Positions 1 to 64,000 of a stretch of DNA of 64,000 nt are shown here, one piece after another (position 1 is the first letter of the stretch; every line of letters begins with the position of its first letter). The position numbers were made by a program, and so were the translations under genes. The stretch is taken from positions 248,001-312,000 of the forward strand of contig NZ_AGQV01000001.1 of assembly GCF_000234355.1 (NCBI RefSeq), written 5' to 3'. The notes under the pieces are model-generated. The model was not told the origin of the DNA and did no database searches. It saw only the letters and a program-made list of their open reading frames with translations. The DNA comes from Gluconobacter morbifer G707 (GTDB lineage Bacteria > Pseudomonadota > Alphaproteobacteria > Acetobacterales > Acetobacteraceae).

Positions 1-412
1 GCAGAAGAATTCCGAATGTGTTCATGGCTGCGTCATGCAACTGCGGATCTATCGTCTTGTCTGCGTCGGAACTGAACATCAGACGGTAAAGACCGGGATT
101 GCGGAGTGCAAACTCAATACAGGCCTGCGCTGTGACCATGAATTGCTCTCGCGTGGAAGACAGCTTCAGGGACATGGCCTCTGTCATGGTGTCTCCGAGC
201 CTGACGAAACCGGTCCGGGCCAGTTCCCGCAGCAGCATCTCGCGATCACGGAAGTGCTTGTAGGGGGCTGCGTGACTGACACCTGTTCGCCGTGCCACTT
301 CCCGTAGCGTGAAGGTCCAGTTCTGGTCTGCGGCCAGCATGGCAAGCGCCGTGTCGATCAGGGCGCGGCGGAGATCTCCGTGATGATAGGGGCGGTCCTT
401 GGTTTCACTCAT
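1..412 (-). CDS. TetR/AcrR family transcriptional regulator (3-prime end outside window)
   Basis: Reading down from the ATG at 412 gives a start MSETKDRPYHHGDLRRALID and then a helix-turn-helix (residues about 35-60, with TLREVARRTGVSHAAPYKHF), which is the classic TetR N-terminal DNA-binding domain. The middle (REQFMVTAQACIEFALRNP, then LYRLMF) is typical of the TetR ligand-binding half. About 137 residues are visible and the C-terminus runs off the left edge. It is divergent from the aldehyde dehydrogenase gene and the shared 100 bp carry a long inverted repeat, so it most likely represses itself and that gene. Family assignment is secure; ligand and target are inference. Confidence 0.88.
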   Translation of the reverse strand, partial: MSETKDRPYHHGDLRRALIDTALAMLAADQNWTFTLREVARRTGVSHAAPYKHFRDREMLLRELARTGFVRLGDTMTEAMSLKLSSTREQFMVTAQACIEFALRNPGLYRLMFSSDADKTIDPQLHDAAMNTFGILL

Positions 413-425
413 TCGTGAGGCCTAT

Positions 426-500
426 GTTTACAGAAGAAACTTTCATTGACACCGGATCGTCATGCTCCATATCCTGCCTGTACAAGTTTCTCCTGTAAAC
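426..500. promoter_or_regulatory. Divergent operator: 17-bp inverted repeat around a promoter
   Basis: GTTTACAGAAGAAACTT at 426-442 reappears on the other strand at 484-500 with one mismatch (16 of 17 identical). Between the arms, TTGACA at 446-451 and TATCCT at 470-475 (18-bp spacing) make a plausible promoter reading toward the aldehyde dehydrogenase. The right arm ends two bases before the gene's GGAGGA ribosome site. This is the layout expected for a TetR repressor controlling a divergent gene pair. The sites are seen; the binding is inferred. Confidence 0.7.
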
Positions 501-512
501 ATGGAGGACGCG

Positions 513-1919
513 ATGTCCGATGTTACTTCTGCTGATCTGCACCGTATTCTCGATCGCCAGCGCGATGCGTTCCTGCATGTTGGTCCACCCGATCTGAAGC
601 AGCGGCGCGGCGATCTGCGGCGTCTGAAAGCTGAAATCCTGAGGCGGCGGACTGACATCGTGCGCGCGCTGAAAACGGATTTCGGCCAGCGGTCGGAACG
701 GGAAAGTGCCATTGTGGAACTGATCCCGCTGGTGCAGTCGATCAATTACATGATTCGGCATGTGGGACACTGGATGAAGCCGGAACGTCGGCACGTCTCG
801 GCTTATTTCCAGTTCGGGCGCGCCTGGGTGCTCCGGCAGCCGGTGGGCGTTGTGGGGATTATTGCGCCTTGGAATTATCCGGTTTCTCTTGCTCTTGTCC
901 CGCTGGCGACGGCGATTGCCGCCGGCAACCGGGCCATGCTCAAACCGTCAGAATTCACACCGGCCACATCGGCGGTGATCGGCGAGATCGTTCAGGCCGT
1001 CTTTCCGGCGGAGCAGGTTTCCGTCGTCACGGGAGATGGCGAAGTGGGCTCCGCGTTCTCGGCTCTGCCTTTCGATCATATCCTGTTCACTGGCAGCACG
1101 GCGGTTGGAAAGAAGGTTGCTGAGGCGGCGGCGCGTAATCTGACGCCGGTTACGCTTGAACTGGGCGGGAAATCGCCTGTGGTGATCGAGCCCGGCTTTT
1201 CCATGCAGCGGGTGGCGGATCGCGTGGTGTTCGGCAAGCTGACCAATGCCGGGCAGACCTGCATCGCGCCCGATTATGTGCTGGTTCATGAAGACGACAG
1301 GGAGGCTTTTGCCGCTGCCTATCAGGAGGCTGTCAAAGCGCAGCATCCTGGTGGTTATGTGGGATCTTCTGATTATACGGCCATTCTTAATACGCATCAT
1401 TACGAGCGGCTGAGCGGTCTGATCGACAATGCCGAAGCACAGGGGGCGCAGGTTATCCGGCTGGGGAATGATTCACGCGAGGAGCATGTTCTGGCTCCCG
1501 TGCTGCTGCTGGATGTGACGTCGCAGATGACGGTGATGCAGGAGGAAATTTTCGGGCCTGTCCTGCCTGTGCTGACCTATCGGACACTGGATGAAGCGAT
1601 TGCCTTCATCAACGGACGTCCGCGTCCTCTGGCTCTGTATTATTTTGGCGATCACTGTTCTGAACGCGCCCGGGTTCTGACGCGCACGGTTTCAGGAAAC
1701 GTCACCATCAATGGCACCCTGCTGCACATTGCGCAGGATGATCTGCCGTTTGGTGGTGTGGGAGACAGCGGAATCGGGGCGTATCATGGGAAAGAGGGCT
1801 TTATGGCGCTCACGCATGCCCGTGGTGTGTACCGGCAGGGTCGTTTCAATGCGGCGACGCTGCTTCAGCCGCCATTTGGCAAGCTCACAGACGTCATTAC
1901 TGATCTGATCCTGCGCTGA
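513..1919 (+). CDS. NAD(P)-dependent aldehyde dehydrogenase (coniferyl-aldehyde-dehydrogenase-like)
   Basis: A 468-residue ALDH-superfamily enzyme that would oxidise an aldehyde to its carboxylic acid in the cytoplasm. The cofactor and active-site motifs are present: GIIAPWNYP, LKPSEFTPATS, FTGSTAVGKK, the general base Glu216 in LELGGKSP and the nucleophile Cys250 in NAGQTCIAP. The length and the missing N-terminal extension fit the shorter class-3-like/coniferyl aldehyde branch. I chose ATG 513 because GGAGGA lies five bases upstream; an in-frame ATG at 462 would put the operator inside the gene. Divergent from a tetR gene and probably induced by an aldehyde or aromatic compound. The true substrate cannot be read from sequence. 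Confidence 0.9.
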   Translation: MSDVTSADLHRILDRQRDAFLHVGPPDLKQRRGDLRRLKAEILRRRTDIVRALKTDFGQRSERESAIVELIPLVQSINYMIRHVGHWMKPERRHVSAYFQFGRAWVLRQPVGVVGIIAPWNYPVSLALVPLATAIAAGNRAMLKPSEFTPATSAVIGEIVQAVFPAEQVSVVTGDGEVGSAFSALPFDHILFTGSTAVGKKVAEAAARNLTPVTLELGGKSPVVIEPGFSMQRVADRVVFGKLTNAGQTCIAPDYVLVHEDDREAFAAAYQEAVKAQHPGGYVGSSDYTAILNTHHYERLSGLIDNAEAQGAQVIRLGNDSREEHVLAPVLLLDVTSQMTVMQEEIFGPVLPVLTYRTLDEAIAFINGRPRPLALYYFGDHCSERARVLTRTVSGNVTINGTLLHIAQDDLPFGGVGDSGIGAYHGKEGFMALTHARGVYRQGRFNAATLLQPPFGKLTDVITDLILR

Positions 1920-2440
1920 CGACGTGCGTTTGGCTCGGGTATTGCGTCGATGTGGAGTTTGCTGGGGGGTGATGGTGTTGTCGGCAGCCTGATACGCCGG
2001 GGAAATATTTCGAATGGTGATGCGCTGCGCCTGAAATGGCGTTGCGCGCGGCGGCTTTTTTTAGGCGTCGTATGGCGATGTTCTGCTTGGATAAGATATT
2101 TTATGCCGCAGGGTCACGGATGGCTATGTTTTGCGTAGATCATGATTGTGTTCTTGCTTTTTTGGGGGAGTGCTCGGGGTTGGCGCGCGGCAGTTTGTTT
2201 TTGTTTGCTCCCGTGGGGGCGGGGAGCAGGTTTTTACTTCGGGATTAGAGGCGCAATCGAGTGCGGCATCGGGGCGCTTGGTTTCAGCCGTATGGACGTC
2301 CTGCGCTCATGTCTGTGTGATCGCAGCTGCTGCATGTTCAGCGGCTGTCCCCCGCTAGTGCCTTGCCCGCGTCGGTAGTGACGCCCTTAGCTGAAGCGCT
2401 GGGAAAGGCGGACTGTCTGTAAAGCGGGAAGTTCTTAATT
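1920..2440. other. 521-bp stretch without a convincing gene
   Basis: The stretch is T/G-rich on the plus strand and unlike the neighbouring coding DNA. Its short open frames overlap one another, lack ribosome sites and resemble no family I know. It contains a diverged 48-bp-period duplication (2072-2146) and a hairpin TGCTCCC...GGGAGCA (2206-2228) followed by GG and five T, which could end transcription from the aldehyde dehydrogenase. It looks like decayed or spacer DNA. Confidence 0.6.
2072..2146 (+). repeat. Diverged tandem repeat, 48-bp period
   Basis: ATGGCGATGTTCTGCTTGGAT starting at 2072 is matched by ATGGCTATGTTTTGCGTAGAT starting at 2120, with 17 of 21 positions identical. The surrounding G/T-rich sequence also echoes itself (GCGCGCGGC followed by a T run near 2045 and again near 2183). 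This is an old local duplication inside the empty stretch and no function is apparent. Confidence 0.4.
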
Positions 2441-2644
2441 TCAGTTTTTCTTCAAAGCGGCTGGTTTGTGCGCGGCTTTTTTCCCGCTTTCCGTTTCTAC
2501 GAGATATTCCGGATTGGTTTTGGAGGCGGCGACGCGATGGCCTTTAATGACTGTTGGACGTGTAATCTTCTCGACAACATGTCCGTGTGCTTCGCCGCCA
2601 TGGCTCTTCCAGCTTACATCGTCGCCTTTTTTGAAGTTGGCCAT
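2441..2644 (-). CDS. DUF2945 / hypervirulence-associated TUDOR-domain protein
   Basis: A 67-residue protein beginning MANFKKGDDVSWKSHGGEAH, with the small beta-barrel pattern of DUF2945: a KKGDxVxW start, a GxVxxKI turn, KGHRVAASKTNPEYLVETE, and a Lys/Ala tail HKPAALKKN. Proteins of this family are small and cytoplasmic with unknown biochemical role. The start is supported by GGGAGGAAAAG directly before the ATG. It stands alone between an empty stretch and the convergently ending membrane-protein pair. Confidence 0.8.
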   Translation of the reverse strand: MANFKKGDDVSWKSHGGEAHGHVVEKITRPTVIKGHRVAASKTNPEYLVETESGKKAAHKPAALKKN

Positions 2645-2688
2645 CTTTTCCTCCCATCGGGTTGTTACGGCATTCAGTAATTCAATCC

Positions 2689-3174
2689 TTAACGTGTCTG
2701 GTCCTTGAGGCTGTCTTTTGTTGCGAGGATCAAAAGACCATATGCTGCCAGTAACTGAAGTGGACGCAGTCGCAGGAAAAAGGGTGGGAGGCGTCTTTGC
2801 TTTGCAAGATAGAGTTCTCCTGCCAAAGTCGCCAGCATTCCTGCCGGCGCATAACGTTTGAAAACATGATCTGGGGCCATGATCATGCTTAATCCGAAGA
2901 AGTGCAGACAGAGAAAGATGACTGGATCAGAAAGCTGGGGGCTTCGGGGATTGTAGAAGGAGGCGCCACGATGCACGCCGCCGAAGAAGCAGAACAGGGC
3001 ACCTGTCCAGACGCGTATGAAGCGCCGGATCAAGGGACGCGTCGAAACGGGGGCAATTTTAAGAACGATCCAGCAGACTGCCAGCATTGCCACTGCGGCC
3101 CAGCCGAGTAAGCCACCTTCAAGGGGCGTTCGGGGGGCTTCGGCTTCTGGTCCGTCATATAACCGTACGGTCAT
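2689..3174 (-). CDS. DUF3429-like inner-membrane protein
   Basis: About 161 residues with roughly four hydrophobic segments (near 20-40, 52-70, 85-103 and 140-158) and the sequence WTGALFCFFGGVHRG, resembling the GGxHWG signature of DUF3429 proteins. The ATG at 3174 overlaps the stop of the upstream gene as ATGA, so the two are translationally coupled; an earlier in-frame start at 3249 would overlap the neighbour heavily and is less likely. Inner-membrane location is inferred from hydrophobicity. Function unknown; the family call is tentative. Confidence 0.6.
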   Translation of the reverse strand: MTVRLYDGPEAEAPRTPLEGGLLGWAAVAMLAVCWIVLKIAPVSTRPLIRRFIRVWTGALFCFFGGVHRGASFYNPRSPQLSDPVIFLCLHFFGLSMIMAPDHVFKRYAPAGMLATLAGELYLAKQRRLPPFFLRLRPLQLLAAYGLLILATKDSLKDQTR

Positions 3175-3623
3175 TGCTCGGTGCTTTCCGGGGAGCCGGA
3201 CAGGGCTCCTGCGGACATACCCAAAACCATTGCGAGATAAATCAGGCACATTTCCGGCTTTGAAAACACCAGTTCCCAGCCAGGGGTAAAGCGTTTGGGT
3301 GTTGCCTTGTAATCGACCAGAGCCGATACGGGCCCAAGAGCGAGCGTCGCCAGAAGGCCTCGGACTGACCAGAACTTGCCGCCCAGTGCTCTGTTGTAAA
3401 ACCAGGCCCAGAAATAGACTGCGCCTGCGTTGGTTGCTGCACCAACGGCAGAATGTTTCAGATCAAGGGCCTGAACTTTGGCTGCATCGTCTCCGTAGAG
3501 CCAGTGCGCTGTGCAGTTGATCCCCGGCGCGCCCTGCTGACTACGGCGCCGGCTCAGCAGATATGCTGCTCCGGTGGAGGTGATGGTGCCGTAAAGCGTA
3601 ATCTTCAGAAGACGTGACAGCAT
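3171..3623 (-). CDS. Conserved membrane protein of unknown function
   Basis: 150 residues with a hydrophobic N-terminal helix (about 5-25) and two or three more membrane segments. Recognisable stretches are INCTAHWLYGDDAA and AVYFWAWFYNRAL, a pattern I associate with small uncharacterised membrane proteins, possibly YagU-like, without certainty. It is the first gene of a two-gene unit with the DUF3429-like gene (ATGA overlap at 3171-3174), so the two products probably act together. No strong ribosome site is visible before ATG 3623. Confidence 0.6.
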   Translation of the reverse strand: MLSRLLKITLYGTITSTGAAYLLSRRRSQQGAPGINCTAHWLYGDDAAKVQALDLKHSAVGAATNAGAVYFWAWFYNRALGGKFWSVRGLLATLALGPVSALVDYKATPKRFTPGWELVFSKPEMCLIYLAMVLGMSAGALSGSPESTEQ

Positions 3624-3989
3624 AATGGATACTTGCCCGGAAATGCGTTTGTTCAGGCCGCCCGCGTTTTTTGCAGAGAGGCTGTTGATAATTAAAACGC
3701 GCGGTTCTTCTCAGGTTTCCCTTAATGGCTCGCGCCCGGTTCCGGATTCATTGTTTTAAGGAAATCTGATTCAGGCTCTTTGAGGACGCTGAAGATAAGC
3801 GACCTGTACGGGCTGACGGGCTGACGGGCGACGAGATGGATCGTCTGTACTCTTTTTTCCGAGGAGCCATTGCGTCCCAGAGAGGTTTTTCCCTGCCCAC
3901 AACAGATCCAGCGGTCTGCTGTGGGGTTTGCAGCGACTGCCTTGACCCCGACACCGGAAGATGCTCGCCTTTGCCGATAGAAAGGCAAA
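3624..3989. other. 366-bp stretch without a recognised gene
   Basis: Short frames on both strands overlap and none resembles a known family. A small direct repeat, GCTGACGGGCTGACGGGC, lies near 3810. It sits between an intact gene pair and a disrupted gene and may be the left part of the decayed island that ends at tRNA-Glu. Confidence 0.5.
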
Positions 3990-4655
3990 ATGATGCATGA
4001 CCAAGAAGCTGAGGATATATGCCGGGGTGTCTATATCGACACTAGAAATTACTATCGTCAGTGCGAAGAAAGCCTTGGCAAAGATGCCCTTGGTTTTCGC
4101 ATCCTGTATGGCCCTCCTTTAGTCAATGCGCCGTTTCTGTTTCTTGGGTATCAGCCGGGAGGTCGAGCCATTGACTGCGCCGAGCATCACGAAACATGGC
4201 CGGAGACTTGTGATTATGCGACCCAGAACTGGCCGCTTGCCAAGCAGGTGAGGACAATATGGGGAGCGGATGTCGTGGCCCGCTGTACGGGGCTCAATGC
4301 CATCTTCTTCCGGGCACCAAGTATTGCTGCATGGCGTCGGATTGCAAAGCCACTCAGAGAAAACCTTGAGATTTTCAGTCGCCATAATGCGGAGCGCATT
4401 GTGCGTGCCCTTCGGCCGGAATGTCTAATTGTCATCGGTCTGAGAACATTCGACTGGCTGACATAGGGCGAACCATCTCTCTATGGAGAAAAAGGCCGGG
4501 TGCTTGCGCGTAAAGGGGCCCTTTGGGGATGTATGGCGATAGGAACCGTTCATCTCAGCGGTTCTCGGATAAGCCGGGAAGATCGCGAACGCCTGAGGGC
4601 GTACTTCGCCACGTTCCAGACACCACCAAGGATGCAGGAAGGATGCGCTCCATAG
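3990..4655 (+). pseudogene. Uracil-DNA-glycosylase-like gene interrupted by an in-frame amber codon
   Basis: One reading frame runs from ATG 3990 to a TAG at 4653-4655, broken only by a TAG at 4464-4466 (codon 159 of 222). The part before the stop contains FLFLGYQPGG and, near the break, PECLIVIGLRTFDWL. The part after it continues sensibly with GTVHLSGSRISREDRERL. A glycine/proline nucleotide-binding loop, a hydrophobic strand ending IG, then H-x-S-G-S-R before a helix is the pattern of uracil-DNA-glycosylase-fold proteins, so one protein has been cut. A single CAG-to-TAG change would explain it. Exact family uncertain. It lies beside an integrase remnant, consistent with island decay. Confidence 0.6.
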
Positions 4656-4660
4656 GATGC

Positions 4661-4897
4661 TATCCTTTGAGCCCGTACGACTTGCAAAAGACCGCAGCGC
4701 AGCGACTGGCGGAAGCTGGCTGCTCGACTCACGAAATCGCGTCGATAACGAGCCATACCGTGCTTGCGGAGGTGGAGAGATATACCCGCGCCGTCGGGCA
4801 AAAGCGGCTTGCGCGTGAGGTGATGCGGAAAATGTCAAATGAAACCGGGGGACTGTCAAACCGTCTAAATAAACGACGGTTTTCTGCGATTTCTTAA
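4661..4897 (+). pseudogene. C-terminal remnant of a tyrosine recombinase (integrase)
   Basis: The frame reads YPLSPYDLQKTAAQRLAEAG, then CSTHEIASITSH, then VERYTRAVGQKRLA. This matches the last catalytic box of phage/island integrases, normally P-H-x-L-R-K-T, then G-H, then the nucleophilic Tyr in RYT. The first His is Tyr and the Arg is Gln, so two active-site residues are lost, and everything upstream of this box is missing. It ends 7 bp from the CCA end of tRNA-Glu, the usual landing site for such elements. A dead scar of an integrated island. Confidence 0.75.
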
Positions 4898-4903
4898 AGC
4901 CAG

Positions 4904-4979
4904 TGGCGTCCCGTACGGGATTCGAACCCGTGTTGCCGCCGTGAAAGGGCGGTGTCCTAGGCCTCTAGACGAACGGGAC
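4904..4979 (-). tRNA. tRNA-Glu (anticodon UUC)
   Basis: The minus strand folds as a complete cloverleaf: acceptor GTCCCGT pairing with ACGGGAC, anticodon stem CCGCC/GGCGG around loop CTTTCAC (anticodon TTC), T-arm with GGTTCGAATCC, discriminator G and an encoded CCA at 4904-4906. Its 3-prime end abuts the integrase remnant, suggesting use as an attachment site. Confidence 0.95.
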
Positions 4980-5020
4980 TGGAGGCGTGAGCGGGTGTAT
5001 AGGTGGCCGTGCTGTTAGCG

Positions 5021-6823
5021 TCAAGCGCTTGCGGCGTCAGAAATGAAAAAAGTCAGACTTTTTCTTTCCTGCCATGTTTCCGCGCGCAGGGTTCCGGCAA
5101 CATGCAGCAACGGCATGGTCCGGTCTTCCAGCAGGGCGGCGAAGGGTTTGTCCGCTGCGCGGAAGATCAGACCTTTCAGGCGGGTTCCGCCATCCTCGCC
5201 CTGCAGCAGCACGCGGAGCGTGTTGCCATCCTTGCCGATCCTGTCGCTTTTTACGCAGCGGACATTGCTGACGGCCAGAACGGGTTCCGGATTTCCGGGG
5301 CCGAATGGCTCCAGACGGGAGAGCTGTTCGGCCACTTCGACCGATGCGCCCCGGAGCGTCATGATGCCATCCAGACGGAGGGCTTCCTGTGGCGGCAGGG
5401 CCCGGGCATCCGCGAGGCGTTCGTCCAGCCAGGCATGGAAATCGTCTGCCCTTTCGGCGGCCAGGGAGAAACCGGCCGCCATGGCGTGACCACCGCCCGT
5501 GAGGAGGAGGCCGGCCTGTCGGGCCGCGATGATGGCTGTTCCGAGATCGATCCCCGGGACGGAACGCCCGGAGCCCTTGATGATGCCGTCTGTCAGGGCG
5601 CCGACAAGGGCGGGGCGGTTGAAGCGTTCCTTCAGCCGTCCTGCCACGATGCCGACGACGCCGGGATGCCAGGATTCTCCATGGAGGAAAATGACTCCAT
5701 GGCTGGCTTCGAGCTGCTGTTCCGCCTGCTGCATGGCGACGTCGAGGATTGTGCTTTCGACCGTCTGACGTTGACGGTTGACGCGGTCCAGCTCCTCGGC
5801 CAGTGCGCGGGCTTCCACGACATCATCCGACAGCAGAAGGCGCAGTCCCAGATCCGCTTTTGCGATCCGGCCTCCCGCATTGATGCGTGGGCCTAGTGCG
5901 AACCCGCAGGACATGGCGCTGGCGTCGTCTTTGACGCCGGCAACGGATGACAGCGTGGCCAGACCGAGACGCTCGCCCCGGCTCATGACGCGGAGGCCCT
6001 GCATGACCAGCGCGCGGTTCAGGCCGGTGAGGGGCATGACATCGCAGATCGTGGCGAGGGCTGTCAGGTCCAGGCGCTTGAGGAGGTCTGGCGGGGTGCG
6101 GCCGTCCGTGAACCAGCCTTCCCGACGCAGGACTCGCAGGGTGGCCACCATAGTCAGGAACGCCACTGCGGTTGCGCAGAGGTCGCCCAGACCGGAGGTG
6201 CAGTCCAGACGGTTCGGGTTGACGGTGATGGTGTTGGGGAGGGCTGCGCCATCCGGTTTGTGATGGTCAAGGACAATGATGTCCGTTTGGTCGGCCGCGC
6301 CGTTCAGGATGTCGATGGCTGCCGTGCCGCAGTCGATGCAGACCAGTAGCGTTGCGCCTTCGGAGACCAGTTTTTCGAGAGCTGCGGTGTTGGGGCCATA
6401 TCCTTCGGTAATGCGGTCGGGGATATGTGTTTTGACCGTGCAGCCGAATTCCCGGAGCGTATGGCAGACGAGGGCGGTCCCGCAGGCGCCGTCCACGTCA
6501 TAATCCCCGAACAGGCCGACATGCTCCTGGTTGCGAACGGCCTGTGCCAGACGTTCCGCGGCGCGGTCCATGTCCTGCAGGCAGGACGGATCGGGCATGG
6601 CGTCACGGAGGCGGGGGTCAAGAAAGGAGGCGGCCTCCTGAGGGAGGACGACGCCCCGTGCGGCGAGGATACGGGCCAGAAGTTCCGGAATTGCCGCCTG
6701 TTGCGCCAGTTTCAGCACGAGGCGGTTATCGGCTTCAGCCAGTCGGGGATCGCGCCATTCCCAGCGTCTGTTTCCTGCGCTCCGGCTGACGCCGAGAACA
6801 GGGGCCGTATCGTCGTCTAACAT
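5021..6823 (-). CDS. recJ: Single-stranded-DNA-specific exonuclease RecJ
   Basis: A 600-residue RecJ, a 5-prime-to-3-prime single-strand exonuclease acting in RecF-type recombination and mismatch repair. The DHH phosphoesterase motifs are intact: GDYDVDG at about 106-112, IDCGT near 163-167 and LDHHKPDG with the DHH at 186-188, followed by NPN. The DHHA1 region GRSVPGIDLG and GGGHAMAAGFSL are also present. I start at ATG 6823 (ACGGAG upstream), because the frame open to 7255 lies inside glpX. It is the last gene of alaC-hom-glpX-recJ, with 25 bp after glpX. No SOS site is seen in front of it. Confidence 0.95.
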   Translation of the reverse strand: MLDDDTAPVLGVSRSAGNRRWEWRDPRLAEADNRLVLKLAQQAAIPELLARILAARGVVLPQEAASFLDPRLRDAMPDPSCLQDMDRAAERLAQAVRNQEHVGLFGDYDVDGACGTALVCHTLREFGCTVKTHIPDRITEGYGPNTAALEKLVSEGATLLVCIDCGTAAIDILNGAADQTDIIVLDHHKPDGAALPNTITVNPNRLDCTSGLGDLCATAVAFLTMVATLRVLRREGWFTDGRTPPDLLKRLDLTALATICDVMPLTGLNRALVMQGLRVMSRGERLGLATLSSVAGVKDDASAMSCGFALGPRINAGGRIAKADLGLRLLLSDDVVEARALAEELDRVNRQRQTVESTILDVAMQQAEQQLEASHGVIFLHGESWHPGVVGIVAGRLKERFNRPALVGALTDGIIKGSGRSVPGIDLGTAIIAARQAGLLLTGGGHAMAAGFSLAAERADDFHAWLDERLADARALPPQEALRLDGIMTLRGASVEVAEQLSRLEPFGPGNPEPVLAVSNVRCVKSDRIGKDGNTLRVLLQGEDGGTRLKGLIFRAADKPFAALLEDRTMPLLHVAGTLRAETWQERKSLTFFISDAASA

Positions 6824-6848
6824 GCGTCTCCGTTCAGGGAGGAGCCTG

Positions 6849-7850
6849 TCAGGTCGGCTCCTGTGTGCGTGTCGTGAAGTCGTGGTGGCTTTCGATATAG
6901 CGTACCGTACCCGATTTGGAACGCATGACGATGGAGTTTGTGATGGCGCGGTTGGGGCCGAGGCGCCGGACGCCATCGAGCAGGCTGCCGGCCGTAACGC
7001 CTGTGGCCGAGAACAGCACATGCCCGGATGCCAGGTCATACAGGCCGAGCTTGCGGGACGGATCGAGACCCTCCGCCATGGAGCGGGCGCGCTCGCGCTG
7101 TCCGTCGTCCTCGAAGAGCAGGCGGCCCTGCATCTGGCCCTTGACGCAGCGCACGGCGGCGGCGGCCAGCACGCCTTCGGGCGCGCCGCCGCTGCCGGCG
7201 TAGATGTCCACGTCACTGTCATCAATACAGGCGGCGATGGCAGCGGCCACGTCACCGTCGCTCAGGAGCTGGACGCGCGCACCGGCTTCGCGGGCCTGGG
7301 CGATCATTTCCTCATGGCGTTCACGGTCCAGCGCGCAGAGCACCAGTTCGGAAATGTCCTTGTTCTTCGCCTTTGCGAGCTGGCGCAGATTGGTGGCGAT
7401 CGTGTTGTCCAGATCCACCACGCCTTCCGGCAGGTCCGGACCGACCACGATCTTTTCCATGTAGATGTCCGGTGCGTGCAGGAACTTGCCGCGCTCGGCC
7501 AGCGCCACGACGGTCAGGGCGTTGGGCAGGCTCTTGGCGCAGAGGTTCGTCCCTTCAAGCGGGTCGACGGCGATGTCCATTGCCGGACCGCCGGAGCCGA
7601 CTTTCTCGCCGATATAGAGCATCGGCGCTTCGTCCATTTCGCCTTCGCCGATAACGACGGTTCCATCAATGGCGACCGTATCGAAAGCGGCGCGCATGGC
7701 CTGTACGGCTGCGCCGTCCGCCTCGTTCTTGAGGCCACGTCCCGTCCAGCGGGACGAGGCGATGGCGGCGGCTTCGGTGACGCGGACAAGCTCCAGGGCC
7801 AGGTTGCGGTCAGTGACGCGGTAGGGAAGGGTATGCTGGGGGTCGATCAC
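6849..7850 (-). CDS. glpX: Class II fructose-1,6-bisphosphatase
   Basis: A 333-residue GlpX enzyme that dephosphorylates fructose-1,6-bisphosphate to fructose-6-phosphate in gluconeogenesis and pentose-phosphate cycling. Family motifs are present: ASSRWTGRG near the N-terminus, VVIGEGEMDEAPML and VDPLEGTN, which carry the metal-binding acidic residues, and the C-terminal GVTAGSLLDGVRR. The ATG at 7850 overlaps the hom stop (ATGA), giving tight coupling to homoserine dehydrogenase. Acetic acid bacteria rely on the pentose-phosphate route, where this step matters. Confidence 0.95.
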   Translation of the reverse strand: MIDPQHTLPYRVTDRNLALELVRVTEAAAIASSRWTGRGLKNEADGAAVQAMRAAFDTVAIDGTVVIGEGEMDEAPMLYIGEKVGSGGPAMDIAVDPLEGTNLCAKSLPNALTVVALAERGKFLHAPDIYMEKIVVGPDLPEGVVDLDNTIATNLRQLAKAKNKDISELVLCALDRERHEEMIAQAREAGARVQLLSDGDVAAAIAACIDDSDVDIYAGSGGAPEGVLAAAAVRCVKGQMQGRLLFEDDGQRERARSMAEGLDPSRKLGLYDLASGHVLFSATGVTAGSLLDGVRRLGPNRAITNSIVMRSKSGTVRYIESHHDFTTRTQEPT

Positions 7851-9148
7851 GGGACGAGATCCTCGATCTTGAGCACGAGCGGCTTTCCCGTCACGACGGG
7901 AAGAGCGGCCAGGGCTGTAGCTGCTGCATGGATGGCCTTTTCGGGCACCTGATGGGTCACGATGGCCAGATGGGCTCCCCCCGTTGCAGCGTCATGCTGT
8001 GAAACAAAATGGACAGAGACGTCGTTGTCCCGGAGAACAGACGTCAAGTCAGCCATAACACCCGGACGGTCCTGGACGTCCAGTCGCAGATAGAAAGCAC
8101 TTTTCAATTCCGCGAGATCGGCACAGGCGACAGGGGCGGGAACGTCCTGCCGGCCCCAGACCGGAATGGCGTTTCCCCGCGCCAGATCAATGAGGTCCGC
8201 GACAACGGCGGAGGCCGTCGGGCCTTCTCCCGCGCCACGGCCGGAAATGGTCATCGGCCCGCTGAAGCGCCCCAGTGTGGAAACGGCATTGAACACGCCC
8301 TCCACCGCGGCGATGGGCGCTTTGGCCGGGACCATGCAGGGACGCACCCAGGCCTCGATGGTGCCATCGGGTGCGCCGTCCGGGTTCTGGCGGCTCAGGC
8401 CCAGCAGCTTGATGCTGTATCCCAGTTCCTTCGCGAATTTCAGGTCCTGGGCCGTGATGTCGCGGATGCCGTGGACCGGCAGGCTGTCGAAGTGGAGGGG
8501 GCGGAAGGCCAGTCCGGCGAGGATCGCCAGCTTGTGGGCCGTATCCCATCCGTCCACATCCGTGGAGGGTTCGGCTTCCGCGTATCCCCTGGCCTGCGCT
8601 TCGGCCAGCACCTCTTCGAAGTCGCGGCCGGAAGTACGCATTTCCGTCAGGATATAGTTGCAGGTGCCGTTCAGGATTCCGCCGACACTTTCCAGCCTGT
8701 CCGCGGCCAGACCTTCCCGGACGAGTTTGATGGCGGGAATTCCTCCCGCAACGGCGGCTTCGAACAGGAGCGGCGCATTCCTGTCGGCGGAAAGTCGGCT
8801 CAGTCTGCCGCCATGGAGCGCCACGAGCGCCTTGTTGGCGGTCACGACCGGCAGGCCGCGTTCAAGCGCGGTCACCACCATGTCCTGTGCCGGGCCTTCC
8901 GCGCCGCCGATGAGTTCGACTGCGACATCGATTCCGGTATCCTGCGCGACGGACACGGCATCGTCATGCCAGCGCAGGCCGGACAGGTCGACGCCACGGT
9001 CTTTCGTGCGGTTGCGCGCCGTGACGGCCACGACTTCGATCGGCCGGCCGGCACGGGCGGTAATCGTTTCGGCATTCTCCCGCAGGAGACGAATGACACC
9101 GATTCCGACAGTCCCAAGTCCGGCCAGTCCGATCCGCAGTGGTTTCAC
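7847..9148 (-). CDS. hom: Homoserine dehydrogenase
   Basis: A 433-residue enzyme reducing aspartate-semialdehyde to homoserine, the branch point to threonine and methionine. The NAD(P)-binding loop is at the N-terminus (GLAGLGTVGIGVIRLL); GILNGTCNYILTEM and the catalytic stretch EAEPSTDVDGWDTAHKLAIL follow. The last 90 residues (FYLRLDVQDRPGVMADLTSV) form an ACT domain, so feedback control by an amino acid, probably threonine, is expected. It overlaps both neighbours by four bases. Confidence 0.96.
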   Translation of the reverse strand: MKPLRIGLAGLGTVGIGVIRLLRENAETITARAGRPIEVVAVTARNRTKDRGVDLSGLRWHDDAVSVAQDTGIDVAVELIGGAEGPAQDMVVTALERGLPVVTANKALVALHGGRLSRLSADRNAPLLFEAAVAGGIPAIKLVREGLAADRLESVGGILNGTCNYILTEMRTSGRDFEEVLAEAQARGYAEAEPSTDVDGWDTAHKLAILAGLAFRPLHFDSLPVHGIRDITAQDLKFAKELGYSIKLLGLSRQNPDGAPDGTIEAWVRPCMVPAKAPIAAVEGVFNAVSTLGRFSGPMTISGRGAGEGPTASAVVADLIDLARGNAIPVWGRQDVPAPVACADLAELKSAFYLRLDVQDRPGVMADLTSVLRDNDVSVHFVSQHDAATGGAHLAIVTHQVPEKAIHAAATALAALPVVTGKPLVLKIEDLVP

Positions 9149-10371
9149 GATGAGGCAGCTCCCAGAAGTTCAGCGGTTCCCGCTCCGGCCCCGTGCCGGT
9201 TCATGAAGCCCTTGATGGCCCGCGTCGCCTGACGCAGCCGCTGGGTATTTTCGACAAGTCCGATCCGGACGAAGCCTTCGCCATATTCGCCGAAGCCCAG
9301 ACCGGGCGCGACGGCCACGCCTGCTTCCTTCAGCAGGAGCTTGGAGAAGGCGACACTTCCCATCCTGGCGAAGGCCGGGGGAATGGGCGCCCAGGCGAAC
9401 ATCGAGCCCGCCGGGGCCGGTACGTCCCATCCGGCGCCCTGCAGGCCGCGCAGGAGGACGTCCCGGCGCTCCTTGTACATGGCCCGGATGTCGGACACGT
9501 AATCCTGCGGGCCGTTCAGGGCCGCGACGGACGCGACCTGGATGGGCGTGAAGGCGCCGTAATCCAGGTAGGACTTGATGCGTGTCAGGGCCTGGATCAG
9601 CTGCGGGTTGCCTACGGCAAATCCCATGCGCCATCCGGCCATCGAATACGTCTTGGACATGGACGTGAACTCCACCGCGACATCCTTTGCGCCCGGAACG
9701 GCGAGGATGGATGGCGGCGGTTCGTTCTCGTTGAAATAGATTTCCGCATAGGCGAGATCGGACAGGATCCAGATGCTCTCGCGCCGGGCGAAGGCGACCA
9801 ATTCACGATAGAAATCGAGGTTGGCCACGAAGGCTGTCGGATTGGACGGGAAATTGACGATCAGTGCCGTCGGCTTGGGCACGGAGTGACGGACGGCCCG
9901 GTCCAGTGCGCGCAGCATGTCTTCGTCCGGCGTGGCCGGAATGGAGCGTACCGAGGCGCCGGCGATGATGAAGCCGAACTGGTGGATGGGATAGGACGGG
10001 TTCGGCACGAGAATCGTATCGCCGGGGCTGGTGATGGCGGAGGCCAGATTGGCCAGTCCTTCCTTTGACCCCAGTGTGGCGATGACTTCCGTCTCCGGAT
10101 CGAGGGAGACCCCGAAGCGGCGTTCGTAATAGCCCGCCATCGCCTTGCGCAGGCCGGGGATGCCCCGGCTGACGGAATAGCCGTGCGCGCGGGGATTGTT
10201 GATCGTCTCGATCAGTTTCTGCACCACGTGGGCAGGGGGCGCGCTGTCCGGATTGCCCATGCCGAGATCGATGATGTCCTCACCGACCGCGCGCGCGGCG
10301 GCCTTGGCCTTGTTCACTTCGGCGAACACATAGGGCGGCAGGCGACGGATACGGTGGAACTCTTCGGTCAT
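9145..10371 (-). CDS. alaC: Alanine transaminase AlaC-type, class I/II aminotransferase
   Basis: A 408-residue PLP enzyme closely resembling E. coli AlaC (YfdZ): RLPPYVF at the start, IIDLGMGNPD, HGYSVSRGIPGLRKAM, VPNPSYPIH, NFPSNPTA and the PLP lysine at about 240 in TSMSKTYSMAGWR. It would interconvert pyruvate/glutamate with alanine/2-oxoglutarate; related proteins act as LL-diaminopimelate aminotransferases, so aspartate-family roles cannot be excluded given hom next door. The stop overlaps the hom start. It is the first gene of the four-gene unit and lies 104 bp after the lipoprotein gene. Confidence 0.88.
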   Translation of the reverse strand: MTEEFHRIRRLPPYVFAEVNKAKAAARAVGEDIIDLGMGNPDSAPPAHVVQKLIETINNPRAHGYSVSRGIPGLRKAMAGYYERRFGVSLDPETEVIATLGSKEGLANLASAITSPGDTILVPNPSYPIHQFGFIIAGASVRSIPATPDEDMLRALDRAVRHSVPKPTALIVNFPSNPTAFVANLDFYRELVAFARRESIWILSDLAYAEIYFNENEPPPSILAVPGAKDVAVEFTSMSKTYSMAGWRMGFAVGNPQLIQALTRIKSYLDYGAFTPIQVASVAALNGPQDYVSDIRAMYKERRDVLLRGLQGAGWDVPAPAGSMFAWAPIPPAFARMGSVAFSKLLLKEAGVAVAPGLGFGEYGEGFVRIGLVENTQRLRQATRAIKGFMNRHGAGAGTAELLGAASS

Positions 10372-10475
10372 GTCCAGCTCGGATACGGAAGATGAAAGGG
10401 AGGCGAGACGATAGACAGGTTTTGTCCGGAGAGGAAATGTCTTGTGACGTTCTTCCGGTGCTCCGGACGCGTGTG

Positions 10476-11600
10476 TCAGCCGCCGAGCGTCACACGCACG
10501 CCGTCACCGATGGCCTCGGCCCTGAGGATGATGTCAGAAGCGGGGACGCCCCGCAGCATCAGGCCATGCGCCACGGCCCGGGCCCGCAGAAGGGCGAGGG
10601 CGATTTCGCGCGTCTGGTCCTGGGGTGTGAGGCCCGCTTCCGCGCTCATGGCCGCACCGAAGGCGCGGACCACCAGCTTCTGTTTGCCGCGCATGGCGAT
10701 GATATGCTGGTAGGAGGCCTGCGGGTTCCCGGCGATCTGATCCGTTGAGGGCTGGAAGCGGATCAGCGTTCCATCCGGGGTTGCGGTGTCAATGTCCGGC
10801 TGGATCGGGCCAGCCAGATTGGCGTCCTGCGGGATGTCGAAACCGGGGAAAGACGGTGCCGGCGGGGGCATGTTCCCGATCTGGGGGAACTGGCCCGGCG
10901 GGGTCTCGGGAATGGACTGTCGGACCACGGGAGGGAGTGCCGCGTCCTGCCCGGAGGTGGTCGTGTCAGATGTTTCTTTGGTCTGGTTCTGCTTCCGGGC
11001 ACCGGGGGACTTGCTGGCGGCGGGGGTGGATGCAGGGTGGGCAGGATGTGCGGAAGCGGGCGGTGCGGAGGCCGATGGTGCGGATGGGCCGGACTGCGGC
11101 GCGCCCGTCGGGAAGATCGCATCCTGCGCCGAAGTGGATGAGGCATCGGTCTGTCCGGCGCTCGTCATGGTCATGCTGGCCTGATCGCTGCTCACGCTGC
11201 CTCCCGGAGGGGCGGGCGTGGATTTCGGCGGTGGCGGGGGAATGGTCGGCAGGGCGCCATTGGACGCGCTTTGCCGCTGCGCCAGATTGCGCTGGTTCTC
11301 GAGCTGCATCGTCAGGGAGAGGCGTGCTTCCGGTGACGGGAGGTCGGGGGCCTGCGTCGGCGTGCGGCCGAGATGGGGGTAGGGATCGTTCTGACCCGGC
11401 GGGGGCGGTCTCAGGCGGGCGATCTCGCCGCCTTCATAATCGTGCCACCAGCCGGAGACGGTGTCGACGGGGTCCTGATGCTGGCAGCCGCTCAGGAACG
11501 GAAACGCCATCAGCAGGGCAAGCGGGATCTTTCCGGCGATCCTGTGCGTTGGTGGCGCGATGCGCTGCTTCCTGTTCCCGTGTCCGTGCCGTAGCGCCAC
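10476..11600 (-). CDS. Proline/alanine-rich lipoprotein with OmpA-like C-terminal region
   Basis: A 374-residue secreted protein. A basic N-terminus leads into LALLMAFPFLSGC, a lipoprotein signal with the lipidated Cys in FLSGC. The centre (about 75-270) is low-complexity Pro/Ala/Ser/Thr, probably an extended linker through the periplasm. The last 100 residues (LIRFQPSTDQI, KLVVRAFGAA, REIALALLRARAVAHGLMLR, VTLGG) have the periodicity of an OmpA-like peptidoglycan-associated domain, though the canonical Asp and Arg are not obvious. An outer-membrane anchor to the wall is the likely role. It is divergent from clpP. Confidence 0.6.
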   Translation of the reverse strand: MALRHGHGNRKQRIAPPTHRIAGKIPLALLMAFPFLSGCQHQDPVDTVSGWWHDYEGGEIARLRPPPPGQNDPYPHLGRTPTQAPDLPSPEARLSLTMQLENQRNLAQRQSASNGALPTIPPPPPKSTPAPPGGSVSSDQASMTMTSAGQTDASSTSAQDAIFPTGAPQSGPSAPSASAPPASAHPAHPASTPAASKSPGARKQNQTKETSDTTTSGQDAALPPVVRQSIPETPPGQFPQIGNMPPPAPSFPGFDIPQDANLAGPIQPDIDTATPDGTLIRFQPSTDQIAGNPQASYQHIIAMRGKQKLVVRAFGAAMSAEAGLTPQDQTREIALALLRARAVAHGLMLRGVPASDIILRAEAIGDGVRVTLGG

Positions 11601-11724
11601 TGTGCTGGTCCTGCATGATACTGAAGTGTCGAAACGGTCCGGAGCCTAGCGGTTCGTGACGGCGATGGCGAGAGTTCCTCGTTCCGCACTTGGCACCGGA
11701 GCAAACGAGGAGCAGGATAGGGGC

Positions 11725-12396
11725 ATGAAGATGCACGCTGGATCTGGAAACGATATGGATATCACCGGAATGACCCGTACCTATCTGGACGAAGAGCCGG
11801 AAACCCGGGACGACGATGACAACAAGACCCTGAACAGCCCGATCAGCGAGCTGGAAGGTCGCCTGTTCGATCAGCGCAAGGTGCTGATCTTTGGCGGCAT
11901 CAATGACAAGATTGCCCGTGATGTCACGGGGCGTCTGCTGGCGCTGGCCGGCGCGTCCGACAAGCCGATCGATGTTTATGTGAATTCGCCGGGCGGGCAT
12001 GTGGAGAGTGGCGACACCATCCATGACATGATCCGGTTCGTGGATTCGGTTGCCCCGATCAACATGATCGGAACCGGGTGGGTCGCCTCTGCCGGTGCGC
12101 TGATCTATGCCGCGGGACGCCCCGAACGCCGCGTCTGCCTGCCTAACACGCGCTTTCTTCTCCATCAGCCGATGGGCGGTGTGCGCGGTCCGGCAACGGA
12201 TATCGACATCGAGGCCCGTGAGATCATCAAGATGCGCGAGCGTCTGAACCGGATCTTCGCCAAGGAAACCGGACAGTCTTACGAAAAGGTCGCCAAGGAC
12301 ACGGATCGCAACTACTGGATGTCCGCGCGCGAAGCCATTGAATACGGGCTCGTGAAGCGGATCATCAACTCGGCAACCGAGCTGAAATCAGAATAA
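11725..12396 (+). CDS. clpP: ClpP-family serine protease (variant ClpP)
   Basis: A 223-residue peptidase subunit of Clp type, expected to form tetradecameric rings that degrade proteins fed by a Clp ATPase. The catalytic triad is visible: Ser122 in [14 protein letters not shown], His147 in [10 protein letters not shown] and an Asp in [10 protein letters not shown]. The serine context WVASAG differs from the usual QAASMG, and an acidic, Asp-rich N-terminus (about 22-35) precedes the fold, so this is probably a second, divergent ClpP, not the housekeeping one. No clpX follows. ATG 11725 is the best start; ATG 11731 is possible. Confidence 0.88.
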
Positions 12397-12422
12397 AAAA
12401 ACAAAGAATAAGCAGCGAGGGA

Positions 12423-12447
12423 GCGGCGTGCCAGCATGGCACGCCGC
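12423..12447 (+). promoter_or_regulatory. Perfect 10-bp hairpin overlapping an alternative start codon
   Basis: GCGGCGTGCC at 12423-12432 and GGCACGCCGC at 12438-12447 are exact reverse complements around loop AGCAT. The ATG at 12436 falls at the loop/stem border, so it would be sequestered in mRNA. The Shine-Dalgarno-like GAGGGA lies just before the stem and ATG 12457 nine bases after it. No T-run follows, so this is not a simple terminator for clpP. Confidence 0.7.
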
Positions 12448-12456
12448 GAAGAGGTC

Positions 12457-13440
12457 ATGAAAAGCCTGGCAGATATTTATTCCCATCTTCCCGACGCTCC
12501 GTCGGAAAAGACGCTTGAACGCGTTGATTACGAGGCGCGTCACTGGAGCAGCCCGATTCAGGGGCCGCTCAAGCCCGGCACGGAAGAGCACAAGCGTGCC
12601 GTCGCCCAGATGTTCCGTGACACCTTCAATCCCTACAAGCCCTCCGTCATCGACTGGCCCAAACTGGACCCGGAGACACTTCACCGCATTACTTCCTTGC
12701 CCATCTGGGATATCGCGGTGCAGACCGAAGGCAAGGCCCGCCTGCGCATGGCGGCCTATGCGGACATGATTACCGATCCGGACATGAAGGACGCCCTCTC
12801 CCGCAATGCGTGGGAAGAGAACAGGCACAAGGAAGTCCTGTCCAAGATGGTCGAGTTCTACAAGATCCCGATGGCGCCCGAGCCGCCCTATATCGAGCCG
12901 AAAGACACGGAATGGGCCTATCTCGTCACGGGCTTCTCTGAATGTGTGGACAGTTTCTTTGCGTTCGGGCTGTTTGCCCTGGCCCAGCGGGCCGGGCTAT
13001 TCCCGCCTGAACTGATCGAGACTTTCGAGCCCGTCATGCAGGAGGAGTGCCGTCATATCCTGCTGTTCGCGAACTGGTTGGCCTGGCACCGCGCGACCAT
13101 GCCGTTCTGGAAGCGGCCGTGGTTCGAGCTGCGGGTGATCGGTGTGTGGCTGTTCCTGGCCTATGAGCGCATGGGGCTGGCACGTTCGATTGACGAGAAC
13201 GGTGAAGAGCATACGCAGGATAATAACTTCACGGTCAACGGCGCCAAGGAAATGACCAATGTCGAGATCAAGGTTCCGGAGCTGATGCAGCTCTGCCTTG
13301 ATGAAGACGCCCGCCGTTTCTCCGGTTACGATCCACGTCTGCTCCGTCCGACGACTACGCCGATGATTGCGCGCGCCATCATCAAGGGGGCGAAGCTCTG
13401 GGACCGTATCCGCGGCAAGGCGCAGCCTGCGGCGGCCTGA
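12457..13440 (+). CDS. Ferritin-like di-iron protein of unknown function
   Basis: A 327-residue, mostly helical protein. Two ExxH motifs, EENRHKE (about 121-124 from this start) and EECRHILLF (about 197-200), plus the intervening Glu in TGFSECVDS, make a credible ferritin-like carboxylate-bridged di-iron site. A hydrophobic stretch (VIGVWLFLAYERMG) lies further on. It follows clpP by 60 bp and may be cotranscribed. ATG 12436 is an alternative start that would add seven residues but sits in a strong hairpin. It could be an oxidase, a hydroxylase or an iron-storage relative; the substrate is unknown. Confidence 0.7.
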   Translation: MKSLADIYSHLPDAPSEKTLERVDYEARHWSSPIQGPLKPGTEEHKRAVAQMFRDTFNPYKPSVIDWPKLDPETLHRITSLPIWDIAVQTEGKARLRMAAYADMITDPDMKDALSRNAWEENRHKEVLSKMVEFYKIPMAPEPPYIEPKDTEWAYLVTGFSECVDSFFAFGLFALAQRAGLFPPELIETFEPVMQEECRHILLFANWLAWHRATMPFWKRPWFELRVIGVWLFLAYERMGLARSIDENGEEHTQDNNFTVNGAKEMTNVEIKVPELMQLCLDEDARRFSGYDPRLLRPTTTPMIARAIIKGAKLWDRIRGKAQPAAA

Positions 13441-13465
13441 GACAGCTCCGGACGGTTTGGCTCAG

Positions 13466-13508
13466 AGGCCGGGTTTTCTTCCTTCCGGGGAGAAGGCCCG
13501 GCCTTTTT
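13466..13508. terminator. Intrinsic terminator between convergent genes
   Basis: AGGCCGGG (13466-13473) pairs with CCCGGCCT (13497-13504), the inner TTCTTCC and GGGGAGAA extend the stem with a wobble pair, and a T run (13504-13508) follows on the plus strand. It closes the clpP/ferritin-like transcript and faces the end of the minus-strand GlcG-like gene. Confidence 0.85.
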
Positions 13509-13524
13509 GTCGTCTGCCCGTGTT

Positions 13525-14055
13525 CTAATGAAAATCGGCCTGATATTTCCGGACGGCGGCCAGGGCACAGGCTTCGTCCTTGTCACCGCCCGGCGCGCCG
13601 GAAACGCCTAATCCTCCCAGCACCATCCGGTCCGATGCCCTGCGCAGGGTGACGCCGCCGGGAACGAAAAGCACTTCCGGGATGGTATTCAGGGCTCCGT
13701 TGGGCGGACCGGATACTTTGGCCGCAATAAGGGCGCTGGTCGTGTCGAGATTGAACGCCAGACCATAGGAATAAGCCGTATAGGCTTTGCGGTAGGACAC
13801 CGAAAGCGACTGGAGAGGCACCGTGTCGCCCTTTATCACGGCCTGCTGGTGTCCGGTCGTATCCACTACGGTGGCTGTGACGGAATATCCCTGTGCGGCA
13901 CAGCTCTGCACGGCGTCTTCCGCCAGATGGGCCGCCGTCTGCCAGTCCAGCTTGGGCGTCATGATGATGTGGTTTTGCGCTCTGGCATGAACATCCGTCA
14001 TGCCGAGAAGCAGGAGCAGACCCGTGCCGGTTTTCCGGCATAGATGAAACCGCAT
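13525..14055 (-). CDS. Periplasmic GlcG/HbpS-family (DUF336) heme-binding-like protein
   Basis: 176 residues beginning with a cleavable signal (GTGLLLLLGMTDVHARA) and then the GlcG/HbpS fold: LDWQTAAHLAEDAVQSCAA, GYSVTATVVDTTGHQQAV, RKAYTAYSYG, and the glycine-rich GGLGVSGAPGGDKDEACA before a C-terminal helix. Family members bind heme or cobalamin, or accompany oxidation enzymes, and are often periplasmic. The start at 14055 has GGAGG nine bases upstream; the longer frame to 14143 lacks one. Exact ligand not determinable. Confidence 0.85.
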   Translation of the reverse strand: MRFHLCRKTGTGLLLLLGMTDVHARAQNHIIMTPKLDWQTAAHLAEDAVQSCAAQGYSVTATVVDTTGHQQAVIKGDTVPLQSLSVSYRKAYTAYSYGLAFNLDTTSALIAAKVSGPPNGALNTIPEVLFVPGGVTLRRASDRMVLGGLGVSGAPGGDKDEACALAAVRKYQADFH

Positions 14056-14153
14056 GTTCAGTATTCCTCCCTGCGCTACTCTGACGGGAGTGCTTCCGTC
14101 TGCACAATGCCTGAGGAAGGGGAACACGGAACTGTGCGTTCACGGGGGCTGGG

Positions 14154-14187
14154 CATGAAAAGAGGCTCCGGGGAGCCTCTTTTCATG
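14154..14187. terminator. Long perfect hairpin downstream of recA
   Basis: CATGAAAAGAGGCTC (14154-14168) and GAGCCTCTTTTCATG (14173-14187) are exact reverse complements around a 4-base loop. The A/T segment within the stem supplies a U-rich 3-prime side in either direction, so it can end recA transcription and also block read-through from the left. Confidence 0.8.
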
Positions 14188-14210
14188 CAGGACTGAACAG
14201 TGTGCGGGGA

Positions 14211-15248
<1,038 letters not shown>

Positions 15249-15351
15249 TCAATCCTCGTAATCGCTCATGGCTGACGGGTTGGGAACATACGATAGACCG
15301 CGTCTTCATTCCCGCAAAGAGGAGGCGTTCTGCCTTGGGAGCGCGGCGTAT

Positions 15352-15366
15352 GTTCGCAAAATGTTC
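15352..15366. promoter_or_regulatory. LexA (SOS) box of recA
   Basis: GTTC, seven bases, GTTC at 15352-15366 (GTTCGCAAAATGTTC) matches the direct-repeat LexA site established for alphaproteobacteria. Its position upstream of recA supports damage-inducible expression. Confidence 0.85.
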
Positions 15367-15448
15367 CTGTGAGGCTGATATTATGGCGCGGCTGAGATTC
15401 GCCAAGGGGTAAAATAGAGGGGAAGACGATTTTTTCGTCAGGGCCGGG

Positions 15449-16534
15449 TCAGGGCGGAGTGCCCGGCCCGGATGGCGGAACGGCTGGTTGTTTCAGCTTC
15501 CAGACATACGCGATGATTGCGGCCACCATCCTGAAATGTTCGGCAGGGACTTCGGTATCAAGAGGCAGGGTGAAGAGCGCGCGGGCCAGGGGTGGGTTGG
15601 GGACCACCGGGATGCGGTTGTCCGTTGCGACTTCCCGGATGCGCGCGGCAACGTCATCCATGCCCTTGGCGACGATCCGTGGTGCGCCGCCGCTGCCTTT
15701 TTCATAGACGAGCGCCACGGAATAATGGGTGGGGTTGGTGACGACGACCGTTGCCGTCTTGACGGCTTCCATCATGCGCTGACGGGCGATCTTGGCGCGC
15801 ATGGCTTTTTGCCGCCCTTTGACATGCGGATCACCCTCCGTGCTGCGGTATTCGTCCTTAAGGTCTTCCCGGCTCATTTTCAGTTTCGAGAGATGACGGA
15901 AGCGGGTCCAGAAGACATCGAATCCCGCGATGACAAGCTGTGCCAGCACCATGGCCACGGCGGCGCTGAATCCCAGGCGGGTTATGGCTGCCAGCAGGGC
16001 GCCGGGTTCCAGTCCTATCATTCCGCGGAGTGTCGGAATGACCGTGCTGGACAGATGCCAGAGAACGGCGGTGAAGATTCCGCATTTCACCACGACCTTG
16101 AACGTGTCAGGCAGGGTGCCTCCGCCCAGAAGGCGTTTCAGGCCGCTCAGGGGTGAAATCCGCTCCGGTTTGGGGAGGAGAGAGCCCGGATGGATCAGAA
16201 AGCCGCTTTGCAGGAAACCGGTGGCAAAAGCCAGAACCATGACCGTCCCGCAGACAGGCATGGCCATGCCGATCCCGGCGTTGATGGCGTGATCGGTGGC
16301 ATGAAGCAGACCTTCCTGCACCATTGACACCGTTCCGGCATTGGCCATCAGGCTGCGCATGGTCTGGACAAAGGTTGTGACAAGGGAAGGCAGAACGCCG
16401 AAAATTCCGACCAGACCACCCAGAAGGACCGCGAAATTCATGGCTTCCCGCGAGAGGGCCACCTTACCGTCATCCCGCGCCTTCTGGAGGCGATGCGCCG
16501 ATGGGGCTTCTGTCCGGTCTTCCGATTCCGCCAC
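15449..16534 (-). CDS. flhB: Flagellar export switch protein FlhB
   Basis: A 361-residue inner-membrane component of the flagellar type III export gate. The N-terminus AESEDRTEAPSAHRLQKARD is typical, four membrane segments follow, and the cytoplasmic domain has the self-cleavage site NPTH in VVVTNPTHYSVALVY, then AKGMDDVAARIREVA. It sets the switch from rod/hook to filament substrates. It starts two bases after the fliR stop and is the last gene of the minus-strand flagellar unit. Confidence 0.96.
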   Translation of the reverse strand: MAESEDRTEAPSAHRLQKARDDGKVALSREAMNFAVLLGGLVGIFGVLPSLVTTFVQTMRSLMANAGTVSMVQEGLLHATDHAINAGIGMAMPVCGTVMVLAFATGFLQSGFLIHPGSLLPKPERISPLSGLKRLLGGGTLPDTFKVVVKCGIFTAVLWHLSSTVIPTLRGMIGLEPGALLAAITRLGFSAAVAMVLAQLVIAGFDVFWTRFRHLSKLKMSREDLKDEYRSTEGDPHVKGRQKAMRAKIARQRMMEAVKTATVVVTNPTHYSVALVYEKGSGGAPRIVAKGMDDVAARIREVATDNRIPVVPNPPLARALFTLPLDTEVPAEHFRMVAAIIAYVWKLKQPAVPPSGPGTPP

Positions 16535-16536
16535 GC

Positions 16537-17352
16537 TTACAGCCCCGGCAGCGTTTGGAAAACGTCAGAAGCCTGTTCCTGCCAGACCGCGATCAGAACC
16601 CGGATCGTGAAGCCGAGAAGGGCAATGCCACCCAGCATCTGCAGGGGCGTGGCGGCATTGTAGATCTGAAGCGTTGGCAGAAGGCGGGTCATGATTCCGA
16701 GCATGAGCTGCCAGACCAGCGAGAGGATCAGGAATGGCGCGCTCAGTTCCAGTCCCAGCGTGAAGCTCCGCTCCGTCAGCTGGATCACGCCGTGGGTCGC
16801 ATCACCCAGCATGGGCCATGCCACAGGATGCATCATCAGGCCGCCCCCCGGCGGGATCAGGCTGTAACTGCCCAGAACGGCATGAATGGGAAAGACATAG
16901 GCTCCCGTCATCAGCAGGACGAGCGGTGCAAGCAGATTCATGAAGCGGGCAGGCGCGGAGCTGCCGGAACCCAGATCGGGATCGGGCTGAAGGACGCTCG
17001 AAATGCCGATAAACATCGCGATCATCTGTCCGGCAATGGGAAGCGCTAGGGTAATGAGCTTTGCCATCCAGCCGATCAGCACACCTGCGAACAGTTCAAC
17101 GGCGATCATGACGAGAAGCCCCGCAGGAGACAGCCGCCCCAGCGCTCCGGCGTCAGACAGCGGCGCCACCAGTGGCAGGAGCAGCGCCGTCAAGGTCAGG
17201 GTAATGCCAGCGCGGACCATCATGGGAAGGGATTGTTCGCCCAGTCCTGGCATGACCATCACCAGCGCGCTGGTCCGGGACATGACCAGCACGAAGGCCA
17301 GTGTCCACGTCGTCAGCATCGGGTCTGTCAGGGCGAAGGGCAGGGATGTCAT
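16537..17352 (-). CDS. fliR: Flagellar export protein FliR
   Basis: A 271-residue, very hydrophobic protein with about six membrane segments. FliR forms the export-gate channel with FliP and FliQ. Signature stretches are LVMSRTSALVMVMPGLGEQS near the start and VLQPDPDLGSGSS in the middle. Start and fliQ stop overlap as ATGA (17349-17352), and the stop is two bases from flhB. Confidence 0.94.
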   Translation of the reverse strand: MTSLPFALTDPMLTTWTLAFVLVMSRTSALVMVMPGLGEQSLPMMVRAGITLTLTALLLPLVAPLSDAGALGRLSPAGLLVMIAVELFAGVLIGWMAKLITLALPIAGQMIAMFIGISSVLQPDPDLGSGSSAPARFMNLLAPLVLLMTGAYVFPIHAVLGSYSLIPPGGGLMMHPVAWPMLGDATHGVIQLTERSFTLGLELSAPFLILSLVWQLMLGIMTRLLPTLQIYNAATPLQMLGGIALLGFTIRVLIAVWQEQASDVFQTLPGL

Positions 17353-17621
17353 GTCGTGCCGACGAGAATCAGCTGGTCGAAAAGGTGGCGTGAGAAGGTC
17401 AGCAGCGTTGCCGTCATGAAGGAACCCGCCATGACCATGACGGCGCCGATGGCCAGCACCTTGGGAACGAAAGAGAGGGTGCTTTCATTGATCTGGGTGA
17501 CGGCCTGCACCAGTGAGATCAGGAGGCCAACACCCAGTGCCGTCAGCAGGGCGGGTGCGCTGAGTTTGAGGGTGACGAGAAAGGTCTGCTCGAGGATGGC
17601 ACCCAGATCAATGGCGTTCAT
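17349..17621 (-). CDS. fliQ: Flagellar export protein FliQ
   Basis: 90 residues with two membrane helices separated by a short loop, the standard FliQ size and layout. LISLVQAVTQINESTLSFVP contains the family signature QAxTQINExTLxFxPK. It is part of the FliPQR export-gate core, coupled to fliR by a four-base overlap and separated from fliE by two bases. Confidence 0.95.
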   Translation of the reverse strand: MNAIDLGAILEQTFLVTLKLSAPALLTALGVGLLISLVQAVTQINESTLSFVPKVLAIGAVMVMAGSFMTATLLTFSRHLFDQLILVGTT

Positions 17622-17623
17622 GG

Positions 17624-17956
17624 TCAGATCGACATTTTCATGACGTCCTGATACGCCTGAACCATGCGGTCGCGGATCACGGTTGTGGTCTGGAGGGCAA
17701 GCTGGGCGTTCGAGACGGCCGTGACGATCTGGGTCATGTCGCCGCTGCCTTTCAGCCCTTCGGCGGAAAGATTTTCCGCATTGTGGCCCGTATCGACGAC
17801 ATTCTGAAGGGAATGCGACAGGACGGACCTGAAGTCGGATCCGGCCGTGGATGATGATGGAATGGCATCGGACGTTTCGCTTTCAGGGCTGCTCTGAAGG
17901 CGGCTCTGGAGACTCTGGGCATAGGCGCTGTGGGCCTGTGAGAGGGATGTCAGCAT
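17624..17956 (-). CDS. fliE: Flagellar hook-basal body protein FliE
   Basis: A 110-residue soluble protein joining the MS ring/export gate to the rod. The C-terminal half matches FliE: SAEGLKGSGDMTQIVTAVSN, AQLALQTTTVIRDRMVQAYQ and ending DVMKMSI. The N-terminal half is Ser/Gln-rich and poorly conserved, as usual. It lies between flgC and fliQ in the operon. Confidence 0.93.
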   Translation of the reverse strand: MLTSLSQAHSAYAQSLQSRLQSSPESETSDAIPSSSTAGSDFRSVLSHSLQNVVDTGHNAENLSAEGLKGSGDMTQIVTAVSNAQLALQTTTVIRDRMVQAYQDVMKMSI

Positions 17957-17962
17957 GGACGG

Positions 17963-18370
17963 TTATTTCAGCAGGTCGAGCGTGCGCGACAGCATGGTGC
18001 GGGTACTCTGCATGGTGTTGAGGTTGGCTTCATAGGAGCGTTCGGCTTCGCGCATATCCATGATCTCGACCATTGAATCGACATTCGAGACCTTCACGTA
18101 ACCCTGCGGGTCCGCAGCCGGGTGCGACGGGTCATAGCGCGTCCTGAAGGCGGACTGGTCCTGCCCGATTTCATCTACGCTGACACCGGAGGCGCCTGTG
18201 TCTCCGTCCATGTGTTCTGCGAATGTGATGATCTTCCGACGGTAAGGGTCTGCGCCCGGGGTCGAGCCGGTCGTATCCTGGTTGGCAAGGTTTTCCGCGA
18301 CGATGCGCAGGCGCTGGGCCTGTGCGTCCATGCCGCTGGCGGACACGCCGATCGTTGTGGAGAGGTTCAT
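17963..18370 (-). CDS. flgC: Flagellar proximal rod protein FlgC
   Basis: A 135-residue rod protein with the N-terminal motif GVSASGMDAQAQRLRIVAEN, then LANQDTTGSTPGADPYRR, and the C-terminal EAERSYEANLNTMQSTRTM, where the conserved helices pack in the rod. Exported by the flagellar type III system without a cleaved signal. It follows flgB after 12 bp. Confidence 0.95.
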   Translation of the reverse strand: MNLSTTIGVSASGMDAQAQRLRIVAENLANQDTTGSTPGADPYRRKIITFAEHMDGDTGASGVSVDEIGQDQSAFRTRYDPSHPAADPQGYVKVSNVDSMVEIMDMREAERSYEANLNTMQSTRTMLSRTLDLLK

Positions 18371-18382
18371 GGCGCCGTCTTC

Positions 18383-18775
18383 TTATTTGCCCAGGACCGT
18401 CTGGAACATGCTGAGATATTTTGAGTAGACATTGACGGCCAGATGCTGCTGATCATTGACGTCCGCAACCTGTTCCATCTGCTGGTCCAGCGAGATCTGG
18501 TTGCCATCGATGGACTGTTCGCTTTCGGTTTCCACCGTTGGAACACCGGATGTGCTCTGACCGATATGGCCCGGATCGGTCGTGGCGGGTGTGATGTCGA
18601 AGTCATTGAGGGCGGTTTCGAAGGGGGTCACGTCCTGCGGGGCGTAGCCCGGCGTATCGGCATTGGCGATGTTGCCGGCTAGAACCTGCTGGCGGCCCTG
18701 AAGCCAGTTCATGCGGTCACGGCTAAGGGCGAACAGGTCCGTTCCGCTGGTGCCGTTCTGGTCGATACTGCGCAT
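18383..18775 (-). CDS. flgB: Flagellar proximal rod protein FlgB
   Basis: A 130-residue rod protein with the family N-terminus (LFALSRDRMNWLQGRQQVLA, GNIANADTPGYAPQDV) and the C-terminal NVYSKYLSMFQTVLGK. It is the first gene of flgB-flgC-fliE-fliQ-fliR-flhB, which reads leftward. GGAGG lies about 12 bases before the ATG. The 209-bp gap to divergent fliO must carry the promoters of both units. Confidence 0.94.
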   Translation of the reverse strand: MRSIDQNGTSGTDLFALSRDRMNWLQGRQQVLAGNIANADTPGYAPQDVTPFETALNDFDITPATTDPGHIGQSTSGVPTVETESEQSIDGNQISLDQQMEQVADVNDQQHLAVNVYSKYLSMFQTVLGK

Positions 18776-18984
18776 TGATACGGTGAGCCTCCGTCATACA
18801 GGGGCCGGAACATGACCGGCGGGGCCATGATGGAAGCGTAATATTTAAGAAATGGTTTAGAGGCCGGGGATTCGGTGCGGGCGCATCGGGAATTATCGTC
18901 TGCTGGAGAAAATATTCCCTTGAATTAAGCACGTATTAACCTGTTCCGGGTCACGATCCATCCGAAAGCCAAGGATATGGATGG

Positions 18985-19275
18985 ATGACCCTGCACGACA
19001 GCCTGACCGCCATTGCGGCGCTTTTTTTTATCGTGGTGCTTGTGGTCTGCCTGCGTCCACTGCTGAACCGTCTGGAGCGGATCCGGGCCGGGAGGCTGAA
19101 CGGTGAAGAGCCGCTGGCGCTGGTGGGACAGATGGCGCTGGATCGGTCGCGGCGGCTGTCCGTCGTGCGGTATGGCGCGCGTGAAGTGCTTGTTCTGACG
19201 GGTGGAACGCAGGATGTCCTGATGGACTGGACACCCCGGGAGAGCTTTGCGTCCTCGCTGGAGGATGCGTCATGA
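18985..19275 (+). CDS. fliO: Flagellar biosynthesis protein FliO
   Basis: A 96-residue protein with one N-terminal membrane helix (LTAIAALFFIVVLVVCLRPL) and a small cytoplasmic domain (GQMALDRSRRLSVVRYGARE, VLVLTGGTQDVLM). The RRLSVVRYGxREVLVLTGG pattern is typical of FliO, which assists assembly of the FliP ring. The stop overlaps the fliP start as ATGA, and fliP follows directly, which secures the call. Confidence 0.88.
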   Translation: MTLHDSLTAIAALFFIVVLVVCLRPLLNRLERIRAGRLNGEEPLALVGQMALDRSRRLSVVRYGAREVLVLTGGTQDVLMDWTPRESFASSLEDAS

Positions 19276-20009
19276 CGCGCTGGTTTCCGGTCCTTGTTGC
19301 AATCATGGTCCTGATGTTGCCGCATCTAGCGCTTGCCCAGTCCGTCAGTGTCGATCTGGGGACGGGCGGAGGCGTGGGGACCACGAGCCGTCTGGTGCAG
19401 CTGACGGCTCTCATTACGGTTCTTTCCCTGGCGCCCAGCCTGCTGGTGATGGTGACGGCCTTTACGCGGATCGTGATTGTTCTGTCCCTGCTCCGGAGTG
19501 CGCTGGGTGCTCAGGGGACGCCACCCAATACGGTGATTATCGGCCTCTCGCTGTTCCTGACATTATTTGTCATGCAGCCGACGCTTCAGAAATCCTGGGA
19601 TGCGGGGATCGAGCCGATGGTGGCCGGGCGCATCGGGGAAATGGAGGGGCTGAACGCAGCGGCCCGGCCGTTCCATGACTTCATGGCAGCGACGGCACGG
19701 CCGGTGGATGTGGCGACGTTTCTGAATATCGCGCATGAAAAACCGCCGGCGAGTGTGAAGGAAACGTCCTGGCGCGTGCTGGTGCCGGCCTTCATGATCG
19801 GGGAGTTGCGGCGCGGTTTTGAAATGGGATTTCTGCTTTATCTGCCGTTTCTGGTCATCGACCTGGTGGTGTCCAGCGTCCTGATGAGCCTTGGCATGAT
19901 GATGCTGCCCCCCAACACCGTTTCCCTTCCGTTCAAGCTGATCTTTTTCGTGATCGTGGACGGATGGGCGCTGGTGTCGGGGAGTCTGGTCCGGAGTTTT
20001 ACCGGTTAG
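19272..20009 (+). CDS. fliP: Flagellar export protein FliP
   Basis: 245 residues with a signal peptide (FPVLVAIMVLMLPHLALAQ), as FliP proteins have, then LAPSLLVMVTAFTRIVIVLS, LRSALGAQGTPPNTVIIGLS, and the C-terminal PAFMIGELRRGFEMGFLLYL and MLPPNTVSLPFKLIFFV. It forms the central ring of the export gate with FliQ and FliR. Its last 11 bp overlap the end of the convergent GGT-like gene. Confidence 0.97.
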   Translation: MTRWFPVLVAIMVLMLPHLALAQSVSVDLGTGGGVGTTSRLVQLTALITVLSLAPSLLVMVTAFTRIVIVLSLLRSALGAQGTPPNTVIIGLSLFLTLFVMQPTLQKSWDAGIEPMVAGRIGEMEGLNAAARPFHDFMAATARPVDVATFLNIAHEKPPASVKETSWRVLVPAFMIGELRRGFEMGFLLYLPFLVIDLVVSSVLMSLGMMMLPPNTVSLPFKLIFFVIVDGWALVSGSLVRSFTG

Positions 20010-21363
20010 TCTCGTTCGTGGTTCCGGCGGAGAGGCCACCGCCGCGGGGATCGGTGATGCCGCGGCAGGCATCGCCGGCGTGGCAGAGGATCTCGTTCAC
20101 GCGACCGGCTCCGCTGTGGGAGGCTTCGCTGCCATGGGCGGCGGCGCGGGCGGCATCTCCAACGGCATCGGCGGCTTCATTCTGGCCGGATGCTGCGATC
20201 ACGGCGCGCAGGGCCTGACGGTCGCGCAGGATGGCGGCCGAGAGCAGGGGACGGGGAGCGTTCTTCGGAGACGCGCCCAGAACCACGCCGGTGCTGCCCG
20301 CGACGCGGCCCGTGCCGAAGAGATTGTTTTCACTCAGTGCGCAGGCCACGGAGAGACTGGCGCGATCGGTCACGACAAAGGACGTGGAAGCCGGAAGTGC
20401 CGGCAGGCTGCCGCCACTGGCGCGCCCGTGGGAGAGAGCCTCCTGTGCGGCGCCAATGCTGGTCTGACCGGAAGAGCGCCATGCCGCGACGGCGCCCTGC
20501 GCCGCAGCGCCGGTTGTGTAGCGGATTGCCGCGCCCAGACCGCCATCGGCGGGGGGAGCCAGGAAGTCGGCTTCAAGTCCGCCCTCCCGGGTGGTCAGGG
20601 CCAGGCTCTGGACAGGGAGGGTCTTGCGGAGGTCCTCGTCGTTCAGGCCACCGCCGGCCTTCTGGGCCGCCGTGGTGTATACGTCCGCCAGCGCGCCATT
20701 GTAGAGATCGCCGACGCCGGCCGTGCGGATACGCTCTAGGAAACCTGCGAGCTGGGGCTGGACCAGCGTGTCACCGGCTGCGAGCGTCCCGGTTTCGCCC
20801 CGGCCGAATGTCGCGCGTGCCGTTTCATCCGCCAGAAGCGCCATGCGGACGGCCTTCAGGTCCGCAGCCAGCGCCCGGCTGACGGTGACGCCATCGCTCG
20901 CCAGATCAAGGGATGGCGTGATGAGATCGTTGAAATCCACCGTCCCGTAATGCAGCTGCATCAGATACAGGCCACGGAACATGGATGGCGTGGAGGCCGG
21001 GCGATCGCCTCCGGCACTGGTTCCGGCTGCCGGCAGGAAGGCGATGGATTCTGCCGGTTTGCCCGGCTGACTGATCAGGCAGGCTCCGCCGCCGCCCATC
21101 GAGGCGCGTGAGGGCAGTGTCACGCCGAGGGCGATGGCCGTGGCGGTTGCGGCATCGACAGCGTTGCCGCCACGGGCCAGGACGTCATGGCCAACCAGGG
21201 CGGCCTGTGGCTCGTCCGCGACGACCGTGCCGATGCTGCCGGTCATGGGGGCAGGCGCGCCCGCTCCGAACAGGCTGTGGCTGAGAGAGCTGACTCCGGG
21301 CACGCTGGAGCACGCGGTCAGCAGAAGGCCGGAAGCGGCGGAGGCCAGAAGGCCGAAAGGCAT
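19999..21363 (-). CDS. Gamma-glutamyltransferase-like lipoprotein, divergent
   Basis: 454 residues with lipoprotein signal GLLASAASGLLLTACSS, then GGT-like features: VVADEPQAALVGHDVLARGG, NAVDAATATAIALGV, PSRASMGGGGACL and ASTSFVVTDRASLSVACALS. The last replaces the usual TTHxSVVD, where the Thr is the processing and catalytic nucleophile; the Thr in STS may serve. It is shorter than normal GGT (about 580) and the small-subunit part is reduced. The start at 21363 has GAGGG upstream; the longer frame to 21513 is Arg-rich and signal-less. Periplasmic or outer-membrane peptidase/transferase activity is possible, loss of activity also. Confidence 0.65.
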   Translation of the reverse strand: MPFGLLASAASGLLLTACSSVPGVSSLSHSLFGAGAPAPMTGSIGTVVADEPQAALVGHDVLARGGNAVDAATATAIALGVTLPSRASMGGGGACLISQPGKPAESIAFLPAAGTSAGGDRPASTPSMFRGLYLMQLHYGTVDFNDLITPSLDLASDGVTVSRALAADLKAVRMALLADETARATFGRGETGTLAAGDTLVQPQLAGFLERIRTAGVGDLYNGALADVYTTAAQKAGGGLNDEDLRKTLPVQSLALTTREGGLEADFLAPPADGGLGAAIRYTTGAAAQGAVAAWRSSGQTSIGAAQEALSHGRASGGSLPALPASTSFVVTDRASLSVACALSENNLFGTGRVAGSTGVVLGASPKNAPRPLLSAAILRDRQALRAVIAASGQNEAADAVGDAARAAAHGSEASHSGAGRVNEILCHAGDACRGITDPRGGGLSAGTTNETNR

Positions 21364-21637
21364 ACGCCCTCTACGGGGACGGGCGCTGGTGGTAATCTGG
21401 TCTCGAAGGTGCGCCACCTGGCGTTTCTCCACTCTCTGGTCTCGGGTCCGGCAGGCAGCAGACAGGCCGCAGGGTTCAACCTTTTTCCGTCTTCTGCACT
21501 CAGTCCGTTTCACTCATAACGGTAATCCGTGACTTGTGGGAGAGGTTAGAGGTGGCTTCTCTTTAACAGAAGTTATCTTTATGCGATGCGTTGGAGCGCC
21601 GACCGAGGCTTCCTGCCCAGATATTCCGGAGTTGTTT

Positions 21638-22396
21638 GTGAAATATTCCCTGCTTTCCACGGTCTGCGCCGCGGTTGCCAGTTCCTGTCTGCTCTGGGGA
21701 GGGAGTGCCGGAGCGGCCCCATCCTCTTCCTTCACGCCGGCCCAGCGGACGGAAATCGTGAATATCGTGCGGCAGGCGCTGCTGGATGATCCTACGATCC
21801 TGACCGATGCCATCCATTCACTGCGGGAGAAGGCGGAGACGCAGAAACAGGATTCGGTTCTGGCGATGGTGCGGCAGCACAAGGCCGAACTCCAGACAGC
21901 GCCGGATTTCGCCATCCGGGGGAATGCCCATGGCTCTGTGACGATTGTGGAATTTCTTGACCCGCGGTGTTCGTACTGCCGGGCCATGATACCGCTGGTG
22001 GATCGTTTCCTGAGCCGTCATCCTGAGGTGCGTCTCGTGGAAAAGCTGGTTCCGGTGCTCGGAAGTGGAAGCGTTCTGGACACACGGGCCATTTTTGCGG
22101 CCAGTGCGCAGGGGAAATATGGCGTTATGCGTCAGGCTCTCATGCAGGACAGCACCAAGCCCACGACGGAACGCGTGACCCAGATCGCCAAGGCGAACGG
22201 GCTGGATGTAGCCAAGTTTACGGCGGATATGAGTTCGCCCCAGACCGTGGCGCTCATTACAACGAATCTGGATCAGGGGCGGACGATTGGTCTGGATGGG
22301 ACGCCGACCTTCATTTTCGGCACGGCTGCCGTCGCCCCCGGTGCGCTGAATGAAGATCAGATGGACACTCTTCTGGAGCGCGCACGCAAGGGCTGA
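21638..22396 (+). CDS. DsbA-family periplasmic thiol oxidoreductase
   Basis: From GTG 21638 (CGGAG seven bases upstream) the protein has 252 residues: signal peptide KYSLLSTVCAAVASSCLLWG ending SAGAA, a helical N-terminal region (FTPAQRTEIVNIVRQALLDD), and a thioredoxin fold with the redox pair Cys111-Ser-Tyr-Cys114 in EFLDPRCSYCRAM. The cis-Pro loop LDGTPTFIFG is present. Com1/ScsC-like DsbA proteins look like this and handle disulfides of secreted proteins. A more upstream ATG (21581) would lose the signal at the N-terminus. Divergent from the GGT-like gene. Confidence 0.85.
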   Translation: MKYSLLSTVCAAVASSCLLWGGSAGAAPSSSFTPAQRTEIVNIVRQALLDDPTILTDAIHSLREKAETQKQDSVLAMVRQHKAELQTAPDFAIRGNAHGSVTIVEFLDPRCSYCRAMIPLVDRFLSRHPEVRLVEKLVPVLGSGSVLDTRAIFAASAQGKYGVMRQALMQDSTKPTTERVTQIAKANGLDVAKFTADMSSPQTVALITTNLDQGRTIGLDGTPTFIFGTAAVAPGALNEDQMDTLLERARKG

Positions 22397-22409
22397 AACC
22401 GCAAGGATG

Positions 22410-22736
22410 TCAGCGTTTTTCGGAATCCGCTCCGGAACCGTCCTCGTTTTCGAAAATGCCTGCGCGGGACGGGGCATCCGAGTGTGGCTCGACGGTCCGT
22501 GTCATGGCGGCGACTTCTTCGTCGCTGGCGGGCGTAGCGGAATCAAGGACGGCGTCCGACTGGGCGAGGACGTTGGCGGCGGCTTCCGGGTCCGTTCTTT
22601 CCGCTTCGTCCATGAGCTGTTCGGCTTTGGTCATGTCGCCACTCTTCCGGGCCCGAAGGGCGGCTTCCGCCAGTTGTGTGGCTGTGGCGTGTTTGCGATC
22701 TTCCCCTTCAAACGGGTCGTCGTCGATCCGGGACAT
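22410..22736 (-). CDS. Small acidic hypothetical protein
   Basis: 108 residues, strongly acidic, without membrane segments or Cys. A helical pair (TATQLAEAALRARKSGDMTK, AEQLMDEAERTDPEAAANVL) is reminiscent of one TPR-like hairpin; the C-terminus (ENEDGSGADSEKR) looks disordered. AGGAGAAC lies before the ATG, supporting a real gene. It ends 13 bp from the convergent DsbA-like gene. I do not recognise the family. Confidence 0.5.
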   Translation of the reverse strand: MSRIDDDPFEGEDRKHATATQLAEAALRARKSGDMTKAEQLMDEAERTDPEAAANVLAQSDAVLDSATPASDEEVAAMTRTVEPHSDAPSRAGIFENEDGSGADSEKR

Positions 22737-22950
22737 GAAAGTTCTCCTTTGAAAAATCGGGATGTCGTGACCCTTTCAACAGTGGGACGACCGGACCGGT
22801 TCCCATGTGGAAGCGGATTTTCGCGCAGGAAGGTTTTTGAAAAAGCTGGTATTTTCTCTTAATGAATTTCCGGCCGGAACATGGGGCGTCTGACCTGGCC
22901 GCAGGGGCTCCCAATCTGGTGGACATGCTCTACAGTGGTGCGGATCTATA

Positions 22951-25569
22951 ATGGACAGAAAAGATCCTGAAGCAGGGGGCAGCTTCGGGGAAAACAGCCC
23001 GGCGGGTCATGCCGGGCGGCGGTCAGTTCCTGAACCCGGGAAAACGGGGTTTATTGCGAAAATGCGTCGCATCCTGCGGCAGGGACGGCTGGATCGTTTC
23101 TTAACCGCAACGCCCCGGCTGCGTGATGCAGCCATTCCTCATCATCTTCGCTGTGCTTTTGATCTGTCGCGTCTGGAGGTCCTTCAGATCCTGCTGCCCA
23201 TGCATCTTCTGGCGCAGGCGGTAGGTGTCCTGGTTCTGGGGCTGGCCCTGTGGCCGTTCAGCCACTGTCTGGCCGCGGTATCTTTCGGAGGAAGCGAAGC
23301 CGGGCTGCTGCTGTGGGTGCTGGTGGCGCGGTCCCGGATACGGCGTCTTCTGGACGGGACGAAACGGAAGCCGGGATTCCCGTCTCTTCCGCGTGCGGGG
23401 ACGCAGTGCCCCGACTGTCCTGATCAGGTCGGCTGCACCCGGGAAAAAGCCCCGGATTTCCGCTCTGTCTGGAACTGGATCCGTTTTCTGAATGCGGGGA
23501 TGGGTCTGATCTGGTTCGGTGGTCTGATCATTGCATTCCGCATGCCGTGCGAGAGCATTCACCTGCTGGTCATGGCTGTCGTCATCGGGCTTCTGGCGCC
23601 GCTCCTGCTGTGTGCGCTCGTCCCGGGGGCTGTCAGTGCCATGGGGGTGCCGATCATTCTGGCCGTTTATGGCATCCTGATCCAGGGGTTTCCCCTGCGA
23701 TCCCTGGCGGTCAGCCTGTCCTTTTTTCTGGCGGCGACGGCCTGGGGATTCTTTCTTCTGGCCATCACCCGGGTTCTGAACGTTCTTCTTACGAGAGTGC
23801 TGCTGGACCGCATCGAACAGCGGGAACATGCGGAAATCGTGAGCCTGCTGACCCGGCGTTCCGACAGCCATGTGGGGGACTGGCTCTGGGAGACGGATGC
23901 GAAGGGTGTTCTGTGCGATCCGTCCGCGCGGTTCTGCCAGATGCTCGGCCGCCCGGCCGGGGACGTGGCAACCTTCACGCTGGCATCTGTCCTGTCTCTT
24001 CCCGTCATTGCGCCGGGCTGGTCCCTGCCGGCGGTGAGGGGACGGGCCATGTCCGCGCCGACGCAGCTGGCGTATTGTCTGGCCAATCAGCTTCCTTTCC
24101 GGGAACTGGCGGTTCCCGTCCAGGCGGGAACGCAGGAAAGATGGTGGCTGATGACGGGGCATCCTGTTTTCAGGGCAGGGGTTTTTCTGGGGTATCGCGG
24201 GGTCGGCGCGGATGTGACGGAGCGGCAGGAACAGCGTCAGGTCCATTTCGAACGTGTCCGGCGGGACGCGCTGACGGGGCTTCCCAACCGGCTGGCCTGT
24301 GCCGAATATCTGCAGCGGCATCTTCTGGAAAAGACCCGCTCGGGGAAGGCTCTGACACTTTTCCGCATCAGTGTCTCTCCCATCCGGCGTATCGGAGGCG
24401 AGCCGGTCATGGCGGCGGAGGAGGATATCTTCCTTCAGGAGACGGCGTGTCGCATCAGGGCCTTTGTAAAAGAGACCGGATTTGCCGGCTGTCAGAAGCG
24501 GTATGAGTTTACCGTCATGCTCACGGAGGACACTGACCGGATACCGGGGCAGGAGGGGGTGATCCGGCTGGTCGAGCAGCTTCTGCATGTTCTGAAGGAA
24601 GAAGTGGTGCGTCCGGACGGGACGCTGCTGATCGGGCATGCCGCCATTGGCGTTGCGATCGCGCAGGAGACAGCTTTTCGTGCGGATCATCTTCTCGAAG
24701 CGGCGGATCTGGCCCTTCATGATGCGCGGCAGGAAAGGTCCGTGCGGTATTCGGTGTTCGATCAGTTGACGGAAGAACAGACCCGACGGCAGGCCAAACT
24801 GTTCCGTCATGTGCGTCGGGCCTGTGAGGAACGGGCGTTCCGGCTCATGTATCAGCCGATCATCAATGCACGGACAGGGCGCATCAGCGGGTATGAGGCG
24901 CTCTGCCGATGGAACGGGTCCGTGTATGGGCATCTTTCCCCCGAACGGGTCATTGCGATCATCGACAGGACGGATCAGGCGGCGGAGTTCGATGCCTGGG
25001 TTCTGGAAACGGCCTGTCGGGACGCGGCGCAGTGGGACGATTCCCTCTGGGTGTCTGTCAATATTCCCGCCAAGCGCTTTTCCGCGCCCGGGATAATCCC
25101 GACCGTTCTGGACATTCTGGAAAGGACGGGTCTGTCTCCACGGCGTCTTCAGATCGAAGTGACGGAAACGCAGGCACTGGATATCGCGCCGCATGTCTAT
25201 GATGTCTTCGAGGCGCTTGGAAGCCGGGGTGTCTGCATTGCGCTGGACGATTTCGGGAAAGGCTATTCCGCGCTCAGCTATCTGCGCCTGTTTCCGTTCT
25301 CCAAGGTGAAACTCGACGCCGTTTTCGTGCAGGACATGTTTCAGGACGCCCGGAGCGCGGCTGCGGTCCGGGGCGCGGTGGAAATTGCCGTCGATCTGGG
25401 GATTGGCATTACGGCGGAAGGCGTCTGTTCTCCCGAGCATTACCGCGCGCTCCGTCAGCAGGGCTGTACGGAACTGCAGGGCTATTTCCTCGGGCATCCC
25501 GTCTCCCGAAGCGAAGTGCTTGCAACCGGTTCACGCACGGTCCATGCAGCGGCCACCCTGTCCTGCTAG
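22951..25569 (+). CDS. Membrane c-di-GMP phosphodiesterase: degenerate GGDEF plus intact EAL
   Basis: 872 residues. N-terminal membrane sensor with five or six hydrophobic segments (about 70-285) interrupted by a Cys-bearing loop (GTQCPDCPDQVGC), then a PAS-like region (VGDWLWETDAKGVLCDPSAR, RGVGADVTERQ), a GGDEF-type domain from about 430, and an EAL domain from about 625. The GGDEF box is KRYEF (516-520), so cyclase activity should be lost. The EAL domain keeps Glu649 in GYEAL, IEVTETQ, ALDDFGKGYS, KLDAVFV, TAEGV and LQGYFLG, so it should hydrolyse c-di-GMP. It probably tunes motility or exopolysaccharide; stimulus unknown. Confidence 0.88.
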   Translation: MDRKDPEAGGSFGENSPAGHAGRRSVPEPGKTGFIAKMRRILRQGRLDRFLTATPRLRDAAIPHHLRCAFDLSRLEVLQILLPMHLLAQAVGVLVLGLALWPFSHCLAAVSFGGSEAGLLLWVLVARSRIRRLLDGTKRKPGFPSLPRAGTQCPDCPDQVGCTREKAPDFRSVWNWIRFLNAGMGLIWFGGLIIAFRMPCESIHLLVMAVVIGLLAPLLLCALVPGAVSAMGVPIILAVYGILIQGFPLRSLAVSLSFFLAATAWGFFLLAITRVLNVLLTRVLLDRIEQREHAEIVSLLTRRSDSHVGDWLWETDAKGVLCDPSARFCQMLGRPAGDVATFTLASVLSLPVIAPGWSLPAVRGRAMSAPTQLAYCLANQLPFRELAVPVQAGTQERWWLMTGHPVFRAGVFLGYRGVGADVTERQEQRQVHFERVRRDALTGLPNRLACAEYLQRHLLEKTRSGKALTLFRISVSPIRRIGGEPVMAAEEDIFLQETACRIRAFVKETGFAGCQKRYEFTVMLTEDTDRIPGQEGVIRLVEQLLHVLKEEVVRPDGTLLIGHAAIGVAIAQETAFRADHLLEAADLALHDARQERSVRYSVFDQLTEEQTRRQAKLFRHVRRACEERAFRLMYQPIINARTGRISGYEALCRWNGSVYGHLSPERVIAIIDRTDQAAEFDAWVLETACRDAAQWDDSLWVSVNIPAKRFSAPGIIPTVLDILERTGLSPRRLQIEVTETQALDIAPHVYDVFEALGSRGVCIALDDFGKGYSALSYLRLFPFSKVKLDAVFVQDMFQDARSAAAVRGAVEIAVDLGIGITAEGVCSPEHYRALRQQGCTELQGYFLGHPVSRSEVLATGSRTVHAAATLSC

Positions 25570-25576
25570 GACAGGG
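25556..25576 (+). terminator. Hairpin spanning the phosphodiesterase stop codon
   Basis: CCCTGTCCT (25556-25564) and AGGACAGGG (25568-25576) form a perfect 9-bp stem with a 3-base loop, and the stop codon of the preceding gene lies inside it. No clean T run follows, so it is a possible terminator or 3-prime stabiliser. Confidence 0.45.
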
Positions 25577-25651
25577 ATCTGCCCTTTCGTCACGTCACGT
25601 CCTGCTGGCCATGCTGGCGGGATTTTCTTCCTGATGCGGGTCTGAACCGTC

Positions 25652-26491
25652 ATGCACATTTCATCTGTTCCGCCTTTACGTCCTGTGGACTGGCTGCGTC
25701 AGCGTCTCGCATCCGGGCCGCTTGTCATGGGGATCGTGAACCTGACGCCGGATTCCTTCTCGGATGGGGGGCTGTTTCAGGATCCGGAAGCCGCCCATGG
25801 CCAGGCCCGGCGGATGCTGGAGGAAGGCGCGGCGCTCGTCGATCTGGGGGCGGAATCCACGCGTCCGGGCTTTACGCCCGTCCCGGCGGATGAGGAATGG
25901 AAGCGGCTGGCCCCGGCGGTCCGGTCGCTTGTGGCGGACGGGGCGACGCTCTCCATCGACACGACGAAGGCTTTTGTCGCGCGGGAAGCACTGGCTCAGG
26001 GTACGATGGTCATCAATGACGTCTGGGGTTTTCAGGCTGATGCGGAGATGGCATCCGTTGTCGGGGAGTCCGATGCGCTGGCCGTGCTGATGCATAATCG
26101 CCATGAGCGGGATGAGGGCCTTGACCTCGTGGCGGACTGGATGCGCTTTTTTGACCGCTCCCTTGCCATCGCCCGCCGGGCCGGGATCAGTGAGGACCGT
26201 CTGATCCTTGATCCGGGCGTGGGTTTCGGCAAGACACCGGCGCAGAATGTCCAGGCCGTGGCCCGGCTGGGGGAGCTGAAACGCGCTTACGGGCTGCCGG
26301 TCCTGCTTGGTCTCTCCCGCAAGTCCCTGTTCGGCACTCTTCTGGGGCGGGGGACGGATGAGCGGCTGGCCGGGACGCTGGCGGCCAATCTGTGGGGCAT
26401 CCGGGCGGGAGCCGACATCATTCGTGTTCATGATGTCCGGGAGCATGTCGATGCCCTGAAAATCAGTGCCATTCTGGAGGCAAACGCATGA
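25652..26491 (+). CDS. folP: Dihydropteroate synthase
   Basis: 279 residues. It joins 6-hydroxymethyl-dihydropterin pyrophosphate with p-aminobenzoate in folate synthesis and is the target of sulfonamides. Motifs in order: MGIVNLTPDSFSDGG, GAESTRPGFTPV, SIDTTKAFVA, INDVWGFQAD, LDPGVGFGKT, LLGLSRKSLFG and the final RVHDVREHVDALK. The stop overlaps the folB-folK start (ATGA), and the order folP-folBK-folE is a compact pathway operon. Confidence 0.97.
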   Translation: MHISSVPPLRPVDWLRQRLASGPLVMGIVNLTPDSFSDGGLFQDPEAAHGQARRMLEEGAALVDLGAESTRPGFTPVPADEEWKRLAPAVRSLVADGATLSIDTTKAFVAREALAQGTMVINDVWGFQADAEMASVVGESDALAVLMHNRHERDEGLDLVADWMRFFDRSLAIARRAGISEDRLILDPGVGFGKTPAQNVQAVARLGELKRAYGLPVLLGLSRKSLFGTLLGRGTDERLAGTLAANLWGIRAGADIIRVHDVREHVDALKISAILEANA

Positions 26492-27384
26492 TCGTACCGT
26501 CGCTGACCCGTGTGTTCGTAAGGGATCTGTGCCTGTTCGGGTATCATGGCGTTCTGCCGGAGGAAAACCGCATCGGGCAGCGGTTTATCGTGGATCTGGA
26601 GATCCGGGCCGATCTGTCGGGCGCGATCGCCGGAGACGATTACCAGCAGGCCGTCTGTTATGGAACGCTGTGCGATATTGCGTCCAAAATCGTGACGGGA
26701 TCGCCGCTGGCCCTGATCGAGACGGTGGCTGGACGTATCGCAGAGACTGTCCTGTCCCGTCTTGATCGTGTGGAAACGGTCCGGGTGCATGTGCGCAAGC
26801 CATCCGCGCCCGTGCCTTATCCGGTGTCGGAGACGGCGGTGACGGTCGAGCAGGTGCGTGCCCATGAGGTTGCCTTTTCGCTGGGCGCCAATCTGGGCGA
26901 GCGGGAAGCTGTTCTGTCCGCGGCGGTGGATCGTCTTTCCCTGCTGGATGGCGTGGAAATCGACGCCGTGTCCTCTTTTTATGACAGTGCACCATGGGGC
27001 GGGGTTGAACAGCCGCCTTTCGTCAATATCTGTGCCACAGGCCGGGCAACGCTTTCCCCCCATGCGCTGCTGCGGGCCTGCAAGACGATCGAGAGCGACC
27101 TCGGGCGGCAGCCTGGTCTGCGCTGGGGCGCGCGGGCTGTGGATATCGATCTCCTGTCCTACGGGACGAAGACCATTTCGGACCGGGTGCTGACGCTGCC
27201 GCATGCGCATCTTTTCGAACGGGCTTTCGTGCTTGAACCGCTGGCGGAAATCGCACCCGGGCATGTCATTGGTGGACGTCGCGTCTCGGAAGCGCTAGCA
27301 GTCCTGCCTCGAAGCAGGGGAGATGTGATCCGGCGTGCTGCCGACGGGCGGCCGGATGCACCAGAGGAGCCTAGATCTGAATGA
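26488..27384 (+). CDS. folBK: Bifunctional dihydroneopterin aldolase / HPPK (FolB-FolK fusion)
   Basis: 298 residues with two domains. Residues 1-120 are FolB ([60 protein letters not shown]), converting dihydroneopterin to 6-hydroxymethyl-dihydropterin. From about 127 it is FolK ([66 protein letters not shown]), which pyrophosphorylates that product for FolP. The fusion puts consecutive steps in one chain. It overlaps both neighbours by four bases. Confidence 0.96.
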
Positions 27385-28028
27385 CCAAGCTGAACGCCGC
27401 GACCGTGACGACCATGCCACAGGGCACGGAAGACCTGCGTCCGCTCGGCGCTCTGCCGCTACCGGCGGACGCGGAGGAACGGATCGCGAAGGCGGTCCGT
27501 GAAATTCTCGCGGCTGTCGGAGAAAATCCGGACCGGGAAGGGCTGCTCGACACGCCCCAGCGTGTTGCCCGGATGTATCTTGAGGTGTTCGGCGGCCTGC
27601 ATCAGGACCCACGGGATCATCTCAGGACGCAGTTCTCGGCGGACCGGCACCATGGCGCCATCATCGTCAAGGATATCCAGTTCCATTCGATGTGCGAGCA
27701 TCATCTCCTGCCGGTGCGGGGCAAGGCACATGTCGCCTATCTGCCTGCTGGCGGACGTCTGACGGGGCTGAGCAAGATTGCCCGGCTGGTGGAAGGCTTT
27801 GCCCGCCGTCCGCAGCTTCAGGAACGTCTGACGGACCAGATCGCGCAGGGCATGGAAGATATTCTGGCGCCGGAGGCCGTACTGGTGGTGGTGGAAGCCG
27901 AACATATGTGCATGAGCATGCGCGGTGTCCGCTCCCCCGGTTCCACGACGGTCACGACCATCGCGCGGGGCGCGTGGCTGCGCGATCATGCCGCGCGCAT
28001 GGAGATCATGTCGCTCCTGCGGGGCTGA
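27381..28028 (+). CDS. folE: GTP cyclohydrolase I
   Basis: 215 residues. FolE converts GTP to 7,8-dihydroneopterin triphosphate, the entry compound for folate and, through QueD, for queuosine. Zinc ligands and active site are visible in [40 protein letters not shown] and [18 protein letters not shown]. It ends 43 bp from the convergent queD end, so both users of its product are encoded beside it. Confidence 0.97.
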
Positions 28029-28071
28029 GAGCCAGGCGCCGCGAACTGTTGCGGCGTCCGGCTGGCCGTTG

Positions 28072-28608
28072 TCAGGGAAGGTCGGAAATGCTCTGGTCCG
28101 GCCGGTTCCACCAGCAGTCCTTTGCCGGGCGGTTCACCACCGGCAGGTAATGCTGCGGGTTGCCGCCCAGCCGGACGGTGTTGGTGGGCGTTTCTTCCAG
28201 TTCGATCTCATGAACGCGGAGGATGTCGCCCTGATCCGCCAGAAAAGCTGTCAGCTTGGCGAGCATGAGCGCGGCCATCAGTTCCGTTGTTGGATCACCG
28301 GGGGTTACGACGATGCGTTCTGCCCGCTGTGGCTCGTTCTGCCGGAACCACGCCAGCAGCGGGTCCGTCTCCGAAAGCTGGAGTGAATGATCCAGTGCCT
28401 CGTCCACAAAGCCGTGCCAGCGGGCCTTGGCCTCGGCGAAGGGCAGGATCATGTTCACATGTCCGTCCAGCCGCGCCTGTTTCGCCGGGCGCAGCGTGAC
28501 ACGGACATATTCGTTATGTCCGTGCGGAATGGCGCAGCGCTCGCTGCTGCCGGTAATCAGCCGGTGCCCCATGCAGAAGCGGCGGGTGAAAATGAGTTCC
28601 GCGGTCAT
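28072..28608 (-). CDS. queD: 6-carboxytetrahydropterin synthase QueD
   Basis: 178 residues of the PTPS/QueD fold, using the FolE product to make 6-carboxy-tetrahydropterin for queuosine. The zinc His and catalytic Cys are in [10 protein letters not shown] and [43 protein letters not shown] and [15 protein letters not shown] correspond to the family core. It is longer than the minimal 120-residue QueD because of a C-terminal extension (about 140-178). The start overlaps the queC stop (ATGA). Confidence 0.93.
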
Positions 28609-29321
28609 GCCGGGTCCTTCCGTGCGGAGCCTTCACGATACCGGCGCCAGCCCTCCGCCCTGAGGTTGCAGGCCGGGCACGCGCCGCAGCCATAGCCCCA
28701 GTCATGGCGGTGCGTCCGGTCTCCCATGTAACAGGAATGGCTGTCCCGGTTGATCAGATCGACCAGTGGCGCGCCGCCCAGTGCTTCCGTCAGATCCCAG
28801 GTCTGAGCCTTGTCAATCCACATCAGGGGCGTATGCAGGACGAAACGGCTGTCCATGCCGAGGTTCAGGGCAACCTGAAGCGCCTTGATCGTATCGTCCC
28901 GGCAGTCGGGATAGCCGGAATAATCCGTCTCGCAGACGCCGGTGACGATGTGCTTCGCTCCTCGGCGATAGGCGAGGGCCGCGGCGAAGGTCAGAAAGAT
29001 CAGGTTCCGTCCGGGGACAAAGGTATTGGGCAGACCGCTTTCGCTGAAGCCGATCTCCGCTTCCCGTGTCAGGGCCGTGTCGGACAGGGCACCCAGGGAG
29101 GCGAGGTCGATTGTATGGTCCTCGCCCAGACGTGCTTTCCACTCGGGAGAGAACGCCGCCATCTCGTGGCGCAGGGTTTCCCGGCAGTCCAGTTCCACCG
29201 CATGGCGCTGCCCGTATGCATAACCCACGGTCTCCACCCGGTCGAAACGGGAGAGGGCCCAGGCCAGGCAGGTCGCAGAATCCTGACCGCCGGAAAACAG
29301 GACGAGTGCGGTGTTGCTCAT
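28605..29321 (-). CDS. queC: 7-cyano-7-deazaguanine synthase QueC
   Basis: 238 residues from ATG 29321. An ATP-dependent enzyme making preQ0 from 7-carboxy-7-deazaguanine. N-terminal PP-loop [45 protein letters not shown], and the zinc site built from Cys in SHSCYMGD and the [11 protein letters not shown] cluster. The start overlaps the queE stop; a longer frame to 29381 would overlap queE more and is rejected. Confidence 0.96.
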
Positions 29322-29959
29322 GGAATACCAATCATCTTGTGCGTTTGGAGCGAGAGGCGCCATTGCGGATGTTTCAGGCAATAGGCCACGGCGGCCTGTG
29401 TATTGTCCGCCCTGGCCGGTCCATCCATTGGCTGAAGCCAGAAATGACGGAAGTCCAGCGCTGTGAACATCTCGGGCGGAAGCTCTGTCTGGGGATGGAC
29501 GAGCTTGAGTTCCGAGCCGCTTGTCTGGACCAGGGGGCCGCCCGGTTTCGGGCTGACGCAGATCCAGTCGATTCCATCCGGCGCGGCAATGGTGCCATTC
29601 GTCTCCACCGCGATTTCGAACCTCCGTGCCCTGACGGCGGCGATCAGTGGGGCATCAAGCTGGAGCAGGGGCTCGCCGCCGGTGAAGACCACATAGCGGC
29701 GGCCCGATTCATCGGCGGCATCCGTCCAGCAGGTTTCGATGGCGTCGGCGAGGGCTTCGGCCGTTCCGAAGCGGGCGCCGCCTTCGCCATCCGTTCCGAT
29801 GAAATCCGTATCGCAGAAGCGGCAGGCGGCGGTGGCGCGGTCCTGCTCGCGCCCGGACCACAGGTTGCAGCCCGCGAACCGGCAGAAGACGGACGCGCGT
29901 CCTGTCTGCGCGCCCTCGCCCTGGAGGGTCGCGAACATTTCCTTCACAGCATATGACAT
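29318..29959 (-). CDS. queE: 7-carboxy-7-deazaguanine synthase QueE (radical SAM)
   Basis: 213 residues from [20 protein letters not shown]. It rearranges 6-carboxy-tetrahydropterin into 7-carboxy-7-deazaguanine. The cluster-binding cysteines follow the extended QueE pattern: C in FAGCNLWSG, then CRFCDTDF, and the SAM region [11 protein letters not shown] and VETNGTI follow. C-x14-C-x2-C is the form found in many proteobacterial QueE. First gene of queE-queC-queD. No strong ribosome site is seen before 29959, but the family start fits this Met. Confidence 0.94.
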
Positions 29960-30081
29960 GAGGGCAGGATGTCGGCGAGGATGGCGTTCGATGCAAGGGA
30001 AATCGTCGTGTTTTTTCCAGTCCACAGGTTTCATTCGGGGACGGGGGTGGGCAGCGGCGTCTTTCATGGTAGGGAGAGCGC

Positions 30082-30921
30082 ATGGAAGACCGCAAATCCC
30101 ATGCTCCCGTGCTTGATCTGGCGCCCCGGAAGGGCTGGGATCTTGTCCGTGCCGCGCTGGACGATCTGAAAGCCGGATACCGGCTGCTGCCGCTCGCCCT
30201 GACGCTGGGCTGGCTGGACATCAAGCTGCGTTACCGGGGGTCGGTGCTTGGTCCGTTCTGGCTGACGATCTCCACGGCGGTGATGATCGGGGCGATGGGG
30301 CTGATCTACGGCTACCTGTTCCACATGGACCTGAAGCACTATCTGCCGTTTCTGTCCCTTTCGCTGGTGCTGTGGGGGTATATCGGGGCTGTGGTGAATG
30401 ACGGGACGACGGTTTTCACGCAGAGCACGTCCCTGTTCCATTCCATGCGGATTCCCGCCACGCTTCCCGTGATCCGGGTCATCGTGCGCAATATCCTGAC
30501 GCTGCTGCACAATGTCGTCGTGATTGCCGTTGTCTTCGCCATTTTCCATGTCTGGCCGCGGGAAAGTTGGAGCCTGCTGGTCAGTCTGCCCCTCTGGCTG
30601 CTGGACAGCTTTGCCCTCATTATGATGATCGGGATGCTGGGGGCGCGCTTTCGCGACATTTCGCCGATCATGGCGTCCATCATGCAGATCTTCTTTTTCG
30701 TGACGCCCGTCATCTGGCAGCCGGACCTGATCTATGCCGGCCGGCAGTACCTTCTGCTGGACCCGTTCTATCCCATTCTGGAAATCCTGCGCGGGCCGCT
30801 GCTGGGGCATGATGTCCGTACCTCGATCTGGCTGGCGGCCATCGGGCAGAGCATCTGCCTGTGGGGGCTGATGACGGTTCTGTTCTGTCGCCTGCGGGCC
30901 CGCATTCCATACTGGATCTGA
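30082..30921 (+). CDS. Polysaccharide ABC exporter permease (Wzm/KpsM family)
   Basis: 279 residues with six membrane helices and the ABC-2 type pattern: a cytoplasmic start, LTLGWLDIKLRYRGSVLGPF, then WLTISTAVMIGAMGLIYGYL, and the late FFFVTPVIWQPDL and LDPFYPILEILRGPLLG. These are hallmarks of Wzm/RfbA-type permeases that export lipid-linked O-antigen or capsule. GGGAGAG precedes the ATG. The ATPase follows after three bases. No glycosyltransferases are nearby, so the glycan is made elsewhere. Confidence 0.9.
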   Translation: MEDRKSHAPVLDLAPRKGWDLVRAALDDLKAGYRLLPLALTLGWLDIKLRYRGSVLGPFWLTISTAVMIGAMGLIYGYLFHMDLKHYLPFLSLSLVLWGYIGAVVNDGTTVFTQSTSLFHSMRIPATLPVIRVIVRNILTLLHNVVVIAVVFAIFHVWPRESWSLLVSLPLWLLDSFALIMMIGMLGARFRDISPIMASIMQIFFFVTPVIWQPDLIYAGRQYLLLDPFYPILEILRGPLLGHDVRTSIWLAAIGQSICLWGLMTVLFCRLRARIPYWI

Positions 30922-30924
30922 ATC

Positions 30925-31692
30925 ATGCCCAAGATCAGTGTCGATCGTCTGCGGATCGATTTTCCGCTCTATCATGGGCAGAGCCGCTCCCTGAAAAAAC
31001 ATCTGGGGCAGAAGATCGCGAAGCTGCGTCCCGGTTCTCCGGCTGCGCATCTCATGCAGGACATGCGGGACAGGACCGTGGTGAGCGTGCTGCGTGACAT
31101 CAGCTTTATGCTTTCTCCGGGGGAGCGTCTGGGCCTGATCGGCAGCAACGGTGCAGGCAAGACGACCCTTCTGCGGGCGCTGGCCGGAATTTACGAGCCG
31201 GTGGACGGCCATGTGCGGCTGGAAGGGACGATCGGCACGCTGCTGGATGGCAGTATGGGCATGAACATGGACCTGACAGGCCGTGAGAACATTCGCCTGC
31301 ATGGCCTTCATGCAGGGCTAACCCGCGAGCAGATCGCCGCCGTGGATGAGGATGTCCAGGCCTTTGCGGAACTGGGGCCGTATATGGATCTTCCCGTGAA
31401 GGCCTACAGTTCCGGCATGACAGTTCGTCTGGCTTTCGGGCTTGCGACGGCGACGGCGCCGCAGATCCTCCTGATGGACGAATGGTTCCTTGCCGGGGAC
31501 GGGACGTTCATGAACAAGGCGCAGGTTCGGCTGGAGACACTGGTCCAGCAGGCTGAAATCCTGGTGCTGTCCACCCATCAGCCGGACGTGATGCGCAAGT
31601 GGTGCACGCGGGTTCTGTGGCTTGAAAACGGCAGCATCCGGATGGACGGGACACCGGACGAAGTTCTGGCCACCTATCTGGCGGAAGCCTGA
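30925..31692 (+). CDS. Polysaccharide ABC exporter ATPase (Wzt/KpsT family)
   Basis: 255 residues. Walker A GLIGSNGAGKTTLLRALAG, then the Wzt-type GTIGTLLDGSMGMNMDLTGR, signature YSSGMTVRLAFG and Walker B QILLMDEWFLAGD, with the switch His in STHQPDVMRKWC. An N-terminal extension (DRLRIDFPLYHGQSRSLKK) typical of the family precedes the core. It lacks the C-terminal carbohydrate-binding domain of O9a-type Wzt, so export probably does not require reducing- or non-reducing-end recognition by this subunit. Confidence 0.9.
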   Translation: MPKISVDRLRIDFPLYHGQSRSLKKHLGQKIAKLRPGSPAAHLMQDMRDRTVVSVLRDISFMLSPGERLGLIGSNGAGKTTLLRALAGIYEPVDGHVRLEGTIGTLLDGSMGMNMDLTGRENIRLHGLHAGLTREQIAAVDEDVQAFAELGPYMDLPVKAYSSGMTVRLAFGLATATAPQILLMDEWFLAGDGTFMNKAQVRLETLVQQAEILVLSTHQPDVMRKWCTRVLWLENGSIRMDGTPDEVLATYLAEA

Positions 31693-31696
31693 TCAG

Positions 31697-32044
31697 TCAC
31701 AGCCGCAGTCCGAAGCGCGGCGCCAGAACCGTCATGAGGGTGTAGAGCCCCGCTGTCAGTGCGCAGCCTAGCCCGAGGCAGAGCCAGAATGGAACACCAG
31801 CCCGCAGGAGGGCTGGAATCAGCAGGAACATCGGCAGGGATGGCAGAACGTACCAGAAGGTGGCGGCGGAATGATCCGCCATCAGGGCAGAATCGGGTTT
31901 TTCCAGCCAGAGCCATGCCATTCCCATGACCGAGACAAGCGGCAGGGACGCCACAAGCGCTCCGAAACCGGGATAACGCCGCGCCAGCGTGGACGCACAG
32001 CCGATCAGCAGCCCGGACAGGATACATTTGAAGACGAAAAACAT
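31697..32044 (-). CDS. DUF3147-like membrane protein
   Basis: 115 residues with about four membrane helices and little else: KCILSGLLIGCASTLARRYP, FGALVASLPLVSVMGMAWLW, FWYVLPSLPMFLLIPALLRA and FWLCLGLGCALTAGLYTLM. The pattern matches DUF3147 proteins of unknown function. It ends four bases from the wzt stop (convergent) and starts about 95 bp from tRNA-Asp. Confidence 0.75.
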   Translation of the reverse strand: MFFVFKCILSGLLIGCASTLARRYPGFGALVASLPLVSVMGMAWLWLEKPDSALMADHSAATFWYVLPSLPMFLLIPALLRAGVPFWLCLGLGCALTAGLYTLMTVLAPRFGLRL

Positions 32045-32137
32045 GGCATCCCTTGTGTAAGGGAAAGCGCATCGGGCTGGAAACCACTGATTTTTTCGGG
32101 GAGAAAAACGCGCACTCTATCAGGGAAATATGAAGAG

Positions 32138-32214
<77 letters not shown>

Positions 32215-32433
32215 AATCGCTTGAAGCGATCTCTGGTAACCGTCCGTTCGGGGCCATGTCTGGCGTCCTCTCGGTCGGTGGCGGTGATGTATCAAGGCAC
32301 TGCCGGAGTGGCAATAGGCTTTTTCAAAAAAAGTCTCTTCTGGCTAAAATTCCTGCCGGGCCAGTTCCCGGAATGGAACATATCTGTAACATAAAGATAC
32401 GAAGCATTGTCCCGTTCAGGAGCCAGACTCTTC

Positions 32434-33450
32434 ATGCGCCATTTCAGAAACCCGGCTGTTTTTCTGCTTATGCTGGCCGGGCTGGCGGCCTGTGCGGAAG
32501 AGCCGAAGAAATGCACGCTTTACGTCAGCGGCACCATGCCGGTGCTGAATACGGTTGGATCGCCGATCGTGCGCGCGGCGATCAATGGTCATCCCGTGGC
32601 GCTTGGAGTGGATACGGGGGCGTTCAACAGCATCATCGGTGAGCAGTACGCCATACCACTGGGCACCGAGGGCACCGCAAACAGCGTGCTGGTGCATGGT
32701 GTCGGAGGGGATACATTCGCTCAGGTCGTGGTTGTCGACAAACTCGACATGGGCACGTCTTCCGCCAGCAATATCATGATGATCGCCGGCGGGAAATTTC
32801 CCGGTCATATCGGGGACCTGCCCATTGTGGGGCTCTTCGGACGCGATTTCCTCAGAAATTACGACACGATCGTGGACATGCCCAGTCACCGGGTCGAGCT
32901 GGTCACGGCCCGGGGCTGTCACTCCGCCACGCCGGCCTGGAGCGGGCCTGTCCATGCCGTGCCGGTATATGAGGCTGCGGGGGAAAATCCGCCCCAGTCC
33001 GTTCAGCTGGACATGAAGCTGAATGGACGCAGCGTCGAGACCACGCTGGATACGGGGGCCAGCCGGACCCTCGTCACCAGAGCCGCGGCCCATCGTGCGG
33101 GAGTGACGAACGCCATGCTGGAACAGGACCCGTATTCAACGGGATATGGCATGACGCGGGATCCGATGAAGATCTATCGCCACCGTTTCCAGACCCTTCA
33201 GATCGGGGACATGACCTTTCATGATGTCGTTCTGAGTGTGGGAGGGGACATTCCTGGCGCGGAGGCCCTTCTGGGCGCGGATCTGATGCGGCATTACCGC
33301 CTCTGGATTCCCCGGTTCGGGAACAGGGTTTATTTCCAGCATGACAAGGACATCCCGGCTGACGGGACGGATCAGGCCGGGGGCGTTACGCCCCCGGCCC
33401 TGAAAGTCGGCCTGAAGGTCAGCTGGGTGTGGCCGGCGTGCTGCGGATGA
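32434..33450 (+). CDS. Lipoprotein with two retropepsin-like aspartyl protease motifs
   Basis: 338 residues from ATG 32434: signal FRNPAVFLLMLAGLAAC with lipidation Cys, then two similar halves. Asp60 lies in ALGVDTGAFNSIIG and Asp206 in TTLDTGASRTLVTR; each half later has an IGDLPIVGLFGRDFLRNYD or AEALLGADLMRHYRLWI strand-turn of the retropepsin flap/core type. Retropepsins are usually single-domain dimers; here one chain carries both halves, like a pepsin. Periplasmic proteolysis, or a non-catalytic scaffold, is inferred. The 3-prime end overlaps the convergent neighbour by 32 bp. Confidence 0.8.
   Translation: MRHFRNPAVFLLMLAGLAACAEEPKKCTLYVSGTMPVLNTVGSPIVRAAINGHPVALGVDTGAFNSIIGEQYAIPLGTEGTANSVLVHGVGGDTFAQVVVVDKLDMGTSSASNIMMIAGGKFPGHIGDLPIVGLFGRDFLRNYDTIVDMPSHRVELVTARGCHSATPAWSGPVHAVPVYEAAGENPPQSVQLDMKLNGRSVETTLDTGASRTLVTRAAAHRAGVTNAMLEQDPYSTGYGMTRDPMKIYRHRFQTLQIGDMTFHDVVLSVGGDIPGAEALLGADLMRHYRLWIPRFGNRVYFQHDKDIPADGTDQAGGVTPPALKVGLKVSWVWPACCG
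33375..33399. terminator. Very stable 11-bp GC hairpin near the 3-prime end of the protease-like gene
   Basis: GGCCGGGGGCG (33375-33385) and CGCCCCCGGCC (33389-33399) pair perfectly around TTA. It lies inside the last codons of the plus-strand gene and 20 bp beyond the stop of the minus-strand one. No T run follows on either strand, so it may block or pause transcription without being a textbook intrinsic terminator. Confidence 0.5.
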
Positions 33451-33805
33451 TGGTCTTGTGCTTCTGGAGCCCGCTGATGAGCTGGTCGGTGTCCTTCGGA
33501 CCGAAGACCACGCCGACGGGACCATAGGCCGGATGCTGGAATGCCAGCAGCGAGCCTTCCGTCAGTGTGTCGATCTGAAGGGCCCAGTTCGTTTTGTAGA
33601 CGGGATTGAAGCGTGCGCCTGTAATGGGGGGGAGTGTTTTGCCTTCCATCAGGCTGGCATGGGCTGCGCCGAGGCTGGTGATCAACTGGCCCAGCTGGTT
33701 TTCATCAAGTTCAATGCTGCCGGTCAATCCGCTGTTTTCCAGAAAGGAAAGAAGGATTTTCTGTCCGTCTTCCGAGCGGGTGACCTGCATACGCGGTCCT
33801 GACAT
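33419..33805 (-). CDS. Hypothetical protein, 128 residues
   Basis: A soluble alpha/beta protein without signal or membrane segment: PRMQVTRSEDGQKILLSFLE, SIELDENQLGQLITSLGAAH, and GPVGVVFGPKDTDQLISGLQ. AAGGACAAAG precedes the ATG. It begins 12 bp after ispE begins to read away (ispE stop at 33818), so it may be the third gene of TPR-ispE-this unit. I do not recognise the family. Confidence 0.6.
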   Translation of the reverse strand: MSGPRMQVTRSEDGQKILLSFLENSGLTGSIELDENQLGQLITSLGAAHASLMEGKTLPPITGARFNPVYKTNWALQIDTLTEGSLLAFQHPAYGPVGVVFGPKDTDQLISGLQKHKTIIRSTPATPS

Positions 33806-33817
33806 GCTCTTTGTCCT

Positions 33818-34717
33818 TCACGCTTTTTCGGCGGTGGAGTCATTCTGGTGGAAAGCGCCGGCCCATGTCCACCACGCTGATGCCGTATCCGATAATTTGA
33901 TGGATTTTTCAGCTGCTTTCGCATCGTCCGGTGTGGCGAAAACCCCGAAGCATGTTGCGCCCGAGCCACTCATCCGGGCCAAGAGGCAGGTGTCCTGGTG
34001 TGCGATCGCGTCCAGAACCGTCCCGATGACCGGGCAGTGGCTGACGGCCAGGGCCTGAAGGTCGTTGGTTGTCCGCTTCAGATCCGCGACCATGGCGGTG
34101 GCCGTGTCCCACCGGTCCGGGAGAACGGGATAGGGGCGTGTCACGATGCCGCCACCCGCCGCGAAGGCGCGGAAGACATCCGGCGTGGAGATTCCCACGC
34201 CCGGATTGACCAGCAGAAGGCCTGCGGACGGAAGAACGGGGGCGGGTTTCAGGATTTCCCCGATACCCTGCATCCGTGTTGCGGTCTGGGACACGCAGAC
34301 GGGCACATCCGCTCCCAGTGTTTCAGCAAGGGGGAAGAGCGCATTGCGACGCACACCCCAGCGCGCCGCCAGAAGGCGGAGCGTGGCGGCTGCATCCGCC
34401 GATCCTCCGCCGATTCCCGATGAAACGGGCAGGGCCTTTTCCAGCGACAGGTGAAAGGATTCCGTTTGGCCTGTCTTCTCCTGAAGGGCGCGGGCCGCAC
34501 GCAGGACGAGGTTATTGTCATCCGCTTCAAGACCGGCCCCGAACGGACCGCCGAGCGAGAGGGACATGCGCTCCGCCGTATTCCCGATGCGGACCTCATC
34601 CGCCGCGCCGGCGAAGACTGCCAGACTGTCCAGAAGGTGGTAGCCATCCGCCCGGCGGCCCGTCACATGAAGGAAAAGGTTGATCTTGGCGTGGGCGGTG
34701 TCGTGGGTAAGGGTCAT
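33818..34717 (-). CDS. ispE: 4-diphosphocytidyl-2-C-methyl-D-erythritol kinase
   Basis: 299 residues of the GHMP kinase family; phosphorylates CDP-methylerythritol in the MEP route to isoprenoids. N-terminal [20 protein letters not shown] contains the substrate-binding Lys/Asn, the ATP loop is [20 protein letters not shown], and the C-terminal [13 protein letters not shown] is the third GHMP motif. The start overlaps the stop of the TPR gene as ATGA. The coupling of a TPR protein to ispE recurs in alphaproteobacteria. Confidence 0.95.
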
Positions 34718-36489
34718 CTGCTCCGCTCGAAGGCTGCAAGGTGAGGGCCGCCATGCTGCAGGGCATTCAGGATGAGGGTGCGGTCCTGCGGCTGGGGATT
34801 ATCGTTGAGGGACTGGTTCCACTGGTCTTCGGCTTCCATCTGCCGGCCCAGATACCAGTATGCCACGCCAAGATGATAGCCGATTTCCGGATCGTTAGGG
34901 GCGTGTTCGGCGGCCTGGATGATGAGGGGCAGGGCGGTTTTCAGGTCCGCCCTGTATTTCAGGAGGGCCCAGGCGTAGCTGTCCTGTATGGAGGCGTCAT
35001 TGGGCTGCAGTTCGACGGCGCGCTTGAGGAGCGAGAGGGCATGGTCGCCGTCCACGTTGTGCTCGATATTGGCATATCCCACGAAATTCAGGACTTCCGG
35101 CTGATCCGGCGCCATTTCAAGGGCATGCTTCATGTCATCCTGCGTCATGGCCCAGTTGCCGCTTTCCTCTGCCGCCATGGCCCGTCCGATCAGCAGTGGC
35201 CACAGGATATCCTTCCGGGGCGGGGAGGCCTTGAGGGCCTGCGTATAGAGTGTGATCGCTTCCGCATGATGGCCCATCTGATCTTCGACTTCCGCAAGCT
35301 GGACCAGGAAATCCGGATTGCCCGGCAACAGGGCGAGCGCGCGGTGAAGCGCTTCCTGCTGGAGGTTGGGGTCGTTGGAGCGGATGGCGAGATTGATGCG
35401 TTCCTGCGCGGCGAGACCTGCCAGCGGGTTGTCGGTGGGAATCTGGTCAAGTTCCGCCAGCCCCTTGGAGATCTGGTTGCCGTCACGGAATGTGTCGGCG
35501 AGGAAAATGCGTGCGACCGTCAGGGAAGGGTCCAGAAAGAGCGCCTGCTGCAGCGTGATGATGGCAGGATCGCGCGGCATGCCGTTTTCCTGGATGACAT
35601 CCGTCAGCATCAGGGCCAGCTGGAGGTTCAGCACCGCCGCGCCCTGCCGGGGCGAGGGGGGTGGGCGTCCCTTCAGACTGTGCTGGAGCGGCGTGATCAT
35701 CAAAGAGGCAAGCGGCGAGGTCACGCCCAGCGCCGTGACCGTGTCCATGGCTTCGTCATGATGTCCGTTGCGTTCCAGCCAGCCGCCGTAAAGCTGGGCG
35801 TACAGGACCTGAAGCGTCAGGGGATCATCCGGTATGCTGCCGGTCTTGCGGTAGAGTATTCCGGCCTGTGGGCCGTTATGAAGATGCTCGGCCATCATGG
35901 CGGCGTGCAGGAGATACAGCCGGCGCGTGGAGGGCAGGGCGGAGGCTTCCACCATCTGCGCGATGGCCTTTGCGGGGTCACCTTCCGCTACTGTCATCCA
36001 GGCCAGGAGAGCCGGTGCGGCGACAGCCATGAGGGGGCCGTGATGGCTGTCATGGCTGAGGATGGAGCGCAGTTTTGTCCAGTCCTGGCTGGCGAAGGCG
36101 TTCTGCGCCAGAATCAGCGTGGCGAGATCCCCGCCGGGCAGGCTTTCCGCCAACGAGACGGCTTCCTTCTGCTTGCCCGCCATGGCGGCGTAGCGCATGG
36201 CGTCTTCCCGCAGGGGGAGGCTGCGGGGGGACAGTTCAAGGGCGTGAGAGAGCGCCTGATCGGCTGCGTCGATCTCCCCGCGCTGCATCATGACCGTCGC
36301 CGCGAGCGTCCAGCCCGTCAGGGAGTGCGCCGGATCAATGAGCGGCAGCGTCGCGGGCGGGAGCGCGGCCAGAGCGCTCCCGCCGAAAGCCGGGACTGCC
36401 ATGCCGGAGAGGGCGAGTGCAGCCAGCCCTCCGCGCAGAGAGGGTGAAAAAACCTGAAATGATCTGGGCCAGCGGCGCGTGATCTGCAT
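34714..36489 (-). CDS. Exported tetratricopeptide-repeat protein
   Basis: 591 residues with an N-terminal signal ([20 protein letters not shown], likely cut after ALA) and TPR units across the length, for example [20 protein letters not shown] near 70-90, [18 protein letters not shown] near 410-430, [20 protein letters not shown] near 490 and [20 protein letters not shown] near 555. It is probably a periplasmic or membrane-facing scaffold. The last codons overlap ispE, so the amounts of the two are linked although no biochemical link is known. Confidence 0.85.
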
Positions 36490-36542
36490 AATGAAGGGAC
36501 TCTAGACCTCTTGGGGTCATACGCCAACAGAACGGATTCTTC

Positions 36543-37358
36543 ATGACGCCCCAGCCTGTTCCGAGCCGGGCCGAACTCCTTGCCGCGCTGCAACTGCAAT
36601 ACGAGTGGGGTGTGGATGAAGTTCTTTCGGAAACGCCGATCGACCGCCTTGCCGAAGCCCCCCGTAGCCTGCCGCCGCGTCCGGTTCCCGCGGGCGGGCC
36701 ATCAGCCGGGGCAGGTCCGGTCCGGACAGCCCGTCCTGCGGAAAAGGATGTTGCGCTGGAGCAGGCTCCTGACCTGCCCACCCTGATTCGGCTCAGCGAG
36801 GCGCTTGATGACCTGTTCCTGGCGCGGACGGCGACCCATCGGCTGGAACCGCTTTCTGTTGCGGATGCGCCGTTCATGCTGGTCGGTGAAACGCCGGATG
36901 CGGCTGAGGACCGTTCGGGAACGCTGTTCGCCGGGCGGGCGGGTGTGCTGCTGGATGCCATGCTGTCCTCGGTCGGGCTGACGCGGGACATGCTGTCCAT
37001 GGCGCCCGCCATCCCCTGGCGCCCTCCCGGAGGGCGCAGCGCCACGGAACAGGAAATGCGGGCCTGTCGCCCTCTGCTGCTGCGGACGATTGCATTGTGT
37101 CGGCCGCCTGTTCTCGTGACGATGGGGGCAACGCCCCTGAAGATGCTTCTGGGGGAGCAGGCCATGCTCAACCGCATGCGGGGGCGGTGGGCGGAGGTGT
37201 CGATTCCCGGATGTCCGGAGCTGCTGCCCCTGTTGCCCATGCGGCACCCGCTTCAGCTTTCCGCCAGCCCCGCTGCGCGGCGGAATGCATGGCAGGATCT
37301 GCTGCTTCTGATGGACAGAGTCCGCCCTTCAGAAACGGGACTTCCTGTGTCCGGATAA
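36543..37358 (+). CDS. Uracil-DNA-glycosylase-like protein, family-4 type lacking N-terminal Fe-S cysteines
   Basis: 271 residues with the family-4/5 UDG frame: MLVGETPDAAEDRSGTLFAG (about 112-131), IPWRPPGGRSATEQEMRACR and MGATPLKMLLG, then MRHPLQL as the late HPxxL box. Family-4 enzymes remove uracil from DNA and hold a 4Fe-4S cluster through Cys before and after the first motif. Here only Cys175, Cys186 and Cys224 exist, and the usual C before the TAT segment is Leu/Phe (LFLARTATHR). The first motif reads GETPD, not GEAPG. Activity may be altered. Divergent from the TPR gene. Confidence 0.82.
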   Translation: MTPQPVPSRAELLAALQLQYEWGVDEVLSETPIDRLAEAPRSLPPRPVPAGGPSAGAGPVRTARPAEKDVALEQAPDLPTLIRLSEALDDLFLARTATHRLEPLSVADAPFMLVGETPDAAEDRSGTLFAGRAGVLLDAMLSSVGLTRDMLSMAPAIPWRPPGGRSATEQEMRACRPLLLRTIALCRPPVLVTMGATPLKMLLGEQAMLNRMRGRWAEVSIPGCPELLPLLPMRHPLQLSASPAARRNAWQDLLLLMDRVRPSETGLPVSG

Positions 37359-37520
37359 ACTCCATAAAAAAACTGTCCGAAAACGCAAAAAAGTCTCTTG
37401 AAACCGCTGTTTGCCACTGGATTGTTTCGGTTCGGCTCGTTATCATGGCCCAGTCCGAGGTTGTGGGCTGATTAACAAAATCTTGCCAAGCCACTCGAAA
37501 GCAGGTAGCACCCGCCTGCT

Positions 37521-39491
37521 ATGCGAAGGATAACCCCTTTCATTTCAGGAAGTACCGCTCGTGCCATGCTAGTGAGCGTGCTGATTCTGGCCGGCGGAAC
37601 ATTTTCCCCGGCAAGAGCCGAAGGCGCTCGGAATTTTCCGCCCCAGCCGGGTGGGACGAGCGACGAGACGGCTTTTGCCGAGGTCCGTCCGGCGCTGGGT
37701 GGCGACGGGGCCGTGTCCCTGCCGCATCCCCTGAGCGCCGCCGTGGCCAGCCGGTACCGCCTGATCTTCCGGTCCCAGCGTGACGGTGATCTTCGAACCG
37801 CGCAGGAGCAGATGCGCCTGGTGAGTGATCACGTCCTGTTCGGGGATGTTCTGGCCGAGCGCTATCTGGCGCCCGGCGCCCACCCTGCCGCGGACCAGCT
37901 CCGCGACTGGCTGAAAAACTATTCCAGCAATCCGGACGCCAACGCCGTTCAGGCGCTGCTCGTGAAAACGGCTCCTGCCGGTTCCGTGACGCTCCAGTCC
38001 TACATTCAGCCTCTGGCACCTGATGCCCGGCCGGAAAACGTGCATGTCACGTCTCCTGCTCCGGACCCGCTGGCCCATGCGTTCACCCGCAACCCGCTGC
38101 TGGACCGCACAGTTCAGGAACGGATTTCGTGGGGGCTCAAGGGGGCGGCCAGCGCCCTGCATCTTGTGGATGTCACGCCGGGGATGACCCCGGATTATAC
38201 TGCCCAGCTTTATGGCGAAGTCGCGCTCGGGATGTTGTCCCAGGGCGAGGCGGAGACTGCGCTGCGGCAGGGATGCGCCGGGTTTGAACGTGGAGCGCAT
38301 CAGGTCGGGCTTCCGGCCTATGTCGCTGCGCTGGCGGCCTGGCGTGCCGGACATGTCGATGCGGCCTATGATCTGTTCCAGTCCGCGGCGAATGCGCCTC
38401 TCACCCCGCCTGATCTGAAAGCCGCCGCCGCGTTCTGGGCGGCGCGGGCAGAGGGGCGGCGCCACGCCATGGCAGGATATGTCGCCTGGCTGCATCGCGC
38501 GGCCATCCATCATGAAACGTTCTATGGCCTGCTGGCTGCCCAGACCCTCGAACAGGGACGGCACGGTCATGCGCGTCTGCCGGGCACCAAGATTGAGGTC
38601 ACGCTTCACGAGCCGACCCCGGTTCTGGCGGAAATCGATGTCGAGGCCATCAATGCTCTGCCACAGGGACGGCAGCTTTTCGCGCTGCTCCAGATTGGTG
38701 AGCGCGCCCGTGGCGAGGCCCTGATCCGGCGCATGTGGGTGGATGTCGCGGCGGACAGTGCGCGGGCACGTTCTCTCCAGCTCGTGGCTCAGGCCGCGGG
38801 GTTCGAGGATCTGTCCGAGCAGCTTGCGTCTCTGATCATGGGTGGGGCAATGCAGCCTCCGTCCGCGATGTCCCTGCCCATGCCGCGTCTGCGGCCCAGT
38901 CATGGTTTCCGCATGGATCCTGCGCTGGTTTACGCGCTGACACGGGTGGAATCGAATTTCGACCCGGCGGCGACATCCGGAGCGGGGGCGCATGGCCTCA
39001 TGCAGATTCGTCCCGTGACGGCCAGCTTCGTGACGGCCAGTCATATAAGCTATGACGCCCATGGCATGACGATCATCAACATCCCGACAGACATGGTGAG
39101 CCGCCTGCACAATCCCTCTTCCAATCTGGAGATCGGGCAGCTTTACGTCCTGTATCTGGCGAACCAGTCCGCCCGCGTTTCCGCCACTGATCCGGCGCAT
39201 CCCGAAGGCGGAGATCTGGTGCGTGTTCTGGCTTCCTATAATGCGGGGCCCGGTGCTCTGGCGCGGTGGGAAAGTGTGCAGGGCCAGGACATGCATGATC
39301 CTCTCTTCTTCATGGAGACGCTCCCCAATGGGGAAACGCGCGACTATGTCCATCATGCGCTGGCCTATACCTGGCTGTATGCGCACCGGATGGGGCTGGC
39401 CTCACCGTCCCTGAAAGCCCTGAGCCGGTTTGAATGGCCGTCCTTCGGGGAGGAGCAGGCGCTCGCGACTAGCTCTCTGGCTTTGAACTGA
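37521..39491 (+). CDS. Soluble lytic murein transglycosylase
   Basis: 656 residues. Signal region LVSVLILAGGTFSPARA, a long helical solenoid (about 60-450), and a C-terminal SLT domain: MDPALVYALTRVESNFDPAA with catalytic Glu477, SGAGAHGLMQIRPVTASFV, SNLEIGQLYVLYLANQ and LASYNAGPGALARWE. It would cleave peptidoglycan glycosidic bonds with 1,6-anhydro ring formation in the periplasm, like Slt70. Single-gene unit closed by a strong terminator. Confidence 0.93.
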   Translation: MRRITPFISGSTARAMLVSVLILAGGTFSPARAEGARNFPPQPGGTSDETAFAEVRPALGGDGAVSLPHPLSAAVASRYRLIFRSQRDGDLRTAQEQMRLVSDHVLFGDVLAERYLAPGAHPAADQLRDWLKNYSSNPDANAVQALLVKTAPAGSVTLQSYIQPLAPDARPENVHVTSPAPDPLAHAFTRNPLLDRTVQERISWGLKGAASALHLVDVTPGMTPDYTAQLYGEVALGMLSQGEAETALRQGCAGFERGAHQVGLPAYVAALAAWRAGHVDAAYDLFQSAANAPLTPPDLKAAAAFWAARAEGRRHAMAGYVAWLHRAAIHHETFYGLLAAQTLEQGRHGHARLPGTKIEVTLHEPTPVLAEIDVEAINALPQGRQLFALLQIGERARGEALIRRMWVDVAADSARARSLQLVAQAAGFEDLSEQLASLIMGGAMQPPSAMSLPMPRLRPSHGFRMDPALVYALTRVESNFDPAATSGAGAHGLMQIRPVTASFVTASHISYDAHGMTIINIPTDMVSRLHNPSSNLEIGQLYVLYLANQSARVSATDPAHPEGGDLVRVLASYNAGPGALARWESVQGQDMHDPLFFMETLPNGETRDYVHHALAYTWLYAHRMGLASPSLKALSRFEWPSFGEEQALATSSLALN

Positions 39492-39500
39492 CGAACTGAA

Positions 39501-39525
39501 AAAACCCGGCCCTGAGCCGGGTTTT
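39501..39525. terminator. Bidirectional intrinsic terminator
   Basis: AAAACCCGGC (39501-39510), loop CCTGA, GCCGGGTTTT (39516-39525) followed by further T. A textbook stem with A run before and T run after, so it works both for the transglycosylase gene and for the convergent DedA/YqaA-like gene. Confidence 0.95.
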
Positions 39526-39554
39526 TTAATACGCGGAACTGGTGTCCGGCGGGA

Positions 39555-40136
39555 TCAGAGCAGTTCAGCCAGTGCCACGCCTGCCAGAATGGCCAGCAGG
39601 GACACCAGCAGGACAACCGTCAGGCGTTTTTCGATAAAGACTTTCACGGGTTCGCCAAAAGCTTTCAGCAGCGTGGCTTCCAGAAAGAAACGCGCTCCGC
39701 GCGTGAGGATGCTGGCGCCGATGAAAGGCAGAAGCGGATAATGCGCTGCGCCGGCTGCCAGTGTGACGAACTTGTAGGGCAGCGGTGTGAGTCCCTTGCC
39801 CAGGATGATCCACACGCCGTATTGCCGGAACAGGCCTTCAAGCGCCAGAATGCGGTGGTCAGCGTGATAGAACCGGGCGATCGGCATGCCGATATGCTGC
39901 ATCAGGAATGCGCCCAGGACCCATCCCAGAACACCGCCCGTGACGCTTGCGACGGTGCAGATCAGGGCGAGGAAAAAGGCCCGTTCGCGCTGGTTGAGAA
40001 TGACGGGAACCAGCAGGAGATCGACCGGCAGGGGAAACACGGAGGCTTCGGCGACCGCAATCCCGATCAGCCACCAGACCGCGCGGGGAGAGGCGGAAAG
40101 TTCGGATAAGCGGCGGTAAAGGGTATCGGACACGAT
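39555..40136 (-). CDS. YqaA/DedA-type VTT-domain membrane protein
   Basis: From GTG 40136 (AGGAAA nine bases upstream) 193 residues with four to five hydrophobic segments and the VTT core: IGIAVAEASVFPLPVDLLLV, TVASVTGGVLGWVLGAFLM, YGVWIILGKGLTPLPYKFVT, LAAGAAHYPLLPFIGASILT, then ARFFLEATLL. The phrase GKGLTPLPYKFVTLAAG is typical of YqaA-family proteins, thought to act in membrane homeostasis or lipid scrambling. The upstream GTG at 40160 lies within a 7-bp hairpin (GTAGGCA/TGCCTAC, 40153-40170) and is less likely. Confidence 0.85.
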   Translation of the reverse strand: MVSDTLYRRLSELSASPRAVWWLIGIAVAEASVFPLPVDLLLVPVILNQRERAFFLALICTVASVTGGVLGWVLGAFLMQHIGMPIARFYHADHRILALEGLFRQYGVWIILGKGLTPLPYKFVTLAAGAAHYPLLPFIGASILTRGARFFLEATLLKAFGEPVKVFIEKRLTVVLLVSLLAILAGVALAELL

Positions 40137-40306
40137 GGGTTTCCTGCGGGGAGTAGGCACCCCTGCCTACCGTTTCCGCGACGGGATGCAAATCCATCGG
40201 TGTTTTTGTCCGACGGTGGAGGCAGCTTTCCGGCAATGTGGGTATCGGGGGGCGAAAGGGACGGTCCTTTTCTGTCCCTCATGGAACAGCATCCCCCGCA
40301 GGCCTG

Positions 40307-41461
40307 TCAGACGCGCGGAAGCATATCCCGCGCAATGAAGAGAAGTGCCATGCCGCTGCCATCGAGCGTCTGATCCACGAGTTCGGAGCGGAGGGGGAAG
40401 TCTGCGGCCGGGCTGATGGCCAGCAGATCGGTGCCGCGGCTGACAAAATCCTGAACCAGGCGGGTCATGGCCTGCGGGTCTGATGGCAGGTCATGCCAGC
40501 CGGTACAGGTGGCCCGCTTCAGCCAGGGGGCCAACACGGTTTCCATGGATGCCCGGTCTTCGGGGTGCGTTATCAGGGCGATGGAGCGGCCAATATCGCT
40601 CTGACGCCCCGCGGGGAGCAGGAGAGTCGGGCGGCTGGCCCGCAGAAGGGAAGCGGCCAGACGACGCCGGGCATAGTGGGTGTGAACGGGGTCATGTTCC
40701 AGCACGACCAGGCCGGCCGTACGGGCCTGTTCCTGCACGACGGTGGATCCGTCGCCCCGGACCTCCGTCCATGAAACGGGCTGTCCTGCCGGGCGCAGCC
40801 GCTCTTTCAGGCTTTCGCTCCACAGACTGTTCTGCTGCTTCATGGTTCGCAGCCGGGCCGGGGAGAGAATGGAACTGAAGGATTCCGTGTTGTCCAGAAG
40901 AGGGTTGTCTTCCAGTGGCGTGTCGAAAGCCAACAGACCGATCGGGCTTTGTGGTCCTACAAGGGTCCGCACGGAGCGCAGGGTACCTTCTGCCGTCCGG
41001 GGATCGCGAAGCGCCAGTACCGTGGGGACCGGAGACGTGAGGGAAGCGGTGCGGGTGGGCGATGCCAGGCCGGAAACACGGGTCTGGGTCGCGAGGGCGT
41101 ATCCTGCCATGGCGGCGAGAAGGCAGGCCATGACGGAGAGGACGATATTCCCGAACGCGGCGGCCGGGCGTCCATCCCGCAGGAGATCGAGGGTCTGCTG
41201 TGTGAAGGAGGAGAAGGTCGTGAAACCACCGCAGATTCCGACCATCAGGAAGGCCCGCAGTTCCGGTGAACCTGCGAAGCGGCTGTCCGCCGCCGTCAGC
41301 ATTCCGACATAGGCAATGATGAACGAACCGACGATGTTGATGAAGACTGTTGGCCAGGGAAGGGCTGATCCCGTCACCGGGGCCAGAACGGCGCCGACCC
41401 ATGCGCGCCCGACGCTTCCGATGGCGCCCCCAAGCGCAATCAGCAGATAGGTCTGTAGCAT
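40307..41461 (-). CDS. crcB: CrcB/FluC fluoride channel fused to Usp-like domains
   Basis: 384 residues. The first ~127 are a complete four-helix CrcB: IALGGAIGSVGRAWVGAVLA, PTVFINIVGSFIIAYVGML and GICGGFTTFSSFTQQTL, then a final helix ending MAGYALATQ. CrcB dimers expel fluoride. Instead of ending there, about 250 more residues follow: VPTVLALRDPRTAEGTLRSV, then VLEHDPVHTHYARRRLAASL, LRASRPTLLLPAGRQ, and a second similar unit SIALITHPEDRASMETVLAP to LLAISPAADFP. This strand-helix pattern with RPTLLLP resembles universal stress protein domains. No frameshift is needed. A fluoride riboswitch was sought upstream and not seen. Confidence 0.85.
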   Translation of the reverse strand: MLQTYLLIALGGAIGSVGRAWVGAVLAPVTGSALPWPTVFINIVGSFIIAYVGMLTAADSRFAGSPELRAFLMVGICGGFTTFSSFTQQTLDLLRDGRPAAAFGNIVLSVMACLLAAMAGYALATQTRVSGLASPTRTASLTSPVPTVLALRDPRTAEGTLRSVRTLVGPQSPIGLLAFDTPLEDNPLLDNTESFSSILSPARLRTMKQQNSLWSESLKERLRPAGQPVSWTEVRGDGSTVVQEQARTAGLVVLEHDPVHTHYARRRLAASLLRASRPTLLLPAGRQSDIGRSIALITHPEDRASMETVLAPWLKRATCTGWHDLPSDPQAMTRLVQDFVSRGTDLLAISPAADFPLRSELVDQTLDGSGMALLFIARDMLPRV

Positions 41462-42056
41462 GTTCTTTTTTCCCGGCGTTTTAGCAGGGGAATAAAAATG
41501 ACGGCTTTTGGGACAGGGTGCAACCTCGCCGCCCGCTACGGACGGAGAGACCGGTCTGGTCTGTCAGCCGGGGCTGGAGGACGGGACGCCGGGCGTCAGT
41601 TCATGCCGCGGATGTTCGGTTCTCTGTCTGCGGAAGCGAGAGATGGCGGTTTCCAGCTTCGGGCCGTTGAGGGGCGCGACCGGCATGTTTTCCGCTGTGG
41701 TTTCCGGGGAAATGTTCCGGTTCCCGACCCGCCGGTTTTCCGCTGTTCTGATGCGGTCCATGTTCATCCTGTGGGATTCTTTCGGGAGCCTATCTTGGTC
41801 GCGTGGGCTTCCGGGATTGGCGTGGCGGGCAGGGCTTCGGTCTCCGCCATCAGCCAGTGGCAGGCTTTATACCGACTGGCGGGTGCTGAACGGGGGTGCA
41901 TGGACTGTCAGTTTCCGTCCTGTCTGGCGGCTGCGGTGCTCAGGCAGGATTTAAGCGACGGGAAGAACGGACGGTGCGGCAGGAAGGGGCCTGAGTGTGA
42001 AATGACCGTGGTCCTCTGTCGCGTTACGTCCGTTCCGTCAGAGTGCTTCGGATGGT
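41462..42056. other. 595-bp stretch without a convincing gene
   Basis: It lies between the divergent starts/ends of crcB and ccmB. A plus-strand frame runs through it and on into ccmB antisense, but it has irregular composition, many Cys and Arg, no ribosome site and no family likeness. No tRNA, terminator or repeat array is seen. Possibly a decayed gene or an untranslated RNA; nothing can be supported. Confidence 0.55.
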
Positions 42057-42722
42057 TTATCCGACAGCGGCTTTCAGTCCCTGTCCGGCTGCCAGAGGGC
42101 AGAGGGGCAGACACGCCATCAGGCACGCCCCAAGCAGGTCAAGACTGGCGGCGGGAGAGGTGCCCAGTTGACCGGCATAGGCGGATGCCGCGCCGAAGAT
42201 CAGCACCGGTGTTGCCAGCGGCAGGACCAGCAGCGGCAGCAGGACGCCGCCCCGGCGGGCGCCCAGCACGATGGACGCCGCCATGCCGCCCAGCAGCGAC
42301 AGGCACATCGTCCCGAGCGTCAGGCCCAGCAGAAGCAGGGGAAGTTCCGTTCCCTTGACCCCCAGCATGATCCCGAGCGGAATGCTAGCGATCAGCAGCG
42401 GTAGGCCCGTCGTCAGCCAGTGCGCCACCATCTTGGCCAGCGCCACGGCGGCGGGCGGCAGGCCCGTCAGCATCAGCAGGTCGAGCGATCCGTCCTCCAG
42501 TTCCGAGCCGAAAAGCCTGTCCAGTGGCAGGAGGCAGGCCAGCAGCGCACAGACCCAGACGATGCCTGGTCCCATATGGCGCAGGAGATCAGGCGAGGGG
42601 CCGAGCGCCAGCGGAAAGAGGCTGCCACACAGGATGAAGAACAGCAGGGACGCCAGCGTATCCGCGCCAAAGCGCAGGGCCAGCCGGAGATCACGGTCGA
42701 TCAGGGTCAGAAAGGCGGTCAT
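42057..42722 (-). CDS. ccmB: Heme exporter membrane subunit CcmB
   Basis: 221 residues, six membrane helices. Typical CcmB elements: FLTLIDRDLRLALRFGADTL, GIVWVCALLACLLPLDRLFG, SELEDGSLDLLMLTGLPPAA and GGVLLPLLVLPLATPVLIFG. With CcmA it powers heme handling for cytochrome c maturation at the inner membrane. The start overlaps the ccmA stop (ATGA). The other ccm genes (C, D, E, F, G, H) are not in the window. Confidence 0.95.
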   Translation of the reverse strand: MTAFLTLIDRDLRLALRFGADTLASLLFFILCGSLFPLALGPSPDLLRHMGPGIVWVCALLACLLPLDRLFGSELEDGSLDLLMLTGLPPAAVALAKMVAHWLTTGLPLLIASIPLGIMLGVKGTELPLLLLGLTLGTMCLSLLGGMAASIVLGARRGGVLLPLLVLPLATPVLIFGAASAYAGQLGTSPAASLDLLGACLMACLPLCPLAAGQGLKAAVG

Positions 42723-43348
42723 GACAGCCAGAGCGGCTCGGCATCTGCGAGCGTTTGGAGTTCGTGGGAGCGGACATTGTCCAGCGGCAGGGGCACGTGG
42801 GTCGTCACGATCATCGCGCCACCTTTTGCGCGGTGCGCGGCCATGATCGTGCCGAGCCGTTCGATGCTTGCGGTGTCCAGCCCGACGGTCGGCTCATCTA
42901 GCAGCCACAGAGGGGCACCGGACAGCACGACCCGGGCGAAAGCGGCGCGGCGCTTCTGCCCGGACGACAGGAGGCGGGCCGGGAGATCGGCCAGGGTATC
43001 GAGGTCCAGCGCTTCCAGCGTGTCCGTCATCCTGCCTGTGCCCAGCCGTTCGGCCATGGCGAGATTCTGCGCCAGGGTCAGCCCCGGTTTGAGGGCGTCC
43101 TGATGGCCCAGCCAGGCCAGGTCCACGTCGCGGATGACCTGTCCTCCGTCTGGCTGGCGCAATCCGGCGATTGTGCGCAGCAGGGTGGATTTGCCTGCGC
43201 CGTTCGGTCCCGTCAGGATCATGGCGTCCCCGGCGTAAAGGGAGAGGGACACATCATCGAGAACCAGCCTGTCTCCACGGAAAACGGTTACGTCCCGGAC
43301 GTCGAGAAGCGGCGTGGGCGTGGGAGGTGTGTCAGGCGGGCTGTTCAT
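42719..43348 (-). CDS. ccmA: Heme exporter ATPase CcmA
   Basis: 209 residues of ABC ATPase: Walker A LTGPNGAGKSTLLRTIAGL, signature LSSGQKRRAAFARVVL, Walker B LWLLDEPTVGLD, and the switch His in IVTTHVPLPLDNVRSHEL. The small size and the partner ccmB identify it as CcmA. First of the two-gene ccmAB unit. Confidence 0.94.
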   Translation of the reverse strand: MNSPPDTPPTPTPLLDVRDVTVFRGDRLVLDDVSLSLYAGDAMILTGPNGAGKSTLLRTIAGLRQPDGGQVIRDVDLAWLGHQDALKPGLTLAQNLAMAERLGTGRMTDTLEALDLDTLADLPARLLSSGQKRRAAFARVVLSGAPLWLLDEPTVGLDTASIERLGTIMAAHRAKGGAMIVTTHVPLPLDNVRSHELQTLADAEPLWLS

Positions 43349-43656
43349 CTGGGTTCCGGCTCTGTCCCGTTCAGGTCACCCCTGTATAGAGACCCTGCGC
43401 GCCGCCTCTGCAAGTGCGAAGGAGCTGGAAGCCGCGCGAAGGGTAGCATGGGTGGTGATGGTGTGTCCGCCTGTTTCCTGTCATGCGTGGCCGGAAGGAT
43501 AATCTTCACTTGCATCCTGCCGCTGTCCTGTCCGAGATGCAGAAGAGACGCAGCAGCGCATAATCATGTGTCCTGACCGCATTTAGGGTCTCGATACCGG
43601 ACGCGACGTTCGTTATGAGGGCCCGGCGGTGTGTTCGCCAAATGTCTCCATACTTT

Positions 43657-44433
43657 ATGAAGGGGTGTCCGGAACTGGCTGATCTGGTGCTTCAGGCAAG
43701 TGGAATCGTCAAATCCTTTGGAGGGAACGAAGTCCTGCGCGGTCTGTCGCTCGATGTGGAGCGCGGGGAACTGATTTCGATTATCGGTCCGTCCGGCTGC
43801 GGCAAGTCCACCTTTCTGCGCTGTCTCAATTTTCTGGAGCATCCTGATGCCGGGACCGTGCGGATCGAGGATGTGACCGTTTCCTGTACCGGCGGGCACT
43901 GGACCCGGGCGAACGAGACACAGGCCCATCATCTGCGCGCGCATGTGGGGATGGTGTTCCAGGCCTTTAACCTCTTTCCCCATCGCACGGTTCTCGACAA
44001 CGTCACGATGGCGCCCATGCACGTCAAGGGCGTCTCGCGGGAGGAGGCACAGGCCGTCGCCTGTGAGCTGCTGACGAAAGTCGGGCTTGGCGGCACCAAG
44101 GAGCGGTATCCCGACAGTCTGTCGGGGGGGCAGAAGCAGCGCGCGGCCATTGCCCGGGCGCTCGCCATGAAGCCATCCGTCATGCTGTATGACGAACCGA
44201 CCTCGGCGCTTGACCCGGAACTTTCGGAGGAGGTGCTGTCCGTGATGCGTGCACTCGACATCGAAGGCATGACCCAGATCGTTGTGACGCATGACATGCG
44301 CTTCGCCCGGGCGGCTTCCGACCGGGTGCTGTATGTGGAGGGCGGGGAAGTCGTGGAGAGTGGGGATCCTGACCTCATGTTCGCCAACCCGAAGGAGGGG
44401 CGCACGCGGCGCTTCCTGCGGACGCTGCTGTGA
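43657..44433 (+). CDS. Polar amino-acid ABC importer ATPase (GlnQ/HisP type)
   Basis: About 258 residues: FGGNEVLRGLSLDVERGE, Walker A IGPSGCGKSTFLRCLNFL, Q-loop MVFQAFNLFPHRTVLDNVT, signature LSGGQKQRAAIARALA, Walker B VMLYDEPTSALDPEL and the switch VVTHDMRFARAASD. These are hallmarks of PAAT-family ATPases. The next gene, a fused binding protein/permease, overlaps its stop as TGATG, making a two-gene importer. The start is uncertain: 43615, 43642 and 43657 are in frame and none has a clear ribosome site. Confidence 0.9.
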   Translation: MKGCPELADLVLQASGIVKSFGGNEVLRGLSLDVERGELISIIGPSGCGKSTFLRCLNFLEHPDAGTVRIEDVTVSCTGGHWTRANETQAHHLRAHVGMVFQAFNLFPHRTVLDNVTMAPMHVKGVSREEAQAVACELLTKVGLGGTKERYPDSLSGGQKQRAAIARALAMKPSVMLYDEPTSALDPELSEEVLSVMRALDIEGMTQIVVTHDMRFARAASDRVLYVEGGEVVESGDPDLMFANPKEGRTRRFLRTLL

Positions 44434-45998
44434 TGAAATATCTTCCCGTGCTTTTCGTCCTGCTGGCTGCTGTGCTGGTAACACCCCTGCACGCGCAGTC
44501 TCCGGCTGTTTCCGCCTCCACAGTCGTTGTTCCCGGCGCGCAGAATGCAACGGATCTGCCCTGGGCCTCGGACGGTGAGGCCAATGTTCCTTATGTTTTC
44601 CATGATCCGGCGCATGAATCGCGTCTGACCGGTTTCGAGTATGAGCTGGTCAATGCCATTGCCGAACGCCTGCACCGCAAGGCGCGCTTCATCCAGAATG
44701 ACTGGGACGGACTGATCCCCGGCCTTTCCCGCGGCATGTACAGCATGGTTCTGGATGGCATCGAGATGACGCCGGAGCACAAGGCTGCCGTCCTGTTCTC
44801 CCGTCCGTATTACGTGACGAGCGAACGGATCATCCTGCGCAAGGATGAAAACGGCCTCGACACGCTGGAGGCCCTGCGCGGGCATATTGTCGGAACGATC
44901 AAGGATACGATGGCCGAGCGGATGCTGCGCCGGCAGGGTGATTCCACCATCCGGTCCTATGAGGAAGAGACGAATGCGTTCTCGGATCTGCGGAACGGCC
45001 GCCTTGACGCCATCCTGCTTGATGCGCCGATCGCCCTTTATTACGGCAGCATCTCCAGTGACATGAAACTGGTCGGCGCGCCGATCGGGAGCATGGAATA
45101 CGGCATTGCGTTTTCGCCGGACAGCCGTGCCCTGCGCGATCAGGTGGATGGCGTGCTGGGTGATCTGATCCATGACGGGACGCTTCATCGCATTCTGGCG
45201 CGATGGAATCTGTGGACGCCCCTGATGGCGAACTATACTGGCGATACCAGTCAGCCGGATATCGTGCCGACGGAATGGAACCGGTATCGGGACGCCATGG
45301 CGGATACGACCGGCAATGGCTGGCGGCCGCTCCTGCATCGTTATGTCAGTTTCCTGCCACTGATTGGCCGGGCCGCGCTGATGACGCTGGCCGTCTCGGC
45401 TCTGGCCATGGTTCTGGCCGTGGCGCTGGGTCTGCTGCTGGCGCTATCCCGCCATTACGGTGCGGCTCCGCTGCGGATTCTGGCGGGGATTTATGTCGAA
45501 GTGGTGCGCGGAACACCGCTGCTGATTCAGGTGCTGTTCATTTTCTATGGTCTGCCGGCGTTCGGCATCCGGCTGTCGCCTTTCATGGCGGGTGTTCTTT
45601 CGCTCGGCCTGAACTATGCCGCCTATGAAGCCGAGAACTACCGCGCCGGGCTTCTTTCCGTGCCGCGCGGACAGATGGAAGCAGCCATCGCCCTGAACAT
45701 GACGCATTTTCAGGCGCTGCGGCTGGTCATCGTGCCGCAGGCCTTCCGGACGGTCGTTCCCGTCATGACGAACGACTTCATTTCGCTTTTGAAGGACAGT
45801 TCGCTCGTGTCCGTCATTACCCTGACGGAACTCAGCCAGACTTATGTGCGCCTGTCATCCACCTATTACGACTATTTCGGGACGGGCCTGATGGTTGGTG
45901 CGGCCTATCTGCTGCTGGGCCTGCCTTTCGTGCGCCTTGCCCGCATGGCGGAACGGCGCCTCGGGCGCGGAATGGGTGGCCATATCGGTCATCACTGA
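44433..45998 (+). CDS. Fused substrate-binding protein and permease of an amino-acid ABC importer
   Basis: 521 residues. Signal KYLPVLFVLLAAVLVTPLHA, then a bilobed SBP_bac_3 domain (about 45-285: LTGFEYELVNAIAERLHRKA, FIQNDWDGLIPGLSRGMYSM, FSRPYYVTSERIILR, RLDAILLDAPIALYY), then a HisM/GlnP permease (about 310-515: LLALSRHYGAAPLRILAGIY, VEVVRGTPLLIQVLFIFYGL) with EAA-like loop VPRGQMEAAIALNMT. Tethering the receptor to the channel removes the free periplasmic binding protein; two chains per transporter would give two receptors. Substrate probably a polar amino acid, unproven. Confidence 0.92.
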   Translation: MKYLPVLFVLLAAVLVTPLHAQSPAVSASTVVVPGAQNATDLPWASDGEANVPYVFHDPAHESRLTGFEYELVNAIAERLHRKARFIQNDWDGLIPGLSRGMYSMVLDGIEMTPEHKAAVLFSRPYYVTSERIILRKDENGLDTLEALRGHIVGTIKDTMAERMLRRQGDSTIRSYEEETNAFSDLRNGRLDAILLDAPIALYYGSISSDMKLVGAPIGSMEYGIAFSPDSRALRDQVDGVLGDLIHDGTLHRILARWNLWTPLMANYTGDTSQPDIVPTEWNRYRDAMADTTGNGWRPLLHRYVSFLPLIGRAALMTLAVSALAMVLAVALGLLLALSRHYGAAPLRILAGIYVEVVRGTPLLIQVLFIFYGLPAFGIRLSPFMAGVLSLGLNYAAYEAENYRAGLLSVPRGQMEAAIALNMTHFQALRLVIVPQAFRTVVPVMTNDFISLLKDSSLVSVITLTELSQTYVRLSSTYYDYFGTGLMVGAAYLLLGLPFVRLARMAERRLGRGMGGHIGHH

Positions 45999-46077
45999 CC
46001 TGGGCGCCTCCCGGGAGGGAGTACTTCCTAGGTTGCTGTCCAGGTCTGGTGCGCCGCTCTGCTCCGGCCCGGTTTGG

Positions 46078-47022
46078 TCAGCTTGGGCGCGGGGCCGAAG
46101 GGTCCATGGTGAGGGAGGGGGACAGGGTTTGCGGATCGAGCGTCCCGTCAAAACCCCGACGCAGGACCGTACTCCAGCGCACCATCCAGCGATCCAGATC
46201 CCCGATGAAGCGGGCAGCATCGGGATTGCTGTGGATGGCGGTCTTGTTCCAGTACTGGGGCGGAGCCAGAAGCTGGCGCGAGCCTTCCTCGATGGGGGCG
46301 ACCAGTGTTTCCACGGTCTCGATATTCACGCTGTCCTTGCTTTGGAACGCAGCATGATACCAGCCGACATTGATCATCAGCGTCGGGATGGGGAAGCCGA
46401 GGGTCCGCATCCGGTTGAAGGCGGCGGTAATGAACGGATCGGTGCTGACCGTCTTGTTCGCCAGCACGGCATTGCTGGTATAGCTGCATTCCTGCGATAC
46501 GCCGGGCTTTTCGACGATATGGGAAGCATAGTCCCGGTCATCATGGCACGGCGTTTCGAGTTGCTCCGCAAAGTCGGCGGACAGAGGCTGCTGCGTCGCA
46601 CGCGCGACGATCACGCCAGAGACGACGCCCCGGTCCGTCCGGGCCAGGACCTGTTGTGACAGTTCGCCCTTCGGCCCGCTCCGGGCTGTCAGGATCGGGT
46701 GCCAGTCACCGGCCGGAAGCGGTAGGATGCGACCCGCAATGGTCAGGCTGCCACGCTCCGTAATGCCCGGATCGGGGATGCCGACCTGATCTGCGGGGCT
46801 GTCGGGGGCATTGCCACCCGGACCGTTCGGTCCGGGACCGCCTGGGCCCTGCGGTCCGGAAGCGGACGGATGCTGGCCCGGAAGATGACCGGGGAGCCAC
46901 GGCATGGCCTTTTTCAGGGCAGGCGTGGGGTAGAACGCCGCCAGTCCCAGCGCACCCACCGTCATGCAGAGGCTGGTGCGCCAGAGGGGCGCGCGCCGCC
47001 AGAGTCGTCCAAATGCCGTCAT
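46078..47022 (-). CDS. Single-pass membrane protein with Pro/Gly linker, third gene of the AAA+ operon
   Basis: 314 residues: Arg-rich start (GRLWRRAPLWR), one membrane helix (TSLCMTVGALGLAAFYPTPA, about 16-34), a linker rich in Gly/Pro (about 46-80, PQGPGGPGPNGPGGNAPDSP) and a roughly 230-residue domain predicted outside the cytoplasm: GRILPLPAGDWHPILTARSG, VVSGVIVARATQQPL, LETPCHDDRDYASHIVEK and LGFPIPTLMINVGWYHAAFQ. Two Cys (about 154 and 174) could form a disulfide. No family recognised. It starts three bases after the AAA+ gene ends, so they are one unit. Confidence 0.7.
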   Translation of the reverse strand: MTAFGRLWRRAPLWRTSLCMTVGALGLAAFYPTPALKKAMPWLPGHLPGQHPSASGPQGPGGPGPNGPGGNAPDSPADQVGIPDPGITERGSLTIAGRILPLPAGDWHPILTARSGPKGELSQQVLARTDRGVVSGVIVARATQQPLSADFAEQLETPCHDDRDYASHIVEKPGVSQECSYTSNAVLANKTVSTDPFITAAFNRMRTLGFPIPTLMINVGWYHAAFQSKDSVNIETVETLVAPIEEGSRQLLAPPQYWNKTAIHSNPDAARFIGDLDRWMVRWSTVLRRGFDGTLDPQTLSPSLTMDPSAPRPS

Positions 47023-47025
47023 GAA

Positions 47026-48297
47026 CTAGTGGCTCATCCGTCCGAGCTGCGCCTCGGTATCGCTGGCGATCTCCGCCACCACGCCGTCGTCCCCCACAAC
47101 GAGACGCACGCGCTTGGCGCCCTGCTGCCGGGCAATGATAAGGCTTTCGCTGACCATATCCTCGATGGAGCGCACAAGGTCGCGCGCGCTGGCGCCGGTG
47201 CCGAGGTTCTTCTGTCTCTGCATGACCTGGAACAGCACGACAGGATCGATGCCGCCGGTTTCCACATGCAGGCCATATCCTTCGATCATGGCCTCGATTT
47301 CCAGTGCGGCCACCCGCGCCAGATCCAGTCCACGCAGGGCCCGGAACACGAAGATCCGGTCCAGACGGTTCAGCACTTCCGGTGCGAAGCCGGACTTGCG
47401 CAGGGCTTCGACCGACTCGGCGCGCATTTTCTCGGGCTCGTTCTCCAGCCGGTCCGCAATCTCGGTCAGGGCTTCGGTCGCGACGTTGGAGGTCAGCATG
47501 AAAATGGCGCGCGTCGTGGAAACCTGCTCGCCGGTGGAGGCTTCTGTGACGTGGCCGTCGTTCCAGGCGGTCAGGAATTTCTTGAAAACGTCCGGATGGG
47601 CTTTCTCGATTTCGTCGAGGAGGACCACGGCGTCCGGATGTTCCTTGAGGCCTCCGGTCAGTTTGCCGAAGGTATCCGAGCCGACATACCCTTTCGGAGA
47701 GCCGAAAAGCTGTGTCGCGGCATGGGGGCTCGACATCTGCGTCATGTCGAAATGCAGCAGGGGCCGGTCCATCTGTTTGGAGATCTGTTTGGCCAGATAG
47801 GTCTTGCCGGTTCCCGGAGGGCCGGCGAGCAGAAAGATGCCGACCGGTTTGCCGCGGACCTGAAGCGCGAGGCGGCGGCGCAACTGCTGGGCAATGTCCT
47901 CGCAGACGCTGTCCTGCCCGATGACACGGGCGCGCAGTGAAGCCGCCAGTTCCTCGGCGTCGATGACGGCGTCACGCTGTTCGCGGGCCATGAGTTCCTC
48001 AAGGGCTCCGCGGTTTGTCAGGCGGCTGAGAACGTCCATGATGAGACCTTTCCTGCGGCGCAGTCCGCGACGCGCCAGTTTTTCCGCTGAAACTTCATAT
48101 GCCAGACCGGAAACGGTCAGCAACGCTCCAATGCCCGCAAGCGGAAGATAGAACCGCCGGCCCCATTCAAGGGCAGCCCAGAACCCGTCGAGAGACAGGT
48201 GCAGCATGACCGCGACCTGAATGACTGCAAGGATCAGGAACGCCGCCATCATCAGGGGCATGGCCCGGTTGAGCATGGGAACGATGGACTTGAACAC
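47026..48297 (-). CDS. Membrane-anchored single-ring Clp-type AAA+ ATPase
   Basis: 423 residues. Two N-terminal membrane helices (about 12-34 and 50-68), a basic stretch, then one AAA+ module of the ClpB/ClpA second-ring type: Walker A AGPPGTGKT at 158-166, pore loop KGYVGSDTF with Tyr204, Walker B AVVLLDEIEKAH at 223-234, sensor-1 LTSNVA, Arg-finger region PEVLNRLDRIFVF and a sensor-2-like ASARDLVRSIEDM with C-terminal small domain. No N-domain, no first ring, no coiled-coil middle domain, no I/L-G-F/L tripeptide for ClpP docking. A threading unfoldase or remodeller at the cytoplasmic face is likely. It sits between two single-pass proteins. Confidence 0.85.
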   Translation of the reverse strand: MFKSIVPMLNRAMPLMMAAFLILAVIQVAVMLHLSLDGFWAALEWGRRFYLPLAGIGALLTVSGLAYEVSAEKLARRGLRRRKGLIMDVLSRLTNRGALEELMAREQRDAVIDAEELAASLRARVIGQDSVCEDIAQQLRRRLALQVRGKPVGIFLLAGPPGTGKTYLAKQISKQMDRPLLHFDMTQMSSPHAATQLFGSPKGYVGSDTFGKLTGGLKEHPDAVVLLDEIEKAHPDVFKKFLTAWNDGHVTEASTGEQVSTTRAIFMLTSNVATEALTEIADRLENEPEKMRAESVEALRKSGFAPEVLNRLDRIFVFRALRGLDLARVAALEIEAMIEGYGLHVETGGIDPVVLFQVMQRQKNLGTGASARDLVRSIEDMVSESLIIARQQGAKRVRLVVGDDGVVAEIASDTEAQLGRMSH

Positions 48298-48309
48298 CGG
48301 GCGGGTTCC

Positions 48310-48909
48310 TTACTGCACGATCACATTGAGCAGGATGCGCTGGTCAAGCGCCGTCAGACTGGGCAGCACTTCCGGTCCAAGCGCGGTCAGGGCGCCAATG
48401 GTCAGGGCCGGGGCGTGGGGCATTGTTACAGGTGCGATGGTGATCTGGCCAGCCTCTGCAATAGGCAGGACCAGATGCTGGAACTTGCCGGTCAGCACCA
48501 CCCGCTGTGTCAGGCCCGAGACCGTGACGTCGATGGTCTGTCCAACCTGTCCCGCCGCATCGAGGACCGGCATTTCCACCAGCCGCATCTCCCCCCGCTT
48601 TACGGCCGCCAGGATACGGGCCTGTTCATCCGCGCTGAAGCCCGTGCGGGCCAGCGCGGTACGGGCTTTGGCGGGAGGAAGCATGGAGAGCTGGGCCGCC
48701 GCAGTCAGGGTCGGTGTGTTGCTGGCGGGGGCATTATGTCCCGGTGGCGCCGGGGCGGGCGCGGGAGAAGGTGCGCCATGCGAATAAAAAAAGGCGCCGG
48801 CACCGACCGTCAGGGCGGCCAGCAGGCCACCGCCTGCCCATGCTGCCTTGCTGTGGCTGGCAGACTCGTCAGGAAGCGGTTGGGGGCGGGGCTCGGGCTG
48901 AGAAGTCAT
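48310..48909 (-). CDS. Single-pass membrane protein with Pro/Ala linker, first gene of the AAA+ operon
   Basis: 199 residues: short Pro-rich cytoplasmic tail, one membrane helix (AAWAGGGLLAALTVGAGAFF, about 22-42), an Ala/Pro linker (SPAPAPAPPGHNAPAS) and an extracytoplasmic domain with a helical hairpin (LSMLPPAKARTALARTGFSA, DEQARILAAVKRGEMRLVEM) followed by beta-rich sequence (QTIDVTVSGLTQRVVLTGKF). No family recognised. It ends 12 bp before the AAA+ gene. A 14-bp palindrome lies 50 bp upstream of the ATG and may be its operator. Confidence 0.7.
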   Translation of the reverse strand: MTSQPEPRPQPLPDESASHSKAAWAGGGLLAALTVGAGAFFYSHGAPSPAPAPAPPGHNAPASNTPTLTAAAQLSMLPPAKARTALARTGFSADEQARILAAVKRGEMRLVEMPVLDAAGQVGQTIDVTVSGLTQRVVLTGKFQHLVLPIAEAGQITIAPVTMPHAPALTIGALTALGPEVLPSLTALDQRILLNVIVQ

Positions 48910-48958
48910 TATGCTCTCATCTCACTCTCTGGGCTGCATCAAGGCAAGAGGCTTACCC

Positions 48959-48972
48959 TTACAGAAGTGTAA
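48959..48972. promoter_or_regulatory. Perfect palindrome upstream of the AAA+ operon
   Basis: TTACAGAAGTGTAA: half-site TTACA and its exact complement TGTAA around GAAG, 50 bp before the first gene of the membrane AAA+ operon and in the gap shared with the divergent rimP operon. It could bind a dimeric regulator. Seen in sequence; role inferred. Confidence 0.4.
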
Positions 48973-49125
48973 ACAAATCTTTCGACTCGGTGGTTTTGGG
49001 CACAGGTATTTTTCACACCGGCTCTGAGAAGGGGAACATTTCCAAAGACGTCAGGCTCCTCTTGCGTCGGTATCGCAGGTGACCTACATAAGACGCATTC
49101 CATTCATCTTCCGCTCTTATCGGGG

Positions 49126-49151
49126 GGTGGCCCTGACGGGCCGCCTTTTTT
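49126..49151 (+). terminator. Leader terminator/attenuator immediately before rimP
   Basis: GGTGGCCC (49126-49133), loop TGAC, GGGCCGCC (49138-49145) with one G-U pair, then six T (49146-49151). The rimP start codon follows four bases later. An intrinsic terminator between promoter and operon can attenuate the nusA operon; NusA control of its own operon through leader terminators is known in E. coli. It cannot be serving a plus-strand gene upstream, because none exists. Confidence 0.85.
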
Positions 49152-49154
49152 GTC

Positions 49155-49766
49155 TTGGCTCAACAGCATCCCACTTCCGACATCGACCTTCCCCACCTGA
49201 CGGGACTGGAAGCCCGTATCGCGGAGCGCATTGCGCCGACTCTGCTGGATCTGGGGTACGAACTCGTGCGCCTGTCGGTTCTGGGGCGCGATACGCCGAC
49301 CATCCAGATCATGGCGGACAAGGCCGATGGCTCCCTGATTTCGGTAGAAGACTGCGAGCAGATCAGTCATGCCGCTGGCGCCATTCTCGATGTGGATGAT
49401 CCCATTCCGGGGGCATGGATGCTGGAGGTCTCTTCCGCTGGAATCGACCGTCCGCTGACACGCGCCAAGGACTGGGAGCGATTCGCCGGGCACCTTGCCA
49501 AGGCGGAGCTGGATGTTCCCCTGAACGGCCGCCGCCGCTTTTCCGGTACCGTGCTGGGCGCGCGCGATGGCAAGGCGCTGATTCGTCTGGACGACGGAAG
49601 CGAAGCGGAACTGCCTCTGGTGGATATCCGCAAGGCCCGTCTGGTCCTGACCGATGCGCTGATCGAGGCAAGTGCCACCCTTGCGGGTGTCACCACGCAG
49701 GATGAAGACGGCGAGGAAGAGCGCCGTGTTCCCAAACTGAATCCCAAGAAGCCGGGGAAGAAGTGA
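49155..49766 (+). CDS. rimP: Ribosome maturation factor RimP
   Basis: 203 residues from a TTG start. RimP assists 30S assembly. Core: [60 protein letters not shown] and [20 protein letters not shown], then the SH3-like C-terminal part, with an extra charged tail ([20 protein letters not shown]). No Shine-Dalgarno is visible because the leader terminator occupies that place; no better in-frame start exists before the conserved core. First gene of rimP-nusA-ylxR-infB-rbfA. Confidence 0.93.
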
Positions 49767-49800
49767 TGACCCGTCTCATGCTGGCTGGAGGTCCGATCTG

Positions 49801-51348
49801 ATGGACACGTCTGTTACCCGTCCTGAACTGCTGCTTGTGGCAGATGCGGTTTCGCGCGAGAAAAACATCGACCGCGAGGAAGTCCTGGAAGCGATGGAGC
49901 AGGCCATCCAGAAGGCCGGGCGCGCAAAATACGGGCACGAGAAGGACATCCGTGCCACCATCGACCGCAAGACCGGTGAAGTGCGTCTGAGTCGCTGGAC
50001 CGAAGCTGTCGAGCATGTCGAGAACGAGGACACCCAGATCCCGCTCGCCATCGCCCGCAAGTTCCAGCCGGATATCGAGCTTGGCGGCCATCTGGTCGAC
50101 CCTCTGCCGCCGATCGATTTCGGACGGATTGCCGCGCAGACGGCCAAGCAGGTCATCGTGCAGCGTGTCCGGGAATATGAGCGCAAGCGCCAGTATAACG
50201 AGTTCAAGGACCGGGTGGGTGAGATCGTCAACGGGACCGTCAAGCGGACCGAGTACGGCAACCTCATGGTCGAGATCGGCAATGCCGAGGGGCTTCTGCG
50301 CCGGGATGAACTGATCCCGCGTGAATCCTTCCGGAATTCCGACCGTGTCCGCGCCTATATCTATGACGTGCGTGACGAGCCGCGTGGTCCGCAGATTTTC
50401 CTGTCCCGGACACATCCGGCTTTCCTGGCGAAGCTGTTTGCGCAGGAAGTGCCGGAAATCTATGACGGCATCATCGAGATCAAGGCTGTGGCCCGTGATC
50501 CGGGATCCCGTGCCAAGATGGCGGTCGTGTCGCGTGATGCGTCCATTGACCCTGTCGGGGCGTGTGTCGGTATGCGTGGTTCGCGTGTGCAGGCTGTCGT
50601 GGCGGAACTCCAGGGCGAAAAGATCGACATCATCCCTTGGAGTGCACAGGCTGCGACCTTCGTAGTGAACGCCCTTGCTCCGGCGGAAGTCAGCAAGGTC
50701 GTGATGGACGAGGAGGCCGGGCGCGTCGAAGTCGTGGTGCCGGACGAGCAGCTTTCGCTGGCCATCGGCCGTCGTGGACAAAACGTGCGTCTGGCCAGCC
50801 AGCTGACGCGGTGGGACATTGATATCCTGACCGAAGCCGAGGAATCGGAGCGTCGTCAGGAAGAGTTCCGCAAGCGTAGTTCACTGTTCGTGGACGCGCT
50901 GGACGTGGATGACGTGATTGCCAGTCTGCTGGTGACGGAAGGCTTCCACACCATCGAGGAACTGGCCTATGCGGATGCCAACGAGCTGCACGACATCGAA
51001 GGTTTCGATGAGAGTGTGGCTGAGGAGCTGATGCTGCGTGCCAATGACTATCTGGCGGGCAAGGAGCATGAGCTGGACGACAAGCGCAAGGCGCTTGGCG
51101 TGACGGATGATGTGGCTGCGCTGGGGACATTCACGAACCAGATGCTGGTGACGCTGGGCGAAAAGGGCGTCAAGACCCTTGATGACCTTGCTGATCTGGC
51201 AGGTGACGAACTGGTGGACATCTTTGGCGAGGACGTCATGGATGAGGACACGGCCAATGAGATCATCATGGCGGCCCGTGCCCACTGGTTCGAAGATGAC
51301 GACTCGGCGGTCGAAGACAAGAAAGACGGGGAGTCGACCGACGTCTGA
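49801..51348 (+). CDS. nusA: Transcription factor NusA
   Basis: 515 residues, with GGAGG before the ATG. Order of domains: N-terminal RNA-polymerase-binding region, S1 domain (about 135-200, [20 protein letters not shown]), KH1 ([20 protein letters not shown]) and KH2 ([20 protein letters not shown]), then two acidic helical repeats at the C-terminus ([20 protein letters not shown] and [20 protein letters not shown]). It controls pausing, termination and antitermination. The C-terminal repeats are the form that touches the RNAP alpha subunit. Confidence 0.98.
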
Positions 51349-52000
51349 AATTTCTGATACCGATAATGGTCCCGTTCGCGGCGCTCTCGGGCGTCGTGTT
51401 TCAGAGCGGCGCTGCATCGTTACACGAGAGCAGAAGCCGCCTGAATGCATGATCCGTTTCGTGGTCGGCCCGGATAACAGGGTCGTCCCCGATCTGGCCG
51501 CAAAGCTGCCGGGACGGGGAATGTGGTTGAGTGCCAGCCGGGATGTGTTAGATAGCGCCCGCACACGACAGGCTTTTGCCCGCGCGGCCAAAGCCCAGGT
51601 GATCGTACCGGACGGACTGGCGGATCTCGTCAGGGCCGGTCTGGTGCAGCGGATGTTGGACGCCGTCAGTCTGGCCCGGCGAGCGGGGCAGACTGTCTGT
51701 GGGTTTCAGAAATGCCGGGAGTGGTTGACTTCCGGCAGGGCAGGGGTGGTGATCCGTTCGGAAAGTGCTAGTCCGGACGAGTTCTCCAGACTGGTGTCGG
51801 GCCGGCGGTCTCTGCCGGTGGTGACAGTTCCCGATCGGGTCCTGGCTTCGGCGTTCGGTCGGGACCGAGCGGTCTATGCTGTGATGGCGCCAGGCGCGCT
51901 GACACAGCGTTTGATCGCCGAATATGAGAGATTTTCGGGAGTGGCAGGACGTCCGCTCCCAGCCCCTGAGGGGGGCAACAAGGAACAGGCGGAACTATGA
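51296..52000 (+). CDS. YlxR (DUF448) - L7Ae-like RNA-binding fusion
   Basis: About 234 residues. Residues 30-90 are YlxR/DUF448 ([40 protein letters not shown]), and from about 110 an L7Ae-type fold ([34 protein letters not shown], ending [13 protein letters not shown]). The fusion is common in alphaproteobacterial nusA operons and is thought to bind RNA. Start uncertain: ATG 51296 overlaps the nusA end by 53 bp; no start with a good ribosome site is present in the gap. The stop overlaps infB (ATGA). Confidence 0.85.
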
Positions 52001-54756
52001 GCGACGGCAACGAGCGCAACCAGGACGGAAAGAACACCCCATCACAGGGCGGCGAACAGACCAAGAGCGGTCGCCTGTCCCTTCGCCCTGCCGGTCGCAA
52101 GGAAGTTGGCCGCACTGTTGATGCCGGCTCCGTGCGGCAGAGCTTCAGCCACGGCCGGTCAAAGGTCGTGCAGGTCGAGGTTCGCAAACCGAAGCGCAAT
52201 GCATCCGGCCCCGGTGGTTCCGGTGGCGGAGCCCGTGGTGGACGCGGTGCGGGTGCCGGGGGCCGCGCGCTGACGGCTGCCGAGCTGGCAGCCCGGCAGC
52301 GTGCCCTTGAAGGGCAGCGCAAGGCAGCGGCTGAGGAAGAAGCCCGCCGCGAAGCGGAAAAGATCCAGATCATGTCGGCGGCTGAAGCGGCCCGCCGTGC
52401 CGAAGAAGAGGCACGTCTTGCTGCCGAGCAGCAGGCAGCGGAAGCGGCGGCCAATCAGGAACGCGCGCAGCAGGATGCTGCGAACGAAGCTGAAGCCAAG
52501 GCCCGGGCCGCAGCGGAAGCAGCCGAAGAGGCCCGTCGGGCGGAAGCGGCAGATGAGGAAGCCCGGCGTGCGGCTCCCCTGAATCCGCAGACACATTCCA
52601 CGGGCGGCGTACAGCTTGCGGCGCCGGTTCAGCGGCTGCGTCCGCTGGCCGAGCGTGCCATCATGCCGGCCCGTCCCGTTCAGACGACCCGTTCGGCTCC
52701 TGCCAGCGCGCCGCGCACCGAAACCCTGCATCTCCGTTCCGGCGGAAGTGCGGCGGGTGAGGAAGAGCGTCGTCCGCCCGTCCGTCGTGGCGGGGGGGGC
52801 AGCGCACCACCGCCGCGCCGTGGCGCGCCGTCTTCCCGCAAGGGAAGCAGCAGCGATCGCCGTGCGGGTCGGATCGACGTCCGTGCCGCGATCGAGGGTG
52901 ATGACGACAAGACGCGTTCGCTCGCGTCCGTCCGTCGCCAGCGTGACCGTGAACGCCGTCAGGCCGAGCTGGAACGCCTGCGGTCCGATCAGGTCCGCGT
53001 GGTGCGTGATGTGACGGTTCCTGAGACCATTACGGTGGCTGAACTGGCTAACCGTATGGCGGCCCGTCAGGGCGAAGTCATCAAGGCTCTCATGAAGATG
53101 GGCGTCATGGCGACCGCAACCCAGACGATTGATGCCGATACGGCGGAACTCGTTGTTCAGGAATTTGGTCACCGCGTGAAACGTGTTTCCGAAAGTGATG
53201 TGGAAATCGGCATCGAAGGTGTCGAGGACCGTCCGGAAGACCTGCAGCCCCGTGCTCCGGTCGTGACCGTGATGGGCCATGTCGATCACGGCAAGACCTC
53301 CCTGCTCGATGCCCTGCGCACCACGGATGTGGCGGGTGGGGAAGCCGGTGGCATCACCCAGCATATCGGCGCCTATCAGGTCACGGTTCCGTCCGGTAAG
53401 AAGATCACGTTCATCGATACGCCGGGTCATGAGGCCTTCACGTCCATGCGGGCCCGTGGCGCGTCCGTGACCGATGTCGTGGTGCTGGTCGTGGCGGCTG
53501 ATGACGGTGTGATGCCGCAGACGATCGAGGCCATCAAGCACGCCAAGGCGGCCGATGCGCCGATCATCGTGGCGATCAACAAGATCGACAAACCCGGCGC
53601 CAATCCGGACCGTGTGCGTCAGGAGCTGCTGAACCACGAGATCGTCGTCGAATCCATGGGTGGTGACACGCAGGATATCGAGGTTTCCGCTCTCAAGCGC
53701 ATCGGGCTGGACAAGCTGGAGGAAGCCATTCTCCTGCAGGCCGAGATCCTCGATCTCCAGGCCAATCCGAACCGTGTCGCCGAAGGCTCGGTCATCGAAA
53801 GCCGTCTTGACCGCGGACGTGGTCCGGTGGCTGCCGTTCTCGTCCAGAAGGGAACGCTGCATCGCGGTGACATCGTGGTCGCCGGAGCGGAATGGGGTCG
53901 TGTCCGCGCCCTGGTTGACGATCGCGGTCGTCAGATCAAGGACGCCGGTCCGTCCATGCCGGTCGAAATTCTCGGTCTGACGGGTGTGCCGGGTGCCGGT
54001 GAGCCGTTCGTGGTGGTCGAGAATGACAACCGCGCCCGTGAAATCAGCGAGTTCCGTCAGCGGAAGATCAAGGAGAAGGAAGCTGCATCCCAGGTTGCCG
54101 CCCGTGGCACGCTGGATCAGATGCTGGCCCGTATCCAGGCCGGTGACCAGAAGGAAGTTGCCCTTCTGATCAAGGCGGACGTGCAGGGTTCCGCGGAAGC
54201 CATCGCTACCACGGTCCAGAAGCTGGCCCATGAGGAAGTGGCTATCCGGGTCCTGAACGCCAGCGTTGGTCAGATCACGGAAAGCGACATCCAGCTCGCC
54301 AAGGCGTCCAGTGCCATCATCGTGGCGTTCAACGTCCGTGCCACCACGCAGGCCCGGGAACTGGCGCAGCGCGAGGGTGTGGACATCCGCTACTACTCCA
54401 TCATCTATCAGGTGGCGGATGATGTGGAGCAACTGGTCAAGGGCAAGGTCGCGCCGAAGCACCGCGAGAAGTTCCTGGGTTATGCGGAGATCCGTCAGGT
54501 CTTCAACATCACCAAGGTCGGCAAGGTCGCTGGTTGCTATGTGACGGAAGGCGTGGTCAAGCGTGGCTGTGGCGTGCGTCTGCTGCGTGACAACGTAGTG
54601 ATCCATGAAGGTGAACTGAGCCAGCTCAAGCGCTTCAAGGATGACGTGAAGGAAGTGGCGCGCGGTTATGAGTGCGGTCTGTCCTTCGCGGGGTATAACG
54701 ACCTGCGTGAAGGGGATGTCGTCGAGTGCTACGAGATGGAAGAGATTCCGGCTTGA
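51997..54756 (+). CDS. infB: Translation initiation factor IF-2
   Basis: 919 residues. A long N-terminal region (1-330) of Arg/Ala/Glu coiled-coil and Gly/Arg/Pro-rich segments is followed by the IF2_N-type stretch ([20 protein letters not shown]), then the GTPase with GHVDHGKTS at about 427, DTPGHEAF and [11 protein letters not shown], beta-barrel domains and the C-terminal domain that binds initiator tRNA. Last codons overlap the rbfA TTG start. Confidence 0.98.
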
Positions 54757-55172
54757 GTTCGCGTTCGAAACATGACCTGAAAGGCCCGGCGGGTGTTTCC
54801 GCCCACGGGCCGAGCACCCGCCAGCTTCGGGTGGCGGAAGAAGTCCGTCGTGCGCTGGCGGATCTCTTTGCCCGCACAGAATTCCGTGACCCCGAGCTTC
54901 TGGATGCGCATATTACCGTGACGGAAGTCAGGATTTCTCCGGATTTCCGTCACGCTACGGCTTTCGTCACGCGGCTGGGGCGAAGCGATGTGGATGCGCT
55001 GCTTCCGGCTCTCAAGCGGGTGGCGCCTTTTCTGCGGACCAGCCTGTCCAAGAAGCTCAGGCTACGGACGGTGCCGGAAATCCATTTCCAGCCTGATACC
55101 GCCCTTGATAACGCCATGGAGCTGGATGAAATCCTTCGGTCTCCAGCGGTTCAGCGGGATCTCGAAGACTGA
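54753..55172 (+). CDS. rbfA: Ribosome-binding factor A
   Basis: 139 residues from TTG 54753, which overlaps the infB stop (TTGA) and has GGAAGAG nine bases upstream. RbfA is a KH-fold factor for 30S maturation and 16S 5-prime processing. Core: [40 protein letters not shown] and [20 protein letters not shown]. The family usually starts close to the RVAEEVRR helix; here some 20 residues precede it. A strong terminator follows directly. Confidence 0.92.
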
Positions 55173-55176
55173 ACGG

Positions 55177-55213
55177 AAAACGCCCTTCTCGCCTCTGGCA
55201 GAAGGGCGTTTTT
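55177..55213 (+). terminator. Intrinsic terminator ending the rimP-rbfA operon
   Basis: AAAACGCCCTTCT (55177-55189) pairs with AGAAGGGCGTTTT (55200-55212) around a ten-base loop, with T after it. It separates rbfA from truB, which are often cotranscribed elsewhere. Confidence 0.93.
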
Positions 55214-55269
55214 GCATTTGGTCTGTTCCATGGTCTATCAGCGCCCGACCAATGGGAGAAAAATGCAGA

Positions 55270-56271
55270 ATGGGCAGAAAGCGCGGTCGCGACATTGACG
55301 GGTGGCTGATCCTGGACAAGCCTCTGGGGCCGACCTCCACGGATATGGTGAACAAACTGCGCTGGGGGTTTGACGCCAGAAAAGCCGGTCACGGGGGAAC
55401 GCTTGATCCGCTGGCGTCCGGGGTGCTGCCCATTGCATTCGGGAAGGCCACGCGCACGATCCCTTACATCATGGATGCGACCAAGCGGTACCGCTTCACG
55501 CTCACGCTGGGAGAAAGCCGGACGACAGACGACCGGGAAGGGGAGGTGCTGGCGCTGTCCGACCATCGCCCGACCGATGACGATCTCCGGGCCTGCCTGC
55601 CCGCGCTGACGGGCGATGTTCTTCAGGTGCCTCCCGTGTTTTCAGCGCTGCGGGTGGGGGGGCAGCGGGCCTATGAGCTTGCGAGGGCCGGGCGGCCACC
55701 GGATCTGCCGCCCCGTCCGGCGCGGATCGATTCGATAGAACTTGTGGAGCGGCCGGACGCGGATACGGCTGTGTTCGAGGTTCAGTCCGGCAAGGGGGTC
55801 TATATGCGGTCCCTGGCACGGGACATTGCTCTGGCCTGCGGGACCGTGGGGCATATTTCAGTTCTGCGCCGGACGAAATGCGGTCCTTTCGATCTGCGAC
55901 ATGCTATGACTATCGATCAGATATTGCTGGACAAACCGGCCCAAACTGTGGACAACGCCGATGCTCTTCCGGCTCCTCTGCTGGATGCGGCGACCGCGCT
56001 GGTCGACATCCCGGCGCTGGCCGTCACCGAGGCGGAGGGAAGGATACTGGTCTGGGGGCAGTCTTTGGACCCCGCGGCCCTGACATATCCCATGCCGGTC
56101 CTGCTTCAGGAGGAAGGTCTCCTGTGGCGCGCGATGATCGGAGAGCACGTGATTGGCCTTTGCCATGTCCGTAATGGACGGCTCAGGGCAGCGCGAATGC
56201 TTGAAAACCACGAGTTTTTTGGAGAACAAGATGTCGATTACACCGGAACGCCGCACGGCGCTGATCGCTGA
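55270..56271 (+). CDS. truB: tRNA pseudouridine(55) synthase TruB
   Basis: 333 residues. TruB isomerises U55 in the T-loop of tRNAs. Catalytic Asp46 in [13 protein letters not shown]; further motifs are [19 protein letters not shown] near the start, [20 protein letters not shown] and [20 protein letters not shown] 55270 was chosen because [12 protein letters not shown] is the usual start region; ATG 55252 is possible. It needs its own promoter because a terminator precedes it. The last 41 bp overlap rpsO in another frame. Confidence 0.95.
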
Positions 56272-56500
56272 GTACCGTCAGAGCGAAACCGACACGGGTT
56301 CGCCGGAAGTGCAGGTTGCGCTTCTGACCGAGCGGATCACGAACCTGACGGAACACCTGAAGACCCACAAGAAGGACTTCCACTCCCGTCGTGGTCTTCT
56401 GATGCTGGTCGGCCAGCGCCGCAGCATGCTTGACTATGTCAAGCGCAAGGACCAGGCCCGCTACAAGAGCCTGATCGAGCGCCTCGGCCTGCGTCGCTGA
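56231..56500 (+). CDS. rpsO: 30S ribosomal protein S15
   Basis: 89 residues, standard length. S15 binds 16S rRNA early in 30S assembly. Sequence runs [70 protein letters not shown] precedes ATG 56231, so this start is preferred over 56153, which lies inside truB. A hairpin follows and then pnp, as in many proteobacteria. Confidence 0.98.
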
Positions 56501-56508
56501 TGTGCTCT

Positions 56509-56534
56509 GTCCGGGAGTGATCACGCTCCCGGAC
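56509..56534 (+). promoter_or_regulatory. rpsO-pnp intergenic hairpin (likely processing site)
   Basis: GTCCGGGAGTG (56509-56519) and CGCTCCCGGAC (56524-56534) pair over 11 bp with one G-U, loop ATCA. No T run follows, so it is not a standard terminator. In E. coli an RNase III hairpin between rpsO and pnp controls pnp mRNA; this may be the equivalent. Confidence 0.6.
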
Positions 56535-56701
56535 ATTCCACCATCCTGACTGTCCGATGGTGCGGGTATGCGACCGGCGTTTCAGGCCACATGGTGTCGT
56601 GTCGGGGCAAGGGTCTCGTCACCCCCGCCATGCCGTCCGAAACGCTGCTCCGCCACCTGTCGGGCTCCCGGGAGGGTTTTATCTCTTTGAGGAGAACATT
56701 C

Positions 56702-58852
56702 ATGTTCGATTATTTCCGCAAGGAAATCGAGTGGGCCGGACGCCCGCTTATTCTGGAAACAGGCAAGGTTGCCCGTCAGGCTGACGGCGCTGTTGTCATT
56801 ACCTATGGCGAGACGGTCGTGCTGTGTACGGCTGTTGGTGCCAAGACCGTCAAGGCCGGGCAGGATTTCTTTCCGCTGACGGTCAACTATCAGGAAAAGG
56901 CTTACGCGGCCGGCAAGATTCCGGGTGGCTTCTTCAAGCGTGAGGGCCGTCCGTCCGAAGCTGAAGTCCTGAACGCCCGTCTGATCGATCGTCCGATCCG
57001 TCCGCTGTTCCCGGAAAACTTCCTGAACGAAGTCCAGATCACGGCGACTGTCCTGAGCGTGGACATGGAAAACGATCCGGCGATCGTGGCCCTGATTGGC
57101 TGTTCCGCCGCGCTGACGCTGTCCGGTATTCCGTTCTTCGGACCGGTGGCTGCCGCCCGTATTGGCCGGATTGACGGCAAGCTGGTCGTGAACCCGACCC
57201 TGTCCGAAATCAAGGACAGCACACTGGATCTCGTGGTTGCCGGAACGTCCGAAGGCGTCCTGATGGTGGAATCCGAAGCCAGCGAGCTTTCGGAAGAAAC
57301 CATGCTGGAAGCCGTGACGCTGGGTCACACCACATTCCAGCCCGTGATCGACGCGATCATCGCCCTGGCCGAACATGCCGCGAAGGCGCCGTGGGATCTG
57401 CCGTCCCGGACGAAGGAGGAAATCGCCCTTCGCAAGCGCGTCGAGAAGGTCGGCAACAAGCTGATGGCCGATGCCTACAAGGAGCGCGTCAAGCAGGCCC
57501 GCTACAAGAAGGTTGCGGAAGCCAAGGAACGCATCAACGAGATCCTGGCGGAAGAAGGCTTTGACGTCGAACTGGCCAAGCCGATGCTCAAGGAGCTTGA
57601 GGCGCAGGTTGTTCGCGGTTCCATCCTCAAGACGGGCATCCGTATTGACGGTCGCGACCTGACGACGGTTCGTCCGATCCTCGCCGAGGTCGGCGTTCTG
57701 CCGCGCACGCATGGCTCCGCGCTCTTCACCCGTGGTGAGACGCAGGCTCTTGTGGTCGCGACGCTGGGAACCGGTCAGGACGAGCAGATTATCGACGCGC
57801 TTGAGGGCGAGTACCGCTCCAACTTCATGCTGCACTACAACTTCCCGCCGTACTCGGTTGGTGAGTGCGGGCGCATGGGGTCCCCGGGACGTCGTGAGAT
57901 CGGTCATGGCAAGCTGGCATGGCGCGCCATCCATCCGCTGCTGCCCACCAAGGAGCAGTTCCCGTACACGATGCGCGTCGTGTCCGAGATCACCGAGAGC
58001 AACGGTTCCTCCTCCATGGCGACCGTCTGTGGTTCGTCCCTGGCGCTGATGGATGCCGGTGTTCCGCTGCCGCGTCCGGTGGCGGGCATTGCCATGGGCC
58101 TGATCAAGGAAGACCGTGGCTTCGCCGTGCTGTCCGACATTCTGGGTGACGAGGATCACCTGGGTGACATGGACTTCAAGGTGGCCGGTACGGACAAGGG
58201 CATCACCGCCCTTCAGATGGACATCAAGATCACGTCCATCACGCCGGAAATCATGCAGATCGCCCTGGAACAGGCCCGTGGCGGCCGTATCTATATCCTC
58301 GGCGAAATGGCGAATGCCCTGACCGAGGGTCGTGGCGTGGTGTCCGGCAATGCGCCGAAGATCACCACGATTTCCGTGCCGAAGGAAAAGATCCGCGACG
58401 TGATCGGGTCCGGCGGCAAGGTTATTCGTGAGATCGTCGAGTACTCCGGTGCCAAGGTCGATATTGGCGATGACGGAACTGTGACCATCGCGGCGGCCAA
58501 TGACGAGCAGGCCCAGAAGGCCATTGCCCGCATCGAGGGGATTGTCGCGGAGCCGGAAGTCGGTCGTATTTATGACGGCAAGGTCGTCAAGACAGCGGAT
58601 TTCGGCGCATTCGTGAACTTCCTGGGCCCGAAGGACGGTCTGGTTCACATCTCCGAACTGGGGCAGGGCCGCGTCGCCAAGACCACGGATGTCGTGAAGC
58701 AGGGCGATGCCGTGAAGGTCAAGGTCATCGGTTTCGATGACCGCGGCAAGGTGAAATTGTCGATGCGGGTTGTCGATCAGGCAACGGGCGCCGACATAAC
58801 GGAGAGCGTTGGAGCCAAGCCTGGCCGTGCGCCCCGTCGCGACGCCGAATAA
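56702..58852 (+). CDS. pnp: Polyribonucleotide nucleotidyltransferase (PNPase)
   Basis: 716 residues. A trimeric 3-prime-to-5-prime phosphorolytic exoribonuclease. Two RNase PH domains ([20 protein letters not shown] at the start; [20 protein letters not shown] near 315 with [20 protein letters not shown]), a KH domain (IPx-like [19 protein letters not shown]) and an S1 domain ([20 protein letters not shown]) in order. AGGAGAAC precedes ATG 56702. A strong terminator follows. Confidence 0.98.
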
Positions 58853-58859
58853 TGTGTCT

Positions 58860-58889
58860 GGCGGGGCCTGTCGTGGCCCCGCCTTTTTT
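58860..58889 (+). terminator. Intrinsic terminator of pnp
   Basis: GGCGGGGCC (58860-58868), loop TGTCGT, GGCCCCGCC (58875-58883), then six T (58884-58889). Confidence 0.95.
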
Positions 58890-58917
58890 ATCTGAGTAAC
58901 GGAGACAGCCAGTCCCC

Positions 58918-60336
58918 ATGAAGCCTATCGACACCCTCCGTTTTGGTGGTCAGGACGTTCTGCCTCTGATCGAGGGAGGCAAAGGTGTGTCCGTCTCCAC
59001 CGGTATTTCAGCAGGTCACTGGGCTGCCGCTGGCGGGATTGGAACCATTTCCGCAGTCAATGCCGAAAGCTACGATGCTAACGGGTATTCCGTTCCGCAG
59101 GTTTATCATGGCCGGACGCGCCGTGAACGTCAGCGTGAACTGGTGCGGTATGCCATTGATGGCGGTATCGCGCAGGCAAAAATCGCCCGTGACATCTCAG
59201 GTGGCAAGGGCCGTATCCATGCCAATATCCTGTGGGAAATGGGCGCGGCCGAAGAGGTTATTACCGGAATTCTCGAAGGGGCTCCGGGCCTGATCAACGG
59301 GCTGACCTGTGGTGCGGGCATGCCGTACCGGCTGTCCGAACTCGCGGCCCGTTTCAATCTTCCCTATTACCCGATTGTTTCCTCCGGCCGTGCGTTCAAT
59401 GCCTTGTGGCGGCGGTCATATAGCAAGCTGCCTGACCTTCTGGGGGGCGTCGTGTATGAGGATCCCTGGCGGGCAGGCGGCCATAACGGGTTGTCTAATA
59501 CCGAGAACCCGCTGAAGCCGGAGGATCCGTTTCCGCGCGTGCTGGAACTGCGTCAGGTCATGCGCAAGTATGGGCTGGATGAGACGCCGATCATCATGGC
59601 GGGCGGTGTGTGGTGCCTGGACGAGTGGGAAGACTGGATCGGTAATCCTGATCTGGGACCGATCGCCTTCCAGTTCGGTACGCGTCCGCTTCTAACGCAG
59701 GAAAGTCCGATCCCCGAAGCCTGGAAGCGGCGTCTGCGGACCCTGAAGAAGGGGGACGTGTATCTTAACCGCTTCTCCCCAACGGGTTTCTATTCCTCAG
59801 CCGTCAATAACAGCTTCCTGCGGGATCTGCGGGGGCGTTCCGAGCGGCAGGTGGCTTACAGTGCCGAGGCGGGGAGCGGTTATGAGGCGTCCTACGGCGT
59901 CGGAGCCCGCAAGCGGGAAGTTTTCGTGGCGCAGGAAGACCGTTCCCGTATCGCGGAATGGGAAGCGGCCGGTTTTACGGAAGCTCTGCGTACGCCTGAC
60001 GATACGCTCGTTTTTGTGACGCCGGAGAGTGCGCGCGAGATCCTTGCGGATCAGACGAACTGCATGGGCTGTCTGTCGCAGTGTCTCTTCTCCAACTGGA
60101 TGCAGAAAGAGCCTTACACGACGGGTCAGAAAGCTGATCCACGGTCTTTCTGTATCCAGAAAACGCTTCAGACCATCGCCCATGCGCCGGATGATGCCCG
60201 GGCAGACGAGATCGTGGATCATAATCTCATGTTCGGTGGAACGAACGCCTGGCGTTTCGGAACCGATCCTTTCTACGCAAATGGTTTTGTCCCTACGGTC
60301 CGCCAGCTGGTGGAGCGTATCCTGACCGGTCGCTGA
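58918..60336 (+). CDS. Nitronate-monooxygenase-family flavoprotein with a C-terminal Cys motif
   Basis: 472 residues of the 2-nitropropane-dioxygenase/nitronate monooxygenase TIM-barrel type: VSVSTGISAGHWAAAGGIGT at the start, LINGLTCGAGMPYRLSELAA, YPIVSSGRAFNALWRRSYSK, IIMAGGVWCLDEWEDWIGN and GPIAFQFGTRPLLTQESP. These FMN enzymes oxidise nitronates or related carbanions. It is longer than usual, and the extra C-terminal part has CMGCLSQCLFSNW and a further Cys in FCIQKT, which could bind metal. The gene stands between the pnp terminator and the FUSC gene. Confidence 0.85.
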   Translation: MKPIDTLRFGGQDVLPLIEGGKGVSVSTGISAGHWAAAGGIGTISAVNAESYDANGYSVPQVYHGRTRRERQRELVRYAIDGGIAQAKIARDISGGKGRIHANILWEMGAAEEVITGILEGAPGLINGLTCGAGMPYRLSELAARFNLPYYPIVSSGRAFNALWRRSYSKLPDLLGGVVYEDPWRAGGHNGLSNTENPLKPEDPFPRVLELRQVMRKYGLDETPIIMAGGVWCLDEWEDWIGNPDLGPIAFQFGTRPLLTQESPIPEAWKRRLRTLKKGDVYLNRFSPTGFYSSAVNNSFLRDLRGRSERQVAYSAEAGSGYEASYGVGARKREVFVAQEDRSRIAEWEAAGFTEALRTPDDTLVFVTPESAREILADQTNCMGCLSQCLFSNWMQKEPYTTGQKADPRSFCIQKTLQTIAHAPDDARADEIVDHNLMFGGTNAWRFGTDPFYANGFVPTVRQLVERILTGR

Positions 60337-60340
60337 AACC

Positions 60341-62314
60341 ATGGCGCGTGATCCGCTTTTCCCGCGGGGAGGTCTGGGTCATTCTCCATATTTCACCTTC
60401 CTGTCCCGGTTTCTTGCCCGTCATTCGGTCCCCCTCAGTCCGGAGCAGCTTGCTCCGGCGGAGGGAAGCCGGGCGGCGCTGGCGACGGTTACCGCCCTTC
60501 TTCCCGCGCTTTATTTCCATCAGGTCATTTTTGCCTGGGCAGCGTTTGCTGCGTTCTGGAGCTGCCTGATCGAGCCGGGCGGCACACCGCGCGAACAGCT
60601 GAAAATCCTTGGTCTCTTCACATTGGGTGGGTCGGTTCTCGGGGCGGTGACGTCTCTGGTCGCGGCTCTGCCAGTAGCTGGTGTGATACTCTGGCTTGTC
60701 CTGGCCGGGCTTGGCACGGGGCTGGCACGCGCACTCCGCCCTTCCATGTCACTTCTGATGACGTTGCTGGCCTGTGTCATGCTGGCCGGGATCGCCTTTC
60801 CGGTGACCGATCCCTGGAATGCTCTGCTGATCGGCCTTTCTGTGTGTGGCGGCGGTGTCTGGGCGATGTTCCTGTGTCTGGTGGTCTGGCCCCAGCACCC
60901 CTATGCCGCAGCCCGTCGGGCCGTGGCCGCCTGTTACCGTCTTCTGGCGCGCATGGCTGGTGAACTGGCTGCCGGGCGCCTGCGGGAGACAGTCCATCGT
61001 CAGGCGGTGCGCAGTGCAATCGAACGCGCGCGCGGCATTACTCTTCAGATTGATGCCGGTCATGCCAGTTTTGCCATGCGTGTCCGGCTGGTCGCAGCGC
61101 TGGCGGGAGCGGAACGTCTGTTCACGGCGATGCTTGCGGTTGAGCATCTGGTCGAAACACGAGGGCTGGATTTCGAAGCGCGGGGAACGCTGGCTGCGCT
61201 GTCCGCACTTTGTCAGAACGCCAGTGAGATTTCTTTTTCCCCGTTGCCCGATCTTGAGCGTCTGTCGGAGGAAGCCTCGGGTCTGGCGCGTGATATTCCG
61301 GTGCGTCCCGGATCGATCGGGGAAGTGGTGGCATCCAGTGCGCGGATGCTGGCATCGCTGGCGGATGGTCTGGCGCGTGAGGGGGAACTTCCGTTCGATG
61401 CGGAAGCTCCCCGTCATGCCGCCCGGCTGACACCTGCCATCTGGCGCCATACGCTGCGGCTGGTGGTCGGGCTGGTGGGAACCTATGCGGCGACGCGCTG
61501 GCTTCATCTGGAATTCGGGTTCTGGGCTCTGGTTTCGGTCCTGCTTGTTATCCAGCCATCTGGCGAAACGACGCTGGTGCGCGCGCTGGAGCGTGTTCTG
61601 GGCACGCTGGCTGGCAGTCTTCTGGCCATGCTGGCGTCACCCTTTCTGCCAGGGCCTGCGGAAAAACTTGCTGCCGTGGCGGTGTTTGTGATTGCCGCCA
61701 TTTCCATGCGGGCCGTGAACTATACGCTGCTGATGCTGTTCGTGAGTGCGCAGTTCATCATTGTGGCGGACATGACCATGCCGGCGGCCGGAACGGCCTG
61801 GCTGCGTGTTGCGGATAATACGCTCGGGGCCGTGATCGGACTTTTGTGTGCGTTCAGTGTGTGCCCTGAACGGCGGGGGCAGGACATGGATGGGCTTTTG
61901 CGCGCCGCCATTGTCGGGAATCTGCGGTATCTGGCCGCCGTGCTGGGACGCCGGGACATGCTGGCCACGGATCGTATCCAGCGTCAGGCGGGAATTGATA
62001 CGACGCGGGCTGAATTCTCCCGCGGGTCACTGCCCGTGCTTGGCGGTGTGTCTTCTGTTGGAGAGAATGCCCGGAAAGCGCATGTTCTCCTGCGGTCCCT
62101 GCGGCGGCTGAGCGGTGAGGCCACGCTGCTGCGTTTTGATATTGCCGCGGGCCTCTGCAAAGGCGATGACGACAGCGCGCGCCGGTGGGCGGAGGAAGCG
62201 GAGGCTCTGGAAAAGGGCGCTCCGCTTGATGAGATCGCCAGACAGCTGGAAGAGGGCAGCATCATGGCGGAAATCATGGCGCTTGACCGGATGGAAGCGT
62301 CACCCCGCTCCTGA
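60341..62314 (+). CDS. FUSC-family aromatic-acid/efflux membrane protein
   Basis: 657 residues in the AaeB/FUSC layout: a first membrane block (about 45-185), a long soluble helical middle (about 190-350) and a second membrane block (about 360-510: RHTLRLVVGLVGTYAATRWL, FWALVSVLLVIQPSGETTLV, RALERVLGTLAGSLLAMLAS), then a cytoplasmic tail. Related proteins export hydroxybenzoates or drugs. It begins five bases after the upstream gene, so cotranscription with the nitronate-monooxygenase-like gene is likely. Confidence 0.88.
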   Translation: MARDPLFPRGGLGHSPYFTFLSRFLARHSVPLSPEQLAPAEGSRAALATVTALLPALYFHQVIFAWAAFAAFWSCLIEPGGTPREQLKILGLFTLGGSVLGAVTSLVAALPVAGVILWLVLAGLGTGLARALRPSMSLLMTLLACVMLAGIAFPVTDPWNALLIGLSVCGGGVWAMFLCLVVWPQHPYAAARRAVAACYRLLARMAGELAAGRLRETVHRQAVRSAIERARGITLQIDAGHASFAMRVRLVAALAGAERLFTAMLAVEHLVETRGLDFEARGTLAALSALCQNASEISFSPLPDLERLSEEASGLARDIPVRPGSIGEVVASSARMLASLADGLAREGELPFDAEAPRHAARLTPAIWRHTLRLVVGLVGTYAATRWLHLEFGFWALVSVLLVIQPSGETTLVRALERVLGTLAGSLLAMLASPFLPGPAEKLAAVAVFVIAAISMRAVNYTLLMLFVSAQFIIVADMTMPAAGTAWLRVADNTLGAVIGLLCAFSVCPERRGQDMDGLLRAAIVGNLRYLAAVLGRRDMLATDRIQRQAGIDTTRAEFSRGSLPVLGGVSSVGENARKAHVLLRSLRRLSGEATLLRFDIAAGLCKGDDDSARRWAEEAEALEKGAPLDEIARQLEEGSIMAEIMALDRMEASPRS

Positions 62315-62360
62315 ACCCGGTCCTTTCATGCGGTTGAAGCCGTGACTGGAGGGGTGACGG

Positions 62361-62768
62361 TCAGTGATGACCGCCACCGCCCCGGCCGCCGCCGCCCGGT
62401 CCTCCTCCACCTCCGTGGAAACCGCCACCGCCACCCGGCCCACCATGGCCCGGACCGCCTCCGTGGAACCCACCGGGGCCACCACCATGGAAACCGCCGC
62501 CTCCCGGGCCACCTCCATGGAACCCGCCCGGCCCTGGACCGCCGGGGCCCCGGCCTCCGTGCCAGCGCGGGCCGCCACCGCCATAATAGGGACCAACACC
62601 GTAGCCCGGGCCCCAGCCGCCACCCCAGCCGCCACCCCAGCCACCATCAGCACCGTAATAGCCGCCGCCATAACCGTCGTAACCGTCATATCCCACACAG
62701 CCGGAGAGCAGGGACAGAAGTCCGATCGCTCCGAACAGCGCGGCTTTTTTCGAGCGTTTCACGGTCAT
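62361..62768 (-). CDS. Glycine-rich small lipoprotein
   Basis: 135 residues from ATG 62768 (GAGAGG upstream): lysine-rich start, hydrophobic core and lipobox LFGAIGLLSLLSGC, then Tyr/Gly-rich repeats (GYDGYDGYGGGYYG) passing into Gly/Pro/His repeats (PGGFHGGGPGG repeated). Low complexity, probably surface-exposed or a metal-binding His/Gly coat. The ATG overlaps the stop of the upstream glyoxalase-fold gene, so the two are coupled. Confidence 0.75.
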   Translation of the reverse strand: MTVKRSKKAALFGAIGLLSLLSGCVGYDGYDGYGGGYYGADGGWGGGWGGGWGPGYGVGPYYGGGGPRWHGGRGPGGPGPGGFHGGGPGGGGFHGGGPGGFHGGGPGHGGPGGGGGFHGGGGGPGGGGRGGGGHH

Positions 62769-63718
62769 TTCGCCTCTCCTGCCGTATCGGGATCGTGCCA
62801 TTCCATGATGCCGAAAGCCGCGCCGGAGGGATCGGCGATAATGGCGATCATGCTGTTCTGATGATCCAGATGAGGTTCGACCAGAACCTTGCCGCCCAGT
62901 TGTGCGGCTTTTTCCGCCGTGGCGCCCACGCTATCGACCTGAACGAAGCTCATCCAGCGGGCCCTGGCCGTGGGAGGGAGGCGGGCGGGGAGGGGATTGA
63001 CCGTGGCCCGTGCCCAGGACTGGGAGGACAGGATATAGCGGAGGGCTTCCGGCTGTTCCTGCGCCGTCTGGACCTGATAGCCGAACAGTTTCTGATAGAA
63101 ACCGGCGGCGGGAGAGGGAGATGAGGTCAGCAAGGCGTTCCAGATCCACTGGCCCTGCACGGTCTGGGCGTCGCTGTCGACCGGGTCCCCGCTTTCGGAA
63201 TGCAGGGCGGCAAAAATGGCTCCCTGCGGATCGGAGACGATGGTTTCCTCGCCGCGCCCTGACAGGGATTTCGGTTTCAGCAGGATCTGGCCGCCCCAGC
63301 TGCGGGCCGAACGGGCAAGGGCCGCGGCGTCAGGCGTGGAAATGACGGGAAGCCAGAAAGGATGGGCGCCGCTCTTTCCCGCGGGGAGCGGATGCTCGAC
63401 CAGACCAGCCACGGCGTGGCCGTTGACCATGGCCTGCACGAAGTGGCCGTGGGAAACCGGGACATCCTCGAAGGTCCAGCCCAGAAGCTGGCCATAGAAC
63501 GCCTTTGTGGCGTTGAGGTCCGGGGTGGTCAGCTGGGCATAGACCATCTTGCCGGGCAGGGTCTGATGTGTCGGCGGGGTCACCAGCGGCGGCAGCGTGG
63601 CAGCCTGCACGGGTGCTGGCCCGGCGGCCAGACATAAACCGAAGGAGAGGGCTGCGAGAGCGCAGCGCAGTCCAGGCTTGAAAATAGGGGGCCGGTTCAG
63701 GGCTGGAAAGGACGACAC
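62765..63718 (-). CDS. Exported two-domain VOC (glyoxalase-fold) protein
   Basis: 317 residues from GTG 63718 (AGGAG six bases upstream). Signal FKPGLRCALAALSFGLCLAA to PVQA, then two VOC domains: the first starts KMVYAQLTTPDLNATKAFYG and ends at IFAALHSESGD; the second, WIWNALLTSSPSPAAGFYQK, ends AAFGIMEWHDPD. VOC proteins bind a metal through His/Glu and do lyase, isomerase or resistance chemistry. Export to the periplasm is unusual for the fold. Coupled to the glycine-rich lipoprotein gene downstream. Confidence 0.85.
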   Translation of the reverse strand: MSSFPALNRPPIFKPGLRCALAALSFGLCLAAGPAPVQAATLPPLVTPPTHQTLPGKMVYAQLTTPDLNATKAFYGQLLGWTFEDVPVSHGHFVQAMVNGHAVAGLVEHPLPAGKSGAHPFWLPVISTPDAAALARSARSWGGQILLKPKSLSGRGEETIVSDPQGAIFAALHSESGDPVDSDAQTVQGQWIWNALLTSSPSPAAGFYQKLFGYQVQTAQEQPEALRYILSSQSWARATVNPLPARLPPTARARWMSFVQVDSVGATAEKAAQLGGKVLVEPHLDHQNSMIAIIADPSGAAFGIMEWHDPDTAGEAK

Positions 63719-63857
63719 ACGCGACTCTCCTGTTTGACAATCCAGAAGCCCAGCATAGTTTCCCCGGAGAGGGGCGGCCATGGCCGGAGCACACTCATGA
63801 CGCTTCAGGAAAGGTTTTGTTCCCTGCGCCCGGATATCCGGCTCTGCGCATGGGCGG

Positions 63858-64000
63858 TCAGATCAGGGCCAGCTCCGCAAGCTCGCGCCGCAGATGCGCA
63901 GGGAGATCGGCGATGCCATCCGCTGTCAGGCCGCTTCCCAGATCGGGCGGAGCATCTTTGGCTTCGAGATAGCGCCAGCCCTGAAAGGCCTTCATCGGGC
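63858..64000 (-). CDS. DUF1489-family protein, C-terminal 47 codons (5-prime end outside window)
   Basis: The minus strand reads MKAFQGWRYLEAKDAPPDLG, then SGLTADGIADLPAHLRRELA and ELALI before the stop at 63858-63860. Alphaproteobacterial DUF1489 proteins end in the pattern RPFQGWRYLxxxDAPxDL ... MRRELAELGLL, which fits closely. The Met at the window edge is probably internal. Function unknown; the rest lies to the right of the window. Confidence 0.8.
   Translation of the reverse strand, partial: PMKAFQGWRYLEAKDAPPDLGSGLTADGIADLPAHLRRELAELALI

What the first reader, a model, noticed from the sequence alone, without database searches (positions are those of the whole stretch)
46078..48909. 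Membrane-spanning three-protein AAA+ system of unknown purpose
Seen: three tightly packed genes (gaps 12 and 3 bp) for (1) a single-pass protein with Ala/Pro linker and outer domain, (2) a two-helix membrane-anchored single Clp-type AAA+ ring with Walker A/B, pore Tyr204 and sensor motifs, (3) a single-pass protein with Gly/Pro linker and a two-Cys outer domain. Known: Clp second-ring ATPases thread proteins; those feeding ClpP carry an [IL]G[FL] tripeptide, which I do not see. Inference: a cytoplasmic motor pulling on or remodelling a membrane substrate through two extracytoplasmic partners. It does not match FtsH (no protease), ClpV (no secretion genes) or MoxR systems. The best candidate for an undescribed machine here.
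Basis: partly seen in the sequence, partly recalled or inferred. Interest (0 to 1): 0.85.

Follow-up and report, generated by a model that had tools for sequence, protein, structure and literature searches.

The report
Membrane-anchored Clp-type motor with two partners
Acetic acid bacteria carry a conserved, unnamed three-gene set that looks like a protein-pulling motor sitting in the inner membrane with two partners outside, and some small-genome relatives have repeatedly lost the motor activity together with one partner while keeping the rest.

Summary
Three tight genes encode G1 (48310-48909, single-pass), a Clp-type AAA+ protein with two N-terminal membrane helices (47026-48297) and G3 (46078-47022, single-pass). 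In 92 of 92 loci with this AAA, a G3-type gene follows it on the same strand. In my samples the system is confined to Acetobacteraceae, apart from one Microvirga plasmid pair. G1 and G3 have no significant match in Pfam, NCBIfam, PADLOC or PHROGs, and my searches found no paper on them.

The new result is a split into two modules. In 84 of 84 family genomes with intact motor motifs and a readable G1 position, G1 is present. In 6 of 6 with decayed motifs it is gone, in at least three separate losses. There the AAA protein keeps its membrane helices and G3; in the one pair close enough to test it is under purifying selection. So G1 goes with the ATPase, and G3 with the AAA membrane part, probably through its LWxxAxxWR tail. 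Against this, the Microvirga homologue has intact motifs and no recognised G1.

G3's outer domain most resembles Mog1/PsbP-like proteins, at middling Z. Most likely the ring remodels a membrane or periplasmic client through G1, without ClpP. The client is unknown.

The parts
48310..48909 (-). G1: 199 aa, short tail, one membrane helix, Ala/Pro linker, C-terminal domain that by eye is mostly beta strands and ends on a nearly invariant Gln
   Evidence: in 84 of 84 intact-motor family genomes with a readable flank, absent in 6 of 6 dead-motor genomes
48787..48843 (-). G1 membrane helix (residues 23-41)
   Evidence: hydropathy; tail more positive than the 25 residues after the helix in 50 of 64 aligned G1 proteins, equal in 8; in the window's own G1 the tail is -1, so its orientation is not clear from charge
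47026..48297 (-). AAA: 423 aa, two membrane helices plus one Clp/ClpB-D2-type AAA+ ring
   Evidence: Pfam AAA_2 125.7 bits against a cut-off of 27
48202..48258 (-). AAA membrane helix 1 (residues 14-32)
   Evidence: hydropathy
48097..48153 (-). AAA membrane helix 2 (residues 49-67), followed by a strongly positive stretch
   Evidence: hydropathy and charge
47800..47823 (-). Walker A GPPGTGKT
47680..47691 (-). pore loop GYVG (Tyr204)
47605..47628 (-). Walker B VVLLDEIE
47485..47502 (-). sensor 1 FMLTSN
47359..47382 (-). arginine-finger segment PEVLNRLD
47176..47196 (-). sensor-2 region GASARDL
46078..47022 (-). G3: 314 aa, LWxxAxxWR tail, one membrane helix, Gly/Pro linker modelled with low confidence, outer Mog1/PsbP-like domain with two invariant Cys
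46978..47004 (-). G3 LWxxAxxWR motif (residues 7-15), inferred dock to the AAA protein
   Evidence: 92 of 93 G3-type proteins; kept in the 64-aa Microvirga mini-G3
46141..46755 (-). G3 outer domain (residues 90-294)
   Evidence: model with mean pLDDT 82.2 for the whole protein; best structural rows Mog1, then a mixed list with CyanoP, DcrB, PsbP

Best explanation
It is a lineage-specific inner-membrane remodelling machine with two modules. Shown here by sequence: the AAA protein is a single Clp-type ring with two N-terminal hydrophobic helices, intact threading and ATPase motifs and no ClpP-docking tripeptide; within the family G1 is kept only where the motor motifs are intact; the AAA membrane part and G3 are kept even where the motor motifs have decayed. 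Inferred: six AAA subunits form a cytoplasmic ring on a bundle of membrane helices; G3 docks on that bundle by its LWxxAxxWR tail and holds a Mog1/PsbP-like domain outside; G1 is the dedicated adaptor or substrate of the motor, its flexible tail and membrane helix giving the ring something to engage; ATP-driven threading pulls on G1, or on a client that G1 presents, and so remodels or dismantles a membrane or periplasmic complex without degrading it.
For: Intact motifs in 86 of 92 AAA sequences. G1 present in 84 of the 86 (the other two: a contig end, G245, and Microvirga) and in 0 of 6 with dead motifs (Fisher p 1.6e-9 for 84/0 against 0/6, not corrected for kinship; three pairs of AAA frames are identical). 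A whole-genome profile search finds no G1 in those 6 at E<=0.01. At least three separate losses on a 24-genome NusA+InfB tree: G155 beside intact G069, G196/G238 beside intact G140, and G109 with G100/G174. In G140 the motor motifs are intact but G1 is truncated, so G1 decay can come first. After motor death AAA dN/dS is 0.106 over 439 codons, G196 against G238, the only dead pair tested that is not saturated. Identity to the window in the six dead-motor proteins against four intact kin that I chose (G069, G072, G086, G140): helix 1 0.51 v 0.55, helix 2 0.35 v 0.32, Walker A-B 0.38 v 0.90. A Microvirga plasmid has an AAA homologue followed 10 nt later by a 64-aa ORF with only the LWxxAxxWR tail and a helix. 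No ClpP tripeptide in 92 of 92.
Against: No interaction, ATPase activity or phenotype is shown. The Microvirga pair has intact motor motifs and no recognised G1, so G1 is not needed by every homologue. In the dead-motor proteins the linker after the helices (0.38 v 0.66) and the lid (0.46 v 0.74) have also drifted, so only the helices keep their full constraint. G1 and G3 evolve fast (mean pairwise difference 0.66 and 0.63 against 0.24 for AAA over 15 genomes), which suits adaptors but also changing clients. The co-loss rests on three to four events, all in genomes of 1.9-2.4 Mb, where gene decay is common (sizes and, for G109). G3 is itself interrupted in at least two genomes (G308, G165). 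The window's own G1 tail has a net charge of -1, against the expected orientation. G1's structure could not be predicted.
Confidence: 0.45

Rival explanations
1. General membrane-protein dislocase or quality-control factor, working like Msp1 or like FtsH without its protease: the ring extracts many mislocalised or orphan membrane proteins, and G1 is a client adaptor.
For: Two predicted membrane helices then a ring with an aromatic pore loop; no protease motif seen. Msp1 extracts membrane proteins through its pore (PMC7018516, abstract and outline seen).
Against: A general quality-control factor should not depend on one small partner, nor leave a selected dead scaffold with G3. FtsH and Msp1 belong to a different AAA branch (recalled).
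Confidence: 0.25
2. Trans-envelope energy or signal transducer: ATP-driven movement of G1, which has the tail-helix-Pro linker-outer domain layout of TonB or GspB/ExeB (recalled), drives an outer process.
For: Layout of G1 and G3; within the family G1 is tied to the motor.
Against: No outer-membrane or transport gene is constant beside the trio: of 24 neighbourhoods with rimP-nusA, 21 have the amino-acid ABC transporter, and other neighbourhoods have unrelated genes.
Confidence: 0.15
3. Membrane-tethered stress chaperone, a ClpB-like disaggregase for inner-membrane or cytoplasmic aggregates.
For: Closest families are the second rings of ClpB, ClpA and related Clp proteins.
Against: The genome has its own ClpB; one ring only, and two outer partners are not explained.
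Confidence: 0.08
4. Feeder of ClpP or another protease.
For: Clp-type ring.
Against: No tripeptide in 92 of 92; no protease gene in the trio; ClpA, ClpX and HslU are encoded elsewhere.
Confidence: 0.04

Closest known systems
ClpB / ClpA second AAA+ ring (Pfam AAA_2)
   Same: Same ring type, Walker, pore, sensor and arginine-finger motifs; best NCBIfam matches, and ClpE, ClpB and ClpC lead the PDB sequence matches
   Different: One ring, no N domain, two membrane helices, no ClpP tripeptide, two partner genes
FtsH
   Same: Two N-terminal helices, then a cytoplasmic AAA+ ring (FtsH side recalled)
   Different: Different AAA branch (recalled), far below the NCBIfam cut-off, no HEXXH protease motif, very short outer loop
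Msp1/ATAD1
   Same: Membrane-anchored ring without a protease; pore-loop threading
   Different: One helix and classical AAA branch (both recalled); no G1/G3 partners known to me
GspA/GspB (ExeA/ExeB)
   Same: ATPase plus a TonB-like single-pass partner (recalled)
   Different: Not a Clp-type ring (recalled); no Pfam match found for G1
Mog1/PsbP-like domains (CyanoP, DcrB, LpqN, Tsi3)
   Different: 4-9% identity in the Mog1, CyanoP, DcrB, LpqN and Tsi3 rows, middling Z, and no LWxxAxxWR tail known to me

Membership tests
Pfam AAA_2 (Clp-type AAA+) | Profile match over the curated cut-off | tested here: met
   125.7 bits, cut-off 27
ClpB / ClpA / ClpV equivalogs | Whole-protein NCBIfam cut-off; two rings | tested here: not met
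   165.7, 161 and 143.1 bits against 1232.1, 993.15 and 884.95; 423 aa with one ring
ClpP-partner unfoldase | [LIVMP]G[FL] docking tripeptide between sensor 1 and arginine finger (recalled feature) | tested here: not met
   0 of 92 AAA sequences
FtsH | NCBIfam cut-off and HEXXH metalloprotease motif | tested here: not met
   18.9 bits against 600; no HEXXH in the translation (read by eye)
FtsH | Two N-terminal membrane helices before a cytoplasmic ring | tested here: met
   predicted by hydropathy and charge; not measured
Mog1/PsbP-like fold (G3 outer domain) | Same fold | tested here: inconclusive
Msp1-like dislocase | ATP-dependent extraction of membrane proteins | not testable with these tools
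   needs biochemistry
Known anti-phage systems (PADLOC) | Profile matches for the partner genes | tested here: not met
   G1 and G3 no match up to E 1; the AAA protein alone matches ClpB-like models PDC-M37B (84.5 bits) and DolB (69.6 bits) over its ring

The most novel reading that the evidence does not exclude
A new class of trans-membrane AAA+ machine: a Clp-type ring built into the inner membrane that works across it by pulling a dedicated single-pass partner (G1), on a separable scaffold (the AAA membrane bundle plus G3) that has its own function and has survived motor death at least three times as a pseudo-ATPase scaffold.
Probability: 0.3. Interest if true: 0.82.

Novelty: new variant of a known kind. 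Interest (0 to 1): 0.62.

Why it matters
If true, a core envelope function of an industrial bacterial group has been missed, and Clp-type motors, thought of as soluble (recalled), also work from within a membrane. The repeated loss of the motor together with G1, but not G3, is a natural experiment: it says which partner serves the ATPase and which serves the scaffold, and makes both testable by single deletions and point mutants in a tractable, harmless bacterium.

Tried and rejected
ClpP feeder: rejected on the missing tripeptide. ClpB/ClpA/ClpV/FtsH membership: rejected on NCBIfam cut-offs. Defence system: no partner match. Plasmid gene: G1 and G3 had no match in 72,556 plasmid records at E 0.01; of the AAA protein's 20 listed plasmid matches (2,240 records in all) the best is Microvirga at 49% and the others are at 33-38%. 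The phage and E. coli collections and Rfam were not searched. Wider spread: the class-wide search with the Microvirga AAA at E<=1e-55 gave 2 of 385 genomes, both of the same family; the AAA N-terminal profile gave 1 of 200 in the phylum, the own genome; the G1 profile gave 3 of 190 in the class, the own genome and two weak matches to residues 7-123 and 7-96, which I read as linker chance. In several of these searches only some first-look candidates were scored (for example at most 5 and 4 per genome), so misses are possible. The G3 profile matched 13 of 240 in the class, 12 besides the own genome, nearly all to the outer domain. Promoter scan: no minus-strand promoter match in front of G1. PDB sequence profiles: G1 only one match, at E 0.21; G3 none.

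Papers: seven searches were made; those aimed at this gene set listed no paper on this trio, and most subscription papers are not held. Passages were seen in PMC8602642 and PMC12041372 (no AAA or Clp gene named in the main text; supplement look-ups are capped at 0 and were not tried), PMC7716261, PMC3792639 and PMC3989265; in PMC5756330 the terms had no occurrence; PMC7018516 was seen as abstract and outline; all others as search listings only.

I considered a link to RND efflux (by eye, an RND gene and adaptor lie upstream of the trio in L140, and RND genes lie near G3-domain proteins in L146 and L148) and left it as a lead. In one search one G1 row (L160) matched at 19% and was a wrong ORF; it was replaced, and three starts shortened. 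L283 and L284 were fetched but not used, as L054 and L055 cover the same genomes. A G1 in a dead-motor genome could be too diverged for the profile; E up to 0.01 was asked. Motif tests used stop-to-stop frames.

Full report
What is there. The window is from a Gluconobacter-like genome: the closest named relatives are Gluconobacter species at 88-93% identity of the AAA protein. Upstream and divergent lies rimP-nusA-infB (RimP by Pfam; the others recognised by eye); downstream and convergent lies an ORF with an amino-acid-type binding-protein and permease domain.

The AAA protein. It is a single Clp-type ring (Pfam AAA_2, 125.7 bits), nearest to the ClpB and ClpA second rings but far below their curated cut-offs. 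All motor motifs are intact, including pore Tyr204. Two hydrophobic helices lie at 14-32 and 49-67; the net charges (tail +2, loop 0, 25 residues after helix 2 +5) put the ring in the cytoplasm. The same genome encodes ClpB, ClpA, ClpX and HslU elsewhere.

Spread. In the genus the AAA protein is found in 25 of 25 genomes (41 genomes were searched, and none of the 16 outside the genus matched at E<=1e-60). In 299 genomes of the family, AAA is in 72 at E<=1e-55, G3 in 75 at E<=1e-4 and G1 in 67 at E<=1e-3; the G3 and G1 lists include a few weak matches elsewhere. In the class, 2 of 385 genomes matched, both of this family. So it is a family-level system, absent from most sampled genera of that family (25 of 102 genera have it at that threshold). 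The named hits are acetic acid bacteria such as Gluconobacter, Acetobacter, Komagataeibacter, Gluconacetobacter, Asaia and Neokomagataea (best 80 of 124 kept).

Synteny. I compared 36 fetched neighbourhoods and the window. In 24 of these 37 the rimP-nusA genes lie beside the trio, and in 21 of the 24 the ABC transporter lies on the other side. In L130, L131, L136, L140, L141, L144 and L149 the surroundings differ and the trio is still together. Over the 92 AAA loci, G3 follows on the same strand in 92, within 160 nt of the AAA frame; G1 precedes it in 84, within 160 nt or, in G255, inside an over-long reading frame of the AAA gene. Many G1-AAA pairs overlap by 4 bp. Pairwise distances of the three proteins correlate with each other (Spearman 0.84-0.89) and with NusA (0.77-0.84) over 15 genomes, which fits vertical descent but does not prove contact.

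The two modules. I collected 93 loci from 93 different genomes or records: 91 family genomes with the AAA gene, the Microvirga plasmid, and G089, whose contig starts near G3 and lacks AAA. Three pairs of AAA frames are identical. Of 92 AAA sequences 86 have intact Walker A, pore, Walker B and sensor-1 residues and 6 do not (G100, G109, G155, G174, G196, G238). Of the 86, 84 have G1; the other two are G245, where the contig begins at the AAA gene, and Microvirga. Of the 6, none has G1, and a profile search of their whole genomes finds none at E<=0.01. On a 24-genome NusA+InfB tree the six fall in at least three places: G155 next to intact G069 (support 100), G196/G238 next to G140 (support 99-100), and G109 and G100/G174 (relations weakly supported, 29-35).

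What survives motor death. G3 is found in all 92 loci, and LWxxAxxWR in 92 of 93 G3-type proteins (one has LR for LW). In the six dead-motor proteins the membrane helices are as similar to the window as in four intact kin that I chose (helix 1 0.51 v 0.55; helix 2 0.35 v 0.32), while the Walker A-B region falls from 0.90 to 0.38, the linker after the helices from 0.66 to 0.38 and the lid from 0.74 to 0.46. Between G196 and G238, both dead, dN is 0.020 and dS 0.185, ratio 0.106, over 439 codons of the AAA frame, and 0.11 for G3; the other dead pair, G100/G174, is saturated. So in that pair the protein is still under selection without its ATPase motifs. G3 can be lost too: it carries stops in G308 and G165, with raised ratios of 0.65 (G308 against G330) and 0.51 (G086 against G165). 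One search also marks single stops in some other G3 matches, which I did not examine one by one.

Microvirga. A plasmid of Microvirga sp. VF16 carries an AAA homologue, 49% identical over residues 86-395, with two N-terminal helices by eye. Ten nucleotides after its stop, behind GGAGGAG, starts a 64-aa ORF with LWxxAxxWR and a hydrophobic helix and no outer domain (L008:13001-13195); it is not in the PLSDB gene table, which is incomplete. The smallest unit may therefore be the AAA protein plus the G3 tail and helix, which points to that tail as the dock. This homologue has intact motor motifs and no recognised G1; it is the one exception to the G1 rule.

Mechanism. From the above I infer a ring anchored in the membrane with G3 docked as scaffold, and G1 as adaptor or substrate of the motor, used for remodelling and not for ClpP-coupled degradation. 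Threading is inferred from the pore motif and hexamer formation from the family. The orientation of G1 and G3 is inferred from charge and is only a tendency (tail more positive in 50 of 64 G1, equal in 8, and in 51 of 79 G3, equal in 17); the window's own G1 tail goes against it. The client is unknown; I give this account 0.45.

Novelty. I file it as a new variant of a known kind: an AAA_2-type motor in a membrane-bound, partnered form without a family model for its partners or a paper that I could find. [quoted passage not shown]

Noticed in passing
L145, L146, L147, L148, L251-L258: G3's outer domain (xLPLPxGxW) occurs in other, mostly exported-looking proteins of Alphaproteobacteria without the trio; no Pfam domain covers it in those scanned, it is sometimes doubled, and it is joined to DUF2061 in two that were scanned.
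   Followed up: partly
L145:8671-10053: One such domain follows a stretch that by eye looks like a periplasmic ClpP-type fold; Pfam and PDB sequence searches found nothing.
   Followed up: partly
window 48313-48315: G1 ends on Gln at the very C-terminus in at least 90% of 43 aligned relatives, which is unexplained.
   Followed up: no
window 40307-41461: CrcB (fluoride channel family) joined to about 260 further residues without a Pfam match up to E 0.1.
   Followed up: partly
window 44430-45998: Amino-acid-type ABC transporter with binding-protein and permease domains in one ORF.
   Followed up: no
L140, upstream of G1: By eye, an RND pump and its adaptor lie just upstream of the trio in one genus; RND genes also lie near G3-domain proteins in L146 and L148.
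   Followed up: no
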